64,000 nucleotides of DNA from positions 2,294,001 to 2,358,000 of the forward strand of contig NZ_CP093340.1 in assembly GCF_022637415.1 (NCBI RefSeq). Reading direction: 5' to 3'. The notes below the pieces were generated by a model. That model was not told the origin of the DNA, did not search any database, and saw nothing but the letters and a program-made list of their open reading frames with translations. Made by a program: the position numbers and the translations under genes. Source of the DNA: Luteimonas sp. S4-F44. GTDB lineage: Bacteria > Pseudomonadota > Gammaproteobacteria > Xanthomonadales > Xanthomonadaceae. Below, piece by piece: positions 1 to 64,000 of the stretch (the stretch's first letter is position 1; every line of letters begins with the position of its first letter).

Positions 1-1
1 C

Positions 2-214
2 GAGGCCGGCGGACGCGTGCAGTTCGCCGACAAGCCCAAGGTCGACCCGCTGGCGGTGATCGGACTGGTGCAGGGCCAGCCGCAGCGCTACCGTATGGAC
101 GGACCGGACAAGCTGCGCATCACGCTCGACCTGCCCGATGCCGAATCACGGATCAAGACCGCGCGCGGCCTGCTGATCGCCCTCGCCCCGTCTTCGTCGT
201 CGCCCGCCCGCTGA
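2..214 (+). CDS. mfd: Transcription-repair coupling factor Mfd, C-terminal end (partial)
   Basis: The frame is open from the window edge and stops with TGA at 212-214, so only the last 70 or so residues are present. The tail contains QFADKPKVDPLAVIGLVQ, MDGPDKLRITLDLP and a closing RTARGLL-like helix, which match the C-terminal region of Mfd, the ATP-dependent translocase that removes stalled RNA polymerase and recruits UvrA. Its helicase and RNA-polymerase-interaction domains lie outside the window. The stop codon overlaps the ATG of the next gene (TGATG), so the two are probably translated together. Identity rests on a short tail compared from memory, so confidence is moderate. Confidence 0.75.
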   Translation, partial: EAGGRVQFADKPKVDPLAVIGLVQGQPQRYRMDGPDKLRITLDLPDAESRIKTARGLLIALAPSSSSPAR

Positions 215-819
215 TGCCCACCACCACCTCGCATGTCGACCGCGCGCCCGACGACCTCGTCGCCTCGCTGCATGTGCTGACGGTGGCATTGCACGAGCGC
301 GACACCTATACCCACGGCCACTGCGACCGCGTCGGACGACTGGCCAGTGCCCTGGCCCGCCGTCTCGGCCTGTCGCGCGCGCGCCGGCATGCGCTGGTGC
401 TGGCCGCGCGGTTCCATGACATCGGCAAGATCGGCATCCCCGACGACGTGTTGCTGCACCCGCATCGGCTGGATGCCGAACGACTCGCGATCATGCGCAC
501 CCATTCGGCACGCGGCGCGCGGGTGTTCGTCGCCACCGGCCGCGAAGACGCCCACGAAGTCGCTCGGATCATCCGCCACCACCACGAGGCGGTCGACGGC
601 AGCGGCTATCCCGATGGGCTGACCGGCGAGGCAATCCCGCTCGAGGCGCGCATGCTGGCAGTCGTCGACAGCTACGACGCGATGACCAGCGATCGCCCGT
701 ATCGCCCCGCGCTGGGCATCGACCAGACGCTGATGCGGCTGCGGGCCGACGCCGCGCGCAGGCTCGACCCCGACCTGGTGGACGCCTTCATCGGCGTCCT
801 GCACAGCAGCCCGGGCTGA
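214..819 (+). CDS. HD-GYP domain protein (putative cyclic-di-GMP phosphodiesterase)
   Basis: 201 residues consisting almost entirely of one HD-GYP domain. The visible signatures are the metal-binding HD at 68-69 in HDIGKIGIPD, HHHE at 122-125, DGSGYP at 128-133 and DSYDAMTSDRPYR at 152-164. HD-GYP enzymes hydrolyse cyclic di-GMP and so affect biofilm and motility decisions. No sensor, receiver or membrane segment is attached, which is unusual because most family members carry one; activity control would have to come from expression or a partner protein. The start codon shares one base with the mfd stop. It ends 3 bp before the convergent acvB-like gene. The family call is secure; substrate and physiological role are inferred. 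Confidence 0.88.
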   Translation: MPTTTSHVDRAPDDLVASLHVLTVALHERDTYTHGHCDRVGRLASALARRLGLSRARRHALVLAARFHDIGKIGIPDDVLLHPHRLDAERLAIMRTHSARGARVFVATGREDAHEVARIIRHHHEAVDGSGYPDGLTGEAIPLEARMLAVVDSYDAMTSDRPYRPALGIDQTLMRLRADAARRLDPDLVDAFIGVLHSSPG

Positions 820-822
820 CGC

Positions 823-2178
823 TCAGCGCGGCGGCTGCACCCCGCCGACACTGTCCAGGATCGTGCCCGCCAGGCGCGCATAGTCGCCGTCGAAATGGTG
901 CCCGCCGGGCAAGGTCTGGACCGTGACATGGCCGGGCGGCAAGGTCGCACAGGTGGCGTCATCGTCGCCCTCGCCTTCGATGCACAGCACGCGATCGGCC
1001 GACAGGCGCAGCACTTCGGGGGCGACCTCCAGCGCATCGGGGTCGGCTGCCGACAGCCAGTTACCAACATGGAATTCGAACGAGGCACGCCGGCCCAGCC
1101 CGATCAACACCGTGTGCGCGACCATCGCGCGGGTGGCCGGCGACAGCCGATTGACCGCGAAGGGCAGCACGTCGGCACCCTGCGAGTAGCCGATCAACAC
1201 CACCCGCGACCGTCCCCAGCGCGCGGCATAGCTTCGCACCACGCGATCGATGTCGTGTGCCAGGCCCCCGGGCGTGCGCGCCGACCAGAAGTAACGCAGC
1301 GAATCGAAGCCCACCACCGCGATGCCGCGCGCGGCCAAGGCATCGGCGACCTCGGTGTCGAGCCCGGCCCAACCACCGTCACCGCTGAGCAGGATCGCGA
1401 ACATCGGCTGCGCCGGCCCGTGGGTCGGGACCTCGACCAGCGGCAGGTCGCGCACGTCCGCGGGCGGCCCGGCCGGTTGCGCGCGTGCCGACAGGCGCGC
1501 CAGGCGCTGCACTGCGGCGCGCAACGGCGCCGGCGCATCGCCATGTGCGCGCATCGCAGCGCCGTCGATGCCGCGCGCGAAGCGCTGGAGCTCGCCCAGG
1601 TCGGCCGCGTTGACCAATGCGAGCCAGGGCATGACGAGGGCGGGCACTGGGCGCAGCATCACCGTGTCAGGCTGGGGCGTGTGCGCAACGAACAGCGTGC
1701 CTGCGCCCTGGCAAGGCGGCTTGCCCAGCGCCAGCGGCGGCAACGCGCCGCGCGTGATCGCACCGGCGAACACACCCGGCTGGGCCTGTGCGGCCATCGC
1801 GTAGACGATCGCCGCGCCCTCGCCCTGGCCGACCAGCACCGGCGGCCGGTAATCGGGCAATTGCGCATACCCCTGCAGCCAGTGCGAGAGATTCTCCAGA
1901 TCCCCATCCGGAAACACACAGGCCGCGGCGCCCCGCGCGAGCGCCGCCTGCAACCGCGGCACGTCGATCTCGGCCACCAACGCACCGTCGGCCGCCAACG
2001 CTTGCGCCGTGGCGCGACCGTCGCCCGTATCGAGCAGCAGCACGGTATGCGTCGCCTGCCCGACCGGCCGTGTCAGTTCGACATCCTCGAAAAAGCCATG
2101 CCGCAACCGTTCTTGCGCACCCACAGATCCCACCAGCAGCGCCGCCGCTAGGACGCCCCACATCACGACATGCTTCAT
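823..2178 (-). CDS. acvB: AcvB/VirJ-like alpha/beta hydrolase (putative lysyl-phosphatidylglycerol hydrolase)
   Basis: 451 residues from the ATG at 2178, chosen because it overlaps the mprF stop as ATGA and is followed directly by a signal peptide (MKHVVMWGVLAAALLVGSVGAQ); an upstream in-frame extension would bury that signal. The C-terminal half has an alpha/beta-hydrolase fold with LLSGDGGW, the nucleophile elbow GYSQGAD (Ser333) and a late GGHHFDGDY that can supply the catalytic His. The N-terminal half holds GQGEGA where an elbow would be, a degenerate copy without Ser, as expected of the two-domain AcvB/VirJ family. In Agrobacterium, AcvB is a periplasmic enzyme that hydrolyses lysyl-phosphatidylglycerol made by the MprF homologue LpiA. 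The overlap with mprF supports the same role here. No type IV secretion genes are nearby. Confidence 0.82.
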   Translation of the reverse strand: MKHVVMWGVLAAALLVGSVGAQERLRHGFFEDVELTRPVGQATHTVLLLDTGDGRATAQALAADGALVAEIDVPRLQAALARGAAACVFPDGDLENLSHWLQGYAQLPDYRPPVLVGQGEGAAIVYAMAAQAQPGVFAGAITRGALPPLALGKPPCQGAGTLFVAHTPQPDTVMLRPVPALVMPWLALVNAADLGELQRFARGIDGAAMRAHGDAPAPLRAAVQRLARLSARAQPAGPPADVRDLPLVEVPTHGPAQPMFAILLSGDGGWAGLDTEVADALAARGIAVVGFDSLRYFWSARTPGGLAHDIDRVVRSYAARWGRSRVVLIGYSQGADVLPFAVNRLSPATRAMVAHTVLIGLGRRASFEFHVGNWLSAADPDALEVAPEVLRLSADRVLCIEGEGDDDATCATLPPGHVTVQTLPGGHHFDGDYARLAGTILDSVGGVQPPR

Positions 2179-4754
2179 TTCGACAGGACTCCTCGGTAAC
2201 CGCCCGCAATCAACGCCGCGGCATCGGCGAGCACCAACAGCGGCGCGATGCCGCCGGGCGAGGCGAGATAGCGCGCACTCCATTGGGGATCGAACTTGTC
2301 CTTGAACGCGCGCAGCCCACGGAAGTTGTAGAACTGCTCACCCCGCGCGAACAACAGCCGCCCCATGCGATGCCACTGCGGCGCGAGTGCGTGGGTTGCC
2401 ATGCCCGACAGCGGCGCCATGCCCAGCCCGAAGCGCTGGTAGCCATCGGCGGCCAGGTGCTGAAGCAGACGCGCGAACAGGAAATCCATCGTGCCCGGTG
2501 GCGCATCGGGCAGGTGGCGCATCAAATCGATGCTTGCCTCCGACGCCTCGCCCGCTGGATCGCCGGCGAGTAGCAGGCTGGCGAACGCGATGATCCGCGT
2601 CTCGTCGCGCACCACCGCCACCGGATTGCAGGCCAGGTACGCAGGATCGAACGCGCCGATCGAGAACCGCTTCTCCGCGGTGCGGTGCTGCGCCAGCCAG
2701 GCATCGGACACCGGCTGCAACGCCGGCAGCAGCGCCGGCACATCCGGCGTGTCGACGATCTCGAACCGCAGGCCGGCACGCTCGGCCCGGTTGACGGCGG
2801 TGCGCAGGCTGCCCCGCCGTTTGCCCTGCAGTGAGAATCCAGGCAGCGGCACGCTCGCGTACTCGCCGAGCTTGAACAGCCGCAGGCCGGCATCGAGGTA
2901 CACGGGCAACGCGTCCGGGCCGACCTGGTAGAAGCAGCCCCGCGCGCCGGCATCGCGCGCGCGTTCCAGGAACGTCCACACCAGATCCGGCCAGGCCTCG
3001 TTCGGGCCGACCGGATCGAACAACGCGATCCACGACCGGCCCTGCCGCCCGTACATCAGGAAGGCATCGCCGGCCGGCGAGAACAACAGGTGTTTGTCGC
3101 CGGTGAGCACCAGCCCGGCGTCGGCGTTGTCGTGCGCACGCACGATCGCCTGGGCCTGGGCCAGTTGCGCGGCATCGGGCAACGGCGGCGGTGGCGCGGC
3201 CGGACGCACCAGTTGCCGGAGCGCGAGCGCCAGTGCGACCACAGCCATCGCCACCAAGGCCCGCAACGAACGCGGCGCCTCGCCCGACAGTGCGAACTGC
3301 CACCACAGCTGGTGCGCATAGGCGACGTCGCGGTAGGCGAAGAACAGCAGGCCGACCACCGCGATGCAGATCACCGCCATCGCCACCAGCCAGCCACCGG
3401 TGAACGGCACCGCCAGCAACGATGCGCGGCGTGTGAACTGGCGCCTGGAGGCGAGCAGCGCCAGCAGCAACGCCGCCAACACGGTCGCTTCGGTCACCGC
3501 CACGCCCTTGGGCAGCGCGAACACCAGCGCCAGCGTCACCAGCACCACCGCCGCCCACCACGCGGCGTCGAGCCGCCGCAACAACGCGCGTGCGACGAAC
3601 AGCAGCAACACGCCGATGACCGAACTGAGGAAATGCGCCGCCTCGATCAGCGGCAGCGGAACCAGCGCGAGTAGGCGCAGCGCGCGGCCGGTGGCCGGAG
3701 TGACGCCCGAAACCAGCAGCATCACCGCCGCCACCAGGGTCGCGCCCGCCAGCACGCGCGGCGCCAGCCCAGCCAGGAACCGGCGCGCCGGCGACGCCAC
3801 CCGCCCGCTCTCGTGCAGCACCAGCACGCCCAGCGCGATCAGCAGCGGCAGGACGTAGTAGACCAGGCGATAGAGCACCAGCGCACCGGCCAGCGTGCCC
3901 GCCGGCACGCGGTCGCCGAGCGCGACCAGCATCACCGCCTCGAACACGCCCAGCCCGCCCGGCACATGGCTGACCACCCCCACCACCACCGCCGCGGCAT
4001 AGAAGCCCAGAAACGTCGCGAAGCCGACCGCGCCTTCGGGCAACAGCAACCACAGCACCGCGGCGGCGGCGGTGATGTCGACGATCGACAGCGCCAGCTG
4101 GGTCCAAGCCAGCCTGGGCGCCGGCAGGCGGAGACGGCCGACGCGCCCGCGGATCTGGCACAGCACGAGCAGCGCCAGCACCGCGGCCACCGCCAACGCG
4201 CCCAGCGACGCCACGGCCCAGGCCGGCAGGCGCAGCATCGGCGCGAGCGCCGCAGCGTCCCACCACAGTCCGGCGCCGCCGACCGCGCAGGCACCGAGCC
4301 CGAACGCCGATGCGTTGAAGACGATCGCGCGCGACACCTCGCCCGGCTCCACGCCCGCGGCCCCGTAGAGCCGCATGCGCACCGCGCCGCCGGTGAACAC
4401 GCCCAGGCCGATCGTGTTGCTCAGTGCATAGGCGACAAACGCGGTCTTGGCGACGGTCCGCGCGGGCACGCGCGCGCCGACATAGCGCAGTGCGCTCGCG
4501 TCGTAGCCGACCAGCGCGGCGAAGCTGATCGCGGTGGCGAAAACCGCCAGCGCGATCCGCAGGCCCGGCGTGGCCTCGATCGCGGCGACGATTTCGTCGT
4601 AGCGCAACTCGTGCCAGAAGCCGTGCAAGGCGACCGCGAGCAGCGCGCCGATCGCCAGCACGCCGGCGACGATCCCGACACGGCGCAGCGCCTCGGCGTG
4701 CGCGATCGACCAGGCACCGACCGTCTGCAGCGAACGTCGTATCGACACCGCCAT
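2175..4754 (-). CDS. mprF: Bifunctional lysylphosphatidylglycerol flippase/synthetase MprF
   Basis: 859 residues from the ATG at 4754, preceded by GAGGTGG about 6 bp upstream; a longer frame with a charged, non-membrane N-terminus is less likely. The N-terminal two thirds is a polytopic membrane domain of roughly a dozen hydrophobic segments (flippase). The C-terminal third is the DUF2156/GNAT-like synthetase domain, with SIDLMRHLPDAPPGTMDFLF and a closing FRGLRAFKDKFDPQW. MprF uses Lys-tRNA to add lysine to phosphatidylglycerol and moves the product to the outer leaflet, reducing the negative surface charge and protecting against cationic peptides. Length is normal for the family. It overlaps the downstream acvB-like gene by 4 bp, so synthesis and turnover of the lipid are probably co-expressed. 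Confidence 0.93.
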   Translation of the reverse strand: MAVSIRRSLQTVGAWSIAHAEALRRVGIVAGVLAIGALLAVALHGFWHELRYDEIVAAIEATPGLRIALAVFATAISFAALVGYDASALRYVGARVPARTVAKTAFVAYALSNTIGLGVFTGGAVRMRLYGAAGVEPGEVSRAIVFNASAFGLGACAVGGAGLWWDAAALAPMLRLPAWAVASLGALAVAAVLALLVLCQIRGRVGRLRLPAPRLAWTQLALSIVDITAAAAVLWLLLPEGAVGFATFLGFYAAAVVVGVVSHVPGGLGVFEAVMLVALGDRVPAGTLAGALVLYRLVYYVLPLLIALGVLVLHESGRVASPARRFLAGLAPRVLAGATLVAAVMLLVSGVTPATGRALRLLALVPLPLIEAAHFLSSVIGVLLLFVARALLRRLDAAWWAAVVLVTLALVFALPKGVAVTEATVLAALLLALLASRRQFTRRASLLAVPFTGGWLVAMAVICIAVVGLLFFAYRDVAYAHQLWWQFALSGEAPRSLRALVAMAVVALALALRQLVRPAAPPPPLPDAAQLAQAQAIVRAHDNADAGLVLTGDKHLLFSPAGDAFLMYGRQGRSWIALFDPVGPNEAWPDLVWTFLERARDAGARGCFYQVGPDALPVYLDAGLRLFKLGEYASVPLPGFSLQGKRRGSLRTAVNRAERAGLRFEIVDTPDVPALLPALQPVSDAWLAQHRTAEKRFSIGAFDPAYLACNPVAVVRDETRIIAFASLLLAGDPAGEASEASIDLMRHLPDAPPGTMDFLFARLLQHLAADGYQRFGLGMAPLSGMATHALAPQWHRMGRLLFARGEQFYNFRGLRAFKDKFDPQWSARYLASPGGIAPLLVLADAAALIAGGYRGVLSK

Positions 4755-4903
4755 GTCCACCTCGCAGGCGCCCCGCGGCGATCGCAGGGCACGAAGGCCG
4801 CGGAGCATACACCGGCGTCCGTCTCGGGCACGCGCACACGCCGCGCCGGCCAAAGCACGCGTTCAGGCATCCCGTAGTCGCGGAAAACCGCTGAAAAGAG
4901 GAC

Positions 4904-5392
4904 CTACACCCGCGAGTACGACCAGGACTGCATGCAACCGTTTCGATACGGCATCACACCGTGGAAGGCGCGCGGATCGTCGTCGAACACCAGCGGCAGG
5001 AACTGGCGGTCGCCCTCCCACAGCGGCAATTCGAGTACGCGATCGGCCTCGACCCATTCCAGCGTGCCTTCGGGATTGGACGTCAGCGGCGTGCCATGCC
5101 AGGCGTCGACGACGAACACGAAACCCAGCCAGTCCTCGCCGTTGCGACCGAAGCCCGGCCAGCTGATGGTGCCGCGCAGGCGCAGGCTGTCGCACTCGAT
5201 GCCCGCTTCTTCGCGGATTTCCCGGCGCATGCCGGCAACCACGTCCTCGTCGCGCTCGATCTTGCCGCCCAGGCCGTTGTACTTGCCCAGGTGCTGATCG
5301 CCGGGCCGCGCATTGCGGTGGATCATCAGCACCCGTCGGCGATCGGGGGACAGCACGTAGCCGAGCGTGGCGACGATCGGGGTGTAAGGCAT
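4904..5392 (-). CDS. NUDIX hydrolase (8-oxo-dGTP diphosphatase-like)
   Basis: 162 residues with a complete Nudix box at 43-65: G43, E49, R57-E58, E61-E62 and G64 fit GX5EX7REUXEEXGU, which binds the catalytic divalent metal. The N-terminus (MPYTPIVATLGYVL) enters directly into the fold with no targeting signal, so the protein is cytosolic. Proteins of this length and layout are usually annotated as 8-oxo-dGTP diphosphatases that clean oxidised nucleotides from the pool, but the substrate cannot be read from the sequence. It lies between dapE and mprF on the same strand with about 70 and 150 bp gaps. No terminator with a T-run was seen between them. Confidence 0.85.
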   Translation of the reverse strand: MPYTPIVATLGYVLSPDRRRVLMIHRNARPGDQHLGKYNGLGGKIERDEDVVAGMRREIREEAGIECDSLRLRGTISWPGFGRNGEDWLGFVFVVDAWHGTPLTSNPEGTLEWVEADRVLELPLWEGDRQFLPLVFDDDPRAFHGVMPYRNGCMQSWSYSRV

Positions 5393-5464
5393 CGGGCACG
5401 GGCCTGCGTCGGGAAGCCGGGCATTGTAGCGAGCCCCGCCGCGGCGATCCTGCCGTGCTGCGTC

Positions 5465-6607
5465 TCAGCCGGGCACGGCAGGCAGCAGCAGCCGCGCCAC
5501 CAGGGCCTCGTACAGCGCCGGCAGCGCCTCGAGATCGGCGACGCGGACGTGTTCGTCGACCTGGTGGATGCTGGCGTTGACCGGACCGATCTCGATGCAC
5601 TGCGCGCCCAACGGCGCGATGAACCGGGCATCGGACGTGCCGCCGCCGGTGCTTTCCTCGGGCGCGGCGCCGGCGAAGGTCGCCAGCACCTCGCGCGCGG
5701 CCGCGCGCAGCGGCCCCTCCGGCGTGTGGAACGGCTCGCCGCTGCGATGCCAGTCGAGCGTGCAATCCAGGTCGTGTCGCGCCAGCAGCGCGGCGATTTC
5801 GGCCTCCAGCCGCGGCGCGTCCCAATGCGGGTTGTAGCGCAGGTTGAACTGCACCGTCGCATTGCCGGGGATCACGTTCGTCGCGCCGGTGCCGGCGGCG
5901 ATATTGCTGACCTGCAGGCTGGTCGGGGGGAACGAGTCGAAGCCGTCGTCCCAATGCCGGCCGACGAGCTCGGCCAGCGCCGGCGCCAGCAGGTGGATCG
6001 GATTGCGCGCCTTGTCCGGATAGGCCACATGGCCCTGCACGCCGTGCACGGTCAGCGTGGCCGACAGGCTGCCACGCCGACCCACGCGCAGCAGATCGCC
6101 CAAGCGCCGGGTCGATGACGGCTCGCCGGTGATGCACCAGTCGATGCGCGTGCCGCGCTCGGCGAACGTACGCGCGACCCGGCGCACGCCGTCGATCGCG
6201 GCGCCTTCCTCGTCGGAGGTCAGCAGCACGGCCAGCGTGCCCGGGTGGTCGGGGTACGCGGCGACGAAGCGCTCGGCCGCGACGACGAACGCCGCGACGC
6301 TGCCCTTCATATCGGCCGCGCCGCGTCCGTACAGCAGGCCGTCGCGGATCTCGGGCACGAAGGGGTCCGAGCGCCAGTCCGCGACCGGGCCGCTCGGCAC
6401 CACGTCGGTGTGACCGAGCAGCACCAGCACCGGCCTACCGGTCCCGTGCGTGGCCCAGAGATTGTCGACCTCGCCAAAGCGCAGGGACTCGATCGCAAAG
6501 CCCGCCTGGGCCAGGCGTCCGGCAAGCAGCGCCTGGCAGCCGGCGTCGTCGGGCGTCACCGAGCGGCGGGCGATCAGGTCACAGGTGAGATCGAGAACGT
6601 CGGACAT
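5465..6607 (-). CDS. dapE: Succinyl-diaminopimelate desuccinylase
   Basis: 380 residues, normal for DapE, an M20-family dizinc amidohydrolase. Visible metal and catalytic residues are H66 and D68 in GHTDVVP, D99 in [11 protein letters not shown]133 and E134 in TSDEEG, and a late His in the [13 protein letters not shown] segment. It removes succinate from N-succinyl-LL-2,6-diaminopimelate in the succinylase branch of lysine and meso-diaminopimelate biosynthesis. DapD, which adds that succinyl group, is encoded just upstream on the same strand, with the ArsC-like gene between them. Substrate assignment is strengthened by this context, because M20 peptidases otherwise look alike. Confidence 0.94.
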
Positions 6608-6709
6608 GGCAGCTCGCTTGGGACGGGTTCGGCGCGCATGCGCGCCCCGGGGCGCGTTGCCCGGCAGGATGGCATGACGAGCCTGCCAGGAGACTTTCGC
6701 CCGCGCTTT

Positions 6710-7066
6710 TTAGTCGATGCCGAAGCGCTTCTTGAAGCCGTTATCGCTGAAGCCCTGGGTGACCGTGCCGTCCTCGGTGACCACGACCGGGCGCCGGATC
6801 AACTGCGGGTATTCGCGCAGCAGCAGCTTCCACTCCGCCTCACTGGCTGCGCCCTTTCGGTTGTCGGGCAACTGCCGCCACGTGGTCGAGGACTTGTTGA
6901 CCATCGCCTCGAAACCGCCGAGCTGGCCGGCCCAGGCGACCAGCGTCTCGGGCGTCGGCTTGTCGTCACGGTAGTCGACGAAGGTGTGCGCGACACCGAA
7001 GCGGTCGAGCCATTTGCGCGCCTTCTTGCAGGTGTCGCAGTTCTTCAGGCCGTAGAGCGTGGTCAT
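6710..7066 (-). CDS. ArsC/Spx-family reductase-like protein (YffB type)
   Basis: 118 residues from the ATG at 7066; an in-frame ATG six codons upstream is possible, but the chosen start opens directly into the fold (MTTLYGLKNCDTC). The CxxC at C10/C13, the conserved R in IRRPVVV and the thioredoxin-like layout place it in the ArsC/Spx superfamily, subgroup YffB/Spx-like. Some members reduce arsenate with glutathione or glutaredoxin, while others are of unknown function. No arsenic genes are nearby. Its place between dapD and dapE is, as far as I recall, conserved in xanthomonads, which argues for a housekeeping or thiol-redox role rather than arsenic resistance. Confidence 0.85.
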   Translation of the reverse strand: MTTLYGLKNCDTCKKARKWLDRFGVAHTFVDYRDDKPTPETLVAWAGQLGGFEAMVNKSSTTWRQLPDNRKGAASEAEWKLLLREYPQLIRRPVVVTEDGTVTQGFSDNGFKKRFGID

Positions 7067-7148
7067 GGGAGGGTCCTTGAACAATCGCCGGGACCGGCCC
7101 GGCGTGAGGTCATCAGCCGCCGCACGTGCGGCGGCCGTCCGGGCCGGC

Positions 7149-7982
7149 TCAGTCGGCCAGGCCGCGCAGCAATTCGTTGACCGAGGTCTTGCTGCGAGTC
7201 TTCTCGTCGACCTGTTTGACGATGACCGCGCAGTACAGCGAATGCGAGCCGTCCTTGGCCGGCAGCTGGCCCGAGACCACGACGCTGCCGGGCGGCACGT
7301 AGCCGTAGGAGATCGCGCCGGTCGCGCGGTCGTAGATGCGCGTCGACTGGCCGAGGAACACGCCCATGCCGATCACGCTGTGGTGGCCGACGACGACGCC
7401 CTCGACGACCTCCGAGCGCGCGCCGATGAAGCAATGGTCCTCGATGATCGTCGGGCTGGCCTGCAGCGGCTCGAGCACGCCGCCGATGCCGGCGCCGCCC
7501 GACAGGTGCACGTGTTTGCCGATCTGCGCGCACGAGCCCACGGTGGCCCAGGTATCGACCATCGTGCCCTCGCCCACATAGGCCCCGATATTGACGAAGC
7601 TCGGCATCAGCACCACGTCGCGACCGAAGTAAGTGCCGCGGCGCACCGCGGCCCCGGGCACCACGCGCACGCCGGCAGCCTTGAAACGTGCTTCATCGTA
7701 TCCGGCAAAGCGCGCCTCGACCTTGTCCCAGAACGGGGCCGGCTGGGCCTCGACGACGGCCATGTCGTTGCTGCGGAAATACAGCAGCACCGCCTTCTTG
7801 AGCCACGCGTTGACCTGCCAGCCGCCGTTGCCATCGGGCTGGGCGACGCGCAGCTCGCCCGATTCCAGGCCCTGCATCGCCTGCTCGACCGCCGGTTTGA
7901 CCGCATCACCGATCTCCTGGGGGGTGAGCTCGGCGCGACGCGCGAACGCGTCCTCGATCAACGTCTGCAGCGCTTGGGTCAT
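7149..7982 (-). CDS. dapD: 2,3,4,5-tetrahydropyridine-2,6-dicarboxylate N-succinyltransferase
   Basis: 277 residues. The protein has a helical N-terminal domain and then the left-handed beta-helix of hexapeptide repeats, recognisable in runs such as [31 protein letters not shown] and [17 protein letters not shown]. It transfers succinate from succinyl-CoA to tetrahydrodipicolinate, the entry step of the succinylase route to meso-diaminopimelate and lysine, and acts as a trimer. The gene lies 30 bp downstream of glnD and upstream of the ArsC-like gene and dapE, forming part of a minus-strand cluster that starts at map. Length and repeats are typical. Confidence 0.96.
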
Positions 7983-8012
7983 GGCGGGTCTTCGTGGGGA
8001 AAAACGGGGGCG

Positions 8013-10628
8013 CTATCGTGCCATGTCGCCATCGATCGAAGCGAGCAGCGCGGCGCGCAGGGTCGCCTGCGCGGCCTCGTCGAGGGGCTGGCCGTCGCCG
8101 CCGACGATCCGGAACACGTCCTCGACGCGTTCGCCGAACGTCGCCACGCGCGCATCGTGTACACGCACGCCGTGCTGGCGCAGCACGTGGGCGACGTCGG
8201 CCAACAGGCCCGGCCGGTCGGTGCACACCAGGCTGAAAACCGTGTGCCGGCCGTCGGCGCCTGGGTTGAATTCAATCCGCGGCGGCACGCGGAAATGACG
8301 CAGGTGGCGCGGCTGGGCACGACGCGCCGGGCACAGGTCGAGCGCACCGCCAAGCACGGTGGCGAGCTTGCGCTCGATCGCGGCCAGTTCCAGCGGATGG
8401 CGCGTGTCCATCGGCAGCACCTGGAAGACGTCGAAGATCGTGCCGCCCGGACCATCGAGCGCGCGCGCCTGCTGGATCGCCAGGCCCAGGCGGTCGAGCG
8501 TGATCACGATCGCCGAGAACAAGCCGTCGCGGTCGGGCGAATGCACGAACACCTCCAGCGCCTGCGCCCCGGCGGCGAGCCGGCGCACGCGCACCACCAG
8601 CCCCCCTTGCGCACTGTCGCTCAGCGCCAGCGCCTGCCACACCACCTGGTCGGCGCGCCCGCGCAGGAAGCTCTCCTGCGGAATCCGCGCGAACAGGGCG
8701 TCGGCCTGGACATCGTCGATGCCGTGGGCCGACAGCAGGCCGCGGGCACGGTCGCGCGCCTCGGCGATGCGCTCGATCGCCGCCACCGGATGCTCGAGGC
8801 CCCTGCGCAGCGCCAGCCGCGTGGCACTGCGCAGGTCGGTCAGCAGCCGGTCCTTCCAGGCGTTCCACAGCTTGGGCGAGGTGCCGGCGATATCGGCACA
8901 GGTCAGCAGGTACAGATAATCCAGCCGTTCGCGGTCGGCGACCTCGGCGGCGAACTTGTGGATCACCACCGGGTCGGAGATGTCGAGCTTCTGCGCGCTG
9001 GTCGACATCAGCAGGTGGCGCCGCACCAGCCACTCCACCAACGCGGTGTCGGCCTCGCCCAGCCCGTGCCCCTCGCAGAACGCGCGCGCGTCGACCGCGC
9101 CCAGTTCCGAATGGTCGCCGCCGCGCCCCTTGCCGATGTCGTGGAACAGCCCGGCCAGCAGCAGCAGTTCGGGCTTGCGCAGTTGCGGCCACACTTCGTG
9201 CGCGGTGGAAAACCGCTCGTCCGGCGTTTCGGACGCGAAGCTGGCCATGTTGCGCAGCACCGCCAGCGTGTGTTGATCGACGGTATAGGCGTGGAACAGA
9301 TCGAACTGCATCCGCCCGGTGACATTGGCGAATTCGGGGATCCACACGCCCAGCACCCCAAGCCTGGCCATCCGCTCGAGCGTGCGCACCGGCGTGGGTC
9401 CACGCAGCAGTGCCATGAACTGCTCGCGCAGCGCGGGCGAGGCACTGCGCCAGGACGGCAATGCGTGCAACGATTCGGCCAGCGCACGTGCGGTCTGCGA
9501 GTGCAGGCCGCGCAGTTCCTGGCGATCGGCCCAGATCGCGAACAGGTCGAACACCCGCGCGATGTCGCCGCCGGGCCAGACATCGTCGCGCGCCACCAGG
9601 TAGCCGCGCTGTACCCCGAACTCGGCATCGAGCGGCCGCAACTCGCCCTCGCCCTCGATCTGCTCCTCGAAGCGCTGCAGCAAGCGTTCGCTGATCCGCT
9701 GCACCACCGCGGCGCTGCGGTAGAACTCCTGCATCATCTTCTCGACCAACGGGTTGTCGGCCTGTTCGACGTGGTGCAGGCGCGCGGCCAGCGCCTTCTG
9801 GTAATCGAAGCGCAACCGTTCCTCGGCCTTGCCGGCGACCAGGTGCAGTCCGAAGCGCAGCCGCGAGAGCGTGCGCCGCTCACGTTCGAGCGTGGCATGC
9901 TCGTCGACCCCGAGCTGGCCGAGTGCGATCAGTTCTTCCAGGCCGTAGATGCCGAGGACGCGCCGCGCCATCCAGCGCAGGTTGTGCACGTCGCGCAGAC
10001 CGCCTGGGCCGTCTTTGATATTGGGCTCGAGATTGTCGGCGGTGTCGCCGAAACGTGCGTGACGGACTTCGAGTTCGCGGCGCTTGGCATGGAAGAACGC
10101 GGCCGCTGGCCAGACCTTGGGATCGGCGATCGCGTCCATCAGCGCGCGCACCTCGCCGATGTTGGCCAGCAGCGGACGCGCCTCCAGCAGCGCGGTCAAT
10201 ACGGTTGCATCGGCGGCCGCCTCGGTGCATTCCTCGAAGCTGCGCACCGCATGGCCGACCGGCAACCCCAGGTCCCACAGCAACGCCAGCATCCGGCTCA
10301 GCGCCTGCGCGTGCGCGGCTTGCACCTGCGGCTCGCCGACGACGAGCAGGTCGATGTCCGAATGGGGGAACAGCTCGCCGCGGCCGTAGCCGCCGACCGC
10401 GAACAGCGCCAGCACCGCCTCGCCGGGAATGCAGCGCGCCCAGGCCTTGCGGACCCAACCGTCGACGGCGTTGGCGCGTGCGGCCAGCAGCCGATCGATG
10501 TGCTGGCCGGCGTCGAAGCCCTGGATCAGCCGCGCGTCGTGCGCAGCGAGCGCGTCGCGCGCCTCCGCCACCCAGGCCGCGTCGCCGACATCGGCGGCAG
10601 GTGCGGTGGCGGCGGTGCGCTCGCCCAC
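8013..10628 (-). CDS. glnD: Bifunctional uridylyltransferase/uridylyl-removing enzyme GlnD
   Basis: 871 residues starting at GTG (10628), one base after the map stop codon. Domain order is as expected: nucleotidyltransferase with GGYGRGELFPHSDID at 79-93, a central GlnE-like region, an HD domain with LFHDIGKGRGGDHSE at about residue 490, and two C-terminal ACT domains, which sense glutamine. GlnD uridylylates the PII protein when nitrogen is short and removes UMP when glutamine is plentiful, thereby controlling glutamine synthetase and nitrogen regulation. Metal-binding Asp residues of the transferase (SDID) and the HD pair are intact, so both activities should be present. It is close-packed with map and dapD, so it probably shares their transcript. 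Confidence 0.96.
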   Translation of the reverse strand: MGERTAATAPAADVGDAAWVAEARDALAAHDARLIQGFDAGQHIDRLLAARANAVDGWVRKAWARCIPGEAVLALFAVGGYGRGELFPHSDIDLLVVGEPQVQAAHAQALSRMLALLWDLGLPVGHAVRSFEECTEAAADATVLTALLEARPLLANIGEVRALMDAIADPKVWPAAAFFHAKRRELEVRHARFGDTADNLEPNIKDGPGGLRDVHNLRWMARRVLGIYGLEELIALGQLGVDEHATLERERRTLSRLRFGLHLVAGKAEERLRFDYQKALAARLHHVEQADNPLVEKMMQEFYRSAAVVQRISERLLQRFEEQIEGEGELRPLDAEFGVQRGYLVARDDVWPGGDIARVFDLFAIWADRQELRGLHSQTARALAESLHALPSWRSASPALREQFMALLRGPTPVRTLERMARLGVLGVWIPEFANVTGRMQFDLFHAYTVDQHTLAVLRNMASFASETPDERFSTAHEVWPQLRKPELLLLAGLFHDIGKGRGGDHSELGAVDARAFCEGHGLGEADTALVEWLVRRHLLMSTSAQKLDISDPVVIHKFAAEVADRERLDYLYLLTCADIAGTSPKLWNAWKDRLLTDLRSATRLALRRGLEHPVAAIERIAEARDRARGLLSAHGIDDVQADALFARIPQESFLRGRADQVVWQALALSDSAQGGLVVRVRRLAAGAQALEVFVHSPDRDGLFSAIVITLDRLGLAIQQARALDGPGGTIFDVFQVLPMDTRHPLELAAIERKLATVLGGALDLCPARRAQPRHLRHFRVPPRIEFNPGADGRHTVFSLVCTDRPGLLADVAHVLRQHGVRVHDARVATFGERVEDVFRIVGGDGQPLDEAAQATLRAALLASIDGDMAR

Positions 10629-10629
10629 G

Positions 10630-11412
10630 TCAGAGGAACGCGTCGTTGTCGTCGCCCGGAATCCGGGTCAACACGTCGACACCGTCGGCGGTGACCGCGA
10701 CCGTGTGCTCCCACTGCGCGGAGAGCTTGCGGTCCTTGGTGACCACCGTCCACCCATCGGGCAGCACCTTGGTGAAGCGCGTGCCCTCGTTGATCATCGG
10801 CTCGATCGTGAAGGTCATGCCTTCCTTGAGCACGACGCCGGTGCCCGGCGTGCCGTAGTGCAGCACCTGCGGATCGTCGTGATAGACCTTGCCGATGCCG
10901 TGGCCGCAGTACTCGCGCACGACGCTGAAACGCTCACTTTCGGCGTACTTCTGGATCGCGTGGCCGACATCGCCGAGCGTGGCGCCGGGCCGTACCGCGC
11001 GGATGCCGCGCCACATCGCCTCGCGGGTCACTTCGACCAGTCGCTTGGCCATCACCGACGGCGTGCCGACGAAGTACATGCGGCTGGTGTCGCCGTGCCA
11101 GCCGTCCTTGATGACGGTCACGTCGATATTGATGATGTCGCCGTCCTTGAGCACCTTCGCATCGCTCGGGATACCGTGACAGATGACGTTGTTGGCCGAA
11201 ATGCAGGTCGTCTTGGGATAGCCCTTGTAGCCGACGTTGGCCGGGATCGCGCCCTGCACGTTGACGATGTGCTCGTAGCAGATGCGATCCAGCTCGTCGG
11301 TGGTCACCCCGGGTTTGACGTGCGGGGCAACGATCTGCAGGACTTCGGCGGCCAGGCGGCCGGCCACGCGCATCTTCTCGATCTCGTCGGGCGTCTTGGT
11401 CTGAATGCTCAT
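10630..11412 (-). CDS. map: Type I methionine aminopeptidase
   Basis: 260 residues from the ATG at 11412 (MSIQTKTPDEIEKM), the usual N-terminus; a longer in-frame start lacks support. It shows the MetAP metal ligands in NIDVTVIKDGWHGDTSRM, the His of GHGIGKVYHDDP, and the Glu residues of TIEPMIN and QWEHTVAV. It removes the initiator methionine from nascent proteins. There is no Shine-Dalgarno sequence before the ATG; instead a -10-like GATAAT lies 6 bp upstream, suggesting a leaderless mRNA. It heads the cluster that runs through glnD, dapD and dapE. In related genomes it is, to my knowledge, adjacent to rpsB, whereas here a pilus operon separates them. Confidence 0.96.
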   Translation of the reverse strand: MSIQTKTPDEIEKMRVAGRLAAEVLQIVAPHVKPGVTTDELDRICYEHIVNVQGAIPANVGYKGYPKTTCISANNVICHGIPSDAKVLKDGDIINIDVTVIKDGWHGDTSRMYFVGTPSVMAKRLVEVTREAMWRGIRAVRPGATLGDVGHAIQKYAESERFSVVREYCGHGIGKVYHDDPQVLHYGTPGTGVVLKEGMTFTIEPMINEGTRFTKVLPDGWTVVTKDRKLSAQWEHTVAVTADGVDVLTRIPGDDNDAFL

Positions 11413-11753
11413 CCGGCCATTATCGCAGATCGCCCCGGCCCGCCGCGCGGCTCGCCTCAGGACGGAGCGCGTCAACGCCGCGCGACACCCTTTATCCGAC
11501 TCACGGCGCCTTCACCGCGCGTGCGCCCACTATGGCACGCATAAAGGATTCACGGCTTTTTCGAACACGCTAGTGACGACGAGCGGGCGTACCAGCGCAG
11601 CCCGACCGTCGCGGACAGGAGACCGCCATGCCACTGAACGCCCCCCCTCCCCCGCCAGCGGCCCGTGCCAACGCACGACGCGCAGCCCACGACCGCGCGC
11701 TGGCCGTTCCCTGCCCGCATGTCCTTCGGATTTCCACACCACGGAGATATCCC
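11413..11753. other. 341-bp divergent intergenic region between map and the pilus operon
   Basis: It must carry the promoters for map (minus) and for the pilus operon (plus). Apart from the map -10 candidate, no convincing hexamer pair was found for the pilus direction. A good ribosome binding site (AGGAG at 11616-11620) precedes an ATG at 11628 that is in frame with the first pilus subunit and would add 42 mostly polar, proline- and arginine-rich residues before its signal peptide. Whether this upstream start is used is open. Confidence 0.5.
11419..11424 (-). promoter_or_regulatory. Candidate -10 element for a leaderless map transcript
   Basis: On the minus strand, GATAAT is preceded by TGC and ends 6 bp before the map ATG. 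Normal spacing puts the transcription start at or next to the A of the start codon. No -35 match and no ribosome binding site are visible. Confidence 0.4.
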
Positions 11754-12296
11754 ATGCGTCTGATGCCGTTGACCGCCGCCGCCCTGCTTGGGCTGTTCGG
11801 CGCAACCGCCCACGCCGAGATTACCGGACAGATCGACGCCACCATGACCCTGCAGGCGGGCTGCATCATCAATGGCGTCGATACCGCCGACGGCGCCGAC
11901 GCCGGCCTTCTGGGCACGCTCGATTTCGGCACCGAGACCACGGTATTCGATCAGGCCGATGCCGAGGTGCAGAACGCGGGCAGCGCGATCACCATCCGGT
12001 GCTCGGAAGGCGTGACACCCACCATCGCCTTCGATGGCGGTCTCAACCCCGGCGCTGCGCCCGATGGTGGTGGAACCCGCGCGCTGGCGCTGCAGGGCGG
12101 CGCGGATGCGCGCTTCATCAGTTACGAGCTCTATTCCGATGCCGGCAGGACGACGGTGATCGCCGACGGCGATGCGCTGACCTTGCCCGCCGATGGCACC
12201 ACGCAGACGGTGAACGTCTACGGACGGGCGTTCGGGGGCGGCGCGTTGTTGCCGGGCACCTACACCGATGTCATTGGCGTCGTGATCACGCTCTAA
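11754..12296 (+). CDS. Spore coat U (SCPU) domain pilus subunit 1
   Basis: 180 residues. The chosen ATG (11754) has GGAG about 8 bp upstream and opens with a Sec signal peptide ending AHA before EITGQ. The mature protein is a small beta-rich SCPU domain with the paired cysteines in AGCIING and IRCSEG, the LGTLDFGT motif, and the closing GTYTDVIGVVITL strand that acts as donor strand. SCPU proteins are the subunits of archaic chaperone-usher (Csu-like) pili in Gram-negative bacteria, despite the sporulation name. The first gene is most probably the major pilin. A second in-frame ATG at 11628 would give a 42-residue longer N-terminus. Chaperone, usher and tip genes follow in the same operon. 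Confidence 0.88.
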   Translation: MRLMPLTAAALLGLFGATAHAEITGQIDATMTLQAGCIINGVDTADGADAGLLGTLDFGTETTVFDQADAEVQNAGSAITIRCSEGVTPTIAFDGGLNPGAAPDGGGTRALALQGGADARFISYELYSDAGRTTVIADGDALTLPADGTTQTVNVYGRAFGGGALLPGTYTDVIGVVITL

Positions 12297-12297
12297 C

Positions 12298-12876
12298 GTG
12301 GCCGTGGCCCGCACGCGTGCGCATCGGCCCCATGCACCGCGCCCTGTCGGCGCACGCGTTGCCGGCAGTCTGCTCGCGGTGCTGCTGACGACATCGTCCT
12401 ACGGACTGCAGGCCGAGACCCAGACCACCTTCCCGGTTTCGGCGACAGTGGTCCGGGGCTGCGCGATCGACGGATTGGGCAGCAGTGGCGCTGCGGGGGT
12501 GATGGCGACGCTCGACTTCGGCACCGACAGCGCGCTCTCGAGCGCGGTGCGTACCGCGGATGCCGGCGCGGCGCAGGTGGTCACGCTGCGCTGCACGCCA
12601 GGCGTGGTGATGCGCATGCGCATCGATGGCGGCGCGCATGCGGCAGGCGGGGTCCGGCAACTGCGGCACGCCTCGGTCGATCGCCGGCTCCCGTACCGGC
12701 TCTACCGCGACCCGGCTTTCGCCCAGGAGATCGCGATCGATCAGGCGCAGGCGATCACCGTGCCCGGCACCGGTGCCCTTGGCATTGTGCTGCCAGTCCA
12801 CGCCCGGCTGGCGCTACCAGGAAACGCACTGCCAGGCGCATACACCGACACGGTCACCGTGACGCTGGATTGGTGA
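12298..12876 (+). CDS. Spore coat U (SCPU) domain pilus subunit 2
   Basis: 192 residues from a GTG one base after the stop of subunit 1. A long Arg/His-rich n-region precedes the hydrophobic signal (VAGSLLAVLLTTSSYGLQA). The mature part repeats the SCPU pattern: cysteines in VRGCAIDG and LRCTPG, LDFGTDSA, and the C-terminal PGAYTDTVTVTLDW strand. It is a diverged paralogue of the preceding subunit and is likely a minor or adaptor subunit of the same pilus. The near-zero spacing implies coupled translation. Confidence 0.85.
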   Translation: MAVARTRAHRPHAPRPVGARVAGSLLAVLLTTSSYGLQAETQTTFPVSATVVRGCAIDGLGSSGAAGVMATLDFGTDSALSSAVRTADAGAAQVVTLRCTPGVVMRMRIDGGAHAAGGVRQLRHASVDRRLPYRLYRDPAFAQEIAIDQAQAITVPGTGALGIVLPVHARLALPGNALPGAYTDTVTVTLDW

Positions 12877-12910
12877 GGTCGCCCGATCCGGCATCGACAA
12901 GGATAACGCC

Positions 12911-13687
12911 ATGTCCCTGTTCCCCCGCCGCGCCGATGCATTGGCTCGTGCAATCCGCTGGCTGTTCGCTGCCTCGATGGCGCTGGCGTCGATCACCGCC
13001 CCGGCAGGCAATTCGCTGCTGATCTGGCCAGTCAACCCGACCATTCGCCACGACGAGCAGGCCACCGCACTGTGGATCGAGAACCAGGGCCGAACCACCG
13101 CGCACCTGCAACTGCGCGTGTTCGAATGGCACCAGACCGATGGCGAAGACACGTATCGCCCGCAGCAGGCCGTCGTCGGTTCGCCGCCCATGACCCGAAT
13201 CGCCCCCGGCCAGCGCCAGTTGGTCCGCCTGACGCGGACCGCAGAGGCCGCGCCTGGCGCCGGGGAACTCGCCTATCGGATCGTCGTCGACGAGATCCCG
13301 GTTCAGCCCGTCGAGGAAACACCGGCCGGCACCCCGGTCGGCGTGCGCTTCCAGTTCCGTTACTCGATTCCGTTGTTCGTCAACGGCGACGCAGCCGACC
13401 AGGAGGCGCCGCAGCTGGCATGGGAACTGGAGCGGCGCGACGGACAGGTCTTCCTGCTGGTCCACAACCGCGGCCTGAGGCACGCACGGCTGACGGGGCT
13501 CGGATTTCGCCGCCCCGGCGGCGCGCACGTTCCCCTGGAGGACGTGCAACTGGGCTACGTCCTCGCCGGCAGCTTCGCGCGCTGGCCGCTGGCGGATGCG
13601 GCACAGACCGACGGCACGCTCGAGGCCCACATCGAGGATCACCAGCGCCTGCACGTGATTCCGCCGATGCGGGGGACGGCACGCTAA
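12911..13687 (+). CDS. Periplasmic pilus assembly chaperone (PapD-like, archaic class)
   Basis: 258 residues with an N-terminal signal (WLFAASMALASITAPA). It then shows the PapD-type immunoglobulin domain, with LLIWPVNPTIRHDEQATALWIENQG and the second-domain strand VRFQFRYSIPLFV. Such chaperones bind subunits in the periplasm and donate a strand until the usher takes over. RIAPGQRQLVRLTR matches the conserved pre-G1 region. Its TAA overlaps the usher ATG (TAATG), so assembly factors are made in step. The family is clear; subunit specificity for the two neighbouring SCPU proteins is inferred from the operon. Confidence 0.9.
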   Translation: MSLFPRRADALARAIRWLFAASMALASITAPAGNSLLIWPVNPTIRHDEQATALWIENQGRTTAHLQLRVFEWHQTDGEDTYRPQQAVVGSPPMTRIAPGQRQLVRLTRTAEAAPGAGELAYRIVVDEIPVQPVEETPAGTPVGVRFQFRYSIPLFVNGDAADQEAPQLAWELERRDGQVFLLVHNRGLRHARLTGLGFRRPGGAHVPLEDVQLGYVLAGSFARWPLADAAQTDGTLEAHIEDHQRLHVIPPMRGTAR

Positions 13688-16029
13688 TGCCCCGCCCATC
13701 GACCGCGTGCCTCGCCTCGGCCCTGCTGTGTGCAGGGCTGGCGCCGGCACCGCCGACCGAGGCTGCAGCGCCGCCTGGCCGACTGCCGCCGCCTCCGCGG
13801 GCGAGCGATGCGGTCGGTGAAGGCCTGGTGCACCTGGAGCTGGTCGTCAACGGGCTGGCATCGGGACGTGTGGTGCCGGTCGAGTTGCGCGACGGACACT
13901 ATCTGGTCGACGCGGCCGTGCTGCACGCCCTGCACGTGCGCGTCGATGCACCCGACGAGGACGGTCGGGTCGCGGTCGACCGCGTGCCGGGCGTCACCGT
14001 CGATTACGACGTCGTCAATCTGCGCCTGCACATCCAGGTGCCCGCCGACTGGCTACCGACGCAGCACTTCGACAGCCACGCCGGCCTCGCCCGCCATCCG
14101 TCGCGCGCCAGCAGCGGGATGCTGCTCAACTATGACCTCTACGCCACGCGGGCGCCGCACGCGTCCACGGCGACCTCGCTATGGACCGACGTGCGCCTGT
14201 TCGGCGATGCCGGCACGGTGTCGTCGTCGGGTGCCTGGCGCCACGGCGGTGGCGTCGATCGGGCGTTCGTCCGCTACGACACCCGCTGGCAGCGCGTCGA
14301 CGAGGCGCAGGCACGGTTCTGGGAGGCCGGCGACCTGATCACGCGCGGGCCCGTCTGGACTTCGCCGGTCCGGATTGGCGGGGTCCAGTTCTCGCGCGAT
14401 TTCTCGCTCCGGCCAGACATCGTCACCTATCCGTTGCCGCAGTTCGCTGGCCAGGCCGGGGTGCCGTCGGCGGTCGATCTGTACGTCAACGGCAACCTCG
14501 CTGCACGCGAACGTGTCGACCCCGGCCCCTTCGCGCTGACCGACGTGCCGTTCATCAACGGCGCCGGCGAGGCGGTGGTCGTGGTGACCGATGCGCTGGG
14601 CCGGCAGGTCGCCACGGCCGTGCCGTTCTACGTCAGCAGCCGCCTGCTCGCGCCAGGCCTGAGCGACTTCGCGCTCGCGGCCGGTGCGTTGCGCCGCGAT
14701 TACGGCGTCGAGAACTTCGCCTACGGCCCGGTCGTGGCCTCGGCTGCCTACAGCCGCGGCCTCACCGATGCGCTGACCGTCGAGACGCTCGGCGAGGCGG
14801 CCGAGGATCTGACCCGACTCGGCGCCGGCGGCGTGGTCCGGCTGGGCATGCTGGGGGTGCTCAATGCCGCTTACAGCCGCAGCGAGTCGCGCGGCCGCTC
14901 GGGCGACCAGATCGATGTCGGCTACCAGTACGCGCGCCGCGGGTTCACCCTGTCGGCGCAGCATCAGCGCAGCGACCGCGACTTCGTCGACCTGGCCCGT
15001 TACGACCCCCGGACCACGCCGCTATTCCGGCCGCGGACGACGGTGGTCGCCGGCAGCGTCGCCCTCGGACGCTGGGGCAGCCTGGGGCTTGGTCACATTG
15101 CGCTCGAGAACGCCGACGCCTCACGGATCCGGCTGGTCAACCTGTCGTGGAGCGTATCGCCATGGCAGAACATCGGTGTCTACCTGTCGGGCAACCGCGA
15201 CATCGACAGCGGCGACTGGTCGGCGGTCGCGCAACTGGTGGTCTCGCTGCGACACGGCAACGTCACCGCGACGCACGACCGCGCGAGCGGGCGCGGCGAT
15301 GCGCAACGCCTGCGCTACACACGCCCGGTGCCCAGCGACGGCGGGCTCGGGCTCGGCCTGGGCTACAGCCGCTTCGAGGCGGGCGACGACCAGTTGGAGC
15401 TCGACGCCTTGTGGCGCAACCGCCACGTCCAGTTCGGTGGCGGGGTGCGCGGCAGCGCCGGTGCGCACACGCTGTGGGCCAGCGCCGCCGGCGCGATCGT
15501 GCGTATGGGGGGCGGTACCTTCCTGTCGAACCGGATCTCCGATGCGTTCGTGGTGGTGGACACCAACGGGTTTGCGGATATTCCGGTGCGCTACGAGAAC
15601 GTGACCGTAGGCACCACCGACCGCAGCGGCCGGCTGCTGGTGCCGTGGTCGGGGGCGCACTACGCCGCAAAGTTCGAGATCGATCCGCTGCAATTGCCGA
15701 CGAACGTGCAAACGCCGGTCGTCGAGCAACGCGTCGCGGTCCGCCGCGGCAGTGGCTACGTGATGCACTTCCCAGTCGAGCGCACGCTCGCGGCCTTGGT
15801 GACGTTGCACGATGCCGCGGGCGTCGAGCTCGCACCGGGCACGCCGGTGACCAGCGCCCAGGGCGAGGAGGCGTACGTGGGCTGGGACGGGCTGGTTTAT
15901 CTGTCGAGACTGGCACCGGACAACACGCTCACTGCACGCCCCGCCGGGGGAGCCTCTTGCACCGTGCGCTTCACGCTCGCCCCTGACGTCGATGGGTTGG
16001 CGCGGATCGGCCCCCTGGCCTGCCGATGA
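13687..16029 (+). CDS. Outer-membrane usher protein of the archaic chaperone-usher pathway
   Basis: 780 residues from the ATG overlapping the chaperone stop. Order: signal peptide (ACLASALLCAGLAPAPPTEA), N-terminal periplasmic domain (VELRDGHYLVDAAVL), a 24-strand-type beta-barrel with alternating motifs such as FRPRTTVVAGSVALG and YTRPVPSDGGLGLGLGYS, the middle plug region (VDLYVNGNLAARERVDPGPF), and C-terminal domains ending in VRFTLAPDVDGLARIGPLAC. It forms the pore and catalyses ordered subunit addition. It is shorter than classical FimD (about 830-870), as is common in this archaic class. It overlaps the tip gene by 4 bp. Confidence 0.92.
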   Translation: MPRPSTACLASALLCAGLAPAPPTEAAAPPGRLPPPPRASDAVGEGLVHLELVVNGLASGRVVPVELRDGHYLVDAAVLHALHVRVDAPDEDGRVAVDRVPGVTVDYDVVNLRLHIQVPADWLPTQHFDSHAGLARHPSRASSGMLLNYDLYATRAPHASTATSLWTDVRLFGDAGTVSSSGAWRHGGGVDRAFVRYDTRWQRVDEAQARFWEAGDLITRGPVWTSPVRIGGVQFSRDFSLRPDIVTYPLPQFAGQAGVPSAVDLYVNGNLAARERVDPGPFALTDVPFINGAGEAVVVVTDALGRQVATAVPFYVSSRLLAPGLSDFALAAGALRRDYGVENFAYGPVVASAAYSRGLTDALTVETLGEAAEDLTRLGAGGVVRLGMLGVLNAAYSRSESRGRSGDQIDVGYQYARRGFTLSAQHQRSDRDFVDLARYDPRTTPLFRPRTTVVAGSVALGRWGSLGLGHIALENADASRIRLVNLSWSVSPWQNIGVYLSGNRDIDSGDWSAVAQLVVSLRHGNVTATHDRASGRGDAQRLRYTRPVPSDGGLGLGLGYSRFEAGDDQLELDALWRNRHVQFGGGVRGSAGAHTLWASAAGAIVRMGGGTFLSNRISDAFVVVDTNGFADIPVRYENVTVGTTDRSGRLLVPWSGAHYAAKFEIDPLQLPTNVQTPVVEQRVAVRRGSGYVMHFPVERTLAALVTLHDAAGVELAPGTPVTSAQGEEAYVGWDGLVYLSRLAPDNTLTARPAGGASCTVRFTLAPDVDGLARIGPLACR

Positions 16030-17069
16030 TACGCCCACGCATCCGCATTGCCCCCCCGGCGCGCAGCCGTCAGCGTCTGCGTCTGCTGCTCCTCCTCGCG
16101 CTGCTCGCCGCTGGCGGCACGCATGCGCAGGACACCGGCTCGTGCACGGTGGCCAGCGCGCAGGCCGACCTTGGCACCGTCGGCACATTGGCGTTGGCCG
16201 AGGGCCCGCGGCAGGCGGCCGGCAACGGCGGCCTGACCTGCGGCGCGCTGGCCTTCATCAGCACCTCCTATATCAAGGTGCGGCTGGAGAACTCGACGTT
16301 CCAGTTGGCCCACGATGGCGGCGGGCCTTCGCTTCCGTTCACGGTGCTGGCGCAGAGTACGGGGCCGCAGATCGGTCAGGGCCAGGAGTTCGACTTCTCG
16401 GGACTGAACCTGCTCAACCTCTTCAACGGGCCCGGCGGGAGCCTGCCACTGTACGTCCGCACCACGCCCACCGCGGGCCTGCGCGCCGGCACCTACACCG
16501 GCATGATCAACCTGCGCTGGTTCTTCTCGGTCTGCACCGTCGGGCTCGGGCCGGTGTGCGTCTATTCGCAGAGTCCTGGTTTCCAACGCCCCGGCTTGTT
16601 CACGCCGCTCAATTGGGGCACCGGCATTCCGACCAGCGTGAGAGTCGTGCTGCGGCTGGAGAACGACTGCGCGATCGCCGCCCCGCCGCTGAACTTCGGC
16701 AGCGCGCCGCTGGCCGGCGCGTTCGGGCCGGTGGTCCAGCAGATCACCGTTCGCTGCAGCGCCGGTGCCGCGTACTCAGTGGGGATCGACGACGGCCAGC
16801 ACTTTGCGGGAGGCTGGCGGCGCATGCGCGACGAGGCCGCCCCGACCCAGTTCCTGCGCTACGCGCTCTACAAGGGCGCAGGATCGGGCGAGCGCTGGGG
16901 CAGCGTCGGGGCCGAGCGTCGCACCAGCGCCACTGCGGAGGCCAATCCCGGCCTCTACACCGGCACCGCGGCCCAGGGCTTCACGTACCGGGCGCTGATC
17001 GACCCGACCCAGACCACACCGCCGCCGGGGGTCTACCGCGACACTCTCCGGGTCGATATCCGCTTCTGA
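16026..17069 (+). CDS. Two-domain SCPU protein, probable pilus tip adhesin
   Basis: 347 residues, starting at an ATGA overlap with the usher. After a signal peptide ending THAQ there are two beta-rich halves. The N-terminal half has an unusual hydrophobic stretch ([16 protein letters not shown]) and WFFSVC; the C-terminal half is a regular SCPU domain with [34 protein letters not shown] and the terminal [13 protein letters not shown] donor-like strand. The last gene of Csu-type operons encodes the tip adhesin, in which hydrophobic loops bind surfaces. Size, position and two-domain build fit that role. Binding target unknown. Confidence 0.82.
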
Positions 17070-17087
17070 GCCCGAGGACCGGGCAGA

Positions 17088-17117
17088 TTGCGCCCAGGCG
17101 GCAGCGCAGGCTACAAT
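17088..17117 (+). promoter_or_regulatory. Sigma-70-type promoter for rpsB-tsf
   Basis: TTGCGC (17088-17093) and TACAAT (17112-17117) are separated by 18 bp and lie just after the last pilus gene. This separates ribosomal transcription from the pilus operon. A start near 17124 gives a leader of about 235 nt before rpsB. Confidence 0.6.
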
Positions 17118-17358
17118 CCCGCGCTTGCCGTGCCCGTTCGTCGGGCCCGACACGCAACGCCGGGCGTCATCGGCGAATACACACCTGTCGCATCGACCCG
17201 TGCCGGGGTGCCTCGCAAGAGGTTCGGCCACGGAGGTGACAGGGAGGCCCAACCCCGGAATCGAGATGCGAGTCCGATCGCCAAGTACCTGCACATCTGA
17301 CGTGCGGACTTGTCACGACACCGGCTTCGTTCGATTCCACCATCACGAGACTATCCAA
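17118..17358 (+). other. Long 5' leader of rpsB
   Basis: About 240 bases without an obvious gene lie between the promoter and rpsB. In E. coli the rpsB leader is the site of S2 autoregulation, and a leader of this length is compatible with a similar control. I did not fold it or match it to a known RNA motif. No clear Shine-Dalgarno sequence sits next to the ATG (CACGAGACTATCCAAATG), so start-site recognition may depend on leader structure. Confidence 0.35.
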
Positions 17359-18144
17359 ATGCCTCAGATCACCATGCGCCAGATGCTGGAAGCCGGCGTG
17401 CACTTCGGCCACCAGACGCGCTACTGGAACCCCAAGATGTCGCCGTACATCTTCGGTGCCCGCGGCAAGATCCACATCATCAACCTCGAGAAGACGGTTC
17501 CGCTGTTCAACGACGCGATGAACTTCATCTCGGGCATCGCCCAGAAGCGCGGCATGATCCTGTTCGTCGGCACCAAGCGCAGCGCGCGCGAGGCGATCAA
17601 GGAAGAAGCCGAGCGTTGTGGCATGCCGTACATGACCCAGCGCTGGCTGGGCGGCACGCTGACCAACTTCCGCACGGTCAAGCAGTCGGTGTCGCGCCTG
17701 AAGGAACTCGAGTCGGCCGAGACCGACGGCACGTTCGAAAAGCTGGTCAAGCACGAAGTGCTGGGCCTGCGCCGCGAACGCGACAAGCTCGAGGCTTCGC
17801 TGGGCGGCATCAAGGAAATGAACCGCCTGCCCGACGCGCTGTTCGTCATCGACATCGGCCATGAGAACATCGCGATCCAGGAAGCCAAGAAGCTCGGCAT
17901 CCCGGTCATCGCCGTCGTCGACACCAACTACGATCCGGCGCTGGTGGACTACGCGATCCCGGGCAACGACGACGCGATCCGCGCCGTGCAGCTGTACGCC
18001 AACGCCGCGGCCGACGCCGTGCTCGAAGGCAAGGCGGCCGCGCCGAGCGCGGCGACCGTGCGCGAGGAAGAGTTTGCAGAAGGCGGCGACAAGCCGGCCC
18101 GCGCCCCGCGCGGCAAGAAGACCGAGGAAGCCGCGGCCGAGTAA
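17359..18144 (+). CDS. rpsB: 30S ribosomal protein S2
   Basis: 261 residues beginning [20 protein letters not shown], the highly conserved S2 N-terminus that fixes the start at 17359. Further hallmarks are [24 protein letters not shown] and [12 protein letters not shown]2 is added late to the small subunit and recruits S1. The C-terminus ends in an Ala/Lys/Glu-rich tail ([11 protein letters not shown]) that is probably disordered. It is followed by tsf with a 138-bp gap, the standard operon order. Codon use is strongly GC-biased and uniform, as in the neighbouring core genes. Confidence 0.98.
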
Positions 18145-18282
18145 TCGCCGCGACATGTGGCTGCGCCATGCTGCGCAGCCGCAGCGCCTCCGGCGCGATC
18201 GCCGTTCGCCTGCGAGCGGAGATCGCCAACGACCGGCCGTGCCCCGCGCGGCCGACGCATCCACCGAATACTGAGGTCATCC

Positions 18283-19161
18283 ATGGAAATCACCGCATCC
18301 CTGGTCAAGGAACTGCGCGAGCGCACCGGCGCCGGCATGATGGAGTGCAAGAAGGCGCTGAGCGAGACCGCCGGCGACATCGACGCCGCCGCCGAAGCCC
18401 TGCGCAAGTCGGGCCTGGCCAAGGCCGACAAGAAGGCCGACCGCGTCGCCGCCGAAGGTCGCATCGTCGCCACGCAGAACGATCGCGCAGCGGTGCTGGT
18501 CGAGATCAACTCCGAGACCGACTTCGTCGCCAAGGATGACAACTTCCTGCGCTTCACCGAGGCCGTCGCCCAGGCCGCCCTCACCTCCGGCGCTGCCGAT
18601 ATCGACGCGCTCAAGGCCGCGAAGCTCGCCTCGGGCGAGACCGTCGAGGAAGCGCGCGCTGCCGTCATCGCCAAGGTCGGCGAGAACGTGCAGGTGCGTC
18701 GCATCGTGCGGATGGAGAGCAGCCACAACCTGGCGGCCTACGTCCACGGCGGCCGCATTGGCGTGCTGGTCGAACTGCAGGGCGGCGACGCCGACCTCGC
18801 GCGCGGCCTGGCGATGCACGTCGCGGCGATGAACCCGCCGCACAACAAGGCCGCTGACGTCCCGGCCGAGTTCATCGAGAAGGAAAAGGAAATCGAGCTG
18901 GCGAAGATGTCCGACAAGGACAAGAACAAGCCGGCCGATATCCTCGAGAAGATCATCAGCGGCAAGCTCAACAAGATCGTCAACGAAGTCACGCTCTACG
19001 GCCAGCCCTACGTGCTCGACACCGACAAGACGGTCGAGGCCACGCTCAAGGCCGCCGGCGCGGACGTGCTCGGCTTCAAGCGCCTGGCCGTCGGCGAAGG
19101 CATCGAGAAGGTCGTCGAGGACTACGCCGCCGAAGTGATGAAGCAGGCCGGCCTGGCCTGA
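18283..19161 (+). CDS. tsf: Elongation factor Ts
   Basis: 292 residues from the ATG at 18283, with GAGG a few bases upstream. The N-terminal UBA-like helix bundle ([20 protein letters not shown]) and the TDFV motif in [14 protein letters not shown], which contacts EF-Tu, are intact. EF-Ts exchanges GDP for GTP on EF-Tu. Length is normal. The gene ends the rpsB-tsf transcript and is followed by a strong terminator rather than by pyrH, which commonly follows tsf in related genomes; the downstream gene order here is therefore rearranged. Confidence 0.98.
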
Positions 19162-19205
19162 TCCATCCGCCGCGGGTCCTTGCCGGACACCGCCAGGCGA
19201 CAGAA

Positions 19206-19236
19206 AAGCACGCCCCTTACGGGCGTGCTTTTTTTT
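19206..19236 (+). terminator. Intrinsic terminator after tsf
   Basis: AAGCACGCCC and GGGCGTGCTT form a perfect 10-bp stem with the loop CTTAC, followed by eight Ts. The four As before the stem allow weaker use on the minus strand, where the graspetide maturase gene ends. Confidence 0.92.
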
Positions 19237-19358
19237 GCCTCATCTCCCTCGTTAGCGAAAATGAGCGTGCTTCTTCGAAGCGACAGCGGCCTGCCAGCCA
19301 GAAGCCGCTCTCCCCTCGGTCAGACCGCTTTGCGGTCCGGCCACGCGAAGCACGCGCT

Positions 19359-20468
19359 TCACTCCTGGAACACCACGCCTTCCATCGACACCGGCAGATG
19401 GTCCTGGGCCGCGCCCTGCAGGAACGCCTCGTAGGCCGGGCTCCCGCGAAACGCGCCGAACCGGTACGGAAACTGCGCCAGGTCCGCGTTCGAGAAGTCC
19501 GGCCTGCGTGCCAGGAACAGGCCCACGAGCGCCGAGAGCACCGGCAGGTCCGGGCAATCCTCTTCCATCCACAGGCATTGCCCCGACTCGTTGACCTCCA
19601 GGAAGACGAAGCCGCCATCCGGCCGGACGATAAAGTCGAACGACCCGTGGACCAAGCCCAACATCGCCATGACCCGCAGACACCCCTCGCGCACCTGCTC
19701 GGGCAGCTGGAACGGCGTCACGGTCGGATGCTTGGCGGCGTGGCGCCAGTCCACCGCCAGGTCGGGATCGCCGCGCGTATCCAGGCGCGCGGCGATTACC
19801 GCCTGCCCGAACACGGCCACCCGTACCTCAAACGCTTTGTCGACGTAGTGCTGGTAGATCAGCGGGGACGCCTGCAGGACGCGTGGATCCTCCAGGTCCC
19901 GCTCGGTCACCAGCGAGGACAGGTACTCGTACGAGCGACCATCGCGCGTGTTCCATAGATGCGGGAAGAACGGCTTGGCGATGACCCGGCCTCTGTGAGC
20001 GCGCACGAATGTACGGATCTGGGCCGGATCGTTGCTCGCCAGCGTCTCGGGCACGATCATGCCGCAGGCCTGCGCCAAGCGCAGCTGATGCAACTTGTTG
20101 TGCCGGCTGGTCATGAAGCTCGTCAGCGGGTTGACCCACCAGGCCTGGGGGGCAAGCACATGCAGCAATCCCCAGAAGAAGCGCTCGCTTTCGCGTCGAC
20201 AGGCCTCCGCATCGCGGACATCCAGGCCCTCCGGCACGCCGGGCGAGCGTCCGATCCTGCGGATCCACACGAAATCGCAGTCGGCATCGGGCAGGCTGCC
20301 CGCCGCCGCGTCCGCGGTCTCGCGCAGCTCGAAGCTGTGGGTCGCGCGCGCGGGAAAGTCGCTCAGGCACATCCAGCGCGTCGCGATGCCGCGATCGGCA
20401 AGCGCCCACGCGACCGCGCCCGCATGGACGTCTCCGGGATGGGTGACGACGCGTAGATGTCCAGGCAT
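19359..20468 (-). CDS. ATP-grasp RiPP maturase (graspetide/microviridin-type, MvdD-like)
   Basis: 369 residues. The N-terminus (LRVVTHPGDVHAGAVAWAL) is typical of MvdD-like ATP-grasp ligases. The ATP-grasp core is visible in GRVIAKPFFPHLWN, YQHYVDKAFEVRVAVFG and the metal-binding SFDFIVRPDGG...LEVNESGQ near residue 290. Such enzymes use ATP to activate Asp or Glu side chains of a precursor peptide and join them to Thr/Ser (ester) or Lys (amide), giving side-chain macrocycles. The gene is divergent from a 64-residue peptide whose leader ends in a Gly-Gly motif and whose core is rich in Thr, Ser and Asp, exactly the residues an ester-forming maturase needs. No second maturase, GNAT or peptidase-transporter is next to it. 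The family is well supported; the chemistry is inferred. Confidence 0.85.
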   Translation of the reverse strand: MPGHLRVVTHPGDVHAGAVAWALADRGIATRWMCLSDFPARATHSFELRETADAAAGSLPDADCDFVWIRRIGRSPGVPEGLDVRDAEACRRESERFFWGLLHVLAPQAWWVNPLTSFMTSRHNKLHQLRLAQACGMIVPETLASNDPAQIRTFVRAHRGRVIAKPFFPHLWNTRDGRSYEYLSSLVTERDLEDPRVLQASPLIYQHYVDKAFEVRVAVFGQAVIAARLDTRGDPDLAVDWRHAAKHPTVTPFQLPEQVREGCLRVMAMLGLVHGSFDFIVRPDGGFVFLEVNESGQCLWMEEDCPDLPVLSALVGLFLARRPDFSNADLAQFPYRFGAFRGSPAYEAFLQGAAQDHLPVSMEGVVFQE

Positions 20469-20575
20469 GAAGGGCGTTCCGTCGATGGCGATGCGGGTGT
20501 TCTACCGCAGACCGCGGCCGCCATGCGAGCGGGCTCGCCGGCATCCGACACCACGGGGCATGTCCCCCGGACGAT

Positions 20576-20604
20576 TTGACAGGGGGGATGGTCATGGACT
20601 AAGA
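20576..20604 (+). promoter_or_regulatory. Candidate promoter for the graspetide precursor
   Basis: A perfect -35 TTGACA (20576-20581) is followed after 17 bp by a poor -10, CTAAGA (20599-20604). It would give a leader of about 50 nt before the precursor ATG. The consensus -35 with a weak -10 may indicate activator-dependent expression. Confidence 0.45.
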
Positions 20605-20658
20605 CACCGAGGACGCCGCCATGTCGACGGCGCCGCGAATCGAAAAGGAGACGTCGCC

Positions 20659-20853
20659 ATGTCGAAGCCAGGACCCGCCCCCCACTCGCCCACCGCCGAC
20701 GCGCCCGGCAGCTTCCGCCTGCTCAGCCGCCAACTCGCGCGCGACCTTACCGACACCGAGATCGACGCCGTTGCCGGCGGTACGACCTCGCGGACCCAGC
20801 TGTCGGCCCAGGTCTCGGCGCAGATCATCGTCGTCGACGATGCCGATGCATGA
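20659..20853 (+). CDS. Graspetide-type RiPP precursor peptide
   Basis: 64 residues with a strong ribosome binding site (AAGGAG, 20645-20650) ahead of the ATG. The leader contains LARDLTDTEIDAVAGG ending at Gly40-Gly41, the double-glycine pattern of leaders cut by C39-type peptidases and common in RiPP precursors. The remaining 23 residues form the likely core: Thr/Ser at 42, 43, 44, 46, 49 and 53, then a hydrophobic IIVV patch, then Asp at 60, 61 and 63. This spacing of acceptor hydroxyls and donor acids suits ester macrocycles made by the ATP-grasp enzyme encoded divergently. The product's ring pattern, activity and export route are unknown. A hairpin follows the stop codon. Confidence 0.78.
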   Translation: MSKPGPAPHSPTADAPGSFRLLSRQLARDLTDTEIDAVAGGTTSRTQLSAQVSAQIIVVDDADA

Positions 20854-20859
20854 GTCACC

Positions 20860-20880
20860 GGCCGGGCATCCTGCCCGGCC
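20860..20880 (+). terminator. Hairpin between precursor and DUF6624-like gene (leaky terminator or RNA stabiliser)
   Basis: GGCCGGGCA and TGCCCGGCC make a perfect 9-bp stem with the loop TCC directly after the precursor stop. No T-run follows, so full termination is unlikely. A structure here would protect or partly separate the short precursor message from the downstream gene. Confidence 0.55.
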
Positions 20881-20892
20881 AGCCTCCGCTTG

Positions 20893-21909
20893 ATGGGCCG
20901 CGCAACTCGGCGAGCGCTCAGCGCGCTGCTGCTGCTCGCCGGCGGTTCGGCCGCATGGGCTGGCACGCCGACGCCCGTGCTGCTCGACCGTCTTCCTGCT
21001 GACAGCGCGGTCGATCTGACCCGCCTGGACTGGATCCGGCCGCGGTTCTCGTCTGATCCGACCGAGCGCGCGCACTGGCACGCGCTGCTGGACTGGGCCA
21101 AGGCCACACGGCGCGCACGCACGTCGGCCCTGCGCGAGACCTTGCGCACGCGCGGCGTCGACGCCGCCGCGCTCCCCGAGGCCTGCTACGGGGACCGGCG
21201 GTGCGGCTTGATCATGGATGCGGAGGCGACGGCGGCCGCATTCGACGACTGGCCGGCCTTTGAGGCCGCCGCCAAGGACGCATGGCCCTACGTGCTGGGC
21301 CTGCGCCGCGCGGTGGAGATCGTGTCCCAGGTGCAGCCCCCCTCGACCGACCGCGAGGAGGCCCACGCCGTGGCGGCGGACCTGCAACGGCGCGCCACCA
21401 ATGACCAGATCCTGCGCTATGCCCTCGATGGGGTGCCCGGCCGCGATGCCGGGCCCGACGATCCGCTCTATGCGACCTACGCGTTCGCGCTCGGCGACGA
21501 TGTGCGTCGGCTGGACGCGGACAACGCCGCCTTCGCGGCGCAGCTGATGACCCGTCACGATGGCTGGCCCGCGCTCACCGCCCTGCCCGAGCAGGCGCAG
21601 GCCCAGCTGTGGCTTCTGGTCCAGCACGCCGACCAGCGGCCCGATCTCCAGTACCAGGCCTTGCTCGCCATGCAACGGCGCCATGCCGACGGCGCGGTGC
21701 CGGCCCGCTACGGCTTTCTCTACGACCGGGTCATGCTCAAGCTCGACGGCCGGCAGCGCTACGGCACCCAGGTCACCTGCATCGAGAGCCGTCGCGCGCC
21801 GCAGCCACTGGAAGACGAGGCGCGGGTCGACGCGCTGCGCGCCGAGTTGAAGATGCCACCGCTGAGCGAGTATCTCGCCCAATTTCCGGATTGCGCCACG
21901 GCGCCCTGA
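20893..21909 (+). CDS. Secreted DUF6624-like protein associated with the graspetide locus
   Basis: 338 residues from the ATG at 20893, with a signal peptide (ALSALLLLAGGSAAWA). The C-terminal half carries the pattern that I associate with DUF6624: LWLLVQHAD, a Q-x-x-ALLAMQRRHADG stretch, YDRV, QRYGTQ, and a closing LKMPPLSEYLAQF. No catalytic motif is apparent. A second gene in this window (47870-48781) has the same C-terminal pattern, so the family has at least two members here. The gene follows the RiPP precursor by 39 bp on the same strand, suggesting a role in processing, retention or immunity at the periplasmic side; that is inference. Family name is from memory and should be confirmed by profile search. 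Confidence 0.7.
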   Translation: MGRATRRALSALLLLAGGSAAWAGTPTPVLLDRLPADSAVDLTRLDWIRPRFSSDPTERAHWHALLDWAKATRRARTSALRETLRTRGVDAAALPEACYGDRRCGLIMDAEATAAAFDDWPAFEAAAKDAWPYVLGLRRAVEIVSQVQPPSTDREEAHAVAADLQRRATNDQILRYALDGVPGRDAGPDDPLYATYAFALGDDVRRLDADNAAFAAQLMTRHDGWPALTALPEQAQAQLWLLVQHADQRPDLQYQALLAMQRRHADGAVPARYGFLYDRVMLKLDGRQRYGTQVTCIESRRAPQPLEDEARVDALRAELKMPPLSEYLAQFPDCATAP

Positions 21910-21969
21910 CGCCGCGCGAGACGGGCCCGCTCACGCAGCAAGGCGCAAGCGAACCCGTGACCTGGGCGG

Positions 21970-22872
21970 TCAGTCGAGGTCGCGGACCCCGAGTTCGTCG
22001 AGCGCATCGCGCATCAGCGCCGCGGCCGGCTCGCTGAGCTTCTCGTTGTCGAGCGCGTAACGGATCGTCGCTTCGATCAGTCCCAGATGTGTGCCGCAGT
22101 CGAAGCGCGTGCCGCGGAAGCGGTAGGCGTGCACCGGCTTTTCGGCGAGCAGGGCCGAAATAGCGTCGGTGAGCTGGATCTCCCCGCCCGCGCCCGGCGG
22201 TGTCTGCTCGAGCAACGGGAAGATCCGACCATCGAGCACATAGCGGCCGACGACCGCCAGAGTGCTCGGCGCCTCCTCGGGCTTGGGCTTCTCGACCATC
22301 GAATGGATGCGGCCGTGCCGACCCTCGAACGCATCGGTGGCGACGATGCCGTAGCTGGCTGTCTTCTCCGGCGGCACGTCCTGGACCGCGATCATGCTCG
22401 CGCCAGTCTGCGCATGCGCATCGGCCATCTGCTTGAGCGCACCGTCGCCGCCCCGGTTCCACAGCAGATCGTCGGGCAGCAACACCGCGAATGGCTCGTC
22501 GCCAACCACCGGGCGCGCGCACAGGACCGCGTCGCCCAGTCCACGGGCCTCGGGCTGGGTCACGAAAATCGCGCGCACCCCGTCAGGCAGCGGCCGGCGC
22601 ACCTTCTCCAGCAGTTCGTGCTTGCCTGACGCCTCGAGCCGGTCTTCGAGCTCGTAGGCCTTGTCGAAGTAGTCGCCGATGGCGTGCTTGTAACGGTTGG
22701 TGACGAACACCAGCGTGTCGCAGCCAGCCTCGATCGCCTCGTCCACCGCGTACTGGATCAGGGGGCGATCGACGATCGGCAGCATTTCCTTGGGCACCGT
22801 CTTGGTCGCGGGCAGAAACCGCGTTCCCAGGCCGGCGACGGGAAACACCGCCTTTCGAATCCTTTGTGTCAT
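21970..22872 (-). CDS. galU: UTP-glucose-1-phosphate uridylyltransferase
   Basis: 300 residues with the nucleotidyltransferase signature VFPVAGLGTRFLPATK, KEMLPIVDRPLIQYAV, VTQPEARGLGDAV and VEKP. GalU makes UDP-glucose from UTP and glucose-1-phosphate, feeding LPS core, exopolysaccharide and osmoprotective glucans. The start overlaps the stop of the upstream WbpM-like gene by 4 bp (ATGA), so UDP-sugar supply is tied to the polysaccharide genes. Length and motifs are standard. Confidence 0.96.
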   Translation of the reverse strand: MTQRIRKAVFPVAGLGTRFLPATKTVPKEMLPIVDRPLIQYAVDEAIEAGCDTLVFVTNRYKHAIGDYFDKAYELEDRLEASGKHELLEKVRRPLPDGVRAIFVTQPEARGLGDAVLCARPVVGDEPFAVLLPDDLLWNRGGDGALKQMADAHAQTGASMIAVQDVPPEKTASYGIVATDAFEGRHGRIHSMVEKPKPEEAPSTLAVVGRYVLDGRIFPLLEQTPPGAGGEIQLTDAISALLAEKPVHAYRFRGTRFDCGTHLGLIEATIRYALDNEKLSEPAAALMRDALDELGVRDLD

Positions 22873-24788
22873 GGTTGTCTCGCGTGTCGTGGGGGAAAGG
22901 CAACGATAGTCGCTGTAGTACTCGTGCGCTGCAGCGCCGCATCCGCGGCGGCCGGCTTGAACTCGGGCACGGCGTCGCGCAGCGCCGCCCCCAGTTGCTC
23001 GAGGTCGTAGCGCGCGACGCCGTCTTCGAGACGCGCCAGCGCCGCAGCCAGCTTCTCCGGATGCACGGGACGCGCTTCGGCCTGCAGGATCTTCGGATGC
23101 ACGGTGGGCCGATAGCGCTCGTCGGCATGGAACAGGGTCTCGTGCAGCTTTTCGCCGGGGCGCAGGCCCGAATAGACGATCGCGACATCATGGCCGGGTT
23201 GCTTGCCGCCGAGGCGAATCATCTGCTCGGCCAGCAAGCGGATCGAGACCGGTTCGCCCATGTCGAGCGTGTAGACGGCCTGCGAGGCGCCAATCGCGAC
23301 CGATTGCATGATCAGCTGGCAGGCCTCTGGGATGGTCATGAAGTAGCGGGTCACCTCCGGGTCGGTGACCGTCACCGGGCCGCCGCGCCGGATCTGTTCG
23401 CGGAACAGTGGCACCACGCTGCCGGCCGAGTCGAGCACATTGCCGAAGCGCACGGTCACAAAGCCGGTCCCGCCGGCGCCCGCCAGGTCCTGGCAGACCA
23501 TTTCCGCCAGGCGCTTGGTCGCCCCGAGCACGTTCACCGGATCGACCGCCTTGTCGGTGGAGATCAGCACGAACGTGCTCGCGCCGTGCTCGACCGCCGC
23601 ACGGGCGACGTTGCGGGTGGACAACACGTTGTTGCGCACGCCTTCGCGCAGTTGCTGCTCCAGAACCGGCACCTGCTTGTAGGCCGCGGCATGGAAGACC
23701 GCGTCCGGCGACGACAGCCGCATTGCGTGCGCCATCACCGCGGGATCACCGCAGTCGCCGAGCACCGGCGTGACCCGGATATGCGGGAAATCACGCCGCA
23801 GTTCGCCTTCGATGCGGGTCAACGCGAGCTCGTCGATCTCCACCAGTGCGATCTGCGCGGCGCCATGGCGTGCGCACTGCCGGCACAGTTCCGAGCCGAT
23901 CGAACCACCGGCGCCGGTCACCAGCACACAGCGCCCGCGCAGCCAACCGCGGATCGCCTTCCAGTCCGGCAGCACCGGCTTGCGTCCGAGCAGATCCTCG
24001 ATCGCGACTTCCTTCAATTCGCCCGGCAGCGAGCGACCTTCCAGCAGGTCGTCGAGCCGGGGCACAGTCCGGAACGGCAGCGCCGTCCGTTCGCAGGCGG
24101 CGACCACGCGGCGCATCGCCGCGGCATCGGCGGACGGCATCGCGATGACCAGCAACTTGGCGGCGGTCTCCGGCGCGATCCGCTCCACATCCTCGACACG
24201 GCCGAGCACCGGCACACCCTGCAACTGGCTGCCGCGCAGTTTCGGCGCATCGTCGAGGAACCCGACCGGATCGTAGGCGCCGGTCCGGCGCAGGTCGCGC
24301 ACCAGGGTTTCGCCGGCCTGACCGGCACCGAGGATCAGTACCCGGGTCGCGGTTTGGTCCAAGCGCACGCTGCCGTGATCCTTCCAGGCCCGGTACAGCA
24401 ATCGCGGCATGCCCAGCAACGCCGCGAGCAGCAGCGGGTAGACGATCAGCACGCTGCGCGGGACGAGGTCGAGCCGGTTGTAGACGAACAGCACCAGCAG
24501 GATCGCGAGCAGGCCCAAGACCGACGCCTTCACGATGTTGAGCAGATCCGGAATGCTGGCAAAACGCCACACGCCGCGGTACAGGCCCACACGCCAGAAG
24601 ATCACACCCTGTGCCAACAAGATCAGGGCGACTTCGACCGACAGCGGCGAGAACGCAGGTGCCTGCGCCATCACTGAGAAGCGGAACTGGTGCAGCCCGA
24701 CCCAGCACAGCCACACCATGGCCAGATCGTGCACGACCACCGCCAAGCGGGGTCCCAGGACACCGAGCCGGGTCCTTACATCATGCAT
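22869..24788 (-). CDS. WbpM/CapD-type nucleoside-diphosphate sugar dehydratase (UDP-GlcNAc 4,6-dehydratase family)
   Basis: 639 residues. Four N-terminal transmembrane segments are followed by a first Rossmann-type domain (VLILGAGQAGETLVRDL) and then the catalytic extended SDR domain with VTGAGGSIGSELCRQ near residue 290 and LISTDKAVDPVNVLGATKR. Long WbpM-like enzymes convert UDP-GlcNAc to the 4-keto-6-deoxy sugar used in O-antigen. In the SDR YxxxK motif the Tyr position is Leu421, before Lys425; long WbpM homologues usually have Met there. The enzyme sits between a lipid-sugar transferase and galU, all in one transcript, consistent with O-antigen or exopolysaccharide synthesis. Confidence 0.9.
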   Translation of the reverse strand: MHDVRTRLGVLGPRLAVVVHDLAMVWLCWVGLHQFRFSVMAQAPAFSPLSVEVALILLAQGVIFWRVGLYRGVWRFASIPDLLNIVKASVLGLLAILLVLFVYNRLDLVPRSVLIVYPLLLAALLGMPRLLYRAWKDHGSVRLDQTATRVLILGAGQAGETLVRDLRRTGAYDPVGFLDDAPKLRGSQLQGVPVLGRVEDVERIAPETAAKLLVIAMPSADAAAMRRVVAACERTALPFRTVPRLDDLLEGRSLPGELKEVAIEDLLGRKPVLPDWKAIRGWLRGRCVLVTGAGGSIGSELCRQCARHGAAQIALVEIDELALTRIEGELRRDFPHIRVTPVLGDCGDPAVMAHAMRLSSPDAVFHAAAYKQVPVLEQQLREGVRNNVLSTRNVARAAVEHGASTFVLISTDKAVDPVNVLGATKRLAEMVCQDLAGAGGTGFVTVRFGNVLDSAGSVVPLFREQIRRGGPVTVTDPEVTRYFMTIPEACQLIMQSVAIGASQAVYTLDMGEPVSIRLLAEQMIRLGGKQPGHDVAIVYSGLRPGEKLHETLFHADERYRPTVHPKILQAEARPVHPEKLAAALARLEDGVARYDLEQLGAALRDAVPEFKPAAADAALQRTSTTATIVAFPPRHARQP

Positions 24789-24794
24789 CGGGAT

Positions 24795-25799
24795 TCATCC
24801 TTGAGGGCAACGTTGCCCGGCGAGCAAGCGGACGCGGGCGGCGCACCAGACGGAGACAATGAGCAGATACCATGCGACCAAGGCTCCGATGATAACCGGG
24901 CGACCGTGCCCGGCGAGCAATCCGCACGCCAGCACCCCGATCATCGACAGCGCCGCGTAACCAGCGGCGACCCTCGCATGCGGATGCCCGGCCTGCACGG
25001 CGCGCTGGTAGACATGCTGGACATGCGGCGTCCACCAGCGTTCGCCGCGCAGCATGCGTGAAACGAGTGTCAACGAGGCGTCAATCAGGAACGGCGCAAG
25101 CGGGAAGCACAGCGTCCAGACCGCCGGATGGCCGATCTCCAGCGAGGCCGCGGCAATCAGGCCCGCCAGCGCATAGCCGAGGCTGCCGCTCCCGACGTCG
25201 CCGAGGAAGATCCGCGCTTTCGGGCAGTTGAACGGCAGAAAGCCGCCGCAGGCGGCCAGCAATGCGATCGCCAACACGCCGGCCCCACCCCAGGGTCCGG
25301 CCACCCACGCGACCGCCAGCGCGGCCAGCATCGCCTGGCTGGTGGCGATGCCGTCGATTCCGTCCATGAAGTTCCAGACGTTGATCAGGCCGACCGCCAG
25401 CACGAACACCGCCGCGCCCCACCATAACGGTTGGCCGGCATGGATCACCGCAACCGCCAGCAACGCGGCGGCGACCGCGTGGACCGCCAGCCGCGACCAC
25501 GGCGACAACGGTCGATGGTCATCGAGCCAGCCGATACCGGCGACCAAGACGAGGCCGGCCAGCAAGGCCAGATGCACGCCGGGGAACGCCGCCTGCCAGG
25601 TTGTCCACGCCAGTACGCACAGCATGACGACCACGATCGCGATGCCGCCGCCGCGCGGGGTCGGCACGGCGTGACTGCGCCGTTCGCCCGGGGCGTCGAC
25701 CAACTGGCGCGACAGTGCATAGCGACGCGCCAGCCAGGTTCCCGCCGACGCCGAGACCAGGGCCAGGACGGCGACTGCGATGAGCGCCTGCGGCTGCAC
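24795..25799 (-). CDS. WecA/WbpL-type undecaprenyl-phosphate sugar-1-phosphate transferase (glycosyltransferase family 4)
   Basis: 334 residues, starting with GTG immediately after the lapB stop. About ten transmembrane helices carry the MraY/WecA family loops: RRSHAVPTPRGGGIAI, GWLDDHRPLSPW (the Asp-Asp pair), NVWNFMDGIDGIATSQA and ARIFLGDVGSGSLGY. The family transfers a HexNAc-1-phosphate from its UDP-sugar onto undecaprenyl phosphate, starting O-antigen or enterobacterial-antigen-like glycans. The HVQHVYQRAVQAGHPH motif near the C-terminus corresponds to the family's His-rich loop. The exact sugar is not readable. It is 6 bp upstream of the WbpM-like gene. Confidence 0.9.
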   Translation of the reverse strand: MQPQALIAVAVLALVSASAGTWLARRYALSRQLVDAPGERRSHAVPTPRGGGIAIVVVMLCVLAWTTWQAAFPGVHLALLAGLVLVAGIGWLDDHRPLSPWSRLAVHAVAAALLAVAVIHAGQPLWWGAAVFVLAVGLINVWNFMDGIDGIATSQAMLAALAVAWVAGPWGGAGVLAIALLAACGGFLPFNCPKARIFLGDVGSGSLGYALAGLIAAASLEIGHPAVWTLCFPLAPFLIDASLTLVSRMLRGERWWTPHVQHVYQRAVQAGHPHARVAAGYAALSMIGVLACGLLAGHGRPVIIGALVAWYLLIVSVWCAARVRLLAGQRCPQG

Positions 25800-26978
25800 T
25801 CAGACCACGGCGTAGTTCAGCAGCGGCTTGATCGTGCCCCACTCCTTGCAACTCGGGCACTGCCAGTGATGGCTGCGCGCGCCGAAGCCGCACTGCTTGC
25901 AGCGATAGCTGGGATTGCGCACCAGCAACTGCTCGGTGATCAGTCGCAGCTCCTGCAGCGTGCCGGCATGGTCGACCCCGTCGGCGAGCGTGAGATCGAT
26001 CAGCGCCGCCTCGCCGCGAACCGAGGGCCGGTCCTTGAGCTGGCGCGCCAGGTAGGTGCGCGCCGCGTGGACGCCCTCTTCCTGTTCGACCAGCCGCGTG
26101 AGCGCCAGGACCGGCGCCACGCCCGGGTAGTGCTCGGTCATCTGCGATAGGAAATTGCGCGCGCCCGGCGTGTCGCCGACCCGCTCGTAGGCGGCCAGGA
26201 GCGGCCCGAGGATCTCGGGCAGGAAATCGGGATCGTGGCGGGCCGCGCGCTCGAACGCGCGGATCGCCGCGACATCGTTACCGGCATCGATCTCGATCCG
26301 GCCCTCGAGGATACCGGCACGCACCGATCCCGAATCCGCGGCGTAGGCGCGGGCGACCGCCGCGCGCGCCTCGTCGGGGTTGCCGGCCGAACGGTGGCGA
26401 TCGGCCAGCTCACATTCGAACTGCGCAATCAGCTTGCCCATCGGCTCGCCGGTCGCCGCTTCGTAGCGGGTCGCGTTCTCGATCGCCTTGGCCCAGTCGC
26501 GCTCGGCTTGGTAGATGCCGATCAGGTGGCGCAGCGCATGCGGCGCCCGCTGGTCGATGCGGGCCAGATCGCTGAACACCGTCTCGGCGCGGTCGAGCAA
26601 CCCGGACTTCATGTAGTCCTCGCCCAGTGCCAGCAGCGCCTGCACCTTCTGCTGGTCGTTGAGATCGGACCGCTGCACCAGGCCCTGGTGCAGGCGGATC
26701 GCACGGTCGACCTCACCGCGCCGGCGGAACAGGTGGCCGAGCGCGACCTGGGTCTCGAAGGTGTCCTTGTCGAGCTCGGCGATGTGCAGAAACAGCTCGA
26801 TCGCCTTGTCGGGCTGTTCGTTGAGCAGGTAGTTGAGACCGCGGAAATAGGTCGTCGACAGTCGGCTGACCTGGGTGTCGCTGTGCCGCTCGCCGCCGCG
26901 TCGCCCGATCACCCAGCCGCTGAGCGCCGCGATCGGCAGCAGGAGGAAGAACCAGAACCACTCGGTGACAAACGCCAT
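25800..26978 (-). CDS. lapB: Lipopolysaccharide assembly protein LapB (YciM)
   Basis: 392 residues. One N-terminal transmembrane helix (FVTEWFWFFLLLPIAALSGW) anchors a cytoplasmic array of TPR repeats, followed by a C-terminal rubredoxin-like zinc site with C-K-Q-C and C-P-S-C. LapB works with the FtsH protease to control LpxC turnover and so sets LPS synthesis. GGAG lies before the start. Usually the small membrane protein LapA is encoded just upstream; here only about 180 bp separate lapB from ihfB and no lapA is present. The following polysaccharide genes start directly after its stop. Confidence 0.93.
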   Translation of the reverse strand: MAFVTEWFWFFLLLPIAALSGWVIGRRGGERHSDTQVSRLSTTYFRGLNYLLNEQPDKAIELFLHIAELDKDTFETQVALGHLFRRRGEVDRAIRLHQGLVQRSDLNDQQKVQALLALGEDYMKSGLLDRAETVFSDLARIDQRAPHALRHLIGIYQAERDWAKAIENATRYEAATGEPMGKLIAQFECELADRHRSAGNPDEARAAVARAYAADSGSVRAGILEGRIEIDAGNDVAAIRAFERAARHDPDFLPEILGPLLAAYERVGDTPGARNFLSQMTEHYPGVAPVLALTRLVEQEEGVHAARTYLARQLKDRPSVRGEAALIDLTLADGVDHAGTLQELRLITEQLLVRNPSYRCKQCGFGARSHHWQCPSCKEWGTIKPLLNYAVV

Positions 26979-27135
26979 GGATCATGCTCCATCAGGAAGG
27001 TCGCCTTGCATCCCCATCGCGCGGCGCGGTCGATACACGCGACCACGGCATTTCGACGACGGTCGACGGGCCGTCGTCGATCCTAACCGCTCGGGGATCG
27101 GCGGTGCCAACCATGTGCGGCGGCACCAGGCAGAC

Positions 27136-27160
27136 AGAAAACAGCGCGCCTTGGCGCGCT
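27136..27160 (-). terminator. Terminator at the end of ihfB
   Basis: On the minus strand AGCGCGC-CAAG-GCGCGCT forms a 7-bp stem, followed by GTTTTCT. The first stem base overlaps the ihfB stop codon. It separates ihfB from lapB, though the short T-run suggests partial efficiency. Confidence 0.55.
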
Positions 27161-27462
27161 CACTCGTCCGCGGGCAGCGGTTGCACGTCGCTGACGCGAT
27201 CGCGCAGTTCCTTGCCCGGCTTGAAATGCGGGACGTGCTTGCCCGGCAGTGCCACGGCATCACCGGTCTTGGGATTGCGGCCGGTGCGCGGCGGGCGGAA
27301 ATGCAGCGAGAAGCTGCCAAAACCACGGACCTCGATACGATCGCCCGCCGCCAACGCGCCGCCCATCATTTCGAGCATGGCCTTGACCGCCAGGTCGACG
27401 TCCTCGCCCTTGAGGTGGGCCTGCCGCTGGGTCAGCAGTTCGATGAGTTCCGACTTCGTCAT
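27160..27462 (-). CDS. ihfB: Integration host factor subunit beta
   Basis: 100 residues with the HU/IHF DNA-binding core: [14 protein letters not shown] at the N-terminus, the beta-arm signature [21 protein letters not shown] containing the intercalating Pro of the RNPKTG loop, and the family C-terminus [17 protein letters not shown] bends DNA at specific sites for recombination, replication and gene control. It follows rpsA as in most gammaproteobacteria. A hairpin lies between rpsA and this gene, and a further one overlaps its stop. Confidence 0.96.
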
Positions 27463-27482
27463 ATCTCTGCTTGCAGATGCGC

Positions 27483-27516
27483 AAACGCCGGCCCGGGGAC
27501 GACCCCCGGACCGGCG
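27483..27516 (-). terminator. Strong hairpin between rpsA and ihfB
   Basis: On the minus strand CGCCGGTCCGGGG pairs with CCCCGGGCCGGCG (13 bp with one U-G), loop GTCGT, followed by only three Ts. It could stabilise the end of the abundant rpsA message or lower read-through into ihfB. Confidence 0.6.
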
Positions 27517-27525
27517 CCGAACGCA

Positions 27526-29214
<1,689 letters not shown>

Positions 29215-29328
29215 TTGGTGAATACCTGGTTGATGTCGGACCGGGCCGGCCAGCAACGGAGCACGGTGCCGGAGGTCCACCCGTTGATCGGCCGTCGCGG
29301 GATTGCAGGGCCGTGAGTGTTGGAATGG

Positions 29329-29364
29329 AAAAACACCGGCGCCGCGCCTTGGGCGTGGTGCCGG
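29329..29364 (-). terminator. Terminator or attenuator between cmk and rpsA
   Basis: On the minus strand the stem is CCGGCACCACGCC-CAA-GGCGCGGCGCCGG, 11 pairs with two A-C mismatches, followed by TGTTTTT. It lies about 115 nt before the rpsA start, so it may end the cmk message or control entry into rpsA. Confidence 0.5.
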
Positions 29365-29479
29365 AACCGTTGGAGCGATGACGCGGTGTTGCGGTTGCGG
29401 CATGCGACCGGACGCTCCGTCCGGGGCACGCGACTGCTGGACACGCCGGCGACGGCAGGCGCGCGGGACCGGACCTCTT

Positions 29480-30160
29480 TTAGTCCATGCGCGCCGGCAG
29501 CAGCGCCAGCACCTGCGCCACGACGGCCTCGATGCCTCGGCCGGTGGTGTCGATGCGGACGGCCTCCTCGGCCGGCCGCAACGGCGCCACTGCGCGACTG
29601 GCATCGCGGGCGTCACGCGCGAGGATCTCGCGCAGCAGACCGTCCATTGTCACCGAAACCCCCTTGCCCTTCAACTGTTTATAGCGACGCTCGGCGCGTT
29701 CCTCAGCGCTCGCGGTCAGAAACACCTTCCAGCGCGCGTCGGGAAAGATGACCGTGCCCATGTCGCGCCCATCGGCGACCAGCCCCGGCGGCGTCCTGAA
29801 TGCGCGCTGCCGGTCCTTGAGCGCCGCCCGGACCTCGGGAATGGCCGCGATCGCCGAGGCCGCCGCCCCTGCGGTCTCGGTCCGGAGCTCGTCGGTGGCG
29901 TCGTGCCCGTTGACGATCACCCGCGGCTCGCCGAAGGCATCGTCGCGGAACGCGATCGTGGTGTCGAACGCGCAGCGCACCAGCGCGCCGGCATCGCCCA
30001 GGTCGAGATCGGCCCAGCCGGCCGCCACTGCGACCGCCCGGTACAAGGCGCCCGAGTCCAGGTAATGCCAGCCCAGCCGCTGCGCGACCGCCCGACTGAT
30101 CGTGCCTTTGCCCGACCCGGAGGGCCCGTCGATCGTCAACACCGGCGTCTCGGCCGTCAT
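29480..30160 (-). CDS. cmk: Cytidylate kinase
   Basis: 226 residues from the ATG at 30160, which has AGGAG in front; a longer frame lacks a binding site. The P-loop is [14 protein letters not shown] at the N-terminus, followed by [12 protein letters not shown], the CMP-binding [13 protein letters not shown] and the lid RYKQLKGKG. It phosphorylates CMP and dCMP for nucleotide recycling. The cmk-rpsA-ihfB order is widely conserved. A separate hairpin lies in the 265-bp gap to rpsA. Confidence 0.96.
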
Positions 30161-30198
30161 TTGCGTCTCCTGCGCATGGCGCCCGAAGCCCCAAGCGC

Positions 30199-30228
30199 TT
30201 GAATCAGGTGGAAATAAGCCGCTAGAAT
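30199..30228 (+). promoter_or_regulatory. Promoter for rpmJ
   Basis: TTGAAT (30199-30204), 18-bp spacer, TAGAAT (30223-30228). It is divergent from cmk and gives a leader of about 33 nt. Confidence 0.6.
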
Positions 30229-30267
30229 AGCCGGCTTGCCGTTCGTATCCCATCCCAGAGGTTTGTC

Positions 30268-30393
30268 ATGAAGGTCCTGTCGTCCCTGAAGTCGGCGAAG
30301 ACCCGCCACCGCGATTGCAAGGTTGTGCGTCGCCGCGGCAAGGTCTTCGTGATCTGCAAGTCCAATCCCCGCTTCAAGGCGCGTCAGCGCTAA
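30268..30393 (+). CDS. rpmJ: 50S ribosomal protein L36 (zinc-independent, C-minus type)
   Basis: A 41-residue protein: it begins [17 protein letters not shown] and ends NPRFKARQR, clearly L36. Of the four zinc ligands of the canonical form (three Cys and one His) only C17 and C30 remain; His stands at 14 and Phe near the terminal ligand. This is the YkgO-like C-minus version that works without zinc. L36 is the smallest large-subunit protein. AGAGG (30257-30261) lies upstream and a recognisable promoter precedes it. The gene stands alone, not in the spc operon, as is usual for this version. Confidence 0.93.
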
Positions 30394-30611
30394 GAGCGAG
30401 GCGGAGCACGCGCGCCTCGGCGCCGTGGTGTTCCGGCAATTCTGCGCCAGCCCTGCGGGCCGGGCGCGGCACGCGGGGGCCGCAGCGATGCGGCCCTTCG
30501 TCGTATCGGCGCCGGCCGCATGCAGCGCCGTTGCAGGCCGTCTGCTACATACCGCGATGCGGCAGGAGTCCTCGGTCCTGCCCCTCCCCGTTCGCAGGCC
30601 AGGAGTCCGTC

Positions 30612-30956
30612 ATGTCGCGTTCCACCGTCACGATGTTCGCAGCCGCCGCGCTCGGCGCCACCTTGTTGCTCGGCACCGCACCGGCCACGGCAGACACCCT
30701 GCTGGTCGACCGCAGCCGACAGCCGGCCGGGCTGACCGTCCCCGCACGCGGTATGACGATGGCCCAGGTCGAGGCCGACTTCGGCGCACCGTCCCAGCGG
30801 CTCGAACCGCGCGGCGGTCAGAAGCGGCAATGGCCGACGATCCACCGCTGGGTCTACCCCGCCTTCACCGTCTATTTCGAGCGCAACCGGGTCGTCGACA
30901 CGGTCGCCAATCGCGCGACCGCGTCCGAGATCGGTCCCAAGCCCGCCATCCGTTGA
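30612..30956 (+). CDS. Small secreted protein with an SmpA/OmlA-like motif
   Basis: 114 residues from an ATG with AGGAG 6 bp upstream. A signal peptide (MFAAAALGATLLLGTAPATA) is followed by GMTMAQVEADFGAPSQR, resembling the G-M-[TS]-x-x-x-V-x-x-x-[LF]-G-x-P motif of SmpA/BamE-type proteins, then WPTIHRWVYPAFTVYFERNRVVDTV. I recognise it as a small conserved protein of xanthomonads of unknown function; the motif alone does not make it a BAM component and there is no lipobox Cys. It ends 4 bp before aguA, so it may be co-transcribed with the agmatine genes. Start and expression are well supported; function is open. Confidence 0.72.
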   Translation: MSRSTVTMFAAAALGATLLLGTAPATADTLLVDRSRQPAGLTVPARGMTMAQVEADFGAPSQRLEPRGGQKRQWPTIHRWVYPAFTVYFERNRVVDTVANRATASEIGPKPAIR

Positions 30957-30960
30957 GTCC

Positions 30961-32001
30961 ATGACCAAGACCGCAATGCGTTTCCCCGCGGAGTGGGAGC
31001 CCCAGTCCGCCATCCTGATCGCCTGGCCGACCGAAGACACCGACTGGGCCGAGCGCCTGGGCGAGGTCGAGGACACCTACATCGCACTGGTTTCCGCCAT
31101 CACCCGCTTCCAGCCGGTGCTGATCTGCGTGCCCGACGAGGACGTCCAGAGCTACGCCTATGTGCGCCTGGCCTCCAACCGGGTCGACATGGACCGCGTG
31201 CGCTTCGTCGAGGCGGCCTACGACGACACCTGGCTGCGCGATTCGGGGCCGATCACCCTGGTGGGCGACGACGCATTCGTTCTCAACGACTTCCGCTTCA
31301 CCGGCTGGGGCGGCAAGTTCGAGGCCAGCCGCGACGACCTGCTGGTCGGGCATCTGCATGCGGCCGGGCTGTTCGAAGGCCGCGCCCAGCGCCGGCAGAT
31401 CGACTTCGCATTGGAAGGCGGTGCGATCGAGACCGACGGTGCCGGCACGCTGCTCACGACGTGGCGCTGCCTGCACGAGCGTCATCCCGAAACCTCGCGC
31501 GAAGCGCTGAGCGCGCGGCTGGCGGATTGGCTGGCACAGGACCGCGTGCTGTGGCTCGATCACGGCTACCTCGAGGGCGACGACACCGATGCGCACATCG
31601 ATACGCTCGCGCGGTTCGCGCCGGGCGATGCGATCGTCTTCCAGGCCTGCGACGACGCGGACGACCCGCACCACGCCGAACTGCAGGCGATGGCCAACGA
31701 GATCGCGGCGCTGCGCACGTCCGGCGGCACGCCGTATCGGTTGTTCCCGCTGCCGTGGGCGCGTCCGATCCTCGACCAGGGCCGTCGCCTGGCCGCCAGC
31801 TATGCGAACTACCTGATCCTCAACGGCGCGGTGCTGATGCCCGCCTATGGCGACCCGGCCGACGAAGCCGCCGCCGCCGTGCTGGCCCAGGCGTATCCGG
31901 GGCGCGAGATCGTGCAGGTGCCCTGTCGCCCACTGATCTGGCAGAACGGCAGCCTGCACTGCATCACCATGCAGTTGCCGGAGGGGCTGCTCGCAAGCTG
32001 A
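30961..32001 (+). CDS. aguA: Agmatine deiminase
   Basis: 346 residues of the peptidyl-arginine-deiminase-like family. Guanidine-site and catalytic segments are visible: FPAEWEPQSAILIAWP, YDDTWLRDSGP, FALEGGAIETDG, LDHGYLEGDDTDAHID and the nucleophile Cys334 in WQNGSLHC. The enzyme converts agmatine to N-carbamoylputrescine. The next step, AguB, is encoded 1.4 kb downstream on the same strand, with a serine hydrolase gene between. Together they form a plant-like route from agmatine to putrescine. Confidence 0.94.
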   Translation: MTKTAMRFPAEWEPQSAILIAWPTEDTDWAERLGEVEDTYIALVSAITRFQPVLICVPDEDVQSYAYVRLASNRVDMDRVRFVEAAYDDTWLRDSGPITLVGDDAFVLNDFRFTGWGGKFEASRDDLLVGHLHAAGLFEGRAQRRQIDFALEGGAIETDGAGTLLTTWRCLHERHPETSREALSARLADWLAQDRVLWLDHGYLEGDDTDAHIDTLARFAPGDAIVFQACDDADDPHHAELQAMANEIAALRTSGGTPYRLFPLPWARPILDQGRRLAASYANYLILNGAVLMPAYGDPADEAAAAVLAQAYPGREIVQVPCRPLIWQNGSLHCITMQLPEGLLAS

Positions 32002-32100
32002 GCTGCGCGGTCTCTCGGCCGCGAAGCGGGAACATGACCAACGGCACTGGAGGGTGACTACACGTGTCGCCAATCTGGCCCGCCGCCTGGAGTGCTTTCG

Positions 32101-33303
32101 ATGCCCCGCCCCGTGCTTGCCGCCATTGCGGCCTTGCTGTTGTCCGCCACGGCGCTGGCGTCCGCGCCGGGCCAGGACACCACCGCCGATGCCCTGGCTC
32201 GGTTGCAGGCGGCCTCGACGGTCGCCGAATCCGATGCGTTGCTGATCGTCCACGACGGCCGCGTGCTGGTCGACACCGCCACCGACCCGGCGCGCGCACC
32301 GATCGAACTGATGTCGGCGACCAAGTCGGTGGTGGCGCTGGGCGTGGGCCTGCTGCTGGCCGACGGCAAGCTGGACTCACTCGACACCCCCGTCCATACC
32401 TTCTTCCCCGAATGGGCGCAGGGCCGCAAGCGCGAGATCACCGTGCGCATGCTGCTCGACCACACCTCCGGCCTGCAGAACGCGCCCAATGCCGGCGAGG
32501 AGATCTATCCGGCGCCCGACGCCGTGCAGCTCGCGCTCGCCGCCGAACTGTCGACGCCGCCGGGCGAGGTCTTCGCCTACAACAACAAGGCGACCAACCT
32601 GCTGGCCGGTGTGATCGGCAAGGCCGCGGGACGGCCGATGGACGTGTACCTCAACGAGCGGCTGTTCCAGCCGCTGGGCATCGTGCCGGGTCCGTGGTAC
32701 CGGGATGCGTCGGGCCAGCCGCACGGCATGGCCGGCCTGCCGCTGACCGCGCACGATGCGGCCAAGATCGGCCGCCTGCTGCTCGACGATGGCGTGACTC
32801 CCGACGGCAAGCGCCTGCTGCCCGAAGGATTCGTCACTGCGCTGTACACGCCGGGACCGCGTTCGGCGCGCGTGGGGCTGCTGTGGTGGCGGATCCCGGC
32901 CTGGCAGGTCCTGCGCCTGCGCCCCGAGGCCGTCGATGCCGCCCGCGCGCGCGAGGCCGACCCGCGCTGGATCGAGGCTCTGACGCACTTGCGCGATCGA
33001 CCGTTGGCGGGCACCGCCGGCCTGCGCGCCGCGCTCGGCGAGTTGCTGGGCGATGACTGGCCGGCGATCTACGCCCGCGAGGTCAGCGAGCGCGGCATCG
33101 CACGCGCCGACCTGTTCGACGAGGACACCGGGCCAGTGGTGGCCTACGCCGCCGAGGGCTTCCTGGGGCAGTACATCGTCGTCGTGCCCGACAAGCGCCT
33201 GGTCGCGGTGCGGCAGATCCGGCGCCGCGATACCCCGCACGCACCGGCGCTGGACTATCCGGGTTTCACGGCCGACGTCGTCGCACTCGCGGCCACGCTT
33301 TGA
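32101..33303 (+). CDS. Beta-lactamase-fold serine hydrolase (class C beta-lactamase/DD-peptidase family)
   Basis: 400 residues from the ATG at 32101, preceded by GGAG; a GTG nine bases earlier is possible. A signal peptide (VLAAIAALLLSATALA) sends it out of the cytoplasm. The SxxK motif is S72-A-T-K75 and the YxN motif Y160-N-N162, so the serine acylation machinery is present. A segment of roughly 80 residues (about 260-340) separates the usual core from its C-terminal strand. The family includes DD-peptidases, esterases and D-aminopeptidases; most chromosomal members do not confer resistance, so no antibiotic function is claimed. Its place between aguA and aguB is unexplained. Confidence 0.85.
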   Translation: MPRPVLAAIAALLLSATALASAPGQDTTADALARLQAASTVAESDALLIVHDGRVLVDTATDPARAPIELMSATKSVVALGVGLLLADGKLDSLDTPVHTFFPEWAQGRKREITVRMLLDHTSGLQNAPNAGEEIYPAPDAVQLALAAELSTPPGEVFAYNNKATNLLAGVIGKAAGRPMDVYLNERLFQPLGIVPGPWYRDASGQPHGMAGLPLTAHDAAKIGRLLLDDGVTPDGKRLLPEGFVTALYTPGPRSARVGLLWWRIPAWQVLRLRPEAVDAARAREADPRWIEALTHLRDRPLAGTAGLRAALGELLGDDWPAIYAREVSERGIARADLFDEDTGPVVAYAAEGFLGQYIVVVPDKRLVAVRQIRRRDTPHAPALDYPGFTADVVALAATL

Positions 33304-33394
33304 CGCGCTCTGAACGGCAGTGGCCGACGCGCGGGCGCGCGCGTCCTTCCGCGTTAGCATGGTCGGCCTTTTCGAGTCCCGTATCGTTGCCGCC

Positions 33395-34297
33395 ATGACC
33401 CGCAAGACCACCCTGCCCGTCGCGCTGATCCAGGAACGCGCCATCATCGATCGCGGCGCCGACAACGCCGAGGCCAACCTGTCGGTCATCGAGGCGCGTG
33501 TGCGCGAGGCCGCCGCCCAGGGCGCGCGGCTGGTGCTGCTGCAGGAACTGCACAACGGCGCGTACTTCTGCCAGGAAGAGAACGTCGACGCGTTCGATCT
33601 CGCCGAGCCGATCCCCGGCCCGAGCACCGAGCGCCTGTCCGCACTCGCCCGCCAGCACAAGGTGGTCCTGGTCAGTTCGCTGTTCGAGCGCCGCGCCGCC
33701 GGCCTGTACCACAACACCGGCGTGGTGTTCGACGCCGACGGCAGCCTGGCGGGCAAGTACCGCAAGATGCACATTCCCGACGATCCGGGCTTCTATGAGA
33801 AGTTCTACTTCACCCCGGGCGATCTGGGATTCAAGCCGATCGACACCTCGGTCGGCCGGCTCGGTCTGCTGGTGTGCTGGGACCAGTGGTATCCCGAGGC
33901 CGCCAGGCTGATGGCGCTGGCGGGCGCGGACCTGTTGCTGTATCCGACGGCGATCGGCTGGGATCCGGGTGACGACGACGCGGAGAAGACCCGCCAACGC
34001 GATGCCTGGATCCTCAGCCACCGCGGGCACGCGGTGGCCAACGGGCTGCCGGTGCTCTCGTGCAACCGGGTCGGCCACGAGCCCTCACCGCTGGGCGCAG
34101 CCGGCATCGACTTCTGGGGCAACAGCCACGTGCTCGGTCCGCAGGGCGAGTTTCTCGCCCAGGCCGGTGGCGATCCGACGCTGCTGACCTGCGAGGTTGA
34201 CTTGGGGCGCAGCGAGCACGTGCGCCGGATCTGGCCGTTCCTCCGCGACCGCAGGATCGATGCCTACGGCGATCTGCTCAAGCGCTACATCGACTGA
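33395..34297 (+). CDS. aguB: N-carbamoylputrescine amidohydrolase
   Basis: 300 residues from the ATG at 33395; an upstream in-frame start would add 25 unrelated residues. The carbon-nitrogen hydrolase triad is E51 in LLQELHNGAYF, K124 in KYRKMHIP and C161 in LLVCWDQWYPE. The motif FCQEENVDAFDLAEPIPGP and the closing HVRRIWPFLRDRRIDAY are strongly AguB-like. It splits N-carbamoylputrescine into putrescine, ammonia and CO2, completing the agmatine route begun by AguA. It is followed within 5 bp by a GNAT gene. Confidence 0.95.
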   Translation: MTRKTTLPVALIQERAIIDRGADNAEANLSVIEARVREAAAQGARLVLLQELHNGAYFCQEENVDAFDLAEPIPGPSTERLSALARQHKVVLVSSLFERRAAGLYHNTGVVFDADGSLAGKYRKMHIPDDPGFYEKFYFTPGDLGFKPIDTSVGRLGLLVCWDQWYPEAARLMALAGADLLLYPTAIGWDPGDDDAEKTRQRDAWILSHRGHAVANGLPVLSCNRVGHEPSPLGAAGIDFWGNSHVLGPQGEFLAQAGGDPTLLTCEVDLGRSEHVRRIWPFLRDRRIDAYGDLLKRYID

Positions 34298-34302
34298 CGC
34301 CG

Positions 34303-34848
34303 GTGGCCGTCCCCACTTCCGGCGTCGTGATCCGCGATGCGCACGACGGCGACCTCGAGGCGATCGCCGCGCTCTATGCGCGGGAGGTCGTCGACGGCGT
34401 GGCCACCTACGAGTACGACGCGCCGGACAGCGACGAGATGCGACGACGCTGGTCGGCGCTGCGCCAGGCCGGCTTTCCATATCTGGTCGCAGAACGCGAC
34501 GGCCGCTTCGCCGGTTATGCCTATGCCGGCGGTTTCCGAACGCGCATCGGCTATCGCTTCACCGTCGAAAGCTCGGTCTACGTCCTGCCGGCGCTGCACG
34601 GTCAGGGCGTCGGACGTCGGCTGATGGACGCACTGATCGAGACCTGCACGCAGCGCGGCTTCCGCCAGATGATCGCGGTGATCGGCCCACCGCTGGACGG
34701 CCCGTCCGTCCGGTTCCACGCACGCCTGGGCTTTGAGACCGTCGGCGTGCTGCCGGGCTCGGGGCGCAAGCATGGACGCTGGCTCGACACCATCTTGATG
34801 CAGCGCGCGTTGGGCGACGGCGCCACCACCCCACCCGAGGACGACTGA
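34303..34848 (+). CDS. GNAT N-acetyltransferase (phosphinothricin/methionine-sulfoximine acetyltransferase-like)
   Basis: 181 residues from a GTG 5 bp after aguB. The acetyl-CoA-binding loop is QGVGRRLMDAL, preceded by the beta-strand RFTVESSVYVLPALHG. The order I-R-D-A-x-x-x-D, Y-A-R-E-V-V-D, AGYAYAGGFRTRIGYRFTVE and the C-terminal FHARLGFETVGVLPGSGRKHGRWLDT fits the YncA/Pat group that acetylates methionine sulfoximine, phosphinothricin or related amino-acid analogues. The natural substrate is not certain, and the closeness to aguB and the TraB gene gives no clear clue. Confidence 0.85.
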   Translation: MAVPTSGVVIRDAHDGDLEAIAALYAREVVDGVATYEYDAPDSDEMRRRWSALRQAGFPYLVAERDGRFAGYAYAGGFRTRIGYRFTVESSVYVLPALHGQGVGRRLMDALIETCTQRGFRQMIAVIGPPLDGPSVRFHARLGFETVGVLPGSGRKHGRWLDTILMQRALGDGATTPPEDD

Positions 34849-34852
34849 CCCG

Positions 34853-36064
34853 ATGACCGATTCCGCCGCCACCCCGTCCTGGCAGACGCAGCCGCACGCG
34901 ATCGTCGAGCGCGACGGCGTGCGCTACACGCTGCTGGGCACCGCCCACGTCTCGAAAGTCAGCGTGGAGGCGGTCGAGGACGCGATCGGCAGCGGCGCGT
35001 TCGACATGGTCGCGGTCGAACTCGACCCGCAGCGCCTGCAGGCGATCACCGATCCCGACGCGCTGGGCCAGCTCAATCTGGTCGACGTGATCCGCAAGGG
35101 CCGGGTCGCGCTGTTCGCGGCCAATCTGGCGCTGTCGGCCTACCAGCGCCGACTCGCCGAGCAGCTCGGCATCGAGCCTGGCGCCGAACTCAAGCGTGCG
35201 GTCGCGCTCGCCGATGCCCGGGGACTGCCGGTCGCGCTGATCGACCGCGATGTCGGCCTGACCTTCCGACGCACGTCGTCTCGGCTCGGGCTGATGGGCA
35301 AGCTGCGACTCGGCGGCAGCCTGATGTCGGGCCTGCTGACCAACGAGGAGATGGGCGAGGACGAGATCGAGAAGCTCAAACAAGGCGACATGCTCGAGTC
35401 GAGCTTCGGCGATTTCGCGCGCAGCGATCCCAAACTCTACGAGACGATCATTGCCGAGCGCGACCGCTACATGGCCGCGCGCCTGCGCGGCGATGTCGGC
35501 CAGGCCCGCGAGGTACTGGCGGTCGTCGGCGCCGGCCACCTGGCCGGCATCGCGCGTCACCTTGCCGAAGACACGCAGGCGCCCTCGGCGATCCGCACGG
35601 AGCTGGAACAGGCGCCGAGCACGCGTCGATTCCCGTGGTTCACCACCCTGCTGATGGCGCTGATCCTGGCGATGATCGGCTGGGGTTACTGGCATGGCGG
35701 CGTCGACGTCGGCCGCCAGTTGCTCGAGGAATGGGTGCTGATCACTGCGGCATTCGCGGCGCTGGGCGCGATCGCCGCCGCCGCGCACCCGCTGGGCATC
35801 CTGGCCGCGGCGATTGCCGCGCCGCTCAAGCCGTTCCGCCCGCCGGGCGTCTCGCCCGGCCTGTTCAGTGCGCTGATCGAGGCGCACATGCGCAAGCCCG
35901 CCTACAGCGACTTCCTGGCCCTGCGCGACGATGCCGGCACGTTCCGCGGCTGGTACCGCAATCGCGTCTCGCGGACGATCCTCAACTTCCTGTTCACCAA
36001 CCTGGGGTCGAGCATCGGCGTGTGGGTGGCGGGCCTTCGGATCTTCGGCAAGCTGCTGCACTGA
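34853..36064 (+). CDS. TraB/PrgY family membrane protein
   Basis: 403 residues. The N-terminal soluble domain carries the family signature LLGTAHVSKVSVEAVEDAI and FDMVAVELDPQRL, a metallopeptidase-like core also found in Tiki/TraB proteins (GTAH plus a conserved Glu), and VVGAGHLAGI. The C-terminal half has about four transmembrane segments (TLLMALILAMIGWGYWHG, ITAAFAALGAIAAAAHPLG). In Enterococcus the relative PrgY/TraB reduces pheromone activity; the role in Gram-negative bacteria is unknown. It is the last gene of the plus-strand run and converges on the RND genes. Confidence 0.85.
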   Translation: MTDSAATPSWQTQPHAIVERDGVRYTLLGTAHVSKVSVEAVEDAIGSGAFDMVAVELDPQRLQAITDPDALGQLNLVDVIRKGRVALFAANLALSAYQRRLAEQLGIEPGAELKRAVALADARGLPVALIDRDVGLTFRRTSSRLGLMGKLRLGGSLMSGLLTNEEMGEDEIEKLKQGDMLESSFGDFARSDPKLYETIIAERDRYMAARLRGDVGQAREVLAVVGAGHLAGIARHLAEDTQAPSAIRTELEQAPSTRRFPWFTTLLMALILAMIGWGYWHGGVDVGRQLLEEWVLITAAFAALGAIAAAAHPLGILAAAIAAPLKPFRPPGVSPGLFSALIEAHMRKPAYSDFLALRDDAGTFRGWYRNRVSRTILNFLFTNLGSSIGVWVAGLRIFGKLLH

Positions 36065-36115
36065 CGCCGCGACACGCAGTCCGGCGCCGACCACCGGGTA
36101 TTCAGGACGGAATGA

Positions 36116-36146
36116 ATGGCCCGCGCCGCCAAGCGCCGCGGGCCAT
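36116..36146. terminator. Hairpin between convergent TraB and RND genes
   Basis: ATGGCCCGCG (36116-36125) and CGCGGGCCAT (36137-36146) form a 10-bp perfect stem with an 11-base loop. There is no T-run, so it is a candidate bidirectional terminator or RNA end structure only. Confidence 0.45.
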
Positions 36147-36154
36147 GGAGGACA

Positions 36155-39100
36155 TTACGACGCCGTGGGCACAGCCGCCGGCACGCCCCGAGCACGCCGG
36201 AGCATGCGCGCCGAGCCGTGCCGCAGATCGTCGAGAATCGCGTAGATCGTCGGCAGGAACAGCAGGCTAACCACGGTCGAGAACGCCAACCCGCCGGCGA
36301 CCGCACGCGCCATCGGCGAGTACGCCAGGCCACCGAGCACGACGGTGTCGCTGAGCGAGATCGGCACCATCGCCAGGATCGCCGTGCCCATCGTCATCAT
36401 GATCGGCCGCAACCGCTCGCGACTCCCTTCCACCAGCGCCTCCAGGCGCGGCATGCCGCGTCGGCGCAGGTTGTTGATGTGCTCGACCATGATGATGCCG
36501 TTGTTCACCACCACGCCCATCAGCACCAAGATGCCGATGAAGGCCATGATCGTGAATGGTGTGCCGGTGAGCCAGAACAGCCAGAACACGCCGAATACCG
36601 AGAACAGCACGCAGCTCATGATCGCCGCCGGGAACAGCAGCGACTCGAACACTGCCGCCATCACCACGTAGATCATGATCACCGCGATCAGCAGGTTGAA
36701 CAGCATCTGCTGGCTTGCAGCGGCGTCGTCCTCGAAGCCGCTGCCGGAGAAGCTGTACCCGTAGCCAGCAGGGAACGCGACCGTGTCCAACGTCTGCTCC
36801 AGCGCCTTGCGGGCATCGGGCATCGTCGTCCCACCGGCGAGGTTGGCCTGCAGCGTCAGCGAGGTCTGCCGGTCGTTGCGGTTGATCTGGCTGGAGGATG
36901 GCTCGACCCGCATCTCGACCAGACTGGTCAGCGGCACGCTGCGGCCGTCCGGTGCCCGGACCATGAACGCGGCGATGTCGGCTTCGCTGTAGGTCTCCGC
37001 ACCCGCGAAGCGGACCCACACCGGCACCTCGTCGTCGCCGCGCCGGAACTCGCGCAGCTGGCTGCCACGCAGCGCCAGGCCGACGAAGCTCGACACCTGC
37101 TCGGCCGAGAATCCGAACGCGGCCGCGCGGTCGCGATCGACACTGATCCGAAGTTCATGGTTGAGATCGCCCGAGTCCACGCGCACGTCGCGCAGCGCCG
37201 GATTGGCCGCCAGGATCGGGATCACGCCATCGGCGATTTCGCGCAGCACCTGGGTCGAATCGCCGACCAGCTGCACCTGGACGCCCTGGCTGCCACCGGC
37301 CCCACCGCCGCCCCCATCGCCGCCGCCACGCACGCCGACATCGGCCCGCGCGGACTTGGGCAGTGCCTCGCTGATCGCCTCCGACAGCGCCCGGGTGTCG
37401 CCCACGTCGTCGTTGAAGGTGATGATCGTGCCCGAGTCGCCGTCCTCGCCGAACCACGAGTAGAGCTGCCGGATCCGGTACTGCTCGCGGTGCTCGTCGA
37501 GGAAGGTCTCGTAGCGTCGCACCTCGTCGGAGCGCTGTTGCAGGTTGTAGCTGCCCTTCCACTGGTAATACAGCTGGATCTCCTTGCCGCCGCCGCTGTC
37601 GCCGAACATATCGAACTTGATCTGGCTCATCGGCAGCAGGCTCAACGCGATCACCAGGACGATGCCGGCTACCGACCAGCCGCGGTGCTGCAGTGACCAA
37701 CGCAGCAGCCGCGCATAGCCGCGTTGCATGCGTGGGATCAGGCCATCGGGCCGGGCGACCGCCGGCGGCGTCTTCATCCGCGCCGACATCATCGGAATCA
37801 GGCTCACGGCCACCAGCCACGAGGCCAGCAGCGACACCGAGATGGTGATCGCCAGTTGATTCATGAAGATGCTGATGTTGTTGGTCTCGCCCAGCATGTT
37901 GGGCACGAACACGATGCAGTGACACAGCGTGCCGGCCGACAGCGCGATCGCGACGTGCCGCGTGCCCAGCACCGAAGCCAGCCAGGGCTGGTCGGGCATG
38001 CGTTCGCGCTCCTGGTAGATGCTCTCCACCACGACCACGGCATTGTCGACGAGCATGCCGACCGCCAGCAGCAGGCCCATCAATGACAGCACGTTGAGCG
38101 TGACGTCGAAGAAGTGCATGAAGCCCAGGGTGATGATGAAGCAGATCGGGATCGCGAGCGTCACCATCAGCGTTGACGGCCAATGGCGCAGAAAGAAGTA
38201 CAGCACGATAATCGACAGCACCAGGCCGATCGCACCCGCCTCGACCAGTTCCAGCAGCGAGGACGTCACCTCCTCGCCCATGTTCTGGATCACCTTGACG
38301 TCGATGCCTTCCAGTCCCGGCTCGCTGCGCGCGGTCTCGACCTCGGCCAGCACGGTACGCGCGACCTCGACGAGATTGGCATCGCGCTCCTTGAAGATGT
38401 CCAACCCCACCGCCGCCCGTCCGTCGAGGCGCCGGCCGTAATCCATGCGCTGCGGCTTGAAGCGCACATCGGCGATGTCCGACAGCCGCAGTCCCTTCTG
38501 ATCGATCACCAGGTCGCGCAACTGCTGCAGATCCTGGATCTCGCCCAGCGGCTGCACCCGCAGGCGCTGCCCGCCATCGAGGATCTGGCCGGCCGAGACC
38601 GAGAAGTTCAATGCGCGCAAACGCGTGGCCAGCGCGTTGAGTTCGATGCCGTGCGCGGTCAGGCGATCGGGCTGGACCGCGATCTCGACCTCGTTCGGTG
38701 ACGCGCCGCTGATCTCCACCCGCGCCACCCCGGGCACCCGTTCGAGCCGGCGTTTGAGCTGCCGGTCGATCATTTCGTAACTGCCCGACAGATCGACATT
38801 GGCCGCCAGGCGCAGGCGCAGCACCGCTTGGTCGCTGGTCGTCCACTTGTGGACGAAGTAACGGCGGAAGTCGTCGGGCAGGTCGCTGCGGATGGCATCG
38901 ATCTTCTCGCGCGCCTCGGCCGCGCTGATCGCGATGTCGCGATCCCAGTCCGAGAACTGCAGCAAGACGCCCGCACCGTCCGCGGTCGCTTCGCCCCGCA
39001 TGCGCTTGATCCCGCCCATCGTCGCCAAGGTTTCCTCGGCCGGACGCAGCAGATTCTGCTCGGCCTCCGATGGCGTCGAGCCGGCATAGGACATCTGCAC

Positions 39101-39238
39101 GTAGAGGATCGGCATGGTCAGGTCGGGCAACGCCTCCAGCGGCAGGCGGACCGCGGCGATCAGTCCGATCACCACCATCGAGACGAAACACATGATGGTG
39201 GTGACCGGGCGACGCAGGCTCAGCTCGGCGATGCTCAT
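36155..39238 (-). CDS. RND efflux permease (second permease of the operon)
   Basis: 1027 residues, with 12 predicted transmembrane segments and two large periplasmic loops as in the HAE/AcrB superfamily. The TM4 segment reads VGMLVDNAVVVVES (D398, N399) and TM10 VVVNNGIIMVEH (N912), so AcrB's second Asp (D408) and Lys (K940) are both replaced by Asn while the first Asp is kept. A Gly-rich insertion (RGGGDGGGGGAGG) sits in the second periplasmic loop. It overlaps the upstream permease by 4 bp (ATGA). It may form a hetero-oligomer with that protein or a complex with altered coupling. Substrates are unknown and no outer-membrane channel gene is in the window. Confidence 0.93.
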   Translation of the reverse strand: MSIAELSLRRPVTTIMCFVSMVVIGLIAAVRLPLEALPDLTMPILYVQMSYAGSTPSEAEQNLLRPAEETLATMGGIKRMRGEATADGAGVLLQFSDWDRDIAISAAEAREKIDAIRSDLPDDFRRYFVHKWTTSDQAVLRLRLAANVDLSGSYEMIDRQLKRRLERVPGVARVEISGASPNEVEIAVQPDRLTAHGIELNALATRLRALNFSVSAGQILDGGQRLRVQPLGEIQDLQQLRDLVIDQKGLRLSDIADVRFKPQRMDYGRRLDGRAAVGLDIFKERDANLVEVARTVLAEVETARSEPGLEGIDVKVIQNMGEEVTSSLLELVEAGAIGLVLSIIVLYFFLRHWPSTLMVTLAIPICFIITLGFMHFFDVTLNVLSLMGLLLAVGMLVDNAVVVVESIYQERERMPDQPWLASVLGTRHVAIALSAGTLCHCIVFVPNMLGETNNISIFMNQLAITISVSLLASWLVAVSLIPMMSARMKTPPAVARPDGLIPRMQRGYARLLRWSLQHRGWSVAGIVLVIALSLLPMSQIKFDMFGDSGGGKEIQLYYQWKGSYNLQQRSDEVRRYETFLDEHREQYRIRQLYSWFGEDGDSGTIITFNDDVGDTRALSEAISEALPKSARADVGVRGGGDGGGGGAGGSQGVQVQLVGDSTQVLREIADGVIPILAANPALRDVRVDSGDLNHELRISVDRDRAAAFGFSAEQVSSFVGLALRGSQLREFRRGDDEVPVWVRFAGAETYSEADIAAFMVRAPDGRSVPLTSLVEMRVEPSSSQINRNDRQTSLTLQANLAGGTTMPDARKALEQTLDTVAFPAGYGYSFSGSGFEDDAAASQQMLFNLLIAVIMIYVVMAAVFESLLFPAAIMSCVLFSVFGVFWLFWLTGTPFTIMAFIGILVLMGVVVNNGIIMVEHINNLRRRGMPRLEALVEGSRERLRPIMMTMGTAILAMVPISLSDTVVLGGLAYSPMARAVAGGLAFSTVVSLLFLPTIYAILDDLRHGSARMLRRARGVPAAVPTAS

Positions 39239-42200
39239 GGCGTGCCGGCCTCCGCCACATCACGCTCGGCAGCCGCGCCCAGGCGCGCGCGACGACCGCG
39301 CTCGGCGTAGAACGCATCGGACTTGCGATCCAGCAGGTCGTAGACCACCGGAATCACCAGCAACGTGAGTACGGTTGAGACCGCGAGGCCGCCCATGACG
39401 GTGATCGCCATCGGTGAGCGCACCTCCGCGCCCTCGCCCAACGCCAGCGCCAGCGGCAGAAAACCGAACAGCGTCGCCAGCGTGGTCATGACGATCGGAC
39501 GCAGACGCGAGCGCGCGCCTTCCACCAACGCCTCGCGCTTGGCCATGCCGGCCTCGCGCAACTGGTTGACCTTATCGATCAGGATGATCGCGTTCTTGAC
39601 CACCAGGCCCACCATCAGGATCAAACCGATGAAGGCGACCACCGAGATCGTGTTGCCGGTCAGCAGCAACGCGCCGATCGCGCCGACCATCGCGAGCGGG
39701 ATGGTGAACAGGATCACGAACGGATGCAGCAGCGACTCGAACTGCGAGGCCATCACCAGGTAGACCAGGAAGATCGCCAACGCGAACGCCATCAGCAGCG
39801 AGCGCATCGACTCGGCGAGCTCTTCGCCCTGACCGCCGATGTGCAACCCGATTTCGGGGCCCAGCGGGTTCTCGGCGACCATCTGCCGCACCTCGGCCAT
39901 CGCCGCACCCAGATCGATGCCGCGCAGGTTCGCCGACACCACCGCCACGCGCACCTGGTCGGCACGATGGATTTCGCTCGGGCCGACGGTCGCGACCACG
40001 TCGGCGACCGAATCCAGCCGCACCGCCGCACCGCTGCCCGGATTGACGATCAGGTTGCGGATGCGGTCCACCGAATCGCGTTCGTTCTCCTGCGCGCGCA
40101 CCAGCACATCGATCTTGCGGTCGCGGAAGTTGTAGCGCGTGGCCACCTCGCCGCGGACCGCACGCACCACCGCATCGGCGATCTGCCGCGTGGTCAGGCC
40201 GAACGCGCCCGCACGCTCCTGGTCGAAGACGATCTGGATCTCCGGGAAGCCCTGCTCCACCGTGCTCTTGACGTCGGCATAGTGCGGATTGGCCCGCAGC
40301 AGTTCGGCCATGCGCTGGCCGGCCTTCGCCAGCCCGTCGAGATCCTGGCCCCGCAGTTCGATCTCCAGCGGCGTGGAGAAGCTGAAGATCTGCGGCCGCG
40401 AAAAGTCGACGGCGACGCCGGGATACCGGCGCATGGTCTCGCGCAGGCGGTCGGTCTGCTGCGCCTCGAACTCGCGGCTGCCGCCGCCGCTCATGACGAT
40501 GCTCAGCCGGCCGATGTTCTCGCCGCTCTCGGTCGGATTCGCATCCAGCCGGGTGCCGCTGCCGCTCACGCCGAACAGCAATGCCACGCCGTCGTCGTCG
40601 CGATGCGTCTGCTGCACCTCGCGCATGATGCGGTCGGTTTCGCGCAGCGGCGTGCCCGGCGGCAGCTTGGCGGTCATCTCGAACCGGTCCTGTGCCAGCT
40701 GCGGAATCAGGTCGGTGCCCAGCAGCGGCACGGCGAACATGCTGACCAGAAACACCGCGGTCGCGGTGCCCAGCACCAGCCACGGACGCGACAGCGCCGC
40801 CGGCAGGATGCGCATGTAACCGCGCTCAGCGCGCTCGTAGGGCGCCATCGCCGCATCGCTGGCGCGTCCCATCACGCGACCCACCACGTGCGAGACCCCG
40901 CGCCAGATGCGAATGAGCAGCCAGGCCAGGCCGAACAGCACGCCGCGGATGCTGGCACCGATGCCGCGGCCGGTCGCTGCGAACGGCTTCTGCCAGCGGC
41001 GTTCGGGGCGCCACTGCGGGTGCGGTGCTTCTTCCGGGAACGCCAGCGGCGGACGACCCTTGAGCGAGGCCAACATCGGGATCAGCGTCATCGCCACCAG
41101 CAGCGACACGCCGACTGCGATCGCGATCGTCAGCGCCTGGTCGCGGAACAACTGGCCGGCGATGCCCTCGACGAACACCAGCGGCAGGAACACCGCGATG
41201 ATCGTCAGCGTCGAGGCAATCACCGCCATGCCCACTTCCCGCGTGCCGGTGATCGCGGCCTCCAGCACGCCCAACCCGCGCTCGCGCGCCTTGGCGATCG
41301 ACTCGAGCACGACGATCGAGTCGTCGACCACCAGGCCGGTCGCGAGCGCCAGGCCGCCGAGCGACATCACGTTCAAGCTCAGCCCCAGCTGGCCCATGAA
41401 AAAGAACGTGGTGATGATCGAGACCGGCAGCGACAGGCTCACCACCAGCGTGCTCCAGCCGTTGCGCAGGAACAGGAAGATGATCAGCACCGCCAGCGTG
41501 CCACCGATCAGCGCATCGGTGCGCACGTCGTTGATCGCCGCCCGCACGAACTTGGACTGGTCGTCGACAACGGTCAGTGTCATCCCGGTCGGCAGATCCT
41601 TGCGGATCACCTCCAGACGCGCCTGGATCGCATCGGCGGTCGACACGGTATTCGCATCGCCCTCCTTGTAGATCGCCAGCTCCACCGCCTCGTCGCCGCC
41701 GAGCCGGATGATGCTTTCGCGCTCCTTGAAGCCCTGGCGCACCGTGGCGATGTCGCGCAGCCGGATTGCACGCCCGCCCGCGATCGTCGTGCCATCCGCG
41801 CCCGACGCACTCTGCACCGACGCCGCCGCCGCGAGCACCGCCTGCGAGCCACTCGCCGCCGCGATCGCGGCCATCTGCTGCGCCGCACTGGCGGCGGCGT
41901 TGTCGCCGCCCGACTGCGTGGCCACCAGCATGTCGCCGATCTGCTCGACGCTCGCGAACTGGTTGACCGTGCGTACCAGATAGCGCTGCGTGCCCTGATC
42001 GAGACGACCGCCTGACAGGTTGATGTTCTCCTGCTGCAGGCGCTGGATCACGTTCTCGATCGGCAGGCCGATGCGCGCCATCTGCTGCAGGTCCAGCTCC
42101 ACCTGCACTTCGTCCTCGAAGCCGCCGCCGACCTTGACCGCAGCCACGCCGCCCACCGGTTCGAGCTTCTTCTTCAGATCGTCGTCGGCGTAGCGACGCA

Positions 42201-42741
42201 TGCGCGTCAGTTCGTCGACCGCATCGCCCTGGTCGCCCGCGGTCAACGCCAGGCGCAGGATTGGCTCGGTGGACGGGTTGAAGCGCAGCAGCACCGGCGG
42301 CTTGACCTCCAGCGGCAACTGCAAGCTCTCGAGCTTGTCGCGCACCTCCAGGCTCGCCTGGTCCATGTCGGTGCCCCAGGCGAACTCCAGCACCACATCG
42401 CTCTGGCCAGTCCGCGAGATCGAGCGCAGCTTGCGCACGCCCTTGACCACGCCCAGCGCCTCCTCGACCGGCTCGCTGACCAGCGTCTCGATCTCCGACG
42501 GCGCCGCCCCGGTGTATTCGGTGCGCACGGTCAGCGTGGGATAGCTGAGATCGGGCAGCAGGTTGACCTTGAGGTTGGTCAGCGCGATCAGGCCGAACAG
42601 CATCATGCTGATCGCGACCATCCACACGGTCACCCGGCGGCGTGTGGAGAACTCGACCAGATCGAATCGCCTGGGCGTGGTGGCGTGCGGGTCCGCGGCC
42701 GGGCCGTCGCCGGCGGGGCCCTCGTGGGAGGCGCCGGCCAT
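39235..42741 (-). CDS. RND efflux permease (first permease of the operon)
   Basis: 1168 residues, longer than most RND permeases (about 1030). The classical proton relay is present: D473-D474 in TM4 (GLVVDDSIVVLES) and K1049 in TM10 (GLVVKNAIILID). Two insertions explain the length: an Ala/Gln-rich stretch at about 276-320 in the first periplasmic loop, and roughly 80 residues between TM6 and TM7 (the PEEAPHPQW to ASDAAMAPYERAERGY region). The start overlaps the adaptor stop by one base (TAATG). With its adaptor and second permease it forms a three-gene export operon. Drug, lipid or metal substrate cannot be told from sequence. Confidence 0.93.
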   Translation of the reverse strand: MAGASHEGPAGDGPAADPHATTPRRFDLVEFSTRRRVTVWMVAISMMLFGLIALTNLKVNLLPDLSYPTLTVRTEYTGAAPSEIETLVSEPVEEALGVVKGVRKLRSISRTGQSDVVLEFAWGTDMDQASLEVRDKLESLQLPLEVKPPVLLRFNPSTEPILRLALTAGDQGDAVDELTRMRRYADDDLKKKLEPVGGVAAVKVGGGFEDEVQVELDLQQMARIGLPIENVIQRLQQENINLSGGRLDQGTQRYLVRTVNQFASVEQIGDMLVATQSGGDNAAASAAQQMAAIAAASGSQAVLAAAASVQSASGADGTTIAGGRAIRLRDIATVRQGFKERESIIRLGGDEAVELAIYKEGDANTVSTADAIQARLEVIRKDLPTGMTLTVVDDQSKFVRAAINDVRTDALIGGTLAVLIIFLFLRNGWSTLVVSLSLPVSIITTFFFMGQLGLSLNVMSLGGLALATGLVVDDSIVVLESIAKARERGLGVLEAAITGTREVGMAVIASTLTIIAVFLPLVFVEGIAGQLFRDQALTIAIAVGVSLLVAMTLIPMLASLKGRPPLAFPEEAPHPQWRPERRWQKPFAATGRGIGASIRGVLFGLAWLLIRIWRGVSHVVGRVMGRASDAAMAPYERAERGYMRILPAALSRPWLVLGTATAVFLVSMFAVPLLGTDLIPQLAQDRFEMTAKLPPGTPLRETDRIMREVQQTHRDDDGVALLFGVSGSGTRLDANPTESGENIGRLSIVMSGGGSREFEAQQTDRLRETMRRYPGVAVDFSRPQIFSFSTPLEIELRGQDLDGLAKAGQRMAELLRANPHYADVKSTVEQGFPEIQIVFDQERAGAFGLTTRQIADAVVRAVRGEVATRYNFRDRKIDVLVRAQENERDSVDRIRNLIVNPGSGAAVRLDSVADVVATVGPSEIHRADQVRVAVVSANLRGIDLGAAMAEVRQMVAENPLGPEIGLHIGGQGEELAESMRSLLMAFALAIFLVYLVMASQFESLLHPFVILFTIPLAMVGAIGALLLTGNTISVVAFIGLILMVGLVVKNAIILIDKVNQLREAGMAKREALVEGARSRLRPIVMTTLATLFGFLPLALALGEGAEVRSPMAITVMGGLAVSTVLTLLVIPVVYDLLDRKSDAFYAERGRRARLGAAAERDVAEAGTP

Positions 42742-43898
42742 TACTGCGCGTCGCTCTTGGTGCCGGTGGCGGGCTTGGCGGCCGCGACCGGGGCTGCACC
42801 GATCACCTGCACCGGGCTCCCCTCGCGCAGCGCGACCTTGCCGGCGGTCACGACCTGCATGCCGTCCTCGAGGCCGTCGCGGACTTCGATCAGATTGCCG
42901 TCGACATAGCCCAGCGTCACCGGCACGCGCACGGCCTTGCCCTCGCGCACCGTGAACACCGCAGCCTGGTCGCCGTCGTCGAGCAGCGCGGCGCGCGGGA
43001 TCACCAGCGCGTCGGCGCGCTGGTCGTAATCGATGTGGATGCGGCCGAACATGCCCGCGCGCAGCGCATCGGTGCCGGCGAAGGCGGTGACCACGCGAAA
43101 CGTGCCGCTGCGCGATTCGACCACCGGCGCGACGCGCTCGACGACGCCCTCAAACGACTCGCCCGGCAGCGCATCGACCTGCAGCCGCACCGGCTGGCCG
43201 CGCTTGAGTACACGCAACTCGCGCTCTGGGACATTGAGCGTCGCCTCAATGCGCGCGTTGTCGACGATGCTGAAGATCGGCGTGTTGATCTGCACGAAGT
43301 TGCCGGTGCGGATCATGCGCTGGGAGATCACGCCAGCGATCGGCGCGGTGACCGTGGTGTACGACAGTTCCAGCTGCGCCATCTCGTACTGCGCGCGTGC
43401 GGTATCGAGATCAAACTTGATCTGGTCCAGGTCGTTGGCGCTGATCATTTGCTGACCGACGAGCTGCTGCGCGCGACGGTAACTGTTTTCCAGCTTGCCC
43501 ATCGTCGCCCGGCTCTGCAGCACCGCCAGGCGCGCACGGTCCGGGTCGAGCCGCACCAGCGGCTGACCGGCACGGACGGCATCACCTTCCTCGACCAGCA
43601 CCTCCAGCGCGATGCCCGAGGTCTTGGCGACCACGTCCGCGCCGCGGGGCACGTCCAGCGATGCGGTCCCCACGTAGCTCGCCGCCACGCTGCGCCGCGC
43701 CACGGTTTCGGTCTCCACCGGCACCGGTGCCTGCGCCGCCTCGGTGGGCTTGGCCTGGGCATCGCCACCGCCCCCCTTGCAGGCGCTCAAGCCGAAGGCG
43801 GCCGCCAGCAGCAGGCTGCCGGCGAAAATGCGTCCCGAGGACGTGCGAACGAGCAGTGTCGACATTGGAATGGAAGGACCCCTACGGTGTGGTAGCAA
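42741..43898 (-). CDS. RND efflux periplasmic adaptor (membrane fusion protein)
   Basis: 385 residues. After a signal sequence with a lipobox-like LSAC (AFGLSACKGGGG), suggesting an inner-membrane lipoprotein, come the MFP domains in order: beta-barrel/lipoyl halves (SLDVPRGADVVAKTSGIALEV and VTAPIAGVISQRMI), the coiled-coil hairpin (about residues 110-165), and the barrel plus membrane-proximal domain (GRIHIDYDQRADALVIPRAALLD). Adaptors bridge the RND permease to an outer-membrane channel. First of three genes; both permeases follow with overlaps. A region of 205 bp separates it from divergent cytochrome genes. Confidence 0.92.
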   Translation of the reverse strand: MLPHRRGPSIPMSTLLVRTSSGRIFAGSLLLAAAFGLSACKGGGGDAQAKPTEAAQAPVPVETETVARRSVAASYVGTASLDVPRGADVVAKTSGIALEVLVEEGDAVRAGQPLVRLDPDRARLAVLQSRATMGKLENSYRRAQQLVGQQMISANDLDQIKFDLDTARAQYEMAQLELSYTTVTAPIAGVISQRMIRTGNFVQINTPIFSIVDNARIEATLNVPERELRVLKRGQPVRLQVDALPGESFEGVVERVAPVVESRSGTFRVVTAFAGTDALRAGMFGRIHIDYDQRADALVIPRAALLDDGDQAAVFTVREGKAVRVPVTLGYVDGNLIEVRDGLEDGMQVVTAGKVALREGSPVQVIGAAPVAAAKPATGTKSDAQ

Positions 43899-43980
43899 TG
43901 TAGTTCACCCGAACATGCGGATTCCATCCGCCATTGGTCATGGTGACCTCCAGCGTCGCGGCCCGCAGCGAGCGGAGTCG

Positions 43981-44010
43981 TTGGGCTTGCACAACGCCCA
44001 TGGCTATACT
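43981..44010 (+). promoter_or_regulatory. Promoter for the cytochrome c pair
   Basis: TTGGGC (43981-43986), 18-bp spacer and TATACT (44005-44010). A start near 44017 leaves a leader of about 87 nt before the first cytochrome gene. Confidence 0.55.
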
Positions 44011-44103
44011 GGACCGGTTGCCCGCGGTTCAGCGACCGCCCGCGGGTCACGTCCGACGCTCCCCCGACAGCCGTTTCAGCCACTCAGGATTGCGGATACC
44101 AAG

Positions 44104-44469
44104 ATGACGCGACCGCTGCTGCTCGCTTCCTGCCTCGCCCTTACCGCGATGGCCTCCCCCGCGGCCCTGGCGCAGACCGCCACCGCACCTGCTACCGCGC
44201 CCAATGCGCCGCTGGTGGGCGATGCCGGCAACGGCCGGACCCTGACCTACACCTGCCAGGGCTGCCATGGGGTCGAGGGCTACCGCAACGTCTACCCGCA
44301 CTACCACGTGCCCCGGATCGGCGGCCAATCGTCCCAGTACCTCATCAATGCACTCCACGAGTACAAGCGCGGCACCCGCCGGCATCCGACGATGCAGGCC
44401 CAGGCGCAGAGCTTCTCGGACCAGGACATTGCCGATATCGCCGCATTTCTTTCGGAGCTGACCCAGTGA
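44104..44469 (+). CDS. Small c-type cytochrome (c4/c553-like), first of a pair
   Basis: 121 residues from the ATG at 44104. A signal peptide (MTRPLLLASCLALTAMASPAALAQ) leads into a class I cytochrome with the haem motif C51-Q-G-C54-H55, the YHVPRIGGQSSQYLINAL segment and a closing FSDQDIADIAAFL helix. This pattern is that of one half of a diheme cytochrome c4. Its stop overlaps the start of the next cytochrome. It probably carries electrons to a terminal oxidase. Maturation would need the Ccm system encoded further along the window. Confidence 0.9.
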   Translation: MTRPLLLASCLALTAMASPAALAQTATAPATAPNAPLVGDAGNGRTLTYTCQGCHGVEGYRNVYPHYHVPRIGGQSSQYLINALHEYKRGTRRHPTMQAQAQSFSDQDIADIAAFLSELTQ

Positions 44470-44906
44470 GCGGCATGCATCGGACCTTCCTTCTCGTGTT
44501 CCCCGCCATGGCCTGTCTGGCGTTGGCCGCCTGCGGTGGCCCCGCCGCCGACGATCAGGCGCATGCCGGAGGCGGCACGTCGTCATCGGCCGGCCTGCCC
44601 AAGGGCTCGGCGCAGGCGGGCGAGCGCGCGGCGAACGTCAAGAGCGCCGCGACCGGCCAGACCTGCATCGACTGCCATGGCGCCGGCGGCAACGTGCCGC
44701 TCGACCCGACCTATCCGAAGATCGGCGGGCAGTACCGCGACTACATCGCCCACGCCCTCCAGGCCTACCGCGACGGTACGCGCGAGCATGCGCTGATGTC
44801 GCAGCAGGCCGCTGGCTTGAGCGACCAGCAGATCGCCGACCTCGCGGCCTATTTCGCCGACCAGCCCAGCCAGCTGCGCGATCTTCGCGGCGTGCACGAC
44901 CGCTGA
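44466..44906 (+). CDS. c-type cytochrome lipoprotein (c4-like), second of a pair
   Basis: 146 residues from a GTG that overlaps the previous stop; an ATG nine bases on is the alternative. The leader ends in a lipobox (LALAAC, Cys23), so the protein is probably a membrane-anchored lipoprotein. The haem motif is C67-I-D-C70-H71, followed by PKIGGQYRDYIAHALQAYRDG and LSDQQIADLAAYF, the same c4-type pattern as its neighbour. The pair looks like the two halves of a c4 cytochrome encoded separately, one soluble and one anchored. Confidence 0.88.
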   Translation: MSGMHRTFLLVFPAMACLALAACGGPAADDQAHAGGGTSSSAGLPKGSAQAGERAANVKSAATGQTCIDCHGAGGNVPLDPTYPKIGGQYRDYIAHALQAYRDGTREHALMSQQAAGLSDQQIADLAAYFADQPSQLRDLRGVHDR

Positions 44907-44972
44907 TCGTCGCGGCTGTCGCCCACACCCGGATCGGCCCACTCGGGCCGCGCGGGCGTTGGCGGGATGCCT

Positions 44973-45002
44973 ACGGGCGGATCAAGCCGTTTGATCCGCC
45001 GT
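44973..45002. terminator. Inverted repeat after the cytochrome pair
   Basis: GGCGGATCAA and TTGATCCGCC (44976-44985 and 44991-45000) form a perfect 10-bp stem with the loop GCCGT. No T-run follows on either strand. It lies between convergent genes and may mark the transcript ends. Confidence 0.45.
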
Positions 45003-45166
45003 GCATGCGCGCATGCCTATTGACGCGGGCTTCGGCTTTCAGCCTTTGACGTCCCACGCGCCGAGCATCGCAGGGTCGCGGGGGCCAAACGGAGCCCTTT
45101 GTCTGCGTGCAGCGAGCTTGGGCTGCCTGCCCCGCCGTCCGAGAAGCGCAGCAGCGTCGCGCGGCC

Positions 45167-46807
45167 TCACTTGCCCAGGCTGTCGCGGTCTTCCTGCAAC
45201 TCCGGCTTCCACGGCACGTCCGGCGGCGGACGGCCGTCGGTCTCGACATCCTGCATGTTCGGATCGGTGATCCCACATCCGCCGCCGAAGGCCAGCAACG
45301 CGACACTGCACTGGATGGTCTTGCTGGTGCCCGGGATCGGGATCAGCACTGTCTGCACGCTGCGCCGCACCCATTCTTCCAGCAACGACTCGCTGGGCAC
45401 CCAGTAGCGGTCGAAGCGCGTCGACTCGTAGCCCGGCGCCGGCCGCCGCAGCCAGGTGCCCATGCGGTCGATCTTCTCGAAATCCTCGGTGATCGTGCCT
45501 GGCGGCAACCCGCCACCGACGCGCCCGCCATCGGCCAGGCGCGGGCGGCCATCGGCACCGAACAGGCCCGACGGCCGGCCGGGACGGCCGCCGTCGCGCG
45601 CGGTGTCGGCATCGCCCCAGTCATCGGCGGCGCGGGTCGACGGCGCTGCCCCCGGCGGAGAGGCTGTCGCGGGCCCGCGACCGGCGGTCGAAGCCGGCGT
45701 CCGCTCGCCCGCGCCCGGCGCAGGCGTCGCCGTGCCGCCTGGTGCTTGCGTCGGGGGAGCCGGCACCGGTGCCGCGACAGGGGCCGGGGTCGCCGCGACC
45801 TCGGCAGCGGGCGCAGGCGCAGGCGCAGGATCGCGCAGCGGCACCGTGCGCTCGCGCGCGGCGACTTCGGGCGTGGGCCGGTCTGCCGGCGCCGGCGTCT
45901 CGACCGCGACTTGCGGCCGCGTCGCCGTCGGCAGCCGGACCGTTTCGGTCGCCTGCGCCACCGCCCGCTCCCGGACCTCGACCTCCAGCGTCGGCGCCTC
46001 TGGCGTGGGCGGTGCCAGGTCGATGCGTTGCGGCCCACGGATGGCCGGCACCTCGACTGCCTGCAGTGCGGCATCGGGCACCTGACGCTCGCGCACCTGG
46101 ACCTCTGGCACCGGCACCGCCGGACGCGGCGGCGGTAACGTGAACGCACTGTCGGGCAGCGGCGTCTCGGTGACCTGCAACACGTCCTGCGCGGGCGCGT
46201 CGTCCGCATCGGCCACCGTGTTCGCTGGCACGGGATCCTGGGCCTGTGGTGGCGCCGCGGGTGCGGGCGTCGGTGCGGAGGCAGGCTCGACTGACGGGGG
46301 CGGAACGGCAGCCGTCGGCGTCGGTAGCGCCGGTGCCTGCTCGCCAGCGCCGCCCCCGGCATCGCGAGGCGTGCCGTCGCCGATGAACACGGCTTCGACG
46401 ACGTGTTCCTCGCCTTGGGCGGCGGCGTCGGTCAGCGCCAGGAACCGCGCCTGCATCAGCAGCAGCAACAGGCCCAGCCACGTCAGCTGGATCAGCAGCG
46501 TACTCACCAGCGACACGATCCGCAGGCCGCGTTCGTCCCGGGGATCGTACTCCCACAGCGGATAGGCCAGGCTGGCCCAGGCGGCCAGCGCCGTGGCCGG
46601 CGGCGTGCCGCGACGACGTGGAGGCGCCGGCCGGCTGGCCAGCACCGCGGCGATGGCCGCCGCGGCCGCGCCGGTCACCGCCCCGCTGCGCACCCGCAGG
46701 GTGGCGAACCAGTCTGCCCAACCGGGCGGAAAGCCTGTCGGCGTTTCGGCCGACCCGTCCGACCGCCGGCGGCGGAGGATCTCGATCAGGTCGGCAGAGG
46801 TGAACAT
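45167..46807 (-). CDS. Transmembrane repetitive protein (xanthomonad type)
   Basis: 546 residues. The first 130 include membrane segments (about 42-58 and 96-119), then a long Pro/Ala/Thr-rich, low-complexity stretch to about residue 420, and a compact C-terminal domain with cysteines (IQCSVALLAFGGGCGITDPN). Within the low-complexity part a motif [PL]-E-V-x-[VA]-R-E-R-x-V occurs at 234-243, 274-283 and 313-322, about 40 residues apart. This build matches proteins called 'transmembrane repetitive protein' in Xanthomonas. A role linking inner membrane and periplasm is plausible but unproven. It is 31 bp downstream of nfuA on the same strand. Confidence 0.72.
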   Translation of the reverse strand: MFTSADLIEILRRRRSDGSAETPTGFPPGWADWFATLRVRSGAVTGAAAAAIAAVLASRPAPPRRRGTPPATALAAWASLAYPLWEYDPRDERGLRIVSLVSTLLIQLTWLGLLLLLMQARFLALTDAAAQGEEHVVEAVFIGDGTPRDAGGGAGEQAPALPTPTAAVPPPSVEPASAPTPAPAAPPQAQDPVPANTVADADDAPAQDVLQVTETPLPDSAFTLPPPRPAVPVPEVQVRERQVPDAALQAVEVPAIRGPQRIDLAPPTPEAPTLEVEVRERAVAQATETVRLPTATRPQVAVETPAPADRPTPEVAARERTVPLRDPAPAPAPAAEVAATPAPVAAPVPAPPTQAPGGTATPAPGAGERTPASTAGRGPATASPPGAAPSTRAADDWGDADTARDGGRPGRPSGLFGADGRPRLADGGRVGGGLPPGTITEDFEKIDRMGTWLRRPAPGYESTRFDRYWVPSESLLEEWVRRSVQTVLIPIPGTSKTIQCSVALLAFGGGCGITDPNMQDVETDGRPPPDVPWKPELQEDRDSLGK

Positions 46808-46838
46808 CCGTCGCAGGCCGCCGGCTGCCGGGCCTGGA

Positions 46839-47432
46839 TCAGGCCGCGTCGCGCGGCATGTACGGCGCGCTGCCGCTGCCGTGATCGGTCGCGTCGCGCA
46901 CGGCGGTGACGCCGGGCACCTTCTCCATCAGCGTTTTCTCGATGCCCTGCTTGAGCGTCACATCGACCAGGCCGCAGCCGTGGCAGCCGCCGCCGAAGCG
47001 CAGCACCACCACCCCCTCGGCGGTGATCTCCTGCACCGACACGTTGCCGCGATGCTGGGCGAGCTGTGGATTGACCTCGTTCTCGACCACCCAGTGCACA
47101 CGCTCCACCAGCGAGGCGGCTTCCGGCGGCGCCTCGCCCTTGATCTTCGGCGCGCGGATCTGCAACTGCCCGCCCGTCGCGCGGGCCTCGTAGTCGATCT
47201 GCGCGCCATCGAGATAGGGCACGCTCGGCGCATCGAGCCACAACGTGAAGCCCTCGCAGTCGATCGCCCATTCGTCGCCGGTCAGATCGCCGGGTTCGGC
47301 GAATTCCAGCCGCACGTCCGCGCGCGTGGTGCCGGCATGGACCGCGGCCAGGCGCACCCCCAGCCCCGGTAGCGCCTCGCGCTCGATCAGCTTGCGGAAA
47401 TGCGTCTGTGCGGATTCGGAGATATTGATCAT
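46839..47432 (-). CDS. nfuA: Fe-S cluster biogenesis/carrier protein NfuA
   Basis: 197 residues with two domains: an N-terminal A-type-like domain ([19 protein letters not shown]) lacking the three cysteines of active IscA, and a C-terminal NifU-like domain with the CxxC in [20 protein letters not shown] that binds a 4Fe-4S cluster between two subunits. NfuA delivers clusters under oxidative stress or iron shortage. There is no Shine-Dalgarno sequence; a -10-like TAGAAT ends 6 bp before the ATG, implying a leaderless transcript. Length is normal. Confidence 0.95.
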
Positions 47433-47438
47433 GGGGGT

Positions 47439-47444
47439 ATTCTA
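47439..47444 (-). promoter_or_regulatory. Candidate -10 element for a leaderless nfuA transcript
   Basis: TAGAAT on the minus strand ends 6 bp before the nfuA ATG, placing the predicted start at the first base of the codon. No -35 match was seen and only ACCCCC lies between the element and the ATG. Confidence 0.42.
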
Positions 47445-47531
47445 GCGAGCCTGCGCCGGCGCACGTGCCGGTCGCCGTCTGTCGCATGAATGGCCGTCCG
47501 GTAACGGCCGCTGCTGCCCAAGGAGCTGCCG

Positions 47532-47873
47532 ATGTCGGATCTCATCCCCCTCGCCCAGGCCCACTGCATCGCCCGTCGCGGCGCCGAGCACCGCCTCCCC
47601 GAAGCGCGGGTGCGCGAACTGCTGCCGCAACTGCCGGAATGGGCCCTCGCCGAGGACGGCCGCGCGCTGACCCGCACGTTCCGGTTCGAGGACTACTACC
47701 GGACGATGGCGTTCGTGAACGCCCTGGCGTTCATCGCCCATCGCGAGGACCACCACCCCGATCTGGGCGTGCACTACGACCGTGTCGAGGTCCGCTACTC
47801 GACCCACGATGTCGGCGGGCTGAGCGAGAACGACTTCATCTGCGCGGCCAAAGCCGATCGGCTGGTCGCGTGA
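47532..47873 (+). CDS. phhB: Pterin-4a-carbinolamine dehydratase
   Basis: 113 residues, typical for PCD/PhhB. The active-site pattern is in [33 protein letters not shown], with the His-His-Pro and later His and Asp. The enzyme dehydrates 4a-hydroxytetrahydropterin made by aromatic amino-acid hydroxylases. No phenylalanine hydroxylase is in the window; in other bacteria the gene is often elsewhere. AAGGAG lies before the ATG. Its stop overlaps the GTG start of the following DUF6624-like gene (GTGA). Confidence 0.92.
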
Positions 47874-48781
47874 GCCGTCGCGCGATCGGCCTGCTGGCTG
47901 CGCTTGCCTGCGCAGTCCCGGCGTGGGCGGATCCGCCTACTTTCATGGACGCGCTGGCAGCCTATACAGCCGGCGATCCCGCGCGCTGCGGCGAGATCCT
48001 GCTGGACATGGAAGCCGCGGGTGGCGCGGTGCCAACGAGCGGCGAACTGTTGACGGCCGAATGCCTGTCGGCAACCGGACGCTACGATGACGCCTTCGCC
48101 TATCTGCGCAGGCAGCTCCCCAACGGTCGGATCGCACTCGACGAACTACTAGGTAAATCGCGCCCGGGGCTGGACGCGCTGCGGGCGCAGCCGGAATGGG
48201 CCGCGTTGCGCGCCGAGGCCCAGTCGTTGGAGGCAGCGCGCGCCGCCACCCTGGATTCCGCGCTGCGTGCAGAACTCCTGGCGCGCGCGGCTCGCGACCA
48301 GGCGGTCCGCAGCACGATGACCGATGGCGGCACGGCGCGGCTCGACCAATCCGACTGGGAGGCGATCGCAGCAGTCGACCGCGACAACGTCGCCTGGCTG
48401 AAACCGCTCATCGAGTCTCGAGGTTGGCCGGACAGCGATCTGGTCGGCCACGACGGCGCGAAGGCCGCGTGGCTGCTCGTCCAGCATGCCGACCACGACC
48501 CCGCATTCCAGCGCGACGCGCTCGCGCGGATGCAGGTCGCGGTCGAACGGGGGCGTGCCGACCGCAGCGACTTCGCGCTGCTGACCGACCGCGTCCTGCT
48601 CGCGGATGGCCAGCCGCAGCGCTACGGCACTCAGTTCCAGACCGGCGAGGATGGCGTCATGCGGATGCGCCCGGTGGAGGACCCCGACGGCCTGGAGGCC
48701 CGCCGCGCTGCTGTCGGACTGCCGTCGATGGCCGACTACCGCCAGGTGCTGCGCGAAGGTTACGGCATACCGGTCGAATGA
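47870..48781 (+). CDS. Secreted DUF6624-like protein
   Basis: 303 residues from the GTG that overlaps the phhB stop; the first residues are a signal peptide ([16 protein letters not shown]). The middle third is helical. The C-terminal part has the DUF6624-like pattern seen in the graspetide neighbour: [35 protein letters not shown], and [11 protein letters not shown]. No catalytic residues were recognised. It is probably a periplasmic protein co-expressed with phhB by translational coupling. Family name from memory. Confidence 0.7.
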
Positions 48782-48903
48782 TGGCACGGTCTGTGCGTGG
48801 CGGCTGTGGACGTGGCGTCCAAGCATCGGGCCCTGTTCCAGTCGGCGGCCCGCCTTGAGCGCGCCTCCAGGCGCCGTGACCGCCAGACCGACCGTCTCCC
48901 GGC

Positions 48904-49866
48904 TCAGCCCAGCCGATCCAGCGCCTCTCGCAGGTCCTCGGCCAGCGGTGCATTGAGGACATAGGCTTCGCCGTCGTCGAGCGTGAACTCCAGCGATGCG
49001 GCATGCAGGAACAGGCGCCGCAACCCGATCTGCTCGCGCAGCCGCCGGTTGACCGCAAGATCGCCGTACTTGTCGTCGCCGGCCACCGGATGGCCGATGT
49101 GCTGGGCGTGCACGCGGATCTGATGGGTGCGCCCGGTCTCGATCCGCACTTCGCAGTACGACTGCCCGCCGCGGCGCTCCAGCACTTGGAAATGGCTCAG
49201 CGAGGGCTTGCCCGCGGCGTTGACCTGGACGTGGCGCTCGCCGCCCTGGCGCAATCCCACATGCAGCGCCGCATCGACGCTCATCGTGCCGCCGGGCAGG
49301 CGACCGGCGAGCAGCGCGAGGTAGCGCTTGCGGATACCCGCGCCGTGGTCCTCACGCATCAACGCCTGCAGCTGAGTCAGTGCCGAGCGCTTCTTGGCCA
49401 GCACCATCAGCCCCGATGTGTCGCGGTCGAGCCGGTGCACGAGCTCCAGCGACTGGTTCGGGCGCAGCGCGCGCAACGTCTCGATGACCCCGAAACTGAT
49501 CCCGCTGCCGCCATGGCTGGCGATCCCCGACGGCTTGCTGATCGCCAGCAGCCGAGCATCCTCGAACACGATGCTCGCCTCCATCGCCGCCAGCAGCCCG
49601 CGCGAGGGCGTGCCCGCCTCCCCGGCCGGCGCCAGCCTGACCGGGGGAATGCGGACCTCGTCGCCGGCCTCGAGCTTGCGCTCGGCCTTGGCGCGGCCGC
49701 CGTTCACCCGTACCTGGCCACTGCGCACGATCTTGTAGACGATCGACCGCGGCGCGCCCTTGAGCTGGCCCAGCAGGAAGTTGTCGAGGCGCTGGCCGGC
49801 GCGCTCGTCGCTCACCCGAACCAGCCGCACGCCGCCGCCGGCCGGGCCGGAATCGTTGTCAGTCAT
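48904..49866 (-). CDS. rluC: 23S rRNA pseudouridine synthase RluC
   Basis: 320 residues with an N-terminal S4-like RNA-binding domain (QRLDNFLLGQL...KIVRSGQVRVNGGRAK) and the RluA-class catalytic core: the Asp of HRLDRDTSGLMVLAKK, KRYLALLAGRL, and GRTHQIRVHAQHIGHPVAGDDKYGD. Family members of this length with an S4 domain next to rne modify 955/2504/2580 of 23S rRNA. It is divergent from rne, as in E. coli and other gammaproteobacteria. Confidence 0.92.
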   Translation of the reverse strand: MTDNDSGPAGGGVRLVRVSDERAGQRLDNFLLGQLKGAPRSIVYKIVRSGQVRVNGGRAKAERKLEAGDEVRIPPVRLAPAGEAGTPSRGLLAAMEASIVFEDARLLAISKPSGIASHGGSGISFGVIETLRALRPNQSLELVHRLDRDTSGLMVLAKKRSALTQLQALMREDHGAGIRKRYLALLAGRLPGGTMSVDAALHVGLRQGGERHVQVNAAGKPSLSHFQVLERRGGQSYCEVRIETGRTHQIRVHAQHIGHPVAGDDKYGDLAVNRRLREQIGLRRLFLHAASLEFTLDDGEAYVLNAPLAEDLREALDRLG

Positions 49867-50267
49867 CGTCGCCTAATTTATCTGCTACACTCGGCCCGCG
49901 ATATAAGGTGCTGATTTCCCTGGAAGAACACGGGCCAAAAGCCCACCTTCCGAAGGTCTCCGGACAGTGCGCGGCCACCGCCCCAGGGGCGGCCATGTTA
50001 GCGGCTGGACGGCAACGCTGCTTATCGCCCGATGCCTGGCATCGGCGCTGAACACGTCCCGCGCGGCGCCCGCACTGGTCCAAGACCGGTCGCGAGCGGC
50101 CAGCGGCCCGCAACACCCAGACAACAACGAGCGCTCCCGCGGCCCGCCGTGGTGTCGTAGCGCTGGAAAATCCGGTTCGTCGCTGCGCGTGCGCGGCGGC
50201 TTCAGGCTTCATCCAGGCGAAACGCCCCGACGTTCCGCGCGCGAGAGCGCGTTGAGGAACGCAATTC
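49867..50267 (+). promoter_or_regulatory. 401-bp divergent promoter and probable rne leader
   Basis: An AT-rich island near 49870-49910 contains TACACT (49886-49891), a -10 candidate for rne, and TA-rich sequence for rluC on the other strand. The rest can be a leader of up to about 370 nt. It contains short palindromes: ACCTTC-C-GAAGGT at 49945-49957, CCGCCCC-A-GGGGCGG at 49978-49992, and CCGATG-CCTGG-CATCGG at 50029-50045. In E. coli the long rne leader serves autoregulation by RNase E. A similar role here is inferred from length and structure, not from matching sequence. Confidence 0.4.
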
Positions 50268-53200
50268 ATGAAGCGCATGCTCATCAATGCGACGCAGGCA
50301 GAAGAACTGCGCGTCGCGATCGTCGACGGCCAGTCGCTGTACGACATCGATATCGAACAGCCGGCCCGGGAACAGAAGAAATCCAATATCTACAAGGGCC
50401 GGATCACCCGGATCGAGCCCTCGCTCGAGGCCGCATTCGTCGAGTACGGCGCCGCCCGCCACGGCTTTCTGCCGCTCAAGGAGGTCTCGCGCGACTATTT
50501 CCAGGCCGGCGTCGACCCCAATAAGGGCTCGATCAAGGAACTGCTGCGCGAGGGCCAAGAGGTCGTCGTCCAGGTCGACAAGGAAGAACGCGGCAACAAG
50601 GGCGCCGCGCTGACCACGTTCATCTCGCTGGCCGGCCGCTACATGGTGCTGATGCCCAATTCGCCGACCGCCGGTGGCGTCTCGCGTCGGATCGAGGGCG
50701 AGGACCGCGCCGAGCTGAAGAAGGCGATGGACGCGCTGAGCATTCCCGACGAGATGGGCGTGATCATCCGCACCGCCGGCGTCGGCCGCGACGCCGAAGA
50801 ACTGCAGTGGGATCTGGACTACCTGCTGAGCATCTGGCGGGCGATCGCCGAAGCCGCGCTCAGCAAGCCCTCACCGTTCCTGATCTACCAGGAGTCGCGC
50901 CTGATCACCCGGGCGCTGCGCGACTACATGCGCGCCGACATCGCCGAAATCCTGGTCGATACGCCGGAGATGTACGCCGAGGCACGCGACTTCGTCGAGC
51001 AGGTCATGCCGCACAACCTGCGCAAGCTCAAGCATTACACCGACGATGTTCCGCTATTCAACCGCTACCAGATCGAGTCGCAGATCGAGAGCGCCTACGA
51101 GCGCACCGTGCGCCTGCCCTCGGGCGGCGCGCTGGTCATCGACCAGACCGAGGCGCTGACCGCGATCGACGTCAACTCGGCACGCGCCACCAAGGGCGGC
51201 GACATCGAGGAGACCGCGTTCAACACCAACCTGGAGGCGGCCGACGAAGTGGCCCGCCAGCTGCGCCTGCGCGACCTGGGCGGCCTGGTGGTGATCGACT
51301 TCATCGACATGTCGTCCAACAAGCACCAGCGCGACGTCGAGAACCGGCTGCAGAACGCGCTCAAGTACGACCGCGCGCGCGTGCAGCAGAACCGCATCTC
51401 CAAGTTCGGCCTGCTGGAGATGAGCCGCCAGCGCCTGCGCGCGAGCCTGGGCGAGTCCAGCCAGATCGTGTGCCCACGCTGCGAAGGCCACGGCCGCATG
51501 CGCAGCATCGAATCGCTGTCGCTGTCGATCATCCGCGTCGCCGAAGAACACGCGATGAAGGACAACACCGGGCAAGTGCTGGTGCAGGCGCCGGTGGAGA
51601 TCGCCAACTACCTGCTCAACGAAAAGCGCAGCGCGCTGGCCGAGATCGAGAAGCGCCACGGCGCCCCGATCATCATCGTCGCCGACGAGCAGTTGCACAC
51701 GCCGCACTACGAGGTCTCGCGCATTCGTGAAAACGAGCTCGGCGAAGAGACCAGCCGCCCGAGCTACCAGCGCGGCACGCCGCGCCGGGTGGCGACCATC
51801 GCGCTGAGCAAGGGCAACCTCAACGTGCCGCCGCCGGCCGTGACCAACGTCCGCCCGGCCCAGCCCGCGCCGGTCCGCGAGCCCAAGCCCGAGCCGGCCC
51901 CCGCCCCGGCGCCCGTGCCCGTCGCTGCACGGGCACCGGCACCGGCGCCAGCGCCCGCCTCGTCCGGCGGTTTCGTCGGCTGGCTCAAGACGCTGTTCGC
52001 CGCCCCCGCCCCGGCTGCGCCGCAGCCCGCGCGCCAGGATGCCCGCGCACCGCGTTCCGATGGCCAGGCCCGCGACGGCCAGCCGCGCGGCGAAGGACGC
52101 GGCAACGGCCGCAACGGTCAACGCCGCGACCGCCGCGGGTCGCGCTCGGGCGGTCAGGGCGGTCAGGGCGCGCAGACCGGCGCTCCGGCACCCGCGCGCG
52201 AGGAGCAGGCCGCCGCTCCGCAGCGCGAAGCGCGCCGCGAGCAGCCGTCCGCCCAGGACAAGCGCCCCCAGGAGCGTCGCCAGAAGCAGAAGCAGCCGCG
52301 TGCCCCCCGCCCGCCCAGAGGCGAGGACGACGCCACCGAGACGATGACAGCCCCGGCCGTTGCGGCCACCGCTGCTGCGGTGTCGACGCCTTCGACCCAG
52401 GCCGCGGCCCCCGCGCGCACGGAAAGCACGCCTGCGCCGTCGGCCACTCCGGCACCGGTGGAGGCGCCGAAGCTCGAGGCATCGGCTGTGGTCGAGACCG
52501 ATCGGCACATCCCCGCCTCGGCAACGGACGCCGCATCGCCGCTGGTCGCCCCGGTCGCCGCCAATGCCGATCCGACCGACGATGATCAGACCGACGAAGC
52601 ACCGGTCGCCAGCGACGATGACGAGGCCGGCAATGGCCGTCGCCGTCGCGGTCGTCGCGGCGGCCGTCGCCGTCGCCGTGGCAAGGCCGGCGACGGCAGC
52701 GTCGCCGGCGACGAGTCGCAGCAGGACGATGACGAGGCCGCGGACGACCACGGGATCGTCCCGTCCGACCGCGCCCAGCCTGAGTTCGACTTCGATGACC
52801 TGCCAGCCGCCCCGGCCCAGGCCCCGATGACCGCGCCGGCATCCGCGCCCCCCGCAGTACCGGCGCCAGTCCCGGCCGCCGCCGCGGCCGCAGCCGTGAT
52901 CGCGACCGGCGTCGACGTCGCGACGCCGGCATCTGTCGACCGCGCATCCGGACCGGCGGCGTCTCCGGTACCCGCCGTCGCCCCGACGCCCGCGCCGGCC
53001 CTGCCCATAGCCCCGAGGACGACCGTCGACACGGACGTGACCGACCCGTCCGCTCCGGCACAGGCACAGAGCGCCGACCCGGTCGACCCGGCCGCGACGC
53101 TATCGGCCCCGTCCGCGGTCGAGACCGCCCAGGCCGACGCCGATGCCGCGGACCCCGCATCGCCGGTCGAACAACCGGCGACGGACGCCAGCAGCCGCGA

Positions 53201-53573
53201 CACCACCCCGGGCCTGTTCGATACGCCGAGACCTGCCGGCCCCGCGACCGATGCGATCGACACAGTTGCGCAGGTCGAGACCGTCGAGATCGATCGGACC
53301 GAGGCGACCGACGCAGCGTCGCAGGCCACGGGCGCAGTCGCTCTCGCAACGGACACGACGCCGGCCGGTATCGCCGACGCGACGCCGCCACAGCTCGAAT
53401 CGACGGATACGGTCGAGCGCAAGGCGCAGCCCGATGCCGAGGCCCCGCGCATCGACGCGCCAGAGGCCGCAGTTGCGACGAACGCGCCTGTGCCGACTGG
53501 TACCGACTCTGAGGTTGACGGCGAAGCCGAGCTAGACGCGCATCCGGACCCGCGTCCGAATCGCGAGGCCTGA
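50268..53573 (+). CDS. rne: Ribonuclease E
   Basis: 1101 residues. The catalytic half (to about 510) begins [21 protein letters not shown], has the S1 domain ([19 protein letters not shown]), the DNase I-like domain with [10 protein letters not shown] and VVIDFIDM holding the magnesium-binding Asp residues, and the zinc link C402-P-R-C405 followed by EGHGRM. It cuts single-stranded AU-rich RNA and starts mRNA decay, rRNA and tRNA processing. The C-terminal 590 residues are Ala/Pro/Glu-rich and disordered, with Arg-rich patches such as the one near 791-806 that probably bind RNA. The tail scaffolds a degradosome in other species. A terminator follows. Confidence 0.96.
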
Positions 53574-53581
53574 GCCATACG

Positions 53582-53611
53582 AAAAGCCCCGGCACGTCCG
53601 GGGCTTTTTTT
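53582..53611 (+). terminator. Intrinsic terminator after rne
   Basis: AAAAGCCCCGG and CCGGGGCTTTT form an 11-bp perfect stem, loop CACGT, and a run of seven Ts. It ends rne transcription in front of the convergent gacA gene. Confidence 0.93.
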
Positions 53612-53806
53612 GGCCCCTCTGACCTGAGTTATGCCCGCGTGCTCGACCGCCGATCAGGGCGTTCGGCAGCAGATGCCGCCTGCCCACTGCGGCCAAGGGC
53701 AGCACCACCGCCCTACTCCCTGCACCAGGCGACCGAACCCAGCGCAATCCCCGCGTCGAGGCAGGCCGCCGCGCGCGTGCGCGTGGAGACCGTGGGCGCG
53801 GCGCGC

Positions 53807-54454
53807 CTACACCGCCATGTCGGGCGGCGCGATGCCGTACTGGCTCGCCAAACGCGCCAATGCGATCGCATCCTGGATATGCAGCTTCTCGAACAACCGC
53901 GATTTGTGGGTATTGACGGTTTTCGCGCTCAGGCTCAGGCGTTTGGCGATGTCTTCCTGCCGCAAACCGTGCAACAGCAGCATCGCGACCTCGAGTTCGC
54001 GACTGGACAGCGCATCGAACGGCGTGCCATCCCCGTCGACACCGGCCAGCGCCAGGTTCTGCGCAATAGTGCTGGCGAGGTAGCGCTTGCCGCGCGCGAC
54101 ATCGCGCACCGCACGCACCAGCTCGGCGGCATCGCCGCCCTTGCCCACATAGCCCGAGGCACCGGCTTCGATCAGCCGCCGCGGCATCGGGCCGTCCTCG
54201 AGGATCGACACCACGATCACCCGTGTCGGTGAGCCACCGCGCACAATGCGCTCGGTGACCTCCAGGCCACTGACCCCGGGCAAATGCAGATCGCACAGCA
54301 CGATGTCGGGCTGCAGCTTGCGGATCTGCGGCAGCGCCTCCTCACCGCTCTGGGCCTCGCCGACGACCTCGATGTCGTCTTGGCCGTCGAGGATCATGCG
54401 CATGCCGGTGCGTACCAATGCATGGTCGTCGACCATGAACACACGAATCTTCAT
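53807..54454 (-). CDS. gacA: NarL/FixJ-family response regulator (GacA-like)
   Basis: 215 residues with a receiver domain (phospho-acceptor D55 in VLCDLHLPGVSG, acidic D9-D10, K105 in SGYVGKGG) and a LuxR-type helix-turn-helix (SSRELEVAMLLLHGLRQEDIA...VNTHKSRLFEKL). In gammaproteobacteria GacA (UvrY) activates small RNAs that relieve RsmA/CsrA repression. The sequence is especially close to the Xanthomonas GacA group, as I recall it. No histidine kinase is adjacent, as expected because GacS is usually encoded elsewhere. The symbol is given on similarity. Confidence 0.8.
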   Translation of the reverse strand: MKIRVFMVDDHALVRTGMRMILDGQDDIEVVGEAQSGEEALPQIRKLQPDIVLCDLHLPGVSGLEVTERIVRGGSPTRVIVVSILEDGPMPRRLIEAGASGYVGKGGDAAELVRAVRDVARGKRYLASTIAQNLALAGVDGDGTPFDALSSRELEVAMLLLHGLRQEDIAKRLSLSAKTVNTHKSRLFEKLHIQDAIALARLASQYGIAPPDMAV

Positions 54455-54536
54455 CCTTGTTGTCCCGTTGATTCCCCAGAACGAGGCTAAGCGTTGCGTC
54501 GCGGTGGCCGCAAGTCGGAGAAATCCGACTGCAAGG

Positions 54537-55175
54537 TCAGTCGGTTCCGCGCTCGCGCGTCATCAGGACCCGCAGGTCGTCGACCATCTGCGTGACCGGC
54601 TGATCGTACTGGAACGCCAGCTGCAGCCGGCCGTCGGGCCCGATCACGTAATTCACCATGGTGTGGTCCATCGCATACGACGAACGCGTGGGTACCTGCC
54701 GGTAGGTCACGCGGAAGGTCTGCGCTGCCAGGCGGGTCTGCATCGCATCGCCGCGCAAGGCGACGATGCCGTCGCCGAATGCACGCACGTACTCCTCGAG
54801 CACCGGGCCAGTGTCGCGCTCGGGATCGACGGTGACGAACACGATCCGCAGCCGGTCGCCGTCCTCGCCCAGCGCCCGGCGCACCTGCGTGGCCTTGAGC
54901 AGGCTCGTCGGGCAGACCTCAGGACAGTGGGTGTAGCCGAACGACAGCAGGACGTAATCGCCGCGGAAGTCGCCCAGACCGCGCGGGTGGCCGTCGGTGT
55001 CCTGCAGGTCCAGGCTGCGCCCGTACGACACGCCCGACAGGTCAGTGCCGTGGAACGGGCCGGCAGGCGGCGACGCGCAGCCCGACAGCGCGAGCGCGAG
55101 ACAAAGGACGGACGGCAGTAACGATCGCACGGGACGCTTGGCGGATTTTCGAAAAGGACGACCTCGACACCGCAT
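54537..55175 (-). CDS. SCO1/SenC family copper-binding lipoprotein
   Basis: 212 residues. An arginine-rich n-region and a hydrophobic segment end at a lipobox (LALSGCAS), giving an outer- or inner-membrane-anchored periplasmic protein. The thioredoxin-fold core carries the copper-binding C-P-E-V-C (THCPEVCP) and a late His in YAMDHTMVNY. SCO proteins deliver copper to the CuA site of cytochrome c oxidase or act as thiol reductases. No oxidase genes are near, though two c-type cytochromes lie 10 kb upstream in the window. Confidence 0.9.
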   Translation of the reverse strand: MRCRGRPFRKSAKRPVRSLLPSVLCLALALSGCASPPAGPFHGTDLSGVSYGRSLDLQDTDGHPRGLGDFRGDYVLLSFGYTHCPEVCPTSLLKATQVRRALGEDGDRLRIVFVTVDPERDTGPVLEEYVRAFGDGIVALRGDAMQTRLAAQTFRVTYRQVPTRSSYAMDHTMVNYVIGPDGRLQLAFQYDQPVTQMVDDLRVLMTRERGTD

Positions 55176-55280
55176 GGGCCACGAGGTCCCATGATTCTAG
55201 GCGCTCGGGCCTGAAGGTCCGGTTGCGACCGATCGTCGCAGCCCCGCGCCGCGGCCCTGGACCCGCCGCTCGGCAGCAGG

Positions 55281-56441
55281 CTAGAGCGTACGCAGCCGCG
55301 CGATGGCCGCGTCGAGCGTTGCCGGATTCTTGGCAAAGCACAACCGCGCCAGCCGCTGGCCCTGCGGGGGCTGGGCGTAGAACGGCGACAGCGGGATCGC
55401 GGCCACGCCCTTGTCGGTCGTCAACCAACGGCAGAAGGCCGCGTCGTCGAGATCGCTGACCTCGGCGTAATCGACGAGCTGGAAGTAGCCGCCGGGCACC
55501 GGCAACGGTCGCAGCCGGGTCGTCGCGAGCTGCGCGGCGAAGGCGTCGCGCTTGGCCTGGTAGAACGCGCCCAGTTGCTCGTAGTGCTCGGGTTCCTCGC
55601 GCAACATGGCCGCGAACGCATGCTGGGCCGGCGCGAACGTGCAGAACACGTTGTACTGGTGGACCTTGCGGAACTCCGCGCTCAGCGCCGGCGGCGCGAT
55701 GCAGTAGCCGAGCTTCCAGCCGGTGCAGTGATAGGTCTTGCCGAAGCTCGAGACCACGAACGCGCGCTCGCGCAGCGCCGAGTAGCGCAGCGCCGACTCG
55801 TGGCGCGCACCGTCGAAGACGATGTGCTCGTAGACCTCGTCCGACAGCAGGTAGATGCCGGTCTCGGCGACGATGTCGGCGATCGCCTGCATGTCGTCGG
55901 CCGCGAACATCGCGCCCGACGGGTTGTGCGGGCTGTTGACGATCAGCAGGCGGGTGCGCGGCGTGACCGCCTCGCGCACCCGCTGCCAGTCGGGCGCGAA
56001 GGTGGCCGGATCGAGCGGCACGTGCACTGCGACCGCGCCGGCCAGTTCGATCGCCGGCTCGTAGCTGTCGTAGGCCGGGTCGAGCACGATCACCTCGTCG
56101 CCCGCGCGCACGACCGCGTGGATCGCATTGAACAGCGCCTCGGTCGCGCCGCTGGTCACGGTGACCTCGGTCTCGGGATCGGGAAGATGGCCGTAGACGC
56201 GCGCGGTCTTCTCGGCGATCGCATGGCGCAGCGCCGGGGTACCGGTCATCGGCGCGTACTGGTTGTGCCCGTCGCGCATCGCCGCGGCCAGCGCGTCGAC
56301 CAGACGCGGGGGCACTTCGAAATCCGGAAAGCCCTGGCCGAGATTGACCGCGCCGTGCTCGGCCGCCAACTGCGACATCACGGTGAAGATCGTGGTGCCG
56401 ACCTTGGGCAGCTTGGTCCGAGTCATCTGGCCTGCGTCCAT
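55281..56441 (-). CDS. Pyridoxal-phosphate aminotransferase (methionine aminotransferase YbdL-like)
   Basis: 386 residues from the ATG at 56441; another ATG five codons in (MTRTKLPKVGTTIF) is equally plausible. Class I aminotransferase signatures: LGQGFPDFEVPPRLVDAL, SGATEALFNAIHAVV, NSPHNPSGAMF, SDEVYEHIVFDG and the PLP-binding Lys in SSFGKTYHCTGWKLGY. The NLGQGFPDF opening and the FGKTYHCTGWK motif resemble E. coli YbdL, which prefers methionine and aromatic keto acids. A 27-bp inverted repeat lies just upstream of the start. Substrate is inferred. Confidence 0.88.
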   Translation of the reverse strand: MDAGQMTRTKLPKVGTTIFTVMSQLAAEHGAVNLGQGFPDFEVPPRLVDALAAAMRDGHNQYAPMTGTPALRHAIAEKTARVYGHLPDPETEVTVTSGATEALFNAIHAVVRAGDEVIVLDPAYDSYEPAIELAGAVAVHVPLDPATFAPDWQRVREAVTPRTRLLIVNSPHNPSGAMFAADDMQAIADIVAETGIYLLSDEVYEHIVFDGARHESALRYSALRERAFVVSSFGKTYHCTGWKLGYCIAPPALSAEFRKVHQYNVFCTFAPAQHAFAAMLREEPEHYEQLGAFYQAKRDAFAAQLATTRLRPLPVPGGYFQLVDYAEVSDLDDAAFCRWLTTDKGVAAIPLSPFYAQPPQGQRLARLCFAKNPATLDAAIARLRTL

Positions 56442-56474
56442 CGTGAAAGGGCACCGAGTGTACGGGCCCGTCCA

Positions 56475-56536
56475 CCCGAAAACCGAGGTCAGCGTGCAAT
56501 TCATGGCGAAATTGCACGCTGACCCCGGTTTTCGGG
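56475..56536. repeat. 27-bp inverted repeat (REP-like palindrome) between the aminotransferase and ccmA
   Basis: The arms at 56475-56501 and 56510-56536 match at 26 of 27 positions around an 8-base loop, CATGGCGA. Each outer end reads CCCGAAAACCG or its complement and the inner part contains GGTCAGCGTGCAATT. Palindromes with a GGTCAG...TGCAATT arm are familiar to me as dispersed elements in related genomes, but no second copy was seen in this window. Confidence 0.75.
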
Positions 56537-56585
56537 CGGCATTGACCCAGCGCAATGCCGAGGGCGGCGGCAGTCCCTAGAATGC

Positions 56586-57260
56586 ATGTCCAACGCGGTC
56601 CTTCTGCCCGCCACCGCCTGCCCGATGCCCGCTGCCGTTCCGCCCCTGCTCGCCACCCGCGGTCTGCGCTTCTCGCGTGACGAGCGTCCGGTCTTCGGGC
56701 CACTGGACTTCGCGGTGCAGGCCGGCGAGGCGCTGCTGGTGCGCGGCGGCAACGGCGTCGGCAAGACCACGTTGCTGCGCGTGCTGGCCGGATTGCTCGA
56801 GGCCGACGGCGGCACGGTCGAAGTCGCCGGCCGTCCGATCGCGCGCGCGATGCGCGCCGGCACCATGGCCTATCTGGGCCACTTGCCCGGGCTGAAAGCG
56901 GATCTGGACGCGGTCGAGAACCTCGCATTCCTGGCGCGGCTGCAGGGCTGCCGGACGAGTCAGACCGCCGAGCGCACGCTCGGTGTCGTCGGGTTGGCCG
57001 CCCACGCGCACCTGCTGGTGCGGCAGATGTCGGCCGGGCAGAAGAAGCGGCTGTCGCTGGCCAGGCTGTGGATGTCGCCCGCGCCGCTGTGGCTGCTCGA
57101 CGAGCCCTACGCCAATCTCGATCTGCAGGGCATCGAGCTGGTCAACCGCATGGTCCGCGCCCAGCTCGACGACGGCGGCGCAGCGCTGGTCACCACCCAC
57201 GGCGCCTATGCCGCGCCGCCGGTGCGCACCCGCGAGCTGTGTCTGGACCCGGCCGCATGA
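56586..57260 (+). CDS. ccmA: Heme exporter ATP-binding subunit CcmA
   Basis: 224 residues of a single ABC domain: Walker [12 protein letters not shown], the signature [14 protein letters not shown] and Walker [13 protein letters not shown]. The start is the ATG at 56586; one at 56625 is possible. With CcmB and CcmC it forms the ABC module that moves or releases holo-CcmE during cytochrome c maturation (System I). First gene of the ccm operon; its stop overlaps ccmB (ATGA). Confidence 0.95.
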
Positions 57261-57946
57261 GCGCGCCGCTGCCGACCCTCGCCGGCAGTGCCCGTGCGCT
57301 GATCGCGCGCGACCTACGCCTGCTGTGGCGCCGGCGCGGCGATGCGTTTCAGCCGGCGCTGTTCGCGTTGATCGTCATCGTCTTGTTCGCGCTGGCACTG
57401 GGCAGCGACGCGGCGATGCTGGCCCGGGTCGCGCCAGGCGTGCTGTGGGTCGCGGCGCTGTTGTCGGGGCTGCTCGCACTCGACACGCTGTTTCGCGGCG
57501 ACGCCGACGACGGCTCGCTCGAGCAATGGATGCTCGCCCCGGTTCCGCTGGCCTGGCTGGTGCTGGTGCGCACGGTGTCGCATTGGGCGACCACGACGCT
57601 GCCGCTGCTGCTGGCCGCCCCGCTGCTGGCCGAACTGCTCGGATTGCCGCGCGCGCAGCTGCCGGTGCTGCTGGCAGGGCTGGCACTGGGCACGCCACTG
57701 CTGAGCCTGCTCGGCGCGGTCGTCGCCGCGCTGACCATCGGCATGCGCCGTTCCGGTATCCTGTTGGCGCTGCTCGCACTGCCACTGTATGTCCCGGTGC
57801 TGGTGTTCGGGGCTGGCAGCGTGGCGATCTCGGCCCAGGGCCACGATCCGACCGGCGGCCTGCTGCTGCTCGGTGCCGGTCTTGTCGCCGCCGTGGTGTT
57901 GGCGCCGGTCGCCGCCGCCGCCGCCATCCGCATCGCGCTGACCTGA
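57257..57946 (+). CDS. ccmB: Heme exporter membrane subunit CcmB
   Basis: 229 residues with about six transmembrane helices. The start at 57257 overlaps the ccmA stop; a longer frame upstream is only the shadow of ccmA. Typical CcmB features are [33 protein letters not shown] at the N-terminus and the [20 protein letters not shown] loop. It is the membrane partner of CcmA in System I cytochrome c maturation. TGAGG at its stop codon can serve as binding site for a small open frame that follows. Confidence 0.94.
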
Positions 57947-57950
57947 GGTC

Positions 57951-58055
57951 ATGCAGCCAATGACTGCCACCGACGCATCCCCGTTCCGCCCGCGGCCCGG
58001 TGCCGCGCCGCACGCCCCCGCCAGCCCGTTCACGCCAGCACGCCCGCCCGCATGA
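57951..58055 (+). CDS. 34-codon open frame coupling ccmB and ccmC (small ORF)
   Basis: Starts with ATG after TGAGGTC, ends with a TGA that overlaps the ccmC ATG by 4 bp (ATGA). The encoded 34 residues are Pro/Ala-rich (MQPMTATDASPFRPRPGAA and onward) with no recognisable domain. ccmC has no Shine-Dalgarno sequence of its own (CAGCACGCCCGCCCGC before its ATG), so ribosomes finishing this frame would supply it. Every other gene pair here except ccmE-ccmF is coupled by overlap. It may be a translated coupling leader rather than a functional peptide. Confidence 0.45.
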   Translation: MQPMTATDASPFRPRPGAAPHAPASPFTPARPPA

Positions 58056-58810
58056 ATCCCATCGTCCTCTGGTTCCATCAGCTCGGTTCGCCGCCGACCT
58101 TCGACCGCTTCGCGCGGCGCTGGGCGCCATGGGCCTATGGGCTGGCGCTGCTGACGATGGCCGTCGGCCTGTACGGCGCGCTGTTTCAGGTCCCGGCCGA
58201 CTACCAGCAGGGCGACAGCTTCCGGATCCTCTACATCCATGTGCCCAGCGCCTGGATGAGCCTGGCGGTGTTCGCGCTGATGGCGCTCTACGGCGCGATC
58301 GCGCTGATCTGGCGGATCAAGCTGTGCGAGATCCTGGCAATGGCCTGTGCGCCGATCGGCGCGGCCTTCACCGTGATTACGCTGCTGACCGGGTCGATCT
58401 GGGGCAAGCCGATGTGGGGCACCTGGTGGGACTGGGACCCGCGCCTGACCACGCAGCTGATCCTGCTGTTCCTCTACCTCGGCGTGATCGGCCTGTACCA
58501 GTCGATCGAGGACCGCCGCACGGCCGCACGCGCGGCATCGCTGCTGGCGATCGTCGGCGTCGCACTGCTGCCGATCATCCGCTACTCGGTGGTGTGGTGG
58601 GACTCGCTGCACCAGGGCCAGACGATCCGCGTGTTCGGCGAGTCGAGCATGGACGCGAGCATGATCGGCCCGCTGCTGTGGATGATCGTGGCGACCAAGT
58701 TCTGGTTCGTCGGGTCGCTGCTGGCGCGCGCACGCGCCGACAACCTGCGCCGCGAGGCGGGCAAGGACTGGGTGCGGCGGATGGCCGGCGCACCGGGAGA
58801 ACGCGCATGA
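58052..58810 (+). CDS. ccmC: Heme exporter/delivery protein CcmC
   Basis: 252 residues, six transmembrane helices and the haem-handling tryptophan-rich loop [18 protein letters not shown], with the conserved His of [11 protein letters not shown] and of [11 protein letters not shown]. CcmC places haem onto CcmE in the periplasm. Its start lacks a Shine-Dalgarno sequence and overlaps the end of a 34-codon open frame. Its stop overlaps ccmD. Confidence 0.95.
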
Positions 58811-58980
58811 GCTATCTGGAATACGTCGTCGCCGCCTACGCGGTGTTTGCGGCCGTGCTGGTGTGGGACTTCGTCGCCCCGCGCATCCGCATCGCGCAGA
58901 CGCTGCGTGCGGTCCGCACCCTCGAGGCGCGCCGCCGGGCCGCCGTCGTTCGTGCCCCCGATACGGAGCTGACCCGATGA
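58807..58980 (+). CDS. ccmD: Heme exporter protein CcmD
   Basis: 57 residues, a single transmembrane helix ([21 protein letters not shown]) followed by a basic tail ([18 protein letters not shown]). The [10 protein letters not shown] start and Tyr-rich helix match CcmD, the small partner that stabilises CcmE with CcmC. ATGA overlaps join it to ccmC and ccmE. Confidence 0.9.
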
Positions 58981-59453
58981 ACCCCATCCGCAAGCGCCGC
59001 CTGGGCTTCGTCGTCGCGCTCGCTGCCGCCGGCGCGCTGTCGGCCACGCTGATCGCCTTCGCGCTGCAACGCAACGTCTCGTATCTCTATACCCCAGCCG
59101 AGGTGCTGGCCGGCACCGCAGGCCCTGCGGTCGCCTCGGGCGAGGCGCGCTTCCGCCTCGGCGGCATGGTCGCCGACGGCTCGTTCGCGCGCGAAACCGG
59201 CTCGATGGAGGCGCACTTCCGCGTCACCGACGGCGATGCCGAGCTGCCGGTCCGATACACCGGCATCCTCCCCGACCTGTTCCGCGAGAACCAGGCGGTG
59301 GTCGCGACAGGACGCATGGCCGATGGCGTGTTCGTCGCCGAACAGGTGCTGGCCAAGCACGACGAGACCTACGTGCCCAAGGAGGTCGCCGACAAGATGG
59401 GCCTGGCCCACGACAAGCACGGGGTCGTGACGCCGGCCGAGAGCACGCAATGA
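58977..59453 (+). CDS. ccmE: Heme chaperone CcmE
   Basis: 158 residues: one N-terminal helix, an OB-fold domain, and the covalent haem-binding H128 with Y132 in [10 protein letters not shown]. CcmE carries haem to the CcmFH lyase. Start overlaps ccmD. Normal length and a charged, flexible C-terminus ([13 protein letters not shown]). Confidence 0.96.
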
Positions 59454-59489
59454 CGGCGACGGTCCGCGGGCCCCGCCCGGAGCGCACCG

Positions 59490-61424
59490 ATGCTGCCTGA
59501 ACTCGGTCAAATCGCCCTGCTGCTGGCGCTGGTTGCCTCGCTGCTGCAGACGCTGCTGCCGCTGCTGGGCGCGCGGCGCGGCATCGCGCCGTGGATGGCG
59601 ACCGCGCGACCGGCCGCGTATGCGCAGGTGATCCTGCTGTTCGCTGCCTGGGCGCTGCTCACCGTCGCGTTCATGACGCAGGACTTCTCGGTGCGTTACG
59701 TCGCCGAGAACTCCAACCTGTTGCTGCCGATGATCTACCGGATCACCGCCGTCTGGGGCGGCCACGAAGGCTCGCTGCTGCTGTGGGGGTTGCTGCTGGC
59801 GTGCTGGAACGGCGCCGTGGCCTGGCGCTCGCGCGACGTGCCCGACGTGGTCCTGGCCCGCGTGCTCGGGGTCACGGGCGCGATCTGCTTCGGCTTTCTG
59901 GCGTTTCTGATCTTCACCAGCAATCCCTTCGACCGCATTCTGCCGATGCCGCTCGACGGCCGCGATCTCAACCCGCTGCTGCAGGACCCGGGGATGATCG
60001 TGCACCCGCCGATGCTCTACATCGGCTACTCGGGCTTCATGGTGCCGTTCGCGTTCGCGATCGCCGCGCTGCTCGACGGCCGCATCGATGCGCGCTGGCT
60101 GCGCTGGACGCGACCGTGGACCAACGTGGCCTGGGCGTTTCTGACCATCGGCATCGCGCTCGGTTCGTGGTGGGCGTATGCCGAACTGGGCTGGGGCGGC
60201 TGGTGGTTCTGGGATCCTGTCGAGAACGCCAGCTTCATGCCGTGGCTGGCCGGCGCGGCGCTGATCCATTCGCAGGCGGTGACCGAGAAGCGCGGCAGCT
60301 TCCACGGCTGGACGCTGCTGCTGGCGATCGCCGCGTTCTCGCTGTCGCTGCTGGGCGCGTTCCTGGTGCGCTCGGGCGTGCTGACCAGCGTGCACAGCTT
60401 CGCCGCCGATCCGGCGCGCGGCTTGTTCATCCTGGTGTTCCTGGGCATCGTCGTCGGCGGCTCGCTGCTGCTCTATGCGCTGCGCGCGCCCGATGGCCGG
60501 GGCGGCAAGCCGTTCACCGCAACCTCGCGCGAGACCCTACTGCTGGCCAACAACCTGCTGCTGGTGGCAGCCTGCGCGATGGTGCTGCTGGGCACGCTGT
60601 ATCCGCTGCTGGCCGACGCGCTGGATCTGGGCAAGATCTCGGTCGGTCCGCCGTACTTCTCGCTGCTGTTCCTGGTGCTGATGGCGCCACTGGTCCTGCT
60701 GCTGCCGTTCGGCCCGCTGACCCGCTGGCAGAACGACGCGGCCAGCCGGCCGCTGCGCATGCTCGCGCCCTGGGCGGTGCTGGCGCTGGTGCTCGGTGCG
60801 ATCGGCTTCTATGTCGCCCCGCAGGGTCCGTGGAAGGTCGCGATGGGCATCGCTGGCGCGGTGTGGGTCGCCGCCGGCACGCTGCGCTTCGCCTGGGGGC
60901 GGCTGCGCACCGGCTCCAAGCGCTTCACCCCGGAGATGACCGGCATGCTGCTCGGCCATCTGGGTCTCGCAGTATTCCTGGTCGGCGCATTGCTGGTCGA
61001 AGCGCTCAACGTCCAGCGCGAAGTCGCATTGGCGCCCGGGCAGACGCTGGAAATGGGCCGCGATGCTTTCGTGCTCGACGGCGTCGCACACCACGAAGGG
61101 CCGAACTACATCTCCGATCGCGGCACCGTGCGCATGCTGCGTGACGACCGCCTGATCGCCACGCTGCATCCCGAGAAACGCGCCTACGTCAGCGGCGGCC
61201 AGGTGATGACCGAAAGCGCGATCCGCGCAGGCGTGACCCGCGACGTCTACGTCGCGCTCGGCGAGCCGCTCGGCGGCGATGCCTGGGCGCTGCGCGTGCA
61301 CGTCAAGCCGTTCGTGCGCTGGATCTGGGCCGGTGCGTTTCTGATGGCGCTGGGCGCGTTCGTCGTCGCCGGCGACCGCCGTTTCCGCCGTCCGCCATCG
61401 CCGCGCAGGGAGCCGTCCGCATGA
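59490..61424 (+). CDS. ccmF: Cytochrome c haem lyase subunit CcmF
   Basis: 644 residues with about 14 transmembrane segments. The WWD haem-binding motif is WGGWWFWDPVENASFMPW near residue 235; other conserved parts are MTQDFSVRYVAENSN, HPPMLYIGYSGF and the HSFAADPARGLFIL loop. CcmF with CcmH joins haem to CxxCH cysteines of apocytochromes. GGAG precedes the ATG. It overlaps ccmG by 4 bp. Confidence 0.97.
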   Translation: MLPELGQIALLLALVASLLQTLLPLLGARRGIAPWMATARPAAYAQVILLFAAWALLTVAFMTQDFSVRYVAENSNLLLPMIYRITAVWGGHEGSLLLWGLLLACWNGAVAWRSRDVPDVVLARVLGVTGAICFGFLAFLIFTSNPFDRILPMPLDGRDLNPLLQDPGMIVHPPMLYIGYSGFMVPFAFAIAALLDGRIDARWLRWTRPWTNVAWAFLTIGIALGSWWAYAELGWGGWWFWDPVENASFMPWLAGAALIHSQAVTEKRGSFHGWTLLLAIAAFSLSLLGAFLVRSGVLTSVHSFAADPARGLFILVFLGIVVGGSLLLYALRAPDGRGGKPFTATSRETLLLANNLLLVAACAMVLLGTLYPLLADALDLGKISVGPPYFSLLFLVLMAPLVLLLPFGPLTRWQNDAASRPLRMLAPWAVLALVLGAIGFYVAPQGPWKVAMGIAGAVWVAAGTLRFAWGRLRTGSKRFTPEMTGMLLGHLGLAVFLVGALLVEALNVQREVALAPGQTLEMGRDAFVLDGVAHHEGPNYISDRGTVRMLRDDRLIATLHPEKRAYVSGGQVMTESAIRAGVTRDVYVALGEPLGGDAWALRVHVKPFVRWIWAGAFLMALGAFVVAGDRRFRRPPSPRREPSA

Positions 61425-61984
61425 GCACATCCCCGACCCGCCGCTCGCACGGCCGTTGGTTGCCGCTGGCGGTCTTCGCCGCGATCGCCGTGCTGCTCGC
61501 CGCAGGCGTCTGGCTGAGCCGCAATCCCCATCGCGATGCCCTGCCCTCGCCACTGATCGGCAAGCCCGCGCCGGACTTCCGGCTGCCGGTACTGCACGAA
61601 CCCGGCCGCATGGTGACGGCGGCCGAACTGCGCGGCGAACCCTACCTGCTCAATGTCTGGGGCAGCTGGTGCCCGGGCTGCCGCGAGGAACACGCGGTCA
61701 TCAGCGAGTTCGCCAAGACCAAGCGCGTGCGCGTCATCGGCTACAACTGGAAGGACGAGCACAGCGATGCGCTGCGCTGGCTCGAGCAGTTCGGCAACCC
61801 GTACTGGCTGGTGCTGGTGGACTACGAAGGCCATGCGGCGATCGACTGGGGCATCTATGGCGCGCCGGAGACCTTCCTGGTCGACGGCAACGGCACCATC
61901 GTCTGGAAGTACGTGGGCCCGATGACGCCCGAGGTGCTGCGCACGCAACTGCTGCCGCAGGTCGAACGGCTGGAGGCACCATGA
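61421..61984 (+). CDS. ccmG: Thiol:disulfide oxidoreductase CcmG/DsbE
   Basis: 187 residues with an N-terminal membrane anchor and a thioredoxin domain: active site W-C84-P-G-C87, the GxPAPDFRLPVL opening and cis-Pro segment IYGAPETFLVDGNG. It keeps apocytochrome cysteines reduced for haem attachment. Overlaps ccmF and ccmH as ATGA. Confidence 0.95.
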   Translation: MSTSPTRRSHGRWLPLAVFAAIAVLLAAGVWLSRNPHRDALPSPLIGKPAPDFRLPVLHEPGRMVTAAELRGEPYLLNVWGSWCPGCREEHAVISEFAKTKRVRVIGYNWKDEHSDALRWLEQFGNPYWLVLVDYEGHAAIDWGIYGAPETFLVDGNGTIVWKYVGPMTPEVLRTQLLPQVERLEAP

Positions 61985-62424
61985 TCCGTGCGCTGCTGCT
62001 CGCGCTGGCCCTGTGCCTGGCGTGGCCGCCCGCGGCCCGCGCGCAGGCCGCCGTCGATCCGGCGCCGCTGACGTTCGAGAACGCCGCCGAGGAAACGCGC
62101 TTCCGCAGCCTGATCCTCGAACTGCGCTGTGTGATGTGCCAGAACCAGTCGCTGGCCGACTCCAATGCCCAGATCGCTCACGATCTGCGCCGTGAAGTGC
62201 TCGCACTCATGCGCCGTGGGCAGAGCGATGCGCAGATCCGCGAGCATCTGGTCGCGCGCTACGGCGAGTTCGTGCTCTATCGCCCGCGGGTCGGGCCGGC
62301 GACCTGGCTGCTGTGGTTCGGCCCGCTGGTCGTGCTCGGCGCCGGTGGCGTGGTGATCTGGCGGATCGTGGCCGCGCGTCGCCGCGAGCCACTGCCGCCG
62401 ATTGATGATTCCCAGGAGTGGTGA
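61981..62424 (+). CDS. ccmH: Cytochrome c maturation protein CcmH
   Basis: 147 residues: a signal or anchor sequence (ALLLALALCLAWPPAARA), the redox pair C50-V-M-C53 in LRCVMCQNQSLADSNA, and a C-terminal membrane helix. It reduces apocytochrome and works with CcmF. The start overlaps ccmG, and the TGA overlaps the ccmI ATG by one base. Confidence 0.95.
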   Translation: MIRALLLALALCLAWPPAARAQAAVDPAPLTFENAAEETRFRSLILELRCVMCQNQSLADSNAQIAHDLRREVLALMRRGQSDAQIREHLVARYGEFVLYRPRVGPATWLLWFGPLVVLGAGGVVIWRIVAARRREPLPPIDDSQEW

Positions 62425-63446
62425 TGGCCGTTTTCGTTGCGATCGCGATCTGCATCACGCTGGCGACCGTGGCCATGCTGGTCCATGCCCTGCGCACCGG
62501 TGCGCCGCGCGTGGCGCTGGCGGTGGCCGTGCTCGTGCCGGTGCTGGTCGGCGGCCTGTACACCATCGTCGGCACCCCCGCCGCACTCGATCCGCAGGCG
62601 CTGCGCGCGCCCGATTCGCTGGAAGAGGCGATCACCCGCCTGCAGGCCGACCTGCAGCGCGACCCGCGCCAGCCCGAGGGCTGGCTGCTGCTGGGGCGCA
62701 GCTATGCGGCGATGCAGGAGCCGGGCAAGGCGCGCGACGCGATCGAGCGTGCGGCCAAGCTAGTGCCCGACGACGACGCGCTGCAGGTCGAATACGCACG
62801 GGCCCGCGCCGAGGCGCATCCGCAGCGCCGCTTCGACGATACCGCCGTCGAGATCCTGCGCACGGTGCTCGCGCGCAACCCCGAGCAGCAGCACGCGCGC
62901 TGGTTCCTGGGCATCGCCCAGCGCCAGGCCGGCGACGATGCGGCGGCCGTCGCGACCTGGGAGCCGCTGCTGACCCAACTCGACGGCGGAACCGCCGCGA
63001 CCCTGCGCGAACAGATCGCCGCCGCGCGCCAGGCCGCGGGCATGCCCGCGTCGGCGGCCCCGGCCACCGAGGCGACGACTGCGGCTCCGGCGCGCGCGCT
63101 GCATGTGCGCGTGCGCATCGACGGCGACGCCGCGGCCCTGGCCGCGCGCCTGCCGCCCGAGACCAGCGTCTTCGTGATGGCCCGCCAGCCCGGCGGCCCA
63201 CCGATGCCGGTGGCCGCGCAGCGCCACCGCCTGTCCGCATTGCCGCTCGACATCGTGCTTGATGACGACGACAGCCCGATGCCGACCCAGCCGCTGTCGG
63301 CGCTCGACGAGGTCGAAGTCGTCGCCCGGATCGCGGCCCGCGGCATCGCCGAGCGCAGCGCCGACGACCTGGAGTCGGCGCCGGTGCGCGTGACCCTGCC
63401 CACCGCGGACACGATCGAGCTGGTGATCGAGGCGCCTCGTCCCTAG
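62424..63446 (+). CDS. ccmI: Cytochrome c maturation protein CcmI (TPR domain)
   Basis: 340 residues from the ATG at 62424, with AGGAG ahead. Two N-terminal membrane helices, TPR repeats (WLLLGRSYAAMQEPGKARDAI and a second unit) and a C-terminal periplasmic beta-rich domain from about 225. CcmI binds the C-terminus of apocytochromes and passes them to CcmFH. It ends the ccm operon. A hairpin without T-run (CCGGCGA/TCGCCGG, 63462-63482) follows. Confidence 0.92.
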   Translation: MAVFVAIAICITLATVAMLVHALRTGAPRVALAVAVLVPVLVGGLYTIVGTPAALDPQALRAPDSLEEAITRLQADLQRDPRQPEGWLLLGRSYAAMQEPGKARDAIERAAKLVPDDDALQVEYARARAEAHPQRRFDDTAVEILRTVLARNPEQQHARWFLGIAQRQAGDDAAAVATWEPLLTQLDGGTAATLREQIAAARQAAGMPASAAPATEATTAAPARALHVRVRIDGDAAALAARLPPETSVFVMARQPGGPPMPVAAQRHRLSALPLDIVLDDDDSPMPTQPLSALDEVEVVARIAARGIAERSADDLESAPVRVTLPTADTIELVIEAPRP

Positions 63447-63548
63447 CGACGAGGGGGACGCCCGGCGATGGCTTTTCGCCGGTCGAACCGCGATCATGCA
63501 ACGCCACGCGCCGCCGGCACGCCATCGCGCCTCCGGGCACCAGATCCG

Positions 63549-64000
63549 ATGACCGAATTCATCCCGCCGGGCAGCCGCTTCGTCGCGTTGCCCTCGCCGT
63601 TCCCGATGAAGCGCGGCGGCGCGCTGCACGGCGCACGCGTCGCCTATGAGACCTGGGGTCGGCTCGATCCAGCTGCCGGCAACGCGATTCTGATCGTCAC
63701 CGGCCTGTCGCCCGACGCCCATGCCGCCGCGCACGGCGACGACCCGTCGCCAGGCTGGTGGGAGGCGATGGTCGGTCCGGGCCGTCCGATCGACACCGAT
63801 CGCTGGTTCGTGGTCTGCGTCAATTCGCTGGGCAGCTGCAAAGGCTCCACCGGACCGGCCTCGGCCGATCCGGCCACAGGCGCGCCCTACCGCCTGGCGT
63901 TCCCCGACCTGTCGATCGAGGACGTCGCCGACGCCGCCGCGCATGTGGTGCGTGCGTTGGGCATCGCGCAACTGGCCTGCGTGATCGGGAACTCGATGGG
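63549..64000 (+). CDS. metX: MetX-family serine/homoserine O-acyltransferase (partial at window end)
   Basis: The first 150 residues, open at the window edge. They start MTEFIPPGSRFVALPSPFP and contain the alpha/beta-hydrolase oxyanion stretch NAILIVTGLSPDAHAA, NSLGSCKGSTGP and the nucleophile elbow GNSMG with Ser148 at the very end. The sequence is very close to the Xanthomonas campestris member as I remember it, which is characterised as a serine O-succinyltransferase of cysteine biosynthesis, though the family also includes homoserine O-acetyl- and succinyltransferases. The start is 102 bp after ccmI. Confidence 0.85.
   Translation, partial: MTEFIPPGSRFVALPSPFPMKRGGALHGARVAYETWGRLDPAAGNAILIVTGLSPDAHAAAHGDDPSPGWWEAMVGPGRPIDTDRWFVVCVNSLGSCKGSTGPASADPATGAPYRLAFPDLSIEDVADAAAHVVRALGIAQLACVIGNSM

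Follow-up and report, generated by a model that had tools for sequence, protein, structure and literature searches.

The interval between tsf and galU on the chromosome of Luteimonas sp. S4-F44 reads as an ATP-grasp gene, a divergent gene for a 64-residue precursor peptide and a gene for a secreted DUF6624 protein. Does this trio form a graspetide locus, and what would the DUF6624 protein do in it? We addressed these questions computationally, starting from a 64,000-nucleotide stretch of DNA (hereafter the window; G000:C1:2294001-2358000, where G000 is the genome of this strain). A preliminary description had named the same three genes and proposed that their arrangement was new; all three were located where it had placed them.

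Part of the novelty falls to earlier work. In the accessible part of Carter 2026 (PMC13097080), graspetide groups 18, 20, 23 and 42 are reported to contain DUF6624 at high frequencies, and the domain is considered a biosynthetic enzyme class that may so far have gone undiscovered; the same part of that paper places lanthipeptide dehydratases near some graspetide loci. A 2022 study (PMC8939145), likewise accessible in part, describes secreted lipoprotein-like proteins of cluster 23, function unknown, that accompany graspetide synthetases; it also describes precursor clusters of Xanthomonas and Lysobacter. Since DUF6624 beside graspetide loci is thus in print (PMC13097080), the type of pairing is already known, and the claim of novelty narrows to the exact three-gene order, no description of which was found in a limited literature search without supplements. 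Within the literature searched, PMC13097080 alone named DUF6624, and no report joined graspetides with Luteimonas.

The three genes form a discrete insertion between tsf and galU

The trio is flanked by tsf on the left (18283-19161, plus strand) and by galU on the right (21970-22872, minus strand). When the empty tsf-galU spacer of a related locus (L142) was compared with the window by blastn, homology broke at about 19322 and resumed at 21970. The block between (19322..21969, limits approximate) is about 2.65 kb long and holds all three genes. Three of the 30 galU loci that we fetched, the window's own included, contain the block; in 11, tsf lies 181-375 bp from galU with no DUF6624 or maturase gene; and 16 have no tsf within the fetched stretch. 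It follows from the empty sites and the homology break in the L142 spacer that the three genes were acquired or lost together, and the empty sites rule out a fixed old neighbourhood. The trio is known from three genomes of one tight clade (G000, G007 and G037) and therefore counts as one evolutionary event. Genome classification assigns G007 to the genus of the window, whereas cluster P0003 labels its DUF6624 protein Xanthomonas citri pv. mangiferaeindicae.

A repeat search of the block found short repeats only and no clear transposon ends. Scanning 19150-22000 for promoters and terminators gave zero of each. That zero carries little weight, because inspection by eye reveals, behind tsf at about 19205-19237, a hairpin with a run of T. 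Within the block, 39 nt separate the peptide stop codon from the DUF6624 start, and this spacer contains a hairpin with a 9-bp stem and a 3-nt loop (20860..20880, plus strand). Its folding z-score is -1.25 in the window, which is not unusual, and -3.51 in L042. The same stem is present in the G037 and G007 sequences and was not seen in the peptide/DUF6624 spacers of two more distant loci, G018 and G337.

The ATP-grasp enzyme belongs with graspetide synthetases

The leftmost gene (19359..20468, minus strand) encodes a 369-residue ATP-grasp protein, the putative synthetase, or maturase. It matched the profiles TIGR04187 (1.4e-53), MvdC (2.6e-49) and MvdD (1.2e-42), in each case under the NCBI curated cut-off, and with that limit it is an ATP-grasp synthetase of the MvdC/MvdD/TIGR04187 type. 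The enzyme had been called MvdD-like: the graspetide type stands, but the protein is nearer to TIGR04187 and MvdC than to MvdD. It also matched six solved sequences at E<=1e-5, with AMdnB best (7m4s, 3e-36), and with 5ig8 (1.7e-35) and CdnC (7mgv, 4.4e-22) among its relatives in the PDB; both AMdnB and 5ig8 can be aligned with its FLEVN stretch and its DWR region.

The nearest named relative is the maturase of Luteimonas sp. RC10, which is 94% identical, and two further synthetases in the window's own genome are 37% and 39% identical. In a tree of Lysobacteraceae synthetases (46 rows, from 54 after near copies were dropped), the window enzyme stands with its G007 ortholog on a branch apart from the rest, whose stem measures 1.25 changes per column. 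The tree joins this branch to G280 with support of 90/88, a placement marked as possibly due to long-branch attraction. Eight rows of this tree carry the label THAT, used below, some of them filed under other locus ids. At E<=1e-20 the maturase matched 27 plasmid records, all at less than 60% identity. Its dN/dS against G037 is 0.108.

The 64-residue peptide has a conserved graspetide-like leader and core

The precursor gene (20659..20853, plus strand, stop codon at 20851-20853) is preceded by a ribosome-binding site, AAGGAG (20645..20650, plus strand), read in the sequence 8 nt upstream of the ATG. As the preliminary description had it, the site is strong, the leader ends in AVAGG and Thr/Ser come before Asp in the core: residues 1-41 (20659..20781, plus strand) make up the leader and residues 42-64 (20782..20850, plus strand) the core, TTSRTQLSAQVSAQIIVVDDADA.

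Comparison with the G037 ortholog revealed 10 differing codons, of which three are nonsynonymous (residues 8, 9 and 12) and seven synonymous; all seven altered codons in residues 13-64 are synonymous, so that this part shows zero amino-acid change. The dN/dS of the whole peptide is 0.144. More distant relatives occur in G018 (59% identity) and G337 (52%). An alignment of these four rows (A2) has 24 invariant columns, which include F19-R24, L26-R28, G40, G41, T42, T43, S44, T46, D60, D61 and A64; residue 25 is Q or N, and position 63 is acidic in every row (D/D/E/D). The peptide copies thus share the core pattern GG-TTSxT...DD. The spacing between the Thr/Ser and Asp clusters varies by two residues among them, with both ends fixed, which would fit rings that link the two ends of the core. 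Conservation among the relatives and the synonymous bias against G037 rule out a chance open reading frame; on this comparative evidence, the 64-residue frame is a real gene. Among the matches listed from a search of 5.8 billion proteins at E<=1, there was one peptide cluster, P0001 (94%). The 5' part of the G007 peptide reads frameshifted inside a base run, which could reflect a genuine defect or an error in sequencing.

A profile search with A2 matched at least 21 of 395 family genomes at E<=0.01. Among the matches listed, it was full-length only in G000 and G337; G007, G037 and G018 are absent from these matches and presumably lay outside the genomes drawn. The best six partial matches covered leader columns (E 2.7e-8 to 5e-6) and lie beside other Lysobacteraceae graspetide synthetases. 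Five of them have THATGPNGDDPxDP-like cores, and one (G396) has another core. Matches near 0.001-0.01 include very long frames and look like chance. The best matches indicate that the leader is kin to those of other graspetide precursors, and among the matches listed the complete TTSxT...DD core turned up in no relatives but G037, G018, G337 and P0001. The THAT-type precursors of Lysobacteraceae, which are probably thatisin of group 16, as we presume, resemble the window peptide in their leader family (ARxLTxxEIxxVAGG-like). They differ in their core (THATGPNGDDPxDP), in having, in the window's own genome, their own C39 transporter, and in synthetases that stand elsewhere in the tree.

A precursor with a leader and a core of the Thr/Ser/Lys-plus-Asp/Glu kind thus lies near the maturase. 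The preliminary description had held that homologous maturase loci lacking such a peptide would speak against it; all three orthologous loci have the peptide, that of G007 with the frameshifted 5' part. Because of the homology to solved synthetases, the kinship of the leader and the invariant Thr/Ser...Asp core, the graspetide reading of the locus is well supported at the sequence level.

The leader is probably processed in trans

The window cluster contains no C39 transporter of its own. At E<=1e-8 (Pfam), the sole C39 domain of the genome is found at G000:C1:1391948-1392334, outside the window. Each of the three trio-bearing genomes (G000, G007 and G037) has one C39 domain at this threshold, about 3.1 kb or less from a THAT-type synthetase, and by eye the THAT-type locus of G000 has, besides an HlyD-like protein, a transporter upstream whose N-terminus resembles C39. 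Since the one C39 domain detected in the genome sits in another graspetide locus, the simplest assumption is processing in trans, which is probably how the window leader is cut. No C39 domain was detected in G337 at E<=1e-8.

The DUF6624 protein carries a signal-like N-terminus

The third gene (20893..21909, plus strand) encodes a 338-residue protein in which residues 206-332 match PF20329 (DUF6624) with 38.2 bits, above the Pfam gathering cut-off of 27. Its N-terminus (residues 1-23; 20893..20961, plus strand) reads as a probable signal peptide with an AxA end (AWA/G), and no lipobox was found in the protein. These features bear out the secreted DUF6624-like gene proposed earlier. Signal-like N-termini occur in 39 of the 41 rows of a homolog alignment (A4) by a loose rule of our own, a hydrophobic core plus an A-x-A-like site, rather than by SignalP. 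Positions that are invariant or nearly so in the 41 rows include Q172, R175, D208, N211, Q244, H245, Q253, D278, R279, Q288, T292, Q293 and R316. The dN/dS against G037 is 0.313.

AlphaFold2 models reached a mean pLDDT of 93.1 for the window protein and 91.2 for a domain-only member; they are mostly helical with a single pair of strands, and neither had a confident fold match in the PDB. A fold search against viral models gave 0 of 152 at E<=0.001, a phage search no match at E<=1e-3, and a scan of viral contigs with cluster P0004 none.

DUF6624 genes lie near graspetide synthetases more often than expected

DUF6624 matched in 13 of 52 Luteimonas genomes at E<=1e-5. Near-full-length copies of the partner type, with at least 50% identity, were found in G000, G007, G037, G016, G018 and G024; a seventh, in G337, is 48% identical, and among 35 genomes of that genus G337 alone has a match at E<=1e-20. 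The TTSxT peptide stands directly upstream in five of these seven (frameshifted in G007), and the maturase too is alongside in three. Conserved co-occurrence had been put forward as a check on the locus: the trio does recur in three genomes, but two peptide-DUF6624 pairs, those of G018 and G337, have no nearby maturase. The only synthetase of G018 is of the THAT type and lies on another contig. Neither the TTSxT peptide nor a synthetase was found alongside the DUF6624 copies of G016 and G024; G024 has one synthetase elsewhere in its genome, and no synthetase was detected in G016 or G337 at E<=0.001.

Across 395 family genomes, of which at least 54 contain DUF6624, at least 62 DUF6624 places and at least 104 synthetase places were listed. 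A synthetase lies within 2 kb of DUF6624 at four of the 62 places listed (G000, G046, G165 and G409), where about 0.04 would be expected under the assumption of a flat 4.3 Mb genome, and within 15 kb at only seven. The G046 case is an 84-residue DUF6624 remnant adjoining a THAT-type synthetase. The G409 operon (L136:8640-14194) has a peptide, a synthetase and a secreted DUF6624 protein (Pfam), as does the window; it differs in its co-directional genes, followed by a C39-type transporter and HlyD (both by eye), in its other core and in its distant synthetase. No annotated graspetide gene was present within 6 kb of a full-length DUF6624 relative on a Sphingomonas plasmid. Because most listed copies sit elsewhere, DUF6624 is not exclusive to graspetides, and the notion that every DUF6624 marks a graspetide is refuted by the listed copies far from synthetases.

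DUF6624 is also fused to LanM-type dehydratases

All eight Luteimonas loci scanned encode a protein that ends, at its C-terminus, in DUF6624 and matches DUF4135 (Pfam) as well, a domain found in LanM; in the L027 fusion, truncated where the fetched stretch ends, DUF4135 scores below its cut-off. The LanM profile TIGR03897 matched at 3.3e-9, and no cyclase domain was recognised in these fusions. At least 14 of 390 genomes, spanning three genera, contain long relatives of the fusion, and all 14 matches extend into the DUF6624 end, the Pfam domain check covering the Luteimonas members. In 10 of 12 fetched loci the fusion is accompanied by one or two short peptides with a C-terminus like [ST]C..R..[IV]YC; the other two have no such peptide on the fetched stretch.

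Discussion

We lean towards reading the trio as a graspetide cassette whose three genes were acquired or lost together and whose ringed peptide would be processed in trans and then bound or modified by a periplasmic DUF6624 protein. From homology, the ATP-grasp enzyme would bind the leader, activate the side chains of the core residues D60, D61 and D63, and join them to hydroxyls on the N-terminal side, drawn from T42, T43, S44 and T46. The product may be a hairpin-shaped peptide in which large ester rings number at most three, the limit set by three acidic core positions. Cleavage of the leader would follow Gly41, and export of the core would fall to the C39 transporter of the THAT-type locus, so that the DUF6624 protein, with its signal peptide, could meet the peptide in the periplasm. 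In favour of this reading are the maturase family, the conservation of core and leader, the block insertion, the proximity of DUF6624 to synthetases, the LanM-type fusions and the published co-occurrence. Against it stand the pairs lacking a synthetase, the DUF6624 copies lacking a peptide (G016 and G024), the frequency of DUF6624 away from graspetides, the single evolutionary event behind the trio and the frameshifted peptide in one of its three genomes.

What the DUF6624 protein does, for which the preliminary description had suggested handling, retention or immunity, is the part on which other explanations bear most directly. It could be an envelope immunity protein that sequesters the graspetide or guards its target, and its signal peptide, its position directly behind the precursor gene and the lipoprotein-like cluster 23 proteins near graspetide synthetases (accessible part of PMC8939145) agree with that. 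However, the fusion to a LanM-type dehydratase fits maturation or peptide binding better, most listed DUF6624 places are far from graspetide synthetases, and the window protein has no lipobox; we regard immunity as unlikely and rank peptide binding or tailoring above it from these sequence features. The fusion would also suit a cytoplasmic partner required for ring formation, since it places DUF6624 on a modifying enzyme, and partner-dependent synthetases are reported in the accessible part of PMC13097080. Those of rosaritide and corallotide resemble the window locus in that an extra protein is tied to the synthetase; judged by family name only, the partners there, MirC (PpiC type) and CorC (2OG oxygenase), differ from DUF6624. 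Such a role would mean that the N-terminus does not function as a signal peptide, whereas 39 of 41 aligned homologs have one by our loose rule, and paired genes persist with no synthetase nearby, all of which makes it improbable.

The incomplete loci could instead be taken as stages of decay, in which cassettes lose their parts: the frameshifted G007 peptide, the G018 and G337 pairs and the G046 fragment can be arranged in this way. Yet all three frames are open in the window, the dN/dS values against G037 of maturase, peptide and DUF6624 gene speak against decay, and the G007 frameshift, in a base run, could be a sequencing error. We consider a decaying remnant highly improbable. The same pairs admit another interpretation: because two lineages keep the pair with no synthetase nearby, the conserved partner of the TTSxT...DD peptide would be DUF6624 rather than the ATP-grasp enzyme. 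DUF6624 would then be a general RiPP-handling domain, of unmatched fold, serving peptides of different enzymes. We offer this as a tentative and rather unlikely alternative; if true, DUF6624 would be at work both as an exported protein next to graspetides and as a built-in part of LanM-type dehydratases.

Compared by description only, the clusters of groups 18, 20, 23 and 42 in the accessible part of PMC13097080 share with the favoured cassette a graspetide synthetase, a precursor and a close DUF6624 gene; the window locus differs in its divergent synthetase and in having no transporter in the block. The peptide family and some of the DUF6624 clues look new here, and the additions to the earlier record are the maturase-free peptide-DUF6624 pairs, the LanM-type fusions and the probable processing in trans. 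With one peptide, one synthetase, one DUF6624 protein and no transporter, the cassette is a minimal test case. The synthetase-less pairs raise the question of which gene is the peptide's true partner. Since the LanM-type fusions carry the same domain in an independent system, the role of DUF6624 can be tested twice, and the recurrence of this domain in two different RiPP systems is the most interesting lead to come from the locus.

Other graspetide and DUF6624 loci in Luteimonas sp. S4-F44 and its family

A clear hairpin with a T run was seen by eye behind tsf (window about 19205-19237); this hairpin was not among the results of a terminator scan of window positions 19150-22000. DUF6624 is matched a second time in the window, at 48212-48742 (locus L037), within a secreted-looking protein. 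The neighbour of its gene, named by eye, is pseudouridine synthase-like, and none of the graspetide synthetases of the genome lies nearby.

The third graspetide locus of this genome (L044:4010-6218, about 1274-1276 kb of G000:C1) encodes, in order, a synthetase, a peptide with the core ...PTDSWVDNGTCTPKSDPPLVSDPHL and a secreted-looking protein of 234 amino acids. It is laid out like the window locus, with a secreted-looking partner behind the peptide; the 234-residue protein differs from the DUF6624 partner of the window locus. No transporter was seen at this locus in the 9 kb fetched.

In G409, another Lysobacteraceae genome, two graspetide loci stand back to back (L136:5322-14194, contig C1): the minus-strand locus consists of a synthetase and a peptide, and the plus-strand locus of a peptide, synthetase, DUF6624, transporter and HlyD, in that order, the transporter and HlyD being named by eye. 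In G046, of the same family, an 84-amino-acid remnant of a DUF6624 partner gene (L045:9988-10242, contig C11) adjoins a THAT-type graspetide synthetase.

DUF6624 also forms the C-terminus of a LanM-type dehydratase (DUF4135) fusion in the Luteimonas genome (L043:1239-6668, about 1373.2-1378.7 kb of G000:C1). Two tandem peptides of 59 amino acids each, ending in TCFRTIYCF and SCSRTIYCV, are encoded upstream of the fusion, and a JmjC/cupin-like protein comes after it. Relatives of this fusion occur in at least 14 of the 390 family genomes, across three genera.
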